Assembly: GCA_005239865.1 (NCBI GenBank) | Contig: SBBC01000058.1 | Span: 1-34,835, forward strand | Source: Candidatus Microgenomatus auricola | GTDB taxonomy: Bacteria; Patescibacteriota; Patescibacteriia; SBBC01 | Length of the DNA: 34,835 nt | Direction of reading: 5' to 3' | Shown here: in pieces, positions 1 through 34,835 of the stretch | Layout: each line of letters starts with the position of its first letter | Numbering within the stretch: position 1 is the first letter of the stretch | Position numbers and translations under genes: made by a program | Notes under the pieces: generated by a model | What the model saw: only the letters and a program-made list of their open reading frames with translations | Told to the model about the DNA's origin: nothing | Databases searched by the model: none

Positions 1-63
1 AACACGCTGCAATCCGTATTGGTTTACGATACTTTTTTGACCTGTCCAGCCGGGTACCACGGT

Positions 64-82
64 CCGCCCGCAGGCGGTTTTT
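64..82 (+). terminator. Rho-independent terminator-like hairpin CCGCC-CGCA-GGCGG-TTTTT
   Basis: 5-bp GC stem followed directly by TTTTT. Confidence 0.5.
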
Positions 83-409
83 ACCAGCGGTCAACCAGTC
101 GTATCAGCAGATTTAGTATTTCGGTTTGCTTCCTGTTTATTAACGAATTCGTGATTTCCTCTTCGGGCCTAGGGTATGATCCGACGCCTGGCGATTCCAG
201 TGATGACAGTCATTGCAACGCAAACACACCCCAAGAAGTCAATATCTTAAGAAGCAGCTCTGCTGCCGGCGCCTGCATCGTTGATACTGACCCGAGAGAA
301 TTCACTCTGTTTCAGATTGCCGCACCGGTCAACGCTTTTCAGCCGCTGTATGAACTCCGGTAACCAACGACCACGGCTGCATGTCCTGTAAGACGAGGCC
401 GAACTTCCC

Positions 410-3400
410 ATGGCTCACGTCTTGACGCAGCGACGTTTCGTAGCGTACGCGACCGTACTCCGGATCGCGTTCGTGCTTTTGGCGGCCGGCCTGCTGACCA
501 CCTTCGTGCCCTCGAGCAGCCGGGCCAACGACTTCGTCAAGCTCGGCTCGCCGTTTGCGAGTCCGGTCAACCTGCGCAGCATCGCCACGGTCTACGACCG
601 GATCCCGAGCACATACGAGGCCTGGGCCGCGGGTGAAGAAATCGGGACCAATCAGGGCGTCCTCTTGTATTTCAACGGCACCTTCTGGACGAACATTCCG
701 CTCGAGGCCGGGACGCCGGGCCTGACCGGAGTCAGCGGACTGCGTTTCCTCACAAACCAGGACGCCTGCCAAAACACCTATTCGTCTTTCCAACTATGGC
801 AGTGGAAGACGACGGCCTGGGCGGTTGGGAAAAGCGGAACAATCCTGAAGCTCGATCCCTACTCAAAGGCCTGGAACGCGGAGAAGAAAGTGAACGTCGA
901 TCTGTGCGTTAACGGGACGAACAACGGTTCGCTCTGCGATACAACGGCGAACAAAAATGCCTGTGCCGCAGGCGGCGGAACCTGCCAGAGCGGTCCATCG
1001 CGAAGTTGTACGCCGACCGAGCTCAAGCGACCAGATGTATGTGCTGGCGGAACTCTTCCGGGATCAAACAATGGTACGCTCTGTCCAAATGGTAACAGCG
1101 ATTGCACTGGAAATGCGACCTGTACGAACGTTTGCGCGAACTGGACTTCAATCGACTTCAACGCCGTGGCCGCAGCGCATACCTCGAAAGCCATCGCCGT
1201 CGGACGCGACCCGGATTCAAATCCGCCCGACATCCGGCCGCTCTTTACCTACAAGGAGACGTTGAGTACCGACAACGCGGCCTCGACCTGCGAAAACAAA
1301 AGGTTGATCCAGCGCACCTGGGAGCAAACAACTGACGGTGATTTTGCCTATGACGACGATGTCCGGGCAGCGTACTACATTGACAAAGACCATGGCTGGC
1401 TGGCTGGCCGGGACGCAAGCGGCAAAGGAAAGTTATGGAAGTATAGCCAAAAAGACGGCTACACGAATGAAACTCTCAACCTTGGAACTGCGGCCAACGG
1501 CACAACCTTGACCAGCGTGGTGGCGACGTTCAACGCGACACCCGCGGCCATCACGCCTGGGCAACCACTGAAGAGTTTGGTCTGGCTTGGCGGCGAGGGC
1601 GCGCCGAATAAAATCATCCGCTATAACGAGGCCGGCCCGGCTGTTTCGTCATCTCCGACGACGGCGCCGGTTCGCGCGTTGGCATTGACTCGGCGCATGG
1701 GTGGGCGAGGAATAAATCTAGTTACCAATCCGGGATTTGAAGCGGACCGTCTTGATTCGAACGTTCCGAACCACCGGCCCGACGGCTGGGAGCCAAGCGG
1801 AAGTTATCTCAATGCATTGGGAAACGGCGCGCACACCTCGTTTCTTGATCCCGGCGGGTCTTCCGGAAGGGCTTACGTCGGTGAACCCTGGCAGAGTATT
1901 TCCGGCATCAAGAGCGAAGCCCTTGGGATGGGACTCTTTGCGACGCGGTCTGGGATGGCCGGGACGAATTTCCCGGTTGACTACTGGGGCTGGTCGAGAG
2001 AGGATCGTGGCCAAATCGTGACGACCTTTCAAGATCCGGATTTCATCACCAAGATTCTTTCGAACTCCGGTCTGACTGATAAACCATTTCAGACGGTCAC
2101 CATCGACGATGTCAACGTGACCTTGGCGCCCTACGAAGTCGGGACGGTCTTGTACGGCCTGGTGAAAATTCCGGACAATACCGCGCCGAAAACGTACCAG
2201 TTGAAGATTGAACAGTTGGGTTCGCAGCCGGGGCGAGTCGCATTCAACATCGAGAACGATCGGAACGACCGCGAGTGCGAATCGGATGGCTCGCCGACCG
2301 GCCAGTTGTGTCCTAACGGCACCGAGTGCCCGGCTGGTCAGAGCTGCGTTGACCGCACGTCGTTTCCGTCGATTGTTACCCAACCCAACATCAGTAACTC
2401 GACCGTCTCCTGGCGGGTCGGCACCTGTCAGAACGTCGGAACGTACAACGGGACGCCAGTCCAGTGCTTTGACGATTCAGAGTGCTACTGGGGGACCTGC
2501 AGTTCGGATTCGACGCAGCTCTGTCAAAAGGATACGGAGTGCCCGCGGAAGTGCTCGAATCAGCCGTCGCTATTATGCACCGGTGGTCCCAACGACTGCC
2601 AGTTCTGCGCGACAGACCCTAGTTCGCAGTGTTCAAATCAAGACGACTGTCCGGGGCTGTGTACAGACGGCACCACGCCGTGTTTTGACGTCGGCCAATG
2701 TCCACCGGGCCAAACAACATGTTCGTACCCTTTGGCCGGAAGCTGTCAAGGCAACCCTGGCTTTTGTCCGGTTGCGCCAACCTGCAATATGTGGGACACG
2801 AGCAGCGGAAACTTGTGCGGTGGTCCTGCTGGAACACCCTCGAGTCCAGGGCCGGTCAGTACGATCGTGACCTTTCCGGCGTATGGCGGAATCAAGCTCA
2901 AGGAATGCGCGAATGGAACGAATGACGGGACCTCCTGTACTACCGCTGCCCAGTGCACCGGTGGCGGGACGTGCCAGGTTCGGGGGAGCGGCTGGTATCC
3001 GTTCGCCATCCAGTACTACCAGCCCTGGACTCCGCGGTGCTCGAACGACGGGCTGATGCCGTGCGCCAAGGACGCGGACTGCGACGGAGGATTCTGCCAG
3101 ATTGGGGAGTGGTGTTCAAGCAGCCACCAGGCATGTTCGGTCGCGTCGCCGTGCGGCGCGGGCGAGGGGGTGTGCGGCTACACACCGAACGCACCGCAGA
3201 GTTCATTCCCGAGGTTCTGTACGAACGTAGGGTTCATTGGTCAATCATGTACTGGCGCCGCCGCTGACTGCGGGGGTGATCCCGGTTCCTGTCTCCCGCT
3301 CCGGTACAAAGGCACCTGCAACGGCGGCACGAAGCATGGCCAGGCCTGCCGGAATATGGCTGATTGTCCGGGTGGAACTTGCCGAATCGAAACCGAACCG

Positions 3401-6400
3401 CCGTCGGTTCTGACGTTTCAGTATCGAGAGCAGGGAACTGCTGCCTGGATAGATATTCCCAACGCGGCCAAGGACAATCTCCTGTCCCCGACCCAGAGTT
3501 TGCCGCAATCCGAGGTCAAGCAGGAAATACCGCTGTCGCTCCTCCCGGGAACGGCCTATCGAGTTTCCGGAAAATACAAGCTTGAGTTCAGCGATCAGTT
3601 CGATCAGTACTCGGCTGCTGATCCGCGCTGGAACCAGCGGCCGCACGCGGGCGTCATGACGCGCTGCAAAAACTCTAGTTTAGGAACTTGCGGCTACGAA
3701 ATCAACCTCTTCCAGGGCGACCGCAGCTACGGGGTCGGGAGCGGCAAGTGCCAGCTTGATTCGTCAATCTCGTGCCAGACGAACCAAGAGTGCAAACCCC
3801 CGAACCAGGCGACCGACAATGGCATTTGCGTCGGTGACTGGCAAAATTTTTCCGCGGTCGTGACCAATCAGTACTACGGTTCGTTCGGGAGCGATCCGGG
3901 GCAGAGTCTGGAGATCGTCTGTTTCGCCGACGTCGGCGCGAAAATCACCTGCGACGAGCTTTCGGTCACCCCGGAAAACGAAGCGGCTGTCACCGCCTTT
4001 GACTTGATTGACGTCTGGGCCGTCGGCGATCAGGACGGAAGCGGCGAGGCGATCGTATACCGCAACACGTTTGACGTAAGCGCCGGGACCGTGCCAAGCG
4101 ATTCATGGCAGCCGCAAAAGCCGCCGGTCAAAGCGCGGCTGACATCGATCACCGCGGCCGATCCCTATCATTTCTGGGCGGTCGGCGAAGCGCCGCTCGG
4201 CGGGGACGCGACGATTCTCCGGTTGAGCCCGGGGAACGTGACTGGCTGGGCCTGGGTCGGGACCTCGACCAATCAGAGCGATCCGATCGGCTGGATTGAC
4301 TTCAACTGCGGCAATCAAGGAACGTGCGCCAGCCAGCCGTCCAGCTTCGGCGTCAACGTCAACGACAGTGATACGTACGGGCAGTGCGCGAACAACCTGG
4401 CTAAAGCCTGCACGACCGCGAATGAGGTGGCGGATTGCGGAGGCGTCGGACAGTGCGTCAAAGGGGTGATTTCGGGAAGCGCTTGGCTCGGAAGTCAGGA
4501 CAGCAACGAAACCGTTGACTTCGGACCGTGTACCAGCCCGACCAACGGTAAGTGTTCGATTGGGTCGTGCACCGGCGATCCAACCGTTGCCTGCTCGGAC
4601 AACAGACCTTGTCAGCGGTGGTGTCGGAATTCAGCCGACCCGTCAAGTTCCTCGAATCAGCCATGCTCAACAACCGCCAACTGTACCACGCCCGGTGAGA
4701 CCTGTGTGAATAATACCTCGAGTACCTGCTCCTTTCCATCGTGTGCTTTAAGCCGCGACTGCAGCGGCAACAACAATCAGTGCAAGTTCGATGGATCTTG
4801 CAATGACACACTCGGTCAATGTTACGAAAACTCGGCGCGGTTGTGTCCCAATTATATCGCGAATTTGTGCAACGGCGTCTGCAGCCAGAACCAGGGGTTT
4901 CGGTGCATCAATGATAGCGACTGCAAAATCAAGTGCAGCAGCAATCCGCTGGCCTGTCGGTCGAGCGGGTGGCTGTCATTCGACAAGTCGGTGACCGGAC
5001 CGCCGCCGGATCCGGCCGCCGCGGCCAAGCCCTATCTCGCAAAATTAAATCTCTCGACAGATGCGATTGAGGGCTGGGGCCGGCTGCAGCTTGGAAAATG
5101 CAACGGCGGAGGAAACAACGGCTTGGCCTGTTTTCAAGACAGCGACTGCGGAGGCGGCAGCTGCGACTACTCGAACGCGCCGTCCAAGTCGCTGCCCGGC
5201 GTGACTGATCCTGACGCGGAAGCCGGCTGGGTGAAATTGCGCGGCGGCTCAACCGGTCCGGTCAACGGCTCGGACCGTTTCGTGGCCTGCAAGGACTGTA
5301 CGGCCAATGCCAACCCCCCCAACCAGCAGGCCTGCAAAATTTGCACTGATTCTCAACCCTCATCATTTCCGACGTGCAATGATTGTTCACAATGCACAGC
5401 CAAATGGTGTTCGGATAAAACCACGCCGTGCAGGACGAATAATGATTGCGTAGGGCTAGGAACTGGGTTGTGCAAAACCGCAGGCTTTTGTAGCGGCACG
5501 ACCAATCGCTGTTTTACCGACTCCGATTGCCCTGGGGTCAGTTGCACAACCTACGGCGGCACATGTTCGTCCTGCAACCAATGCAGCGTCTACGGAGTTT
5601 CGATCGATAGCGGCGGGACGAAGCAGTTCTCCGGTTTCGCCTGGAGTCCTGATCTCGGTTGGATTGACTTCAGCACCCTCCGCCTCGGCGGACAACTCTT
5701 CTTCCAAACGAAGTTCGGCGACATCTACTCGGGCCAGAACGTCGGTAGCACACTGACTGGGGTTCCGCCCGGCTTCCCCGGCGGCTCAACGGAATGCAAC
5801 GCCACCTATCGGATCGTGGCGACCGGAACAATTACGAACTTCTGTTCGAGCGCGCCGATCAGCGGCGGCGTATCGGCCTTTCTTCAGCCCGGCGCGCCGC
5901 TCTTCCCGCTCCCGCAAGCCGAGAATCGCTACCGGTCGCAGATCGGCGAGATTGACCTCAACGGACTGACCACGAAGGTCAGCGGCAATCGCAATAAGTT
6001 CGGCGACGTGGTCGAGGAATTGTCAGGTAATCGTACGCTCAAGGAATACTTCGCCACCCGCGATCCGGCCGCCGATCATGACACGCCGCTCCTCGGCAAG
6101 GTGTATCACGTCACCGGCGATCTGACGGTTGACGAGAACTTGACGTTCGACCCTCCGGCGAACGCGAATCCCCCCGGCGTCCCGCAGGAGAGCGGCGCCG
6201 GCACGTTCGTGGTGGACGGCAACCTGACGATCAACGCCAATCTGTTCTACCTCCCTTCGCCGTCGGTCGGGATCCGGGAACTGCGGCAACTTCCGTCGCT
6301 GGCGTTTATCGTTAAAGGGGACATCACGATTGACTCCAGCGTTTCCCAGCTCGTTGGAACGTATTTCACTGAAAAAACGGTTACTGTTGAGAGCGCTGCG

Positions 6401-6598
6401 AGCGGCGACAATCAGTTGGTCGTGCGCGGGGCGATGGTCGCGCAACAATTCGATTTCAAGCGGAAGTACATCGGTTCCACCGGCGCGATCGAGCCAGCGG
6501 AGAAAGTCATCTACGACGGCCGGCTGCAGGCAAACGCGCCGCCCGGACTGGCCGCTTTGGCTCAAGGACTCCCCGACGTCCAAGAAGTGGTGCCGTGA
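410..6598 (+). CDS. Very large secreted Cys-rich protein (2062 aa) with beta-propeller-like repeats, many C-x(n)-DC-x-GG-x-C repeats and 'GWAW...GWIDF' repeats; candidate pilus-associated surface/adhesin protein
   Basis: N-terminal hydrophobic signal-like segment (RIAFVLLAAGLLTTFVPSSSRA). Repeats such as CANGTNDGTSCTTAAQCTGGGTC and CNGGGNNGLACFQDSDCGGGSC. WAVG/WLAG propeller-like blades. GWAWVGTSTN..GWIDF and FSGFAWSPDLGWIDF. Lies upstream of pilM. Confidence 0.85.
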   Translation: MAHVLTQRRFVAYATVLRIAFVLLAAGLLTTFVPSSSRANDFVKLGSPFASPVNLRSIATVYDRIPSTYEAWAAGEEIGTNQGVLLYFNGTFWTNIPLEAGTPGLTGVSGLRFLTNQDACQNTYSSFQLWQWKTTAWAVGKSGTILKLDPYSKAWNAEKKVNVDLCVNGTNNGSLCDTTANKNACAAGGGTCQSGPSRSCTPTELKRPDVCAGGTLPGSNNGTLCPNGNSDCTGNATCTNVCANWTSIDFNAVAAAHTSKAIAVGRDPDSNPPDIRPLFTYKETLSTDNAASTCENKRLIQRTWEQTTDGDFAYDDDVRAAYYIDKDHGWLAGRDASGKGKLWKYSQKDGYTNETLNLGTAANGTTLTSVVATFNATPAAITPGQPLKSLVWLGGEGAPNKIIRYNEAGPAVSSSPTTAPVRALALTRRMGGRGINLVTNPGFEADRLDSNVPNHRPDGWEPSGSYLNALGNGAHTSFLDPGGSSGRAYVGEPWQSISGIKSEALGMGLFATRSGMAGTNFPVDYWGWSREDRGQIVTTFQDPDFITKILSNSGLTDKPFQTVTIDDVNVTLAPYEVGTVLYGLVKIPDNTAPKTYQLKIEQLGSQPGRVAFNIENDRNDRECESDGSPTGQLCPNGTECPAGQSCVDRTSFPSIVTQPNISNSTVSWRVGTCQNVGTYNGTPVQCFDDSECYWGTCSSDSTQLCQKDTECPRKCSNQPSLLCTGGPNDCQFCATDPSSQCSNQDDCPGLCTDGTTPCFDVGQCPPGQTTCSYPLAGSCQGNPGFCPVAPTCNMWDTSSGNLCGGPAGTPSSPGPVSTIVTFPAYGGIKLKECANGTNDGTSCTTAAQCTGGGTCQVRGSGWYPFAIQYYQPWTPRCSNDGLMPCAKDADCDGGFCQIGEWCSSSHQACSVASPCGAGEGVCGYTPNAPQSSFPRFCTNVGFIGQSCTGAAADCGGDPGSCLPLRYKGTCNGGTKHGQACRNMADCPGGTCRIETEPPSVLTFQYREQGTAAWIDIPNAAKDNLLSPTQSLPQSEVKQEIPLSLLPGTAYRVSGKYKLEFSDQFDQYSAADPRWNQRPHAGVMTRCKNSSLGTCGYEINLFQGDRSYGVGSGKCQLDSSISCQTNQECKPPNQATDNGICVGDWQNFSAVVTNQYYGSFGSDPGQSLEIVCFADVGAKITCDELSVTPENEAAVTAFDLIDVWAVGDQDGSGEAIVYRNTFDVSAGTVPSDSWQPQKPPVKARLTSITAADPYHFWAVGEAPLGGDATILRLSPGNVTGWAWVGTSTNQSDPIGWIDFNCGNQGTCASQPSSFGVNVNDSDTYGQCANNLAKACTTANEVADCGGVGQCVKGVISGSAWLGSQDSNETVDFGPCTSPTNGKCSIGSCTGDPTVACSDNRPCQRWCRNSADPSSSSNQPCSTTANCTTPGETCVNNTSSTCSFPSCALSRDCSGNNNQCKFDGSCNDTLGQCYENSARLCPNYIANLCNGVCSQNQGFRCINDSDCKIKCSSNPLACRSSGWLSFDKSVTGPPPDPAAAAKPYLAKLNLSTDAIEGWGRLQLGKCNGGGNNGLACFQDSDCGGGSCDYSNAPSKSLPGVTDPDAEAGWVKLRGGSTGPVNGSDRFVACKDCTANANPPNQQACKICTDSQPSSFPTCNDCSQCTAKWCSDKTTPCRTNNDCVGLGTGLCKTAGFCSGTTNRCFTDSDCPGVSCTTYGGTCSSCNQCSVYGVSIDSGGTKQFSGFAWSPDLGWIDFSTLRLGGQLFFQTKFGDIYSGQNVGSTLTGVPPGFPGGSTECNATYRIVATGTITNFCSSAPISGGVSAFLQPGAPLFPLPQAENRYRSQIGEIDLNGLTTKVSGNRNKFGDVVEELSGNRTLKEYFATRDPAADHDTPLLGKVYHVTGDLTVDENLTFDPPANANPPGVPQESGAGTFVVDGNLTINANLFYLPSPSVGIRELRQLPSLAFIVKGDITIDSSVSQLVGTYFTEKTVTVESAASGDNQLVVRGAMVAQQFDFKRKYIGSTGAIEPAEKVIYDGRLQANAPPGLAALAQGLPDVQEVVP

Positions 6599-6606
6599 GG
6601 AATGAG

Positions 6607-6639
6607 CGGGTTAGCGCGTTGGCGGTTTAGCGGCTTGGA
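6607..6639. repeat. Short-period degenerate repeat GGGTTAGCGCGTTGGCGGTTTAGCGGCTTGG, similar in style to the IVP-element arms
   Basis: ~8-9 nt periodicity around TTAGCG/TTGGCGG in the junction before pilM. Confidence 0.4.
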
Positions 6640-6712
6640 TGGTGATGCGAAACTGCGAAAAGCACGCGCGCACCGAACGAATTTCGTAGATTGGTATCAC
6701 ACACTCGTAAGG

Positions 6713-6741
6713 TGGACAAAGTGATTTTTTTGTGCTATAAT
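6713..6741 (+). promoter_or_regulatory. Sigma70-type promoter TGGACA-N17-TATAAT with extended -10 (TGC)
   Basis: -35 TGGACA (6713-6718), 17-nt spacer, TATAAT (6736-6741) preceded by TGC, ~47 nt before the pilM ATG. Confidence 0.75.
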
Positions 6742-6787
6742 TTTTGTACACATTCATGACCCGTTCCCTCAAGAACAAAACCGGTGT

Positions 6788-7906
6788 ATGCCACGGTTGA
6801 TTGGAAGTAAGGCGAGCTATCTTGGCGTTGATATCGGAACATCGAGCATCAAGCTCGTTGAATGCAGAAACCAGGGCGGTCAACCCCGGCTGGTGACCTA
6901 CGCTTTCCTCGAGCGGCCCACGAATATCATTAAGAGCGACTCCCTCCAGGAGCAAACCGAGATCGCCACGGCCATCCGCGAACTCATCAAGCGGTCGCGG
7001 GCAAAGACCGACCGAGCGATCTCCGCCCTGCCAAACTTCTCGGTCTTTTCCTCGATCATCAGCTTACCGGTCATGCCGCGGAAGGAGATGTACTCGGCCG
7101 TCCGCTGGGAGGCAAAGAAATTCGTGCCGATGCCGATTGAAGAAATGGTTCTCGATTGGCGCTTGTTGAAAGACAAAAAACGATCAGCCAACGACGCCGC
7201 GTTAAAGGCGTCGAATCTTCCCAGCCCGGACAAGCCGGTATCCGAAGAGCACGGACCGAAGAATCTCCGCGTCCTCTTGACGGCGGCGCCAAAGACGTTA
7301 GTCAAACGCTATCTCGAGATCTTTAAAAACGCCGGTTTGAAACTCGTGAGTTTGGAAACCGAGTCGTTTGCCCTTGAACGCTCGCTCTTAGGCGGCGAAC
7401 CGGGCTCCTTCATAATTGTCGACATCGGTTCGGTCGTCACGAACATCACCATCACCGTCAACGGCATCCCGCTCCTCAACCGTTCGATCGACGTCGGCGG
7501 CGAAACCATCACCAAAGCCATCGCCAACAGCTTGAACGTTGAAGTGGAACGAGCCGAGCAGTTCAAGCGCGACGTCGGCGTCGGGTCGGTCCAGGGCACG
7601 GCCAGCCAAATTCCGCGAGCGATCGAATTCGTTATCAATTCCATCCTCAACGAGATCCGTTACGTCTTCAATCTCTACCGCAACCAGGGCGAGAAGCCGA
7701 TCGAAAAAATCCTGCTGGCCGGCGGTTCGGCCTTTCTGGCCCGCTTGCCCGAGTACTTGGCCACGACCCTGAACATGAAGGTCATCATCGGCGACCCATG
7801 GGCGCGGACGGTCTACCCGCTTGACTTGAAACCAGCGCTCGACGAAATCGGTCCGCGCTTCGCCGTGGCCATCGGTCTCGGCATGCGCGAGATCGTAGCG
7901 CCATAA
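6788..7906 (+). CDS. pilM: Type IV pilus assembly protein PilM
   Basis: YLGVDIGTSSIKLVE actin-like fold start, FIIVDIGSVVTNITI, KILLAGGSAFLARLPEYL; followed by pilN and pilO. Confidence 0.93.
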   Translation: MPRLIGSKASYLGVDIGTSSIKLVECRNQGGQPRLVTYAFLERPTNIIKSDSLQEQTEIATAIRELIKRSRAKTDRAISALPNFSVFSSIISLPVMPRKEMYSAVRWEAKKFVPMPIEEMVLDWRLLKDKKRSANDAALKASNLPSPDKPVSEEHGPKNLRVLLTAAPKTLVKRYLEIFKNAGLKLVSLETESFALERSLLGGEPGSFIIVDIGSVVTNITITVNGIPLLNRSIDVGGETITKAIANSLNVEVERAEQFKRDVGVGSVQGTASQIPRAIEFVINSILNEIRYVFNLYRNQGEKPIEKILLAGGSAFLARLPEYLATTLNMKVIIGDPWARTVYPLDLKPALDEIGPRFAVAIGLGMREIVAP

Positions 7907-7914
7907 CACCATCC

Positions 7915-9114
7915 ATGCCGGACATCAATCTTCTCAAAGACACAAAAGAAGGGAACGAGTCCCAGCCAAAAAAACCTAAGCGCGTTCCACCGGCGCCGGT
8001 GACGTTTTCGTCGCCGGAGCGCTCGGACGAAAAAGGGAAACCATTGAAGAAGCCATCCGGGCTGATACTCTGGTTCCGTTCCCTGTTTGAGCGGCCGAAA
8101 GCTGGGAAGGCACCGAGTGTGGCTATTCCTCCTCCTCCACCGCCGCCGCGGTCAGCCCCGAAAACCACCAGCCCTCGGCGCGTCGAGCCGGAAGATATCT
8201 TTGCCGGCCTGGCGACGGTGAGCGGCGGACCGGAAACGAAGAAGCCGCCAGCGCCGCAACCGTCTAGCCCGACCGGATCACGGCCAGGCGATTTTCCGCC
8301 ATTACCGCGCATTCCGCCGGCACCGGATCAAAAGGTCGGCGTGGCTGGACGCGGAAGCGGGGTGACTACGCCGCCGGTCAGTCCGTTCGGGCGCGGGTCG
8401 AGGTTCTCGACCCCGCCGGCACCGCCAAGTCCGCCGCCTCCGCGGATGAGAATCCCGCCGGCCTCGCCGCTTCGACCGTTACCGCCGACCGAGGATCAGG
8501 GCTTCGACGGAGTTAATCTGCTGCCGGAAGAACTCGTCACGACGTTCGACCCGAAGAAGAAACTTACGACGATTGGCCTGACGGCCCTTGCGACCGCCCT
8601 CGCCATCGGCATTCTCGAAGTGGCGTTGCTGTTGTGGCAAGAGACGCGGGTCCAGAAGACCGAAGAGAAGCGCGCCGAGGTGACGGCTACGATTCAGAAC
8701 ATCAAGTCGCTTGAGAACGAACAGCGGAAAGCGATCCTCTTGAAATCGTCGAATGACATCATTCGACAGCTCCTCAACCGGCATGTGTACTGGACGAAGT
8801 TCCTCGACAGTTTCGAACGCTACACCTTGCCGACGGTGTTCTACCCGGGCGGCCTGACGATCGACGTCGGCGGCGGCATCTCGCTGACCGGCATTGCGCC
8901 TGACATCGAGACGATCACCCAACAACTGACGATTTACCAGACAGCCGCGAATTTCATCAAAGACATAAAAATCGATTCAATCAGTCGGTCGCCGGAAGGC
9001 GGCGGATACGGGTTTGTCGCTGATTTCACCTTTCTCCCCGACGTTTATTATAACCCGATCGACCAGTCGTCGGGGGGTGGGAATACCACGACCAATACGA
9101 ACAGCCGAACCTGA
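7915..9114 (+). CDS. pilN: PilN-like T4P assembly protein with a long proline-rich N-terminal extension
   Basis: MPDINLLKD start; proline-rich region (PPPPPPPRSAP); second GVNLLPEEL; TM; PilN-like periplasmic domain; between pilM and pilO. Confidence 0.85.
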   Translation: MPDINLLKDTKEGNESQPKKPKRVPPAPVTFSSPERSDEKGKPLKKPSGLILWFRSLFERPKAGKAPSVAIPPPPPPPRSAPKTTSPRRVEPEDIFAGLATVSGGPETKKPPAPQPSSPTGSRPGDFPPLPRIPPAPDQKVGVAGRGSGVTTPPVSPFGRGSRFSTPPAPPSPPPPRMRIPPASPLRPLPPTEDQGFDGVNLLPEELVTTFDPKKKLTTIGLTALATALAIGILEVALLLWQETRVQKTEEKRAEVTATIQNIKSLENEQRKAILLKSSNDIIRQLLNRHVYWTKFLDSFERYTLPTVFYPGGLTIDVGGGISLTGIAPDIETITQQLTIYQTAANFIKDIKIDSISRSPEGGGYGFVADFTFLPDVYYNPIDQSSGGGNTTTNTNSRT

Positions 9115-9116
9115 CC

Positions 9117-9797
9117 ATGAACATCCCCGCGCCATTCCGGAAACTCCTGACCGTCCTCATGACCACGCAGTTTCGGTACGTTTTGATTGGGGTGGTGTTC
9201 ATCGTCGCCCTCCTCGGCTACGTCGGTTTGCTGCGTCCGCAGATTGCGACCGTTCGGCGGGTCGGTATCCTGGCTTTGCAATCGGAAACGGAGGAACTGA
9301 AGAACCGGCAGGCCTACCTCAAGCAGGTCGAGGAAATGGTCGCGGCCTACCGAACCGTCATCAGTCAACGACCGGTCAACACCGAACAGATACTTCCTCT
9401 CGAGCCGCAAGTCGGTCGTCTCTATCTGACACTCCAAGCGCTGGCCGAGGACTCGGGGATGACCTTAGAATCAGTCGCCGTGACAAAAGGGACAAGTTTA
9501 GCCACGCCGACGGCGGGCGGAACGGCCGCCCGTCGCCCCGGCACCGAAGCCCAAGCCGGCGTTCGCTCAAGCACCGACACTGTCCAGGTCCTCGATGTCA
9601 GTTTGAGCGTCAGCGGGCCGTCCGATTATGAATCATTCAAAACGCTCCTCCAAAATCTTGAACGGAGTCAACGGTTGTTCGACGCCTTGTCCTTCAGTTT
9701 CCAGGGTGGCGCGACTGCTCCCGGCACCCAGCCCGGAGCCGGCAACGTATTTTCCATCGAAGTAAAAACCTACTACCTTGAACAAGCCACCAAGTAG
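9117..9797 (+). CDS. pilO: PilO-like T4P assembly protein
   Basis: Single N-terminal TM, coiled-coil, periplasmic domain; gene order M-N-O. Confidence 0.8.
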   Translation: MNIPAPFRKLLTVLMTTQFRYVLIGVVFIVALLGYVGLLRPQIATVRRVGILALQSETEELKNRQAYLKQVEEMVAAYRTVISQRPVNTEQILPLEPQVGRLYLTLQALAEDSGMTLESVAVTKGTSLATPTAGGTAARRPGTEAQAGVRSSTDTVQVLDVSLSVSGPSDYESFKTLLQNLERSQRLFDALSFSFQGGATAPGTQPGAGNVFSIEVKTYYLEQATK

Positions 9798-9848
9798 CCT
9801 GCGACCGGTGAGGCGTGACCAGACCATCGCATGACCTTCCTATCCTCT

Positions 9849-9878
9849 CGTCAACCGTCAAGCTTCAAGCGTTAACAC
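9849..9878. repeat. 7-nt periodic repeat CGTCAACCGTCAAGCTTCAAGCGTTAACAC
   Basis: GTCAACC/GTCAAGC/TTCAAGC/GTTAACA tandem units in the pilO-9889 gap. Confidence 0.4.
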
Positions 9879-9888
9879 TTCTTTCACT

Positions 9889-10191
9889 ATGGCCCTCGTC
9901 CAAAAACGCAATCCGCGAAGAGCCACGTTCCTGATTGGCGTGCTCGTGGTGGTGCTGGTGGTCGGGATGGTCGCCATCTATCTTCTCCAACCGAAGACCG
10001 GTGACGATCAGCCGCTCGTCGGAGGCAGTCGACGGAGCACCGATTTACCAACCCTTACGCAGTTCGGCGAGGATCTCTACGCCACCGAACAGTTCAAGGC
10101 GCTCCATGATTTCCTCTCGGCTTCACCGCTGCCGGAGACGCCGGTGACGTTGCCGGGACAGCGAAATCCGAACCCCTTTCAAACGCGATAA
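9889..10191 (+). CDS. Small single-TM protein in the PilP position (100 aa)
   Basis: TM segment ATFLIGVLVVVLVVGMVAIYLL; between pilO and pilB. Confidence 0.65.
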   Translation: MALVQKRNPRRATFLIGVLVVVLVVGMVAIYLLQPKTGDDQPLVGGSRRSTDLPTLTQFGEDLYATEQFKALHDFLSASPLPETPVTLPGQRNPNPFQTR

Positions 10192-10194
10192 CCC

Positions 10195-11958
10195 ATGACG
10201 CCACCCGCCACCACTCAACCGACCGCTGAAGCGACGCTCCTCGATCTGCTCCTGGCTGATGGCCTGCTTTCCAAGGAGCAGGTGGAGGCGCTCCTGGCCG
10301 AAAGCCAAGCCAGCCATCAGCCGGTGAATGAACTTCTCGAGTCGAAGAACCTCGTGCGTGAAGAGGATTTGGTACGCGAGAAGAGCAAACTCTACAATAT
10401 TCCGTACATCGATCTGTTCGGCCGCGTCGTCCGGGCGGAGATCCTCAACGCCGTCCCAAAGGAGTTGGCGGAAAACTACAAGATGGTGGCTTTCAATCGT
10501 TCGGGCGACGAACTTTCGGTGGCGATGGTCGATCCGTCGAACTTCCGCGCCCTCGAAGCGATCGAGTTCATCGCTCGGAAGAACCGCTACCGCCTGAAGT
10601 ACTTCCTGACCTCGCTCTCGAGTTTGAAGTACATCGTCCGTCAATACGAATCGCTCTCGGCCGAGGTCGAGGAAGCGCTCAAAGGAGCGGAGGAAGAATC
10701 GAAGATCCAGCAGGCCATGCTGAAGGTCGAGGAGGAGGGACTCGAGGAGGTCGTCAAGACCGCGCCGGTGTCGAAGATGGTCTCGGTCATTTTGCGACAT
10801 GCGGTCGAGGGTCGGGCCTCGGACGTCCACATCGAGCCGGTGGCCGACGAAACGCGCGTCCGCTTCCGGGTCGACGGGATCCTCCACACCTCGCTGATGC
10901 TGCCGAAGCACGTCCATCAGGCGATCGTCGCGCGGATTAAAGTGTTGTCAAACCTCAAGATCGACGAAACCCGCATTCCGCAAGATGGTCGCTTCCGCAT
11001 GGTGATTGAAGGTCGGGATATCGATTACCGCATTTCGACCTTGCCGCTCGTCAACAACGAGAAGGTGATGATGCGGATCCTCGACACCTCGACCAAGTTG
11101 ACCGAGCTCGGCGTCCTCGGCTTCGAGGGTCAGGCCCTGGAACTCATGAAGGAGAACATCCAGAAGTCGCACGGTATGTTCCTCATCACCGGTCCGACCG
11201 GTTCAGGAAAATCAACCACGCTGTACGCGCTCATCAATCTCCTGAACGACGAGGCGGTGAACATCGTGACGCTCGAAGACCCGGTCGAGTACTTCATGAA
11301 AGGCGTCAACCAGGCGCAGACGAACGCCGAGGTAGGCTTAACCTTCGCCGCGGGTTTACGCTCGATCCTGCGGCAGGACCCGGACATCATCATGGTTGGC
11401 GAAATCCGCGACACCGAGACGGCCGAACTAGCGGTCCATGCCGCGCTGACTGGTCACATCGTCTTCTCGACCCTCCACACGAACGACGCCTTCGGTGCCA
11501 TTCCGCGGTTGATTGACATGAAGATTGAGCCCTTCCTCATCGCTTCCTCAACCAACGTCGTGATGGCGCAGCGGTTGGTGCGGCGGGTCTGTCCGCACTG
11601 CCCCCAGTCGGTCACCATCCCGGAGCGACTGGAGAAGGAGGTCTCTGCCGAATTGGCGCTGATTGACAAGACCGACCTGCCGGATGAAGTCAAACTGACG
11701 AAACCCCTGAAGTTTTCTCGCGGCCGCGGCTGCGTGCGTTGCGAAAACACGGGGTACAAAGGGCGCGTGGCGATTGCCGAGGTGCTGGCCATCACTCCAA
11801 AGGTTCAGCAGATCATCGTCTCCGGCGGCAACCTCATTGAGATCCTCAAACAGGAATTCAAGAACCAAAGAATGTTCTCGATGCGGCAGGACGGGATTAT
11901 CAAAGCCCTGCGCGGTATTACCACTGTCGAGGAAGTCTGGGATGCCACGCGAGCGTGA
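10195..11958 (+). CDS. pilB: T4P assembly ATPase PilB/GspE
   Basis: GPTGSGKSTTLYAL, TLEDPVEY, GEIRDTETAELAVHAALTGH, STLHTNDA, CPHC...CVRC Zn motif. Confidence 0.97.
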   Translation: MTPPATTQPTAEATLLDLLLADGLLSKEQVEALLAESQASHQPVNELLESKNLVREEDLVREKSKLYNIPYIDLFGRVVRAEILNAVPKELAENYKMVAFNRSGDELSVAMVDPSNFRALEAIEFIARKNRYRLKYFLTSLSSLKYIVRQYESLSAEVEEALKGAEEESKIQQAMLKVEEEGLEEVVKTAPVSKMVSVILRHAVEGRASDVHIEPVADETRVRFRVDGILHTSLMLPKHVHQAIVARIKVLSNLKIDETRIPQDGRFRMVIEGRDIDYRISTLPLVNNEKVMMRILDTSTKLTELGVLGFEGQALELMKENIQKSHGMFLITGPTGSGKSTTLYALINLLNDEAVNIVTLEDPVEYFMKGVNQAQTNAEVGLTFAAGLRSILRQDPDIIMVGEIRDTETAELAVHAALTGHIVFSTLHTNDAFGAIPRLIDMKIEPFLIASSTNVVMAQRLVRRVCPHCPQSVTIPERLEKEVSAELALIDKTDLPDEVKLTKPLKFSRGRGCVRCENTGYKGRVAIAEVLAITPKVQQIIVSGGNLIEILKQEFKNQRMFSMRQDGIIKALRGITTVEEVWDATRA

Positions 11959-11963
11959 GGGGA

Positions 11964-11993
11964 CAGGTGACGGTTGACTATGACATTTGACTC
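11964..11993. repeat. Periodic repeat CAGGTGACGGTTGACTATGACATTTGACTC, related to 17148-17174
   Basis: Shares CAGGTGACG[G/A]TTGACT with 17148-17163. Confidence 0.5.
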
Positions 11994-12013
11994 ACAAACG
12001 TAAGGACATCCCT

Positions 12014-12415
12014 ATGGCAAAAAAAACCACGCACGACGAATCCGGGAAACCGAAAATTTTAGTCGTCGAGGATGATTCGTTTCTGGCCGGCATGTACGTG
12101 ACGAAATTCGGCCTCGAGGGGTTCAGCGTCGACTTGGCGAGCGACGGCAAAGAGGGACTGAAGAAGGCGAGAGAGTGGAAACCGGACTTAATTTTGCTTG
12201 ACATCGTTCTGCCGATCATGGACGGCTTCACCATGCTCCAGAAGGTCAAAGCCGACGCGAGCACCCGGGACGTCCCGGTGGTTTTGCTCACGAATCTCGG
12301 ACAGAAGGGCGACGTCGAGAGAGGGCTGGCCCTGGGCGCGGCCGACTACCTGATCAAGGCGCACTTCATGCCGAGCGAGGTGATTGAGAAGGTCAAGCGG
12401 TTGTTGAGAGCGTGA
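12014..12415 (+). CDS. Stand-alone response-regulator receiver domain
   Basis: ILVVEDDSFL, LILLDIVLPIMDGF, VVLLTNLGQ, GAADYLIKAHF; no output domain. Confidence 0.93.
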   Translation: MAKKTTHDESGKPKILVVEDDSFLAGMYVTKFGLEGFSVDLASDGKEGLKKAREWKPDLILLDIVLPIMDGFTMLQKVKADASTRDVPVVLLTNLGQKGDVERGLALGAADYLIKAHFMPSEVIEKVKRLLRA

Positions 12416-12420
12416 AGGAC

Positions 12421-13494
12421 ATGCCAACTTCCGAATCCATCGTCATCCAGCGCATTCTCACCAGCGCGGCGGAATACCGCGCCAGCGATTTGCACTTGAC
12501 CGTCGGCAATCCGCCGATTCTCCGGGTTGACGGCAAGCTCGTGGCGCTCGAGCAGGAACCGGTCATCACGCCCGAGTTCATGGACGTGCTGGTCGAGATG
12601 TTCTTGACCAAAGACCAGCGCGAGATGCTCAACCGTGATCGCGAAATCGTGGTGGCCTTCGCCCTGGAAAATCGCATTCGATTCAAGGTCTCGATGTTCT
12701 ACCAACGGGGTTTCCTGGGCGCCAGCTTGCGTTTAATCCCGAAGGAGATTAAGCCCTTGTCGGAACTGGGCCTGCCGTCCGTCGTGCAGGGCTTTACCCG
12801 ACTGACGAAAGGTTTGGTCCTCGTGACCGGGCCGTTCGGATCTGGACGAACCTCGACGCTCGCCGCCCTGGTGAACGAAATTAATAAGACGCGCACAGCC
12901 CACATCGTCACGATTGAAAAGCCGATCGAATACCTCTACCTCAACGACAAGAGTTTCATCGAACAGCGCGAGGTCGGACGGGACACGCGGTCGGTCGAGC
13001 AGGCGCTCGAAACCGCCAGCCGCGAGGACGTTGACGTCATCATGGTTTCGGAGATGGAAGACCCGCCCGTCATCCAGGCGGTGCTGACGGCGGCCGAATC
13101 GTCGCGGCTGGTCATCTCGACGATGAACACCGATTCGGTCATGAAAACGGTCGAGAAGATCATCAACAGCTCGCCACCGGAGTACGAGGTCAAGACGCGC
13201 ACGCAACTCGCGGGCACGCTGGAGGGGATCGTCAGTCAGCGCTTGCTGCCGCGGGTCGGCGGGGGGCGGATCCTGGTGGCCGAGGTGATGGTTCCGTCCT
13301 CGCCGATGCGATCGATTATCCGCGACGGCGCGCTCTATCAATTGCAGAGCATGCTCCAGACGAGTCGCGGCGAGGGCACGATCTCGCTCGACCGAGCGCT
13401 GGCGGAACTGGTGAAAACCGGCGAGATTTTGATTGACGATGCGCTGGCGCACGCGGTTGATCCGAATAATTTGAAAATGCTGACGAGAAGTTGA
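12421..13494 (+). CDS. pilT: PilT-like ATPase with degenerate catalytic motifs
   Basis: PilT scaffold (ASDLHLTVGNPPILRVDGKL, QREVGRDT, GGGRILVAEVM) but GPFGSGRTST, TIEKPIEY, SEMED and TMNT. Confidence 0.9.
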   Translation: MPTSESIVIQRILTSAAEYRASDLHLTVGNPPILRVDGKLVALEQEPVITPEFMDVLVEMFLTKDQREMLNRDREIVVAFALENRIRFKVSMFYQRGFLGASLRLIPKEIKPLSELGLPSVVQGFTRLTKGLVLVTGPFGSGRTSTLAALVNEINKTRTAHIVTIEKPIEYLYLNDKSFIEQREVGRDTRSVEQALETASREDVDVIMVSEMEDPPVIQAVLTAAESSRLVISTMNTDSVMKTVEKIINSSPPEYEVKTRTQLAGTLEGIVSQRLLPRVGGGRILVAEVMVPSSPMRSIIRDGALYQLQSMLQTSRGEGTISLDRALAELVKTGEILIDDALAHAVDPNNLKMLTRS

Positions 13495-13497
13495 ATA

Positions 13498-13531
13498 AGG
13501 TTTTAGGAGGTTAGGTGTTAGGTTTTAGGAA
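13498..13531. repeat. Left arm of inverted repeat flanking the four-helix-bundle pseudogene
   Basis: TTAGGTGTTAGGTTTTAGG (13511-13529) matches the reverse complement of 13841-13865 at 17 of 19 positions. Confidence 0.8.
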
Positions 13532-13540
13532 AATTTGAGC

Positions 13541-13829
13541 ATGAAGACGCAAACGAACTCCTACAAGGAGCTGAAGGTTTGGCAGAAGTCAATGGACTTA
13601 GTAGTACGAGTGTACGAATTAACCGAGGCGTTTCCGAAGGAGGAAGTGTAAGGCTTGACCTCGCAGGTACGGAGATCCGCAATTTCAATTCCCTCAAACA
13701 TCGCTGAAGGGAAATACCGCCGACAAAACGTCTCGATCTCCATGCCGTCGAGGTATCCTTGACGAAGTCATGAAGATGCTGAATGCCATGATCACCAGGC
13801 TCACGACGTCAACTCATGTTCGCTCCTGA
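13541..13829 (+). pseudogene. Four-helix-bundle protein (S23/IVP family) pseudogene
   Basis: YKELKVWQKSMDLVVRVYELTEAFPKEEV*GLTSQVRRSAISIPSNIAEGKYRR, then internal deletion/frameshift and terminal EVMKMLNAMITRL; TAA where the intact copy has TAC. Confidence 0.85.
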
Positions 13830-13840
13830 CCCCTATCTTG

Positions 13841-13865
13841 CTAACCCCTAATACCTAACACCTAG
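13841..13865. repeat. Right arm of inverted repeat flanking the four-helix-bundle pseudogene
   Basis: CTAACCCCTAATACCTAACACCTAG; ends 3 nt before the pilC ATG. Confidence 0.8.
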
Positions 13866-13868
13866 CTC

Positions 13869-15107
13869 ATGGCCATCTTTGACTACAAAGCGAAGGACCT
13901 GGAGGGCGCTTCCGTGGTCGGTGCGGTTGAGGCGCCGAGCGAGAACGTCGCGCTTGACGTTCTGAAAGAAAAGGACCTGGTCGTCATCTCGGTCAAGGAG
14001 CGCAAGCGGATTACGCTCTTCCAGTCGTCGTTCGGGTTTTTGCGTCGCGTGCCGCGGAAGGACGTGGTGCTCTTCGCGCGGCAGTTGGCGGTCATGATCT
14101 CGGCCACGGTGCCGATCGTCCAGGCGCTGCGGATCCTCGTCAAGCAGACGGACAACATCAACTTCAAGATCATCATTTCGGAAATCGCCGACGAGGTGGA
14201 CGGCGGAGCGAAGCTCTCGGCCACGCTGGCTCGCTATCCGACGGTCTTCTCGAACTTCTTCGTCCACATGATCCGCTCCGGCGAAACGACCGGCAAACTC
14301 GATGAGACCTTGAACTACCTGGCCGACCAGCAGGAGAAGGACTACGATTTGATTTCAAAAATCCGCGGGGCGATGATCTACCCGGCCTTCGTTTTGGGCG
14401 GCATGATCATCGTCGGCGTGGCCATGATGATTTTCGTCATTCCCAACCTGACGCAGGTGATCGAAGAGAGCGGCGGCGAGCTGCCGGCCTCGACGAAACT
14501 TCTGATCGGCACGTCGAGTTTTCTCCAGCAGTGGTGGTGGACGCTGGTGGTGGTGGCCGTCGGCACGGCGGTCCTCTCCCGGGTATATACGCGAACGGAA
14601 GGCGGAAAACGGCAGTTCGACAGTCTCAAAGTCCGGCTGCCGGTCTTCGGACAGATTTTCCAGAAGATTCACCTGGTCCGATTTTCCCGTTCGCTGGCCA
14701 CGCTCATCACCTCCGGCATCCCGGTGACGCGGGCGCTCGAAATCGTGGCGGACGTGGTCGGGAACATCACCTACCATGACCTGACCTTGGCGACGATCAA
14801 GGAGATCGAGGCGGGCAACTCGATCGCCACCGCCTTTGTGAAATCGAAAGACATTCCGCCGATGCTGCCGCAGATGATGGTGGTCGGCGAGCAGACCGGA
14901 AAGTTGGATTTGGTGTTGGAAAAACTCGCGAACTTCTATACCAAGGAGCTCGAAAACATGATTACCAACCTGACCTCATTGATCGAGCCGGTCATCCTCG
15001 TCCTGATGGGCGTGGCCGTGGCAATCATGGTCATGGCAATTCTCCTGCCGATGTACAATTTGTCGCAATCCATAGCGTTTTTTGGGCTCTTCCGCTTGCT
15101 GGCCTAG
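13869..15107 (+). CDS. pilC: T4P inner-membrane platform protein PilC/GspF
   Basis: LFARQLAVMISATVPIVQAL, MIRSGETTGKLDETL, MMVVGEQTGKLDLVLEKLANFY, GspF architecture. Confidence 0.96.
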   Translation: MAIFDYKAKDLEGASVVGAVEAPSENVALDVLKEKDLVVISVKERKRITLFQSSFGFLRRVPRKDVVLFARQLAVMISATVPIVQALRILVKQTDNINFKIIISEIADEVDGGAKLSATLARYPTVFSNFFVHMIRSGETTGKLDETLNYLADQQEKDYDLISKIRGAMIYPAFVLGGMIIVGVAMMIFVIPNLTQVIEESGGELPASTKLLIGTSSFLQQWWWTLVVVAVGTAVLSRVYTRTEGGKRQFDSLKVRLPVFGQIFQKIHLVRFSRSLATLITSGIPVTRALEIVADVVGNITYHDLTLATIKEIEAGNSIATAFVKSKDIPPMLPQMMVVGEQTGKLDLVLEKLANFYTKELENMITNLTSLIEPVILVLMGVAVAIMVMAILLPMYNLSQSIAFFGLFRLLA

Positions 15108-15124
15108 CGGTTTTATGCTATACT
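15096..15124 (+). promoter_or_regulatory. Promoter for the major pilin, TTGCTG-N17-TATACT, embedded in the pilC 3' end
   Basis: -35 at 15096-15101, 17-nt spacer, -10 at 15119-15124. Confidence 0.65.
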
Positions 15125-15164
15125 CCATATACGTTGGGGTGTGGACAGCTGAAAAACTTACCCC

Positions 15165-15197
15165 ACAAGCCCCAAAAGCCAACAACTCACAAGCTAA
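15165..15197. repeat. Short-period repeat ACAAGCCCCAAAAGCCAACAACTCACAAGCTAA in the pilin 5' UTR
   Basis: ACAAGCC/CAAAAGCC/CACAAGC units; also pairs with upstream TTGGGG-GTGG (15134-15144). Confidence 0.35.
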
Positions 15198-15228
15198 ATT
15201 TCCAAACGAAAGGGGGTGACGAAACAAC

Positions 15229-15780
<552 letters not shown>

Positions 15781-15791
15781 CATTCAAGGAC

Positions 15792-15825
15792 ATCAAAAAG
15801 GGCCGACTGGCTCTTTTTGATTTTT
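15792..15825 (+). terminator. Strong rho-independent terminator after the major pilin
   Basis: ATCAAAAAGGGCC-GACT-GGCTCTTTTTGAT, 13-bp stem with one G-U, followed by T-tract. Confidence 0.88.
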
Positions 15826-15844
15826 CTCGTTTGGAGGGTATACT
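15816..15844 (+). promoter_or_regulatory. Promoter TTTGAT-N17-TATACT overlapping the terminator 3' arm
   Basis: Hexamers with 17-nt spacing immediately before the ATG at 15851. Confidence 0.5.
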
Positions 15845-15850
15845 GAACAT

Positions 15851-16270
15851 ATGCGCAAAGATCGGCAGACCGGCCTCGGCCTCATTTCTACGCTCCTCGT
15901 TTTCTCCTTGATTGCGGCTTTCCTGGCTGCGGTCGGATTGGTGTTGAATCAGGAGCGGCAGCGGGTGCGGGATAGCCATCGGATGGCGGATATGATCCGA
16001 GTCCAGTTTGCGTTTGAGACGCTGTATCGGGAAAGGGCCAGTTACGCCGAGGGAGCGAAGGGTTGCAACCGCGTGGGCGCGCTCGTGTCGGCCTGTGAAT
16101 TAAGCGCCTATCTGCCGAAAATCGGAAACGTGAAAGATCCGGGGAAGCACGCTTACCAGATTGAACGCGTCCCGGATGATCAGGACTACGGCGTGAGTTT
16201 TGTGCTGGAGCGGGGGTACGGTTCGCTCGCCAAAGGGAAGCATGTGCTGACGAAGGATGGGATGAGGTGA
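15851..16270 (+). CDS. Atypical pseudopilin-like membrane protein
   Basis: Short basic leader then QTG|LGLISTLLVFSLIAAFLAAVGLVL; no Glu at mature position 5; within T4P locus. Confidence 0.6.
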   Translation: MRKDRQTGLGLISTLLVFSLIAAFLAAVGLVLNQERQRVRDSHRMADMIRVQFAFETLYRERASYAEGAKGCNRVGALVSACELSAYLPKIGNVKDPGKHAYQIERVPDDQDYGVSFVLERGYGSLAKGKHVLTKDGMR

Positions 16271-16283
16271 GTGAGTCAGCAAG

Positions 16284-16317
16284 ATAGCTTCATTAGCTGG
16301 TTAGCTTGTTAGGAAGA
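16284..16317. repeat. Solo repeat arm nearly identical to the left arm of the 18.6-kb element
   Basis: AGCTTCATTAGCTGGTTAGCTTGTTAGGAA vs AGCTTCATTAGCTTCGTTAGCTTGCTAGGAA at 18565-18595. Confidence 0.75.
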
Positions 16318-16337
16318 GAGTGGGGTGGGTGGTTGCA

Positions 16338-17135
16338 ATGCTTGAAGGCATCATCGCATTTGTTCTAGGGACAGCGATTGGCAGCTTCTGTAATGCGGTG
16401 ATTTATCGTCTCCACGTCGGCGACTCGCCGTGGCGAGGTCGGTCGTATTGTCCGCATTGTAAGCATCCATTGGCAATTGTTGATCTTGTTCCGCTTTTAA
16501 GCTTCTTGGTATTGCATGGACGCTGCCGGTACTGCCAGCAGCCGATCGCCGGGCAATACTTTTGGGTGGAGCTGGCGATGGGATTGCTGGCACTCGGAAT
16601 GGTGTGGCGCTTCGGGATCTCTCTTGAAGCGGTCGTCGGCATCGTCATGAGCGCTTTCTTGCTCGTGATTTTTGTGTACGACCTGCGACATCAGTTGATC
16701 CTTGATCGCGTCAGCCTGCCGGCCATGGTCGTCGCGCTCGTCGGATCGTTGGTTATCGGACGAGAACCGTTGTCACTCCTCGTCGGCGCGATCGTCGGTG
16801 CCGGACTCTTTTTCCTTCAGTTCGCGCTCTCGAAGGGTCGGTGGATCGGCGGCGGCGATATTCGACTGGGAGCGGCGCTGGGGTTGATGCTCGGCTGGCC
16901 GTTGGTCGGGGTGAGTTTGGTGCTGGCGTATTTTTCCGGTGCGATCGTGGCGCTGGGGATGATCCTGACAAAACGAAAATCCTGGACCAGCGCCGTGCCG
17001 TTCGGGACGTTTTTGTCGGCCGGCGGCGTCGCCACGTTCCTCTGGGGGAACGACATTTTGCAATGGTACCTGGCCGGAGGATTTTTTGACTGGGTGGTTC
17101 AGACATTTCTACGATTCTACAATCCGACAATTTGA
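16338..17135 (+). CDS. pilD: Prepilin peptidase PilD
   Basis: GSFCNAVIYRLH, CPHC...CRYC Zn motifs, YDLRHQLILD and GGGDIRLG catalytic Asp motifs. Confidence 0.95.
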   Translation: MLEGIIAFVLGTAIGSFCNAVIYRLHVGDSPWRGRSYCPHCKHPLAIVDLVPLLSFLVLHGRCRYCQQPIAGQYFWVELAMGLLALGMVWRFGISLEAVVGIVMSAFLLVIFVYDLRHQLILDRVSLPAMVVALVGSLVIGREPLSLLVGAIVGAGLFFLQFALSKGRWIGGGDIRLGAALGLMLGWPLVGVSLVLAYFSGAIVALGMILTKRKSWTSAVPFGTFLSAGGVATFLWGNDILQWYLAGGFFDWVVQTFLRFYNPTI

Positions 17136-17147
17136 AGGCACAGATAG

Positions 17148-17174
17148 CAGGTGACGATTGACTGGATGACTTTT
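17148..17174. repeat. Periodic repeat CAGGTGACGATTGACTGGATGACTTTT
   Basis: Related to 11964-11993. Confidence 0.5.
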
Positions 17175-17195
17175 GCGTAGGACAATAGGGAGGTC

Positions 17196-17840
17196 ATGGA
17201 CGTCAAAAGTCAAACGTCAAAAGTCAAACGTTCTGCCGGGTACACCATGATCGAGCTCCTCATCAGCGTCGCGATTTTCATGTTCCTGGCAACGATCACG
17301 GCCTTCGGGTTTCGCGGAGTCGGGCAGGCGAACAGTTTGCGCCAGGCCGCAGCGGAATTGGTGGCAAATTTACGTCGCGCCCAGACGCTGGCACAAACCG
17401 GCGCCACCGTCACCCTGTGTCGCGGGCTCGTGCCGGTGAAACTCTGTTCAAGTTCGACGGACTGCGGCGGCGGGTTCTGCGACGACGTCCGGGTGCCGAA
17501 AAACGGGTACGGAGTCGTTCTCGGGTCATCGCCGCCGAGCACAACCTATCTTCTCTACGCCGAATTGAGCGACCCGGCAGACGATTATCAAGTCGACACG
17601 GACGTCATCATCAATCAGGGAACGATGACCATGACGAAGGATACGAGCATTTCCGGAGCGACCGCCCTGGCCATGCTCTTCAAGCCGCCGCGGGGAGAGG
17701 CACAGACGAGTAGCGGCGGGGCCTTAACCTCGCACACCTACTGCGTGAAACACTCGGCCCTTCCTTCCCTGGCCAGGAAGGTGACGGTTTTGGGTTCCGG
17801 GCAAATCCAGGAAGAATCGGATTCAAGTTGTTCGCCATGA
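17196..17840 (+). CDS. Minor pseudopilin (GspH-like) with Cys motif
   Basis: SAG|YTMIELLISVAIFMFLATITAFGF; contains CSSSTDCGGGFC. Confidence 0.9.
   Translation: MDVKSQTSKVKRSAGYTMIELLISVAIFMFLATITAFGFRGVGQANSLRQAAAELVANLRRAQTLAQTGATVTLCRGLVPVKLCSSSTDCGGGFCDDVRVPKNGYGVVLGSSPPSTTYLLYAELSDPADDYQVDTDVIINQGTMTMTKDTSISGATALAMLFKPPRGEAQTSSGGALTSHTYCVKHSALPSLARKVTVLGSGQIQEESDSSCSP
17202..17230 (+). repeat. Perfect 14-bp tandem duplication (GTCAAAAGTCAAAC)x2 within the prepilin leader coding sequence
   Basis: 17202-17215 is identical to 17216-17229. Confidence 0.9.
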
Positions 17841-18559
17841 GCACGACCCGGATGAACCAACGCGGTCAGGGATTGCTCGAAGCGATTATTGGCATCGGCG
17901 TCATCATCGCCGGCACGGTCGGGACGGTGACGCTGATCATGGCGACGATCAAAGCCGGTCGCTCAACCAACAACCAAGTGGTTGCGGCCAGTTTGGCGCG
18001 CGAGGGGATCGAGGTGGTGCGCAACCTCCGCGACACGAACTGGCTCCGCATTCAGGCGAACGAGGACACTGACCTCGCCGCCCCCGGTCTTCAACCCCCA
18101 AGCAGCTTCGAAGGCATCTTTTCGGCAACTGACCCGAAGCATGATGCCATTCCAGTCATGAGCGTCTCGACGTCCAGCTGGACCATCGAGCGCTATACGC
18201 CCGGCCCAGCGTCGTGCGGCGGGGCGTGGGATTGCAGTCAGGTGTACCAGGCACCGCCGAGTACGCGGTACTTCCAGGATTTCGCTTCGGCCACCCTCAA
18301 CCGTCAGCCCACGCGGTTCAAACGGACGATTCGGCTGAATCCGATCTGCCGAGTGGATGCAAGCCCGGCCGATGGTATTCCGGATGTGCCAGCCACAGAA
18401 ACGATCGCGAACGGTGACGGCGCGGTCTGTCCGGTGATTCCGGCGATTACGACGATGGTCGGGTTGCAGGTCTTGAGCAAAATGACCTGGGATGAAGGGG
18501 GCAGCCCAAAATCATTCCAGCTTGAGGCGCGGCTGTATAATTGGAAGTACGTTAAATAG
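17837..18559 (+). CDS. Minor pilin (PilV/GspI-like)
   Basis: QRGQG|LLEAIIGIGVIIAGTVGTVTLI; 4-nt ATGA overlap with the previous gene. Confidence 0.85.
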   Translation: MSTTRMNQRGQGLLEAIIGIGVIIAGTVGTVTLIMATIKAGRSTNNQVVAASLAREGIEVVRNLRDTNWLRIQANEDTDLAAPGLQPPSSFEGIFSATDPKHDAIPVMSVSTSSWTIERYTPGPASCGGAWDCSQVYQAPPSTRYFQDFASATLNRQPTRFKRTIRLNPICRVDASPADGIPDVPATETIANGDGAVCPVIPAITTMVGLQVLSKMTWDEGGSPKSFQLEARLYNWKYVK

Positions 18560-18595
18560 CTTAAAGCTTCATTAGCTTCGTTAGCTTGCTAGGAA
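18560..18595. repeat. Left arm of inverted repeat flanking the four-helix-bundle gene
   Basis: AGCTTCATTAGCTTCGTTAGCTTGCTAG matches the reverse complement of the right arm at 24 of 28 positions. Confidence 0.85.
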
Positions 18596-18910
18596 ATGCG
18601 AGTAATTCATTCATACCGAGAACTGACCGTTTGGCAACGATCAATGGAATTGGTTGCGGATATTTACGAACTGACTGAACAGTTTCCAAAAGAAGAACTT
18701 TACGGATTGACGTCACAGTTGCGCCGGGCGGCAATTGCCATCCCATCGAACATCGCCGAAGGAAGATATCGGGGAACGAAGAAGGATTATTCGCAGTTTT
18801 TGAGAATTGCCATGAGTTCCGGCGCCGAGTTGGAGACGTTGTTGGAGATAGCGAAAATGTTGCCAAGCACTAAAGATTTGCAATCTGCACGAGCTGATTC
18901 GTTGTTGTAG
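18596..18910 (+). CDS. Four-helix-bundle protein (S23 rRNA-intervening-sequence / TIGR02436-like), C-terminally truncated by an in-frame TAG
   Basis: YRELTVWQRSMELVADIYELTEQFPKEELYGLTSQLRRAAIAIPSNIAEGRYRGTKKDYSQFLRIAMSSGAELETLLEIAKML; reading past TAG gives EVMKMLNAMIRNMN, matching the other copy. Confidence 0.93.
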   Translation: MRVIHSYRELTVWQRSMELVADIYELTEQFPKEELYGLTSQLRRAAIAIPSNIAEGRYRGTKKDYSQFLRIAMSSGAELETLLEIAKMLPSTKDLQSARADSLL

Positions 18911-18954
18911 GAGGTCATGAAAATGCTTAACGCCATGATCCGAAACATGAACCC

Positions 18955-19000
18955 AATTAGCTAAAAAGCTAATGAAGCTAACGAAGCTAGCACCTAACAA
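18955..19000. repeat. Right arm of inverted repeat flanking the four-helix-bundle gene; overlaps the start of the next prepilin gene
   Basis: AATTAGCTAAAAAGCTAATGAAGCTAACGAAGCTAGCACCTAACAA. Confidence 0.85.
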
Positions 19001-19730
19001 TCTTCCCTCACACGGCTTCACCCTGCTCGAATTGATTGTCGCCGCTGCGATTTTCAGCATCGCCCTGCTCGTCGCGACCGGGCTGTTTGTATCCATCACC
19101 CGCGGGCAAAAGCGCGTCCAGTCGCTCTCAAAAGTGCAGGACGACGCGCGCTTTGTGCTTGAGCAGATGACACAATCCGTCCGGCTCGAGGGGATCGATT
19201 ACTCGTATTACCGCGACCCGAACGGTGATGGCGATCACAGCGACCGTCTTACCTTAAGCACGCCAGCCCAGGAGCTGGTGACTAAGAACGCCGACGGTAC
19301 GCGGACATTCTACCGCTGGATTCCGAGCGCCGCGCCGACGAAATTGGCGGTCTGCACGCAAGCACCGTCTGACGCCGGGACGAAGTGTCAACCAGATTCG
19401 GCCTTTACCGACGTCACGCCAAAAACGATTACCATTACGGACTTCAAAGCGTATATCCGGCCATTTTCCGATCCGTTTGCTCTACCGCCGCGAACCGGAT
19501 CCGATTGTTTGACCGCCGCTAATTTTGTTCCGACCAAAGGTATTTGCACGTGCACCGTCCCGACGGATTGCTTTGACGATCAATCCTGCGCGTCGGGACT
19601 GTGCTTGAACCCCAATCTCCAGCCGCGGGCCACTCTCCTCATCGCGTCGAAAGGCGGCAGTGCCAAGCCAGAGGAACAGGTGACGCTGACGTTTCAAACG
19701 ACGGTCTCCTCACGCCTCTACAAGCGCTAA
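18972..19730 (+). CDS. Minor pilin (PilW/GspJ-like)
   Basis: PSHG|FTLLELIVAAAIFSIALLVATGLFVSI; CTCTVPTDCFDDQSCASGLC Cys motif. Confidence 0.88.
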   Translation: MKLTKLAPNNLPSHGFTLLELIVAAAIFSIALLVATGLFVSITRGQKRVQSLSKVQDDARFVLEQMTQSVRLEGIDYSYYRDPNGDGDHSDRLTLSTPAQELVTKNADGTRTFYRWIPSAAPTKLAVCTQAPSDAGTKCQPDSAFTDVTPKTITITDFKAYIRPFSDPFALPPRTGSDCLTAANFVPTKGICTCTVPTDCFDDQSCASGLCLNPNLQPRATLLIASKGGSAKPEEQVTLTFQTTVSSRLYKR

Positions 19731-19731
19731 C

Positions 19732-20742
19732 ATGGCGATTCACAGTCACACACAACGCGTCAGGCACGAACAGGGCGTCGTGTTGTTGCTTTCGCTGCTC
19801 CTGATTGCCGCCCTGACCGCGGCCGGCATCGGCGCTTCGGTCATCATCGTCACGGAATTTCAGTCAACCCGCAGCACCGATCAGGGCATCAAGGCCTTTT
19901 ACACGGCCGACATCGGGATGGAGCGGGCGCTGTATACGGTCTTCAACAATCGGCTGGTGGGAACGCAACTCCATCCGCCGGCATTCAGTCCTTGCAATTG
20001 CGCAAGCAGCACTGAAACCTTGTGTCAGCTGGTTTGCAATAACCCGGAGTTCAGCGGCACGACCGTCCTCACCGATGCAGGGGCCAGCGTCTTTTTGGAA
20101 GACACCTCGGCCACGACCGCCGCCAAGACAGTTGCCTTGACCCGGGAGAATCAAACCGTGCAGATTGACCTGTATAATCCAGACAGCCCTTTCAGTCCAG
20201 GTTTCAACGACGTGGCCCGAACGATCGTGCTCCAGCGTTCAGCGCTCGCTGCCGAAGACCCGAATTCCGTGGGCGCAGAGGTGCAGTGGATCTACGCGCT
20301 CAAATTCGGACAGACCTTTGCCGAGAACTCGACCATTCGACTTGTCCGCAATCAAAACTTGGCGGGCGGTGTGACCATTGATCTCTATACCGGTAACATC
20401 TCCAGTAACGACGGTACGCCGGTCGGGTCTGATAACCCCTTAGGGATTACGCTGCCACCGGCAAGTTTCGACCAAATCTCGGGGTGGGTGGTCAGAATCA
20501 AAGCGCTGAAGAACGATTTGCCGAACCTGACCTTTTATGCCGAATGTGTCGATACGTCGCCCTGTCCGAACTTCGGTTATCCCAATCGTTTTCCGCTGCG
20601 GTTCGACATCGCGATTTCTTCGAGGGGGACCTATCGGGATGCCAGATTCGTGATGCGTGCCGACGTCCCATGGCGGCTGCCGACGGTCGGCGTGTTCGAC
20701 TACGTTATTTTCAGTGAAAAGACGCTTGACAAGCCGGGCTAG
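19732..20742 (+). CDS. PilX-like minor pilin
   Basis: HEQGVVLLLSLLLIAALTAAGIGASVIIVTEFQSTRSTDQGIKAFYTADIGMERAL. Confidence 0.82.
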   Translation: MAIHSHTQRVRHEQGVVLLLSLLLIAALTAAGIGASVIIVTEFQSTRSTDQGIKAFYTADIGMERALYTVFNNRLVGTQLHPPAFSPCNCASSTETLCQLVCNNPEFSGTTVLTDAGASVFLEDTSATTAAKTVALTRENQTVQIDLYNPDSPFSPGFNDVARTIVLQRSALAAEDPNSVGAEVQWIYALKFGQTFAENSTIRLVRNQNLAGGVTIDLYTGNISSNDGTPVGSDNPLGITLPPASFDQISGWVVRIKALKNDLPNLTFYAECVDTSPCPNFGYPNRFPLRFDIAISSRGTYRDARFVMRADVPWRLPTVGVFDYVIFSEKTLDKPG

Positions 20743-21554
20743 TTCAGCCGGACTACCTCGACGCGCAGGTCTTCGCCCCGCAAGCGGACGAGCAGAAAGT
20801 GTTTTGGTTGCTGGCCGAGCGAGCCTAAGGCGGTTTGCGGTTCGCCGCCCCCTCCGCCGGTGACGTAGACCGGCCAGGTCTTGATTTTGTACGGTAGGTA
20901 GAGGTGGAGGTGACCAGTGAACATCCCGAGGACCCTGGCTTCGGCGAGCAGAGCCAGAAATTTCTCGTTCGACCGGCGTGACGTCGGCGCCTCATCATCG
21001 CCGATGAAGCTCTGCAAGGGCAGGTTGAACGGCCGGTGAAAGGCGATGATGTAGCGGGTGGTGGAATGTTGAGCCAATTCGTCTTTGAGCCAGGCGAGTG
21101 TGGCCGGAGCAAACCCAATGCTGCGATCAGCGTTGTCAAGAAAGACGAAGCGGTAGCCGCCGAGGTCAACCGCGCGGTTTTCGTGAGCGTAGAATTGACG
21201 GAAGAGTCCGCGCGTTTCGTCAGTCCGGATGTCGTGACTGCCGACGGCGGCCTGAATGTTCAGGCCGCTGGCATTTTCCAGCGCGCGCATGGCGGTGAAC
21301 TCATCGTTCGTTCCCTGCTCGGTGATGTCGCCGGTGTGGAGCACGAATTGCGCGCCACGTCTGGTGGCCTCTTCCAGGACGCGCTGGTAGACGGTGGCGT
21401 GGCTTTCCGTATCGCCGACGACAGCGAAGACCAACTCCGGCGAACGGGTTGACAATGGGGACTCGTTTCGGTTCGCCGGCGGCGGCCCGAACGCCAGCAC
21501 GAAAACGACCGCGGTCAGGGCGAGCACGAGGACGGGAAAAATAATCGGTTTCAT
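20739..21554 (-). CDS. Membrane-anchored metallophosphoesterase
   Basis: VVGDTE, LHTGDITEQG, GSHD, FHRPF, FTGHLHLY motifs; N-terminal signal anchor. Confidence 0.85.
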   Translation of the reverse strand: MKPIIFPVLVLALTAVVFVLAFGPPPANRNESPLSTRSPELVFAVVGDTESHATVYQRVLEEATRRGAQFVLHTGDITEQGTNDEFTAMRALENASGLNIQAAVGSHDIRTDETRGLFRQFYAHENRAVDLGGYRFVFLDNADRSIGFAPATLAWLKDELAQHSTTRYIIAFHRPFNLPLQSFIGDDEAPTSRRSNEKFLALLAEARVLGMFTGHLHLYLPYKIKTWPVYVTGGGGGEPQTALGSLGQQPKHFLLVRLRGEDLRVEVVRLN

Positions 21555-21583
21555 GGTAGACTTAAGTTTATCACGCGAACCGT

Positions 21584-23605
21584 ATGCGGCCTATCCCCGA
21601 ATACATCAAACAGCGCGTAAAAAAACTCCGGCGGGAAATCGAGCGGCATCGCTACCTCTACCATGTGCTCGACCGGCAAGAAATTTCCGACGCCGCGAAC
21701 GATTCGCTGAAGCACGAATTGCAGCAACTCGAGGCTCGGTACCCCGAGCTCGTCACGCCCGATTCGCCGACCCAGCGGATCGGCGGCCAGCCGTTGCCGG
21801 AACTGAAAAAAGTCGCGCATCCGGTCCGGATGTTGTCGCTCGCGGACGCCTTCGGTCCGGAGGAATTGGCAGACTGGGAAAAGCGCTGGCAGCGGCTGGC
21901 GCCGCGAGCCAAGACCTCGTACCTCGTCGACCTCAAGCTTGACGGGTTGGCCATCGGTTTGGTGTTCACCAAAGGGATGTTGACGCGGGGAGCGACGCGC
22001 GGTGACGGAATCATCGGCGAGGACGTGACCCATAACCTCAAGACGATCGAGTCGATCCCGCTGCGGCTGCGGACTGATGACCTGCCGACCGCGATCAGGC
22101 ACCGGGTGCTGACTGGCGCCGTGGAGATTCGTGGCGAGGTGGTGATGTTGAAAAAGGATTTCGAAGAGTTGAACCGGCGTCAGCGGAAAGCGGCCAAACC
22201 CGAGTTCGCCAATCCGCGGAACGTCGCGGCCGGCAGTATCCGTCAGCTTGACCCGAAACTGGCGGCCAGCCGGAAACTGACGTTTTACGCCTGGGAGCTC
22301 GTGACCGACCTTGGCCAAACCACTTGGGCCGAATCCTACGATCGGCTGCGGGCCATGGGCGTGAAAGTTAACCCGCGGGCGAGCGTCTGCGCGGATCTCC
22401 CGGCAGTCGCGAAGTTTCACCAGCGGATCGAACGGGAGCGCGAGCAACTCCCGTTCTGGGCGGACGGCGTGGTGGTCAAGGTCAATGATCGTGAACTCTT
22501 CCAGCGGCTTGGCGTCGTCGGCAAAGCGCCGCGGGCGGCAGTGGCTTTGAAGTTCACGGCGCAGCAAGCCACCACCGTGGTTGAAGACATCCGGGTGCAA
22601 GTCGGACGAACCGGCGCCCTGACGCCAGTCGCGCACCTCCGTCCGGTTCTGGTCGCCGGCACCACCGTCGGCCGGGCGACCTTGCATAACGCCGATGAGA
22701 TAGCACGGCTTGACGTCAGAATCGGCGACACCGTCATCATCCAGAAAGCCGGTGACATCATCCCGGAGGTGGTCCAAGTCCTGAAAAAGCTCCGCCCGTC
22801 AAAGACCACGCCCTTCCACATGCCAAGGCATTGTCCGGTCTGTCATCACCGCGTGGTTCGGCGGAGCGGCGAAGCGATTCACTTTTGCGTCAATCAGCAC
22901 TGTCCGGCGCGCCACCGCGAAGGTCTGTATCACTTTGCCTCGAAGAAGGCCTTCGACATTGACGGTTTAGGACCGAACACGATTGATGCGCTGGTTGACG
23001 AACGACTGGTGCGCGAGCCGGCCGATTTCTTCAAACTCAAGGCATCCGAGCTGCATGAGCTGCCGTTGTTCGCTGAAAAGAAAGCGGACAACCTCATCGC
23101 CGCCATCGGTAGCGCCCGGAAGGTGACGCTTGATCGGTTCATCTTCGCACTCGGGATTCGCCACGTCGGCGAGCAGACCGCGATCGACCTGGCCCACCAT
23201 TTCCAGTCGCTTGAGCGTCTCGTCAAGGCCTCGGTCGAGGCGATCGCGGAAGTGCCGAACGTCGGGGCGGTGGTGGCGCGGAGCGTGGCCGAGTTTTTTC
23301 AGGCTCCGAAGAATCGCCAGGGGGTTGACGCGCTCCGTCAGGTCGTGACGATTCTCGCCCCGCCGCGACCGACCAGCCAGAAACTCAAAGGCCAGACCGT
23401 GATCGTGACCGGGACGCTCAATACCATGAGTCGCGAAGAGGCGCACGAGAAAATCCGGGCGGCCGGCGGGACAGTCGGTTCGAGCGTGACGAAAAATACT
23501 TCATACGTTGTGGTCGGCGAAAAGCCGGGATCGAAGCTCACGGCCGCGAAAAAATACGGGGTCGAGACGCTCGATGAACAAACCTTCCGGCGCATGGTAG
23601 AATAG
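21584..23605 (+). CDS. ligA: NAD-dependent DNA ligase LigA
   Basis: DLKLDGLA, ATRGDGIIGEDVT, FANPRNVAAGSIRQLD, C4 Zn finger, HhH, BRCT. Confidence 0.97.
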   Translation: MRPIPEYIKQRVKKLRREIERHRYLYHVLDRQEISDAANDSLKHELQQLEARYPELVTPDSPTQRIGGQPLPELKKVAHPVRMLSLADAFGPEELADWEKRWQRLAPRAKTSYLVDLKLDGLAIGLVFTKGMLTRGATRGDGIIGEDVTHNLKTIESIPLRLRTDDLPTAIRHRVLTGAVEIRGEVVMLKKDFEELNRRQRKAAKPEFANPRNVAAGSIRQLDPKLAASRKLTFYAWELVTDLGQTTWAESYDRLRAMGVKVNPRASVCADLPAVAKFHQRIEREREQLPFWADGVVVKVNDRELFQRLGVVGKAPRAAVALKFTAQQATTVVEDIRVQVGRTGALTPVAHLRPVLVAGTTVGRATLHNADEIARLDVRIGDTVIIQKAGDIIPEVVQVLKKLRPSKTTPFHMPRHCPVCHHRVVRRSGEAIHFCVNQHCPARHREGLYHFASKKAFDIDGLGPNTIDALVDERLVREPADFFKLKASELHELPLFAEKKADNLIAAIGSARKVTLDRFIFALGIRHVGEQTAIDLAHHFQSLERLVKASVEAIAEVPNVGAVVARSVAEFFQAPKNRQGVDALRQVVTILAPPRPTSQKLKGQTVIVTGTLNTMSREEAHEKIRAAGGTVGSSVTKNTSYVVVGEKPGSKLTAAKKYGVETLDEQTFRRMVE

Positions 23606-23609
23606 TGGC

Positions 23610-23912
23610 ATGGAACCGGTCTCAACATCCAACGTCAACCGCATTGCCGTGCTGGCCAACCTCGATCTCCGGCCGGCCGAACTCCGGGTCCGGGCACAGG
23701 AATTTTCGGCGATTCTCGAATTCGTCAACGCCCTCAAAGACATCAAGGTTGAGAGTGTCCAGCCGACCGTGCAGGTGACCGAGGTTGAGAACGTCTTCCG
23801 CCAAGATGACGTGATCGCCTTTGCTCATCACCGGACGCTCCTCGAACACAGCCCGCATCGACACGGCGATCTCTTCCGGGTGGCGGCGGTCTTCAATCAG
23901 GACGAGCGATGA
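23610..23912 (+). CDS. gatC: Asp/Glu-tRNA amidotransferase subunit C
   Basis: NRIAVLANLDLRPAEL, FRQDDV; overlaps gatA start. Confidence 0.88.
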   Translation: MEPVSTSNVNRIAVLANLDLRPAELRVRAQEFSAILEFVNALKDIKVESVQPTVQVTEVENVFRQDDVIAFAHHRTLLEHSPHRHGDLFRVAAVFNQDER

Positions 23913-25351
23913 CGGGCGACCTGACGACCTTGAGCATCGCCGAGATCCGATCGGGCTTGCGCACTCGGGCCTTTGGATGTCGCGAGCTCGTGGACGCGTA
24001 TGCGCAGCAGATTGACCAGCGCGATCATGAGATTCAGAGTTTTCTTCATCTTGACTTGAAGAGCGCGGCCGAAGCCGCTGACGAACTCGATCGAAAGCTT
24101 GGCCGCCGCGAAGACCTCCCGGCTCTGGCCGGCGTGGTGGCGGCGGTTAAGGACAACATTGCGGTCAGGGGCATGCCGGCGACCGCCGGGTCAAAAATCC
24201 TGGAGGGCTATGCCCCGCCGTACGAAGCGACGGTGGTGGCGCGGCTGCGAAGAGCCGGTGCGATCATCATCGGCAAAACCAACCTCGACGAGTTCGCCAT
24301 GGGTGCGTCAACCGAACACTCGGCGTTCCAGGCCACCAAGAATCCTCATGATCCTTCGCGCGTTCCCGGCGGTTCTTCCGGCGGATCAGCCGCGGCCGTC
24401 GCCGCCGGAATGTGTACAGTCGCGCTCGGCTCGGATACCGGCGGTTCGGTCCGACAGCCAGCCGCGTTCTGCGGTCTCGTCGGCATGCGTCCAACCTACG
24501 GTTCCGTCAGCCGCTACGGTTTAATCGCGCTGGCCTCGTCGATGGACGTGATCGGTCCGTTTGCGCGGACGGTGGCCGATGCGCGGGCGGTCCTGGCGGT
24601 CATGAGTGGTTATGATCCGGCCGACGCGACCACCCTTCCGCACCACGAAGTCGCAGCCGCAGAAACAACCGCGCTGAACATCAACCAGGTCAGGGTGGGC
24701 GTTCCCAGGGAATATCAGGAGGGCGAGATCAGCCCGGAGGTGCGGCATGGGTTTGAACAGGCGCTCACCGCCCTGAAACAAGCGGGTGCGAGCACTCTTG
24801 ATGTTTCCCTCCCCATGACCTCGTCGGCCGTGCCTACCTACTACATTATTACGCCGGCCGAAGCGTCGTCGAACCTGGCGCGCTACGACGGTATCCGCTT
24901 CGGTCAGCCAGCGGACATTGACCTCGGGCACCACACCGCTTACGCCCGACTCCGGGCCGAGCGGTTCGGGTCGGAACCGCAGCGGCGGTTGCTGCTCGGC
25001 ACCTTTACGCTCTCGGCCGGCTACGCCGATCGCTACTACCACCGCGCCCAGCGCGTGCGGACGCTCATCCGTCAGGATTTTGTGAACGCCTTTGAGCGGT
25101 GCGACGTCCTCCTGACCCCGACCACGCCGACACCGGCCTTTCCGCTCGGCAGCGTGGTTGATCCCGTGGCGATGTATCGCCAGGATATCTTCCTGTCGGC
25201 CGCCAGTTTAGCTGGCGTGCCGGCGATTTCGGTGCCGGTGCCGACTTCGGGTTTGCCGGTCGGCGTCCAGCTCATCGCCAAGCAGCAGGACGACGACCGC
25301 CTGTTGGCAATGGCGCGTCATCTGGCCGAGCGGCTGGCGGGGCGGGGATGA
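23909..25351 (+). CDS. gatA: Asp/Glu-tRNA amidotransferase subunit A
   Basis: AVKDNIAVRG, GASTEHSAF, GGSSGGSAAAVAAG, LGSDTGGSVRQPAAFCG amidase signature. Confidence 0.97.
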   Translation: MTGDLTTLSIAEIRSGLRTRAFGCRELVDAYAQQIDQRDHEIQSFLHLDLKSAAEAADELDRKLGRREDLPALAGVVAAVKDNIAVRGMPATAGSKILEGYAPPYEATVVARLRRAGAIIIGKTNLDEFAMGASTEHSAFQATKNPHDPSRVPGGSSGGSAAAVAAGMCTVALGSDTGGSVRQPAAFCGLVGMRPTYGSVSRYGLIALASSMDVIGPFARTVADARAVLAVMSGYDPADATTLPHHEVAAAETTALNINQVRVGVPREYQEGEISPEVRHGFEQALTALKQAGASTLDVSLPMTSSAVPTYYIITPAEASSNLARYDGIRFGQPADIDLGHHTAYARLRAERFGSEPQRRLLLGTFTLSAGYADRYYHRAQRVRTLIRQDFVNAFERCDVLLTPTTPTPAFPLGSVVDPVAMYRQDIFLSAASLAGVPAISVPVPTSGLPVGVQLIAKQQDDDRLLAMARHLAERLAGRG

Positions 25352-25356
25352 CGAGA

Positions 25357-25385
25357 TTGCCGACGCCGGACATTCATGCTAAAAT
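25357..25385 (+). promoter_or_regulatory. Promoter TTGCCG-N17-TAAAAT (extended TGC)
   Basis: 17-nt spacing, 18 nt before the ATG at 25404. Confidence 0.55.
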
Positions 25386-25403
25386 GCCAGCCGGGAATTG
25401 TGT

Positions 25404-25787
25404 ATGACGAAGAAAACGAAAATTCTCATTGTTGAAGACGAACGGATGCTGGCCGACATGTACGGGACGAAGTTCACGATGGACGGGTTCGAGATAGTCA
25501 AGGCCTACGACGGGGCGGAGGGATTGGAGAAAGCCCGGGCGGAACTCCCCGACTTCATCCTGCTCGACATCATCATGCCGAAACTTGACGGCTTCTCGGT
25601 CCTAAAAGAATTGCGGAGCGACCCGAAGCTGAAGAATACGCCGGTCCTGATGCTGACGAACCTCGGCCAGGACGACGACATCAAGAAGGGGAAAGAACTC
25701 GGCGCCGAGGATTACTTCGTGAAGTCAAATCACACCCCGGCCGACGTGGTGGTGAAAGTCAGGGAACTCTTGGCCAAGCCGAGGTAA
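25404..25787 (+). CDS. Stand-alone response-regulator receiver domain
   Basis: ILIVEDERML, ILLDIIMPKLDGF, LMLTNLGQ, DYFVKSNHTP. Confidence 0.93.
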   Translation: MTKKTKILIVEDERMLADMYGTKFTMDGFEIVKAYDGAEGLEKARAELPDFILLDIIMPKLDGFSVLKELRSDPKLKNTPVLMLTNLGQDDDIKKGKELGAEDYFVKSNHTPADVVVKVRELLAKPR

Positions 25788-25792
25788 GGTCC

Positions 25793-26419
25793 ATGGCGAA
25801 ACGGCGAACGTTGATTCGGGCGACCGACCGGGCGCACCCCCATCAGGAGCGGACGCTCGTTTTGGTCAAGCCGGACGGGGTCAAGCGCGGGCTGGTCGGC
25901 GAGGCGATCAAGCGCTTTGAACAGCGCGGTTTGAAGCTGATCGCCCTGAAGATGATCGCCCCGGGCGCAAAGAAATTCCACGACCATTATCCAAAGGAGC
26001 AGGCCTGGATCGCCCGACTTGGCGAGAAGACGCTCTCGAGTTTCCAGAAGTACGGGCTCGATCCGAAGAAAATGCTCGGCACGGACGACCCGCAGGTGAT
26101 CGGGCCGCAGGTCCGAACCTGGATCATCGAGTACATGACCAGCGGACCGGTGGCGGTGATGGTGATCGAGGGCGTTCACGCCATCGACATGGTGCGGAAG
26201 ATCGTCGGCCCGACCCTACCCAACATGGCTGAAATGGGGACGTTCCGCGGCGACTACTCGGTCGACTCCCCGACTTTGGCGAACGTCAACCAGCGCGCAA
26301 TCCGCAACCTCATCCATGCCTCGGAAAATGCCGCTGAAGCGCGGCACGAGATCAACCACTGGTTTACACCGGAAGAACTGCATGACTACAAACGGGCCGA
26401 AGAAGACGTCATGTTTTAA
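25793..26419 (+). CDS. ndk: Nucleoside diphosphate kinase with insert
   Basis: TLVLVKPDGVKRGLVGE, GPTLPNMAEMGTFRGDYS, NLIHASENAAEA. Confidence 0.93.
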   Translation: MAKRRTLIRATDRAHPHQERTLVLVKPDGVKRGLVGEAIKRFEQRGLKLIALKMIAPGAKKFHDHYPKEQAWIARLGEKTLSSFQKYGLDPKKMLGTDDPQVIGPQVRTWIIEYMTSGPVAVMVIEGVHAIDMVRKIVGPTLPNMAEMGTFRGDYSVDSPTLANVNQRAIRNLIHASENAAEARHEINHWFTPEELHDYKRAEEDVMF

Positions 26420-26449
26420 CCCGCTGTCAGGCATCAAGCGCTGTCAACG

Positions 26450-26478
26450 TTGACAAAGATATTCTGGGCGTATAAACT
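26450..26478 (+). promoter_or_regulatory. Promoter-like TTGACA with TATAAA (N15) or TAAACT (N17); -35 overlaps the palindrome TGTCAACGTTGACA
   Basis: Consensus -35 at 26450-26455; 14-bp perfect palindrome 26442-26455. Confidence 0.5.
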
Positions 26479-26796
26479 GGAAGTTGAACGGGAATTATCC
26501 ACATGCAGAACTTTTCTTGGAAGTCGTTAATTGGAAAGTCTATCGTCATTAAGACCGTTTTTGCTGCAGCTTGAGCCAGTGAGGTAGCAACCATCAGATA
26601 ACACCCTCGCTGGCGCACTACAAGCCAGCGAATTTCGTTCATCATCGTGCGGATTTACACCTCGCGCAGGAGCAACCGAATGGTGGCGCCCCTGCACGAG
26701 ATGCAAGCCCGTACCGCCATGACTGCTCGCAATCTCCACACCAGTATCTTCACGATTTTCTTCCACATCCGAGGAGAGCGGTTTGCCATGACCAGC

Positions 26797-26830
26797 AGTC
26801 GGTAGTCGGAGGTCAGAAGTCAGAACAGTC
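26797..26830. repeat. Short-period repeat AGTCGGTAGTCGGAGGTCAGAAGTCAGAACAGTC
   Basis: 7-8 nt periodic GTCGG/GTCAGAA units. Confidence 0.5.
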
Positions 26831-26841
26831 CGATCAGCGCA

Positions 26842-26882
26842 AACCCCCTCTCCCAGAACGGCCGAGGGGTTTGATGTTTTTC
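26842..26882 (+). terminator. Terminator-like hairpin AAACCCCCTC...GAGGGGTTT-gatg-TTTTT
   Basis: Complementary arms plus T-tract. Confidence 0.65.
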
Positions 26883-26930
26883 TCAAAGAAGCGTTCATTG
26901 ACAACCACCACCCAACTGGAGGGACCAAAA

Positions 26931-27122
26931 ATGGTTCTCGAAGAAAGGGATGTTCAGCGAGAGTTCCGGCGTTCGCTCATGAATACGACAACCTTGCTCG
27001 GGATGTTTCGTCACCGTTTTGAGGGCTCACTCGACGGCGATACCCATGTGCTGTTGGTCGAACTCGAGCAAGCCCTGCAGCCGGTGCACGACCGTCTCAA
27101 CACCCTTCATCTCCGGAGGTGA
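26931..27122 (+). CDS. Small hypothetical protein (63 aa)
   Basis: GGAGGG Shine-Dalgarno 8-13 nt upstream; followed directly by a similar small ORF. Confidence 0.5.
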   Translation: MVLEERDVQREFRRSLMNTTTLLGMFRHRFEGSLDGDTHVLLVELEQALQPVHDRLNTLHLRR

Positions 27123-27126
27123 CCAC

Positions 27127-27363
27127 ATGAAAAGCGTGCTGGAGAAAACGCTCCACGCCAATCTCGTCGCTTCGGCCGAGGCGTTCGAGTCGGCGCTCGG
27201 AGAAGTGCTCGACGTTCCGGGGGAATCGGCCTCGCCAAAACTCCGGGCTTCGGCGCGACTTCTGCAGAGCGATGTCAAGGCCTTTCGCCTGTATCTCGAA
27301 CAGCAGGTCGAGACGATCGCGGTCTCCGCCACCGTCCCGTCAGCCCGTCCCTGGATTGGCTAG
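27127..27363 (+). CDS. Small hypothetical alpha-helical protein (78 aa)
   Basis: Good SD (CGGAGGTGACCACATG). Confidence 0.55.
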   Translation: MKSVLEKTLHANLVASAEAFESALGEVLDVPGESASPKLRASARLLQSDVKAFRLYLEQQVETIAVSATVPSARPWIG

Positions 27364-27429
27364 GCGGCACCATCGACCGGGACGATTGCCCGCCGCCAGC
27401 GGCGTCATGCCACCGCGGCCGCACCTTTC

Positions 27430-27466
27430 AGCCACTGACTCTTTGAGGAGGGTTGGTGGCTTTTTA
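27430..27466 (+). terminator. Terminator AGCCAC...GTGGCT-TTTT
   Basis: 6-bp stem plus T-tract. Confidence 0.5.
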
Positions 27467-27468
27467 TA

Positions 27469-27566
27469 CTCCTCCCCTCATCAGAGGGGAGGGGAGCCAG
27501 AGACCGCGAGTTCCGAGCGGTCTCGGCGGAGAGGGGTTTCTCATCCCCCTTTCCAAGGGGAGGGGA
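27469..27566. repeat. Cluster of three palindromes (CTCCTCCCCTC-ATCA-GAGGGGAGGGGAG; GAGACCGC...GCGGTCTC; CCCCTT-TCC-AAGGGG)
   Basis: Read directly; possible MITE/REP-like element. Confidence 0.6.
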
Positions 27567-27780
27567 GGCGGACAGGGGTATATTCCCTTCCGTTACACGT
27601 GTTATACTACCTCCCGCTCTCCGTCGCTCCTTGTATCATCATTCTCTACCCATTCCTTCGGAGCCCTAGATCGCCGTGTCCCGTGGGATGCGGTTGCGGG
27701 CTAAGCCCGACTGTGAGCCACGGGCATATCAGCCGGGACGTACAATCCGGAGAATGTGGTCGGGAGCATCGGAGCAGCAT

Positions 27781-27856
27781 CGGGGTATGGCGCAGTTGGT
27801 AGCGCGCATGCATGGGGTGCATGAGGTCCGGGGTTCGAGTCCCCGTACCCCGACCA
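27781..27856 (+). tRNA. tRNA-Pro (anticodon GGG), CCA encoded
   Basis: Acceptor CGGGGTA/TACCCCG; D arm GCGC-AGTTGGTA-GCGC; anticodon stem CATGC-ATGGGGT-GCATG; T arm GGTTCGAGTCC. Confidence 0.95.
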
Positions 27857-27897
27857 GCGACTTTCAAAAATGGGTTCGACCTGTCCCGCACTTGCGA

Positions 27898-27916
27898 CCC
27901 CCGATCCGGTCGGGGG
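27898..27916. repeat. Palindrome CCCCCGATCCGGTCGGGGG
   Basis: Inverted near-copy at 28615-28631. Confidence 0.6.
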
Positions 27917-28004
27917 ATAGTGCGGGGTAAAAATTCCCCCTAAAGCCCCCCGGAGTTTACCCTGCCGGATGGCGGGGCCCGCCCGCAGGCTAGATTTCCC
28001 CTTC

Positions 28005-28040
28005 TCCGGCAGAGCCGGATCCGGCTTCGCCGGAAAAAAG
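28005..28040. repeat. Tandem 15-nt hairpins TCCGGCAGAGCCGGA-TCCGGCTTCGCCGGA followed by A-tract
   Basis: Two adjacent perfect 6-bp stems. Confidence 0.65.
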
Positions 28041-28222
28041 GTTCGCGCAGCGTTCAATAAATTCGACCAATCAAAACGTATGGTGATGGATTGGATTATC
28101 TGGTGTCTTTTTAGACTGGGAACGCTCTTGACACTTACTAACCTTCAGGGTTAGGTAACTATCGTCTTCCCTTGGCCCTTGTCCGGCTATGGCACACGGT
28201 CAGGCGCTCAAGGGCGGATTCC

Positions 28223-28519
28223 ATGTGGACGGTTCTTTTCACCGGCCTGACGGTACTGATGTTCGTCCGGAGCGTGAGTACGCTCGGCCTGACGTTCTGG
28301 GAGCGGTGGCGGCTGCCCACCAACCGAGGCCGGCGGAGCTACGTTCTCGAGCCCATCTGGCGGCGCGGGGTGTACGTCACGGTCGGCGGGTTTCTTCTCC
28401 TTTTCTACGGCCTCATCACCAGCGTCATCCAGAAACAACAGATCGTCGGAGTGATGGTCGCCGCCATTCTCGTATTTGGTCTGACCACGAATTTCCTGGG
28501 GCGGACGAGAAATTCGTAG
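28223..28519 (+). CDS. Small membrane protein
   Basis: Two hydrophobic segments (VLFTGLTVLMFV; VTVGGFLLLFYGLI...VMVAAILVFGLTT). Confidence 0.6.
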   Translation: MWTVLFTGLTVLMFVRSVSTLGLTFWERWRLPTNRGRRSYVLEPIWRRGVYVTVGGFLLLFYGLITSVIQKQQIVGVMVAAILVFGLTTNFLGRTRNS

Positions 28520-28600
28520 CAGTAATTCCGCACCAGATTGCCGATCTTGTCTGACGAAGCCCGCTCCGGCTTCCTCGGAAAAGATCGGTTTTTTATTCCA

Positions 28601-28646
28601 AAAACCCGCGCCATCCCCGACTGGATCGGGGACTGGTACGGGTTTT
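28601..28646 (-). terminator. Hairpin terminator for the RRM gene containing palindrome TCCCCGACTGGATCGGGGA
   Basis: AAAACCCG...CGGGTTTT outer stem; downstream of the minus-strand stop. Confidence 0.65.
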
Positions 28647-28655
28647 CGTTGGTTC

Positions 28656-28991
28656 TTAGAAGCGGTCTTGACCGCCGCCGAAGCCACCCCCACCGCGACC
28701 ACCGCGGAAACCGCCGCCACCACCCCGTCGGGGCGGGCGATCGGTCATTGGGCGGGCTTCGTTCACCTTGATGGCGCGACCGTCAAGCTCTTTCCCATCC
28801 CACATCGAGATGGCGGCTTGGGCCTCGTCGTCGCTGCCCATTTCCACGAAGCCGAAGCCCCGGGAACGGCCGGACATTTTGTCCATGATCACCGAAGCGG
28901 AGACCACGGTGCCGGCTTGAGCGAACGCCTGCTTCAGACCATCGTCGGTGGTGTTGTAGGACAACCCGCCGACGTATAACTTTGTTGCCAT
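28656..28991 (-). CDS. Single-RRM RNA-binding protein with Gly/Arg-rich tail
   Basis: MATKLYVGGLSYNTTDDGLKQAF (RNP2), GRSRGFGFVEM (RNP1), RGGGGGFRGGRGGGGFGGG tail. Confidence 0.95.
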   Translation of the reverse strand: MATKLYVGGLSYNTTDDGLKQAFAQAGTVVSASVIMDKMSGRSRGFGFVEMGSDDEAQAAISMWDGKELDGRAIKVNEARPMTDRPPRRGGGGGFRGGRGGGGFGGGQDRF

Positions 28992-29206
28992 GAGACGAAC
29001 GTGCTTACTTGATAGATGTAGGGCGACCTTCTCGTAGCTCGCCCCCACCTGAGCGCGTCTCCATTCGTCGAATGGCGTCGTCCCAAGCAGGCAAACTAAC
29101 CGAGCACCTACTACGGACAGACTACATGATGCTTGCTTTTTTGGCAAGGGCCACAAGAGATCGCGGAGGTCGTGGAGGAATTGTCGTGTCGTGCTACACT
29201 TCCAGC

Positions 29207-29731
29207 ATGATCCCGATACTTCGTAGCACCAAGTTTGTCTTGCGCCCTTTTCGTCAGAGCGACGCACGCTCGCTTGCAGCTCACATTCATGACCGTGAGA
29301 TAGCTCGAAACACCGCCAACATCCCGTATCCGTACACGCTCAAGGACGCGCGGCGGTGGCTGGAAAAAACCATCAAGGACATGCAGGAGCGGCGGCCGAA
29401 GAACGTGAACTTCGCGATCCTCGTTGATCGGGGTGTCGTCGGTGGGATCGGATTGCATAACATCAAACACGCCCACAAAGCCGAGATCGGCTATTGGCTG
29501 GCGAGGCCGTACTGGGGTCAAGGCATTATGACGCAGGCGGTCCGTCTCGTGATGCGGTACGGCTTTCACCGTTTCAAGCTCAAACGGATTTTCGCGTTCA
29601 CGTTTCCTTGGAACAAAGGCTCGCAGCGGGTGTTGCTCAAAGCCGGCTTCAGACGCGAAGGGTTACTCAAAAAGAACGTCAAGAAGGGGAACAAGATTTT
29701 TGACAGTCTGATCTATGCCAAGGTGAGGTAG
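29207..29731 (+). CDS. GNAT N-acetyltransferase (RimJ/RimL-like)
   Basis: LRPFRQSDARSLAAHI, IGYWLARPYWGQGIMTQAVRLVM, NKGSQRVLLKAGFRREG. Confidence 0.92.
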   Translation: MIPILRSTKFVLRPFRQSDARSLAAHIHDREIARNTANIPYPYTLKDARRWLEKTIKDMQERRPKNVNFAILVDRGVVGGIGLHNIKHAHKAEIGYWLARPYWGQGIMTQAVRLVMRYGFHRFKLKRIFAFTFPWNKGSQRVLLKAGFRREGLLKKNVKKGNKIFDSLIYAKVR

Positions 29732-29732
29732 C

Positions 29733-30878
29733 GTGATCGAGTTTCGGCTGTTAAAGAAATCGAAACGGAGCCGCGCTCGCCTGGGAGCACTGAAAACTCC
29801 GCACGGCGTGGTGGAAACTCCGGCTTTCGTCCCTGTGGCAACCCTGGCCAACGTCAAGACGCTGTCGAGCGATGAAGTGCTCCAGACCAAAACGCAGATC
29901 CTGATCGCCAACGCGTATCACCTGCATCTCAAACCGGGTGAGGGCGTGGTCAAACAAGCCGGTGGCTTGCACCGGTTCATGCACTGGCCGAAACCGCTGA
30001 TGACCGACTCCGGTGGGTTTCAGGTGTTCAGTTTGGGGTTTGGGAAAGATCTGGGCGTCGGGAAAATCCTCAAGTACTTTCCGGGACGGAGCGGGGAGAG
30101 CGTTCGTCTCGGCAGCCAGCCCCAACACCTGAAAATCACGGACGAGGGCGTACTCTTCCGTTCACCGTTTGACGGCCAACCCGTATTCCTTGGACCGAAA
30201 GAATCGATCAGGATCCAAGCGGCGCTCGGCGCGGATATCATGTTCACGTTTGACGAATGCACGCCGCCGCTGTCGACCCTGGCCTATGCGAAACAGGCCT
30301 TGGCACGCACGCACCGGTGGGCACAAGCGTGTGTCGACGCGAAGCCAAGCCGGCCGGCGTTGTTCGGTGTCGTCCAGGGATCGCGCTTCAAGGCGCTGCG
30401 GATCGCGAGTGCCAGATTCATCAATGCAGTGGGGGTTGAGGGTTTTGGGATCGGCGGCGATCTCGGATCGAGCAAACAGGCCATGCAGAACATTCTGGGT
30501 TGGGTCATGCCAGAACTCGATGAGCGCAAACCGCGGCATCTCCTTGGCATCGGCTATCTTGAGGACATCGAGTTGATTGTCAAGCAAGGAATTGATCTGT
30601 TCGACTGCACCCTGCCAACGCACTCCGCCCGCCGCGGCCTGGCGTTGACGAGCCGGGGGAGACTGGATCTTGGGAAGCAGCAGTGGTTGAGAGACCACAC
30701 ACCGTTGGACGCTGGCTGCGCATGCCCGGTCTGCGAGCGATACACCCGAAGCTATCTTTCGCATCTCACGCGGGCAAAAGAAATGACCGGCATGAAACTC
30801 CTGACCATGCACAATGTGTTTTTCTTCAACACCTTTGTCGAGCGGATCCGCGTCAAAATCAAGCAGGGGAAACTCTAG
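29733..30878 (+). CDS. tgt: Queuine tRNA-ribosyltransferase
   Basis: GVVETPAFVPVATLANVK, MTDSGGFQVFSLG, GVVQGS, GFGIGGDLG, DLFDCTLPT, C-x-C-x2-C Zn site; GTG start. Confidence 0.95.
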   Translation: MIEFRLLKKSKRSRARLGALKTPHGVVETPAFVPVATLANVKTLSSDEVLQTKTQILIANAYHLHLKPGEGVVKQAGGLHRFMHWPKPLMTDSGGFQVFSLGFGKDLGVGKILKYFPGRSGESVRLGSQPQHLKITDEGVLFRSPFDGQPVFLGPKESIRIQAALGADIMFTFDECTPPLSTLAYAKQALARTHRWAQACVDAKPSRPALFGVVQGSRFKALRIASARFINAVGVEGFGIGGDLGSSKQAMQNILGWVMPELDERKPRHLLGIGYLEDIELIVKQGIDLFDCTLPTHSARRGLALTSRGRLDLGKQQWLRDHTPLDAGCACPVCERYTRSYLSHLTRAKEMTGMKLLTMHNVFFFNTFVERIRVKIKQGKL

Positions 30879-30879
30879 C

Positions 30880-31836
30880 ATGGACAATCCCGTTCGCCGG
30901 ACGACGAAGTGGGTGGTCGAGCGGAGCACCCACGTCCGCATCAACCGAGCGGCGGTTGAGCGACTGGCGGAAGAATGGGTCCAGCAAGGCGTGCGCGTGC
31001 CGGCCTGGCCCCGATCCATGCACTTGGAAACGCCGGACGCTCGACAGCTCCTGACGTATCTCTTCGTGCTCGACAGTTTGAATTTTTGTTTTTGGTCAAA
31101 CTCCGAGAAGTGGAAAATTTCATATCATGGTAAATCTTATGATGGATATTTTGCCCTGTCGTTGTCGCTCCGGAAATTTTTTGAGCAGCAACCGCAACGC
31201 GCGACGTTTCAGTATTTTGCAGACATGCCAAACGCTGCTTTTTGTCGGATGTTGGCGGGGCCGGGAAGACTGTTGTTCATGCGCCAGCGCTGGGACATCC
31301 TTCGCAGCGTCAGCCGGGTTTTCGTCAAGCGCTTCCAAGACGACCCGCGAAAGTTCATAGCCCAGGCACACCAAAAAATCTCGGTCTTGGTTCCGATGAT
31401 TGCTCAACTTCCTTTTTTCAACGACGTGGCGAAATATCGGGGACGGCGGATCGCGCTATGGAAACGCGCCCAAATTCTGGCGGGCGACGTCTACGGAGCT
31501 TTTCAGGGACGAGGTTTTGGGAGGTTTCTAGACCTGGACTATTTGACTGCCTTCCCAGATTATAAACTGCCGCAGATTCTCCATCACCTCGGGCTTTTGG
31601 AATACTCAAAACCGCTTGAAGTCAAATTGCGAAACCGACGCGAGATTCGTGCTGGCTCACAAGCCGAGATCGAGATCCGGAGCGCCACAGTCTGGGCGGT
31701 CGAGTGGCTGCTGGCGGCGCTCCAGAAACGCGGTCGGCAATTCTCGGCCTTTGAGATTGATTGGATTTTGTGGAATCAGAGTCAGCGGTTGCCGCTGCCC
31801 GGGCCGTATCACCGGACGCGAACGCTGTTCTATTGA
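30880..31836 (+). CDS. Queuosine 5'-phosphate N-glycosylase-like (Qng1/DUF2419, queuosine salvage)
   Basis: LNFCFWSNSEKWKISYHGKSYDGYFALSLSLRK, KRAQILAGDVYGAFQGRGFGRFLDLDYLTAFPDYKLPQILHHLGLLEYS, AEIEIRSATVWAVEWL; starts 1 nt after tgt. Confidence 0.85.
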   Translation: MDNPVRRTTKWVVERSTHVRINRAAVERLAEEWVQQGVRVPAWPRSMHLETPDARQLLTYLFVLDSLNFCFWSNSEKWKISYHGKSYDGYFALSLSLRKFFEQQPQRATFQYFADMPNAAFCRMLAGPGRLLFMRQRWDILRSVSRVFVKRFQDDPRKFIAQAHQKISVLVPMIAQLPFFNDVAKYRGRRIALWKRAQILAGDVYGAFQGRGFGRFLDLDYLTAFPDYKLPQILHHLGLLEYSKPLEVKLRNRREIRAGSQAEIEIRSATVWAVEWLLAALQKRGRQFSAFEIDWILWNQSQRLPLPGPYHRTRTLFY

Positions 31837-31931
31837 TGACCGAGTTGCTGCCTGATATTTGCTATACTGTGTCTATGACCAAGGTTTCGACGAGTCAGAC
31901 TAGCGTGTCAACATTGAGGAGGTGAGGGTTG

Positions 31932-32228
31932 ATGCCAGAGATTATCACGCGGTATCCGGACGTGACCTTACGCGTGCTCCAGGATGCCGGTGCACAGTGT
32001 GGAGCGGGTACGACGCCCACGATCCTGCATGACTGTCCGCCGCAACGGTTCTGCACCCTGCCAACTGGTGAAGTTTGCGTTTTGGGTATCAACGAGTTGC
32101 ACCGCGCCCAGCAGGTGACGGTCTGGCAGCTCTGGCAGCAGCCGGTGCTCGCTTTGCCAACGGTCGCGATTGTGGTGCTGGTTTTTCTGCTTGGCGTCCG
32201 GCTGGCCCGAGCTCGACGACCAGCCTAG
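31932..32228 (+). CDS. Small single-TM protein with four Cys
   Basis: SD-like GAGGAGGTGAGGG; C-terminal TM PTVAIVVLVFLLGVRLA. Confidence 0.55.
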   Translation: MPEIITRYPDVTLRVLQDAGAQCGAGTTPTILHDCPPQRFCTLPTGEVCVLGINELHRAQQVTVWQLWQQPVLALPTVAIVVLVFLLGVRLARARRPA

Positions 32229-32277
32229 CTTGCCTCGCGCGGTACGGCTGGACGAACTGGGTTTTTTGAGCGTAGTC

Positions 32278-32817
32278 ATGACAAAAATTACGGTCGCCCT
32301 CGGCGACATCACCAACCAGAACACTGAAGCAATTGTTAATTCTGCTAATCCCAGTTTGCTGGGTGGTGGCGGCGTTGACGGCGCGATTCACGCCGCGGCT
32401 GGACCGCGGTTACTTGAAGAAACGCGAAAACTCGGCGGCTGCAAAATCGGTGAAGCCAAGATGACCAACGGGCATCGCCTGCCGGCCGAGTATATTGTCC
32501 ATACCGTCGGTCCGGTCTACGGTCGGATGGAAGGTCAGGAAGCCAGGCTGCTGGCACAGTGTTATCGAAGTTCGCTTGACCTGGCCCAAGCGCACCTGGT
32601 TCGGAGCATCGCCTTTCCCTCAATCTCGACCGGCGCTTACGGTTACCCGATCGAGGAAGCGGCGCCGATCGCCATCCGAACGGTCGGGGAATGGCTCAAG
32701 GCCCACCCTGATGTTTTCGACGAGATCCGGTTTGTCCTGTTCTCGCGTGATGATTACGAAACTTATGCTACGTTGTTGAGCGATGAGAGAAAAACCGATC
32801 GGTCTCTATCTAACTAA
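32278..32817 (+). CDS. Macro-domain protein (O-acetyl-ADP-ribose deacetylase-like)
   Basis: GDITNQNTEAIVNSANPSLLGGGGVDGAIHAAAG, FPSISTGAYGYPIEEAA. Confidence 0.95.
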   Translation: MTKITVALGDITNQNTEAIVNSANPSLLGGGGVDGAIHAAAGPRLLEETRKLGGCKIGEAKMTNGHRLPAEYIVHTVGPVYGRMEGQEARLLAQCYRSSLDLAQAHLVRSIAFPSISTGAYGYPIEEAAPIAIRTVGEWLKAHPDVFDEIRFVLFSRDDYETYATLLSDERKTDRSLSN

Positions 32818-32874
32818 AGACAGCATCAAACTCGAGTCGTTCTCGGGGTACTAGACTAAAAAGGAGGAACGGCA

Positions 32875-33210
32875 ATGGAACTCCTAAAAAAGAAGTGCGT
32901 CCCCTGCGAGGGTGGTGAACCACCGCTCAAGCCGGAAGAAATTCAGAAATTGCAGCCGCAGGTGCCGGAGTGGAGCGTGGAAACGGTTGACGGCCACCCC
33001 TCCCTGGTCAAGACCTTTACGTTCAAGGACTTCGCCGGCGCAATTGATTTTGTCAACCAGGTCAAAGACGTGGCCGAAGATGAAGGGCATCATCCTGACC
33101 TGCATATTCATTGGAACACGGTGCGGGTAGAGAACTGGACGCATGCCACCGGCGGGTTGCATGAGAATGATTTTATCTTAGCGGCGAAGATCGACCGCAT
33201 TACCGACTGA
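32875..33210 (+). CDS. Pterin-4a-carbinolamine dehydratase (PCD/DCoH)
   Basis: FKDFAGAIDFVNQVKDVAEDEGHHPDLHIHWNTVRVENWTHATGGLHENDF. Confidence 0.92.
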   Translation: MELLKKKCVPCEGGEPPLKPEEIQKLQPQVPEWSVETVDGHPSLVKTFTFKDFAGAIDFVNQVKDVAEDEGHHPDLHIHWNTVRVENWTHATGGLHENDFILAAKIDRITD

Positions 33211-33299
33211 GGCTTGACTCATTCGATCCCGCGGTGTAACCTTGATACAGGTGGCCAGCAGCCACCTATTTAATATGACCTATAATCTGATCACGGTAT

Positions 33300-33338
33300 T
33301 TGACATTATATCATTTATGATATAGAATAATGTCACCG
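33300..33338 (+). promoter_or_regulatory. TTGACA-N17-TAGAAT promoter within an interrupted ~35-bp palindrome; candidate toxin-antitoxin operator
   Basis: TGACATTAT...ATAATGTCA outer arms and ATATCAT-TT-ATGATAT inner arms. Confidence 0.65.
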
Positions 33339-33701
33339 AGTAAAGAACCTCAAATCAAGGCATTTCTGTTTCTGAAGAGCAACGGGCGGAGCCCTTTCGA
33401 GGAGTATGTACGCTGACTCAATTCAAAGCGGGAAATAGCGTATATTCACGCGACGATCGATAAACTCATTCAGAACAATGGTCGCTTACCACCGCCGTAT
33501 GCTAAGAAAGTTCGGGACAAGATATGGGGACCTCGCTCAACTCGCGGTAATCGTGCATTCTATTTCATCGACACCGGACGAGAAATCGTTCTAATCGACG
33601 GGTACACCAAAAAGCGTGACCGGATTGAGTCGCATGTACTTGACCGCGTTTGGAACTTGTACCAGGAATACTTGCTAACCCGCCATCGGAAACCGTATTA
33701 A
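33330..33701 (+). pseudogene. RelE/HigB (Gp49-like) toxin ORF interrupted by an in-frame TGA at 33414-33416
   Basis: MSPSKEPQIKAFLFLKSNGRSPFEEYVR*LNSKREIAYIHATIDKLIQNNGRLPPPYAKKVRDKIWGPRSTRGNRAFYFIDTGREIVLIDGYTKKRDRI...; 124 codons otherwise open. Confidence 0.8.
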
Positions 33702-33720
33702 GAAATCAAGGAAGAATCCT

Positions 33721-33987
33721 ATGCGCAAAAACAATGCCTTCTATAAATTCAGGAAGGACAAGGAATATCAGCGCTACTACAAAGAAGCCAGTGATGAAAT
33801 TGAGTTAGCAATCGCCTTGACGCAGGCCCGTAAACGCAAGGGTTTGACCCAAGCCCAACTCGCGAAGCGCACCGGTATGCCGCAAAGCCAGATCGCTAGG
33901 ATCGAGAGCGGGAATCATAACGTGACCATCGGGACGCTCAATCGCGTAGCGAGCGTGTTGAATTTGAAAATCAAGGTGGCCGGGTAG
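33721..33987 (+). CDS. XRE-family HTH antitoxin (HigA-like)
   Basis: ALTQARKRKGLTQAQLAKRTGMPQSQIARIESGNHNVTIGTLNRVASVLNLKI. Confidence 0.92.
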   Translation: MRKNNAFYKFRKDKEYQRYYKEASDEIELAIALTQARKRKGLTQAQLAKRTGMPQSQIARIESGNHNVTIGTLNRVASVLNLKIKVAG

Positions 33988-34000
33988 CACAAACAAAACC

Positions 34001-34025
34001 GGCCGGACATGCGAAATATCCGGCC
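34001..34025. terminator. Hairpin GGCCGGA...TCCGGCC, bidirectional terminator-like
   Basis: 7-bp stem flanked by AAACAAAACC upstream. Confidence 0.5.
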
Positions 34026-34235
34026 TACGTTTAGTAGTGCAACAATAGACGGGTTAACTGTACGACGCTTGACGCCAGCAACCATGCGCCGTAGACTGAA
34101 GGTCTACTCTTTGCGAGTCTGTTCGTTGTGGCCCGTTTCTGGGGTTTCCACTTCTGACCAAAACACATGGATGTGGCCCCGCGCCCGCCATCGGATTTCG
34201 GTCAGTGCGGATTCTCTGGTTTCGGGCGTCTTGTG

Positions 34236-34322
34236 CCCGAGAGTGTGAGATTGATCGCCGGTTCACGGGGGACCCCGGGTATGGACTGGCTGTCATCAAT
34301 ACCGCTCTCGGGTTTTTCTTTT
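34236..34322 (+). terminator. Structured terminator CCCGAGAG...ATTGAT...ATCAAT...CTCTCGGG-TTTTTCTTTTT
   Basis: 8-bp outer stem, second 6-bp stem, inner GC hairpin, T-rich tail. Confidence 0.65.
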
Positions 34323-34347
34323 TCCGGCCTGGTGCTAGACTAGAACC

Positions 34348-34584
34348 ATGATCCAAAAGGAAGTGGTCAAGCAAATGATTGTCCTTGCGACCAGCGCCTT
34401 CGGCTTGGTGGCGGCACTCGCCTGGAACTCGGCCATTCAAGAACTCTTCAAGCGGCTGTTCGGCTCGACCTCCGGCATCGTCAGCATGTTCGTGTACGCG
34501 GTGGTGGTGACCATGATTGCGGTGGCGGTCACGACGAAACTCGGCCGCATGCAGAAGCGGCTCGAGGATGAGGAGAAGCGCTAG
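34348..34584 (+). CDS. Small membrane protein (DUF5654-like)
   Basis: QMIVLATSAFGLVAALAWNSAIQELFKRLFG...MFVYAVVVTMIAVAVTTKLGRMQKRLEDEEKR. Confidence 0.75.
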   Translation: MIQKEVVKQMIVLATSAFGLVAALAWNSAIQELFKRLFGSTSGIVSMFVYAVVVTMIAVAVTTKLGRMQKRLEDEEKR

Positions 34585-34646
34585 GTCCCATCCGGCACCA
34601 ATCGTTTGGCAGGTATTTAGGCGCCTTTACTCGGAACAGGCAGGAT

Positions 34647-34835
34647 TTATGGCACCCACCGCACCGTTGTGCGTGGTGGCTTGAAGAATAATTTCGTCAC
34701 GAAGTAGCCAAAAACAAAGCCGCCGATGTGCGCAAAGTAAGCGATCCCGCCGCCGCTAATTCCCAGCGAGCCAAGGCCGCCGAAGAACTGGAAGAGGATC
34801 CAGTAGCCGAGCATGGCAGACGCTGGAACTGTCGA
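34647..34835 (-). CDS. Rhomboid-family intramembrane serine protease, C-terminal part (truncated by window edge)
   Basis: Reverse strand: STVPASAMLGYWILFQFFGGLGSLGISGGGIAYFAHIGGFVFGYFVTKLFFKPPRTTVRWVP*; AYFAHIGGFVFG is typical of the rhomboid TM6 His region; not in the supplied ORF track. Confidence 0.82.
   Translation of the reverse strand, partial: STVPASAMLGYWILFQFFGGLGSLGISGGGIAYFAHIGGFVFGYFVTKLFFKPPRTTVRWVP

Follow-up and report, generated by a model that had tools for sequence, protein, structure and literature searches.

A four-helix-bundle IVP gene framed by inverted short-unit arms in a type IV pilus operon: probable copy of a widespread mobile element related to 23S rRNA intervening sequences

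In REPIN/RAYT systems, the repeat that flanks one protein gene also occurs throughout intergenic regions, in inverted hairpin pairs. The 23S rRNA intervening sequence (IVS) of Coxiella burnetii, about 430 nt long, has an S23p/IVP open reading frame, tandem heptamers (GACAGAT) ahead of it, and inverted ends that form a 28-bp stem; it has been called a selfish element and is excised by RNase III (PMC4990558). The S23/IVP family has solved structures (2GSC, 2RLD), yet no role is known for it outside 23S rRNA. Bacterial heptamer arrays have been reported earlier without an account of their origin: GGGAATC heptamers, inverted pairs among them, in Xanthomonas by Rehm et al. (PMC4692102), intergenic GGGGATT arrays in Nostoc (PMC4692102) and TAACTGA arrays in Beggiatoaceae (PMC4679880). 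Neither PMC4692102 nor PMC4679880 mentions S23 or four-helix proteins, and in the open-licence literature we found nothing that joins S23/IVP to intergenic heptamer arrays, which is not proof of novelty. Linking the two would give both a testable role and define a mobile-element class without a recognisable transposase, and the old question of the origin of 23S IVSs becomes approachable through the IVP elements of laboratory cyanobacteria and of further hosts that are not pathogens.

The window, that is, the whole stretch of DNA analysed (34,835 nt), is the entire contig C30 of a 1.0-Mb genome in 58 contigs (G000). It contains a type IV pilus operon that extends from pilM through pilW and further; ahead of pilM, the pilus cluster also has the gene of a 2062-aa cysteine-rich repeat protein (410-6598). 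The features at the pilV-pilW junction are as follows.

17828-18559, + strand: pilV-like minor pilin gene, left neighbour of the IVP element, with its stop codon at 18557-18559.
18565-18592, + strand: left arm, AGCTTCATTAGCTTCGTTAGCTTGCTAG, made of ~9-nt units (TTAGCTTCA/TTAGCTTCG), on the G/TAG-rich strand, starting 6 nt past the pilV stop.
18596-18964, + strand: IVP (four-helix-bundle) gene, PF05635 and TIGR02436, 122 codons including one in-frame TAG.
18908-18910, + strand: in-frame TAG of the IVP gene, with loss of the C-terminal stretch; read from the sequence and also counted as one internal TAG in the genome-wide search.
18961-18988, - strand: right arm, with reverse complement AGCTTCGTTAGCTTCATTAGCTTTTTAG, containing both the stop of the IVP gene and the start of pilW.
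18972-19730, + strand: pilW-like minor pilin gene to the right of the element; the right arm supplies its first codons.

An earlier, sequence-only reading of this DNA had proposed inverted arms around a four-helix gene between pilV and pilW, and the two arms indeed match in inverted orientation at 24 of 28 positions, with perfect inverted blocks of 15 and 14 nt, separated by 387 nt, returned by a repeat finder. The short-unit composition that it described also holds, since the ~9-nt unit pattern TTAGCTTCRTTAGCTT has five matches in the window compared with 0.14 expected from shuffles. The assignment to the S23/IVP family is confirmed by scores above the curated cut-offs for both PF05635 (121.9 bits vs 33.8; E 1.3e-32 for the gene as listed and 1.7e-35 when read through to 18964) and TIGR02436 (4e-35; 120 bits vs 24), and the closest solved structure is 2GSC. 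As for the gene bounds first given, 18596-18910, the start stands and the end has to be moved: the listed ORF is shortened by the TAG, past which the frame continues to a TAA at 18962-18964, within the right arm. The in-frame TAG indicates that this copy is probably decaying. Because the true stop of the IVP gene and the ATG of pilW (18972) both fall inside the right arm, the element is packed tightly between its neighbours. RNA folding predicts that the arms pair as a closing stem (-131 kcal/mol vs -112 for shuffles, z -3.0), as had been suggested, and an Rfam scan of the window matched a single tRNA-Pro and found no rRNA, in agreement with the earlier statement that none is nearby; the neighbours are pilin genes.

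The locus resembles the 23S IVS in its protein family, in its size, in the short tandem units ahead of its ORF and in complementary ends that are predicted to close a stem around the ORF. It lies between protein genes of an operon and not in rRNA, and thus differs from the 23S IVS in location despite the like anatomy; operon IVP elements differ further in being multi-copy and polymorphic, with gene-less derivatives. The best reading of the IVP element is that of a stand-alone relative of the 23S rRNA intervening sequences. What it shares with REPIN/RAYT is a flanking repeat that recurs around the genome in inverted hairpin pairs, as found in Xanthomonas and Luteimonas. In contrast to a RAYT, IVP is a four-helix bundle in which PF05635 alone was detected, with no Y1/HUH transposase domain, and its arms consist of short tandem units that vary from lineage to lineage and even among the copies that a single genome carries. 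Unlike an insertion sequence or DDE transposon, the IVP element encodes no transposase. The known heptamer arrays (GGGAATC, GGGGATT, TAACTGA and the cyanobacterial STRRs) share unit length and intergenic position with the arms, and those of Xanthomonas also occur as convergent inverted pairs and have a unit identical to that of IVP arms. Taken together, we consider it likely that the window locus is one copy of a mobile IVP element of ~0.4-0.5 kb, in which the IVP gene lies between a left arm and its inverted counterpart on the right, and which is similar in organisation to REPIN/RAYT.

Genes matching PF05635 were found in 192 of 287 genomes of the class, many of them with several copies, and in none of 14 control genomes; closer scans revealed up to 18 copies in one genome. 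Arms were scored as the best inverted match between the 154 nt upstream and the 160 nt downstream of an intact IVP gene, with a threshold of at least 16. The enrichment of inverted repeats around homologs that the sequence-only reading anticipated was evident: 90% of 101 intact IVP genes of the class reached the threshold, compared with 4.8% for dinucleotide shuffles, 9.6% for mismatched pairs of flanks and 10% where other ORFs took the place of IVP genes, controls that rule out chance or base composition as the source of the arms. In a larger class set 109 of 120 loci reached it, as did 81% of 73 loci outside the class, from many phyla (Proteobacteria, Bacteroidota, Acidobacteriota, Planctomycetota, Nitrospirota, Chloroflexota, Clostridia and others) vs 7% of mismatched pairs, and 20 Xanthomonadaceae IVP loci showed arms of like kind. 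Of 60 Xanthomonadaceae genomes, 27 have an IVP gene and 33 have none. The IVP element, probably mobile, is very widespread, occurring in more than 10 bacterial phyla.

The arms are built of tandem units, with a best period of 7 or 14 in 72 elements, 8 in 18 and 9 in 14, and the left arms are rich in G and TAG. Units vary widely from element to element but agree within one element. Stop codons in all three frames were present in 48% of arms compared with 24% of shuffles, an excess due in part to the repeat period. When only different genomes were compared, similarity in arm unit correlated with similarity in protein (r 0.37, 0 of 1000 permutations, uncorrected for host ancestry). An inverted orientation in every element is ruled out by a Pseudanabaena plasmid (L144), where an IVP gene between cas6 and cas4 has long direct arms, (AAAAGCT)n and (AAAAGCC)n. 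At three other loci (L051, L043 and L073) the IVP frame passes through the right arm into the next gene, giving fusions of 350-515 codons; the partner in L051 is a pilW-like gene.

The pilus operon of the window also contains a second, decayed IVP copy (~13510-13866) and a lone arm, both of which the sequence-only reading overlooked.

13510-13529, + strand: left arm belonging to this second copy, made of TTAGGTGTTAGGTTTTAGG units.
13541-13829 (bounds approximate), + strand: the second IVP gene, decayed, in the pilT-pilC junction, with an internal TAA and the frame lost.
13841-13866, - strand: right arm of this second copy, CTAACCCCTAATACCTAACACCTAG.
16284-16313, + strand: lone single arm, ATAGCTTCATTAGCTGGTTAGCTTGTTAGG, with a minor pilin gene on one side and pilD on the other; in the relative G001 that junction holds an IVP element.

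The second element has the unit TTAGG, unlike that of the pilV-pilW element. Two more short-period intergenic arrays, AGCGGGTTAGCG... (6605-6636) and CGTCAACCGTCAAG... (9849-9875), were seen in the window without an IVP gene. We compared the pil operon junctions of G000 with those of relatives in its order. The pilT-pilC junction holds a hairpin without a gene in both G002 and G003, built in G002 of AGCTTC, the unit of the pilV-pilW element of the window, and in G003 of TTAGG; in G001, G005, G006, G008 and G009 it is plain, with no element. At pilV-pilW, G002 carries an IVP gene whose protein is 80% identical to that of the window, yet its arms are TTAGG, so that similar proteins occupy the orthologous position with different arms, and in G009 the junction is plain. 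The comparison shows that each junction occurs in several states: plain, lone arm, gene-less hairpin and full element.

These junctions bear on whether IVP could be a vertically inherited resident of the operon, whose hairpin has a regulatory task such as tuning pilin expression. In favour of this, G000 and G002 both have an IVP gene at pilV-pilW, the distant G115 and G118 have one ahead of a pilW-like gene, and the orientation is strongly biased, since 85 of the 99 elements with both neighbours known are sense to both and 2 are antisense to both. Against residence stand the empty junctions of relatives, the decayed and truncated copies, the occurrence of multiple copies and the presence in unrelated operons elsewhere (CRISPR, nrd, conjugation), and we regard it as highly improbable; vertical inheritance as an operon gene was rejected on the empty sites and the varied contexts. 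The pilin operon noted at first is correct for the window but is not the general setting, as many kinds of operon host IVP elements. The simplest reading of the sense bias is that the element relies on host transcription.

Occupied and empty sites were compared in cyanobacterial plasmids, where IVP elements lie within CRISPR, nrd and conjugation operons. The empty junctions whose lack would have spoken against the sequence-only reading exist not only in relatives of G000, at pilV-pilW (G009) and at pilT-pilC (the five genomes above), but also at plasmid sites up to 98% identical, and with inverted repeats enriched around homologs as well, that reading is supported. One shared plasmid site (~98% identical) has the element in Trichormus and Scytonema and lacks it in Nostoc linckia and Aulosira: the occupied site reads ...AAAAAGTAAT-element-GTAATTAACAAAT... 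and the empty one ...AAAAAGTAATTAACAAAT.... Here the gene and both arms were gained or lost as a unit, with a 5-bp duplication (GTAAT), and the arm is absent from the precise empty version. A 3'-truncated IVP copy with a left arm was observed at this insertion site in plasmid E of Nostoc C052 (L251). The cas10-cmr3 junction is occupied in Picosynechococcus PCC 7003 and empty in PCC 7002; a plasmid of Synechocystis PCC 7338 (L151) has a Uma2-family gene at the same junction. Occupied and empty versions were also found for nrdB-nrdA and for an integrase junction whose genes are 3 nt apart, and the TraM junction exists in occupied, empty and gene-less hairpin versions. A clean target duplication was seen at one junction only (the 5 bp above), and others are short of 20-200 nt of target: one occupied site is without ~195 nt of host sequence and another has ~20 nt replaced. 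The mixed junctions suggest a process tolerant of imprecise ends.

Additional evidence of copying comes from G115 (L106, contig C19), in which a minor-pilin operon has three junctions in a row filled by elements that share one unit, each with both arms at its new site, and two of the three encode proteins that are 99% identical. A fourth IVP element, of another kind, lies near this trio.

In Xanthomonas and Luteimonas, where the IVP arms have the unit GGGAATC, this heptamer is also scattered without the gene: four genomes gave 188, 86, 91 and 140 exact tandem matches, and the one with 188, a Xanthomonas, has a single IVP gene. Dokdonella, with GGGATTC in its IVP arms, has 19 GGGAATC matches, and none were found in 15 other IVP-bearing genomes, whose arms differ; the reversed control pattern had zero matches in the genomes counted. 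Among these genomes, all IVP-bearing, GGGAATC arrays are limited to those with that arm unit or a near variant, which links arm and protein more strongly than the correlation does. In 275 kb of array-bearing regions from two such genomes, neighbouring arrays formed 32 convergent pairs (+ then -) vs 1 divergent pair, and the loops of the convergent pairs held no IVP remnants. The loops of gene-less hairpins at L380-L399 start with AAGC and end with GCTTT in 15 of 31 cases, compared with 3 in shuffles, and resemble host terminator stems with an arm on either side.

The abundance of gene-less arrays could also mean that the arms arise by themselves at gene junctions, through slippage of replication and template switching at hairpins, and that an IVP gene then inserts there or is retained. 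This would agree with G000, in which 25 intergenic arrays exceed the threshold (0.8 expected, 78% of the genome) and only 3 IVP genes occur, with the whole-unit differences in arm length between close copies, and with the loop ends in Xanthomonas, which often resemble host stem-loops. It is at odds with the precise empty site without an arm, with the G115 trio and its same-unit arms at new sites, and with the unit tracking the IVP lineage and mass arrays occurring only alongside an IVP of that unit; we judge it improbable. G000 itself has at least 3 gene-less hairpins, and its dispersed paired-hairpin pattern is weaker than that of Xanthomonas and Luteimonas.

Several observations count against the mobile-element reading: the different arms on similar proteins at pilV-pilW in the window and G002, the direct arms of L144, the single clean target duplication and the lack of any linked transposase or reverse transcriptase. 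For the likely mobile IVP element, the data suggest a way of spreading. Close pairs of IVP proteins have dN/dS of ~0.05-0.14, with dS saturated, and the low ratio indicates that the protein is kept by purifying selection. The element would be transcribed with the host operon, which would supply the promoter. Its arms may pair in RNA and be cut, by analogy with 23S intervening sequences, and such pairing and cutting would allow host mRNAs to tolerate the element. A multimer of IVP may recognise the arms, and IVP, by itself or in aid of a host enzyme, might bring about the copying of gene-less hairpins as well as full elements, in the manner of RAYT and REPINs. More tentatively, IVPs may be the master genes of a mobile-element class in more than 10 phyla that generates and spreads short-unit inverted hairpins by a mechanism resembling that of no known transposase, with the 23S IVSs, the Xanthomonas and Nostoc heptamers and probably TAACTGA as branches.

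The IVP gene might instead be a passenger that aids only expression or stability, the element being moved in trans by a Y1/RAYT-type transposase or a reverse transcriptase (RT). Profile searches found PF05635 alone in the gene and revealed no transposase or RT linked to the element. Across genomes, IVP is weakly and positively associated with both RT (odds ratio 2.0) and Y1 transposase families (2.1), an association that may merely mirror genomes rich in mobile DNA. The window IVP is also distantly but detectably related to Avd (NF033474, PF22296; 6e-6 and 2e-4), the partner of the RTs of diversity-generating retroelements, although it scores far under the family cut-offs (26.5 bits vs 80; bAvd 22.3 vs 40) and has no adjoining RT. 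As 45 IVP-bearing genomes have neither family, among them G237 with 15 IVP copies, and the co-occurrence is weak, an RT or Y1 transposase was rejected as an obligate helper, and we regard movement of a passenger gene by such an enzyme as unlikely. What would favour it locally is found in G002, a genome with PF01797 matches, where a Y1/RAYT-like ORF recognised by eye (L123, 7150-7850), with palindromes of its own, adjoins a lone heptamer arm before pilD.
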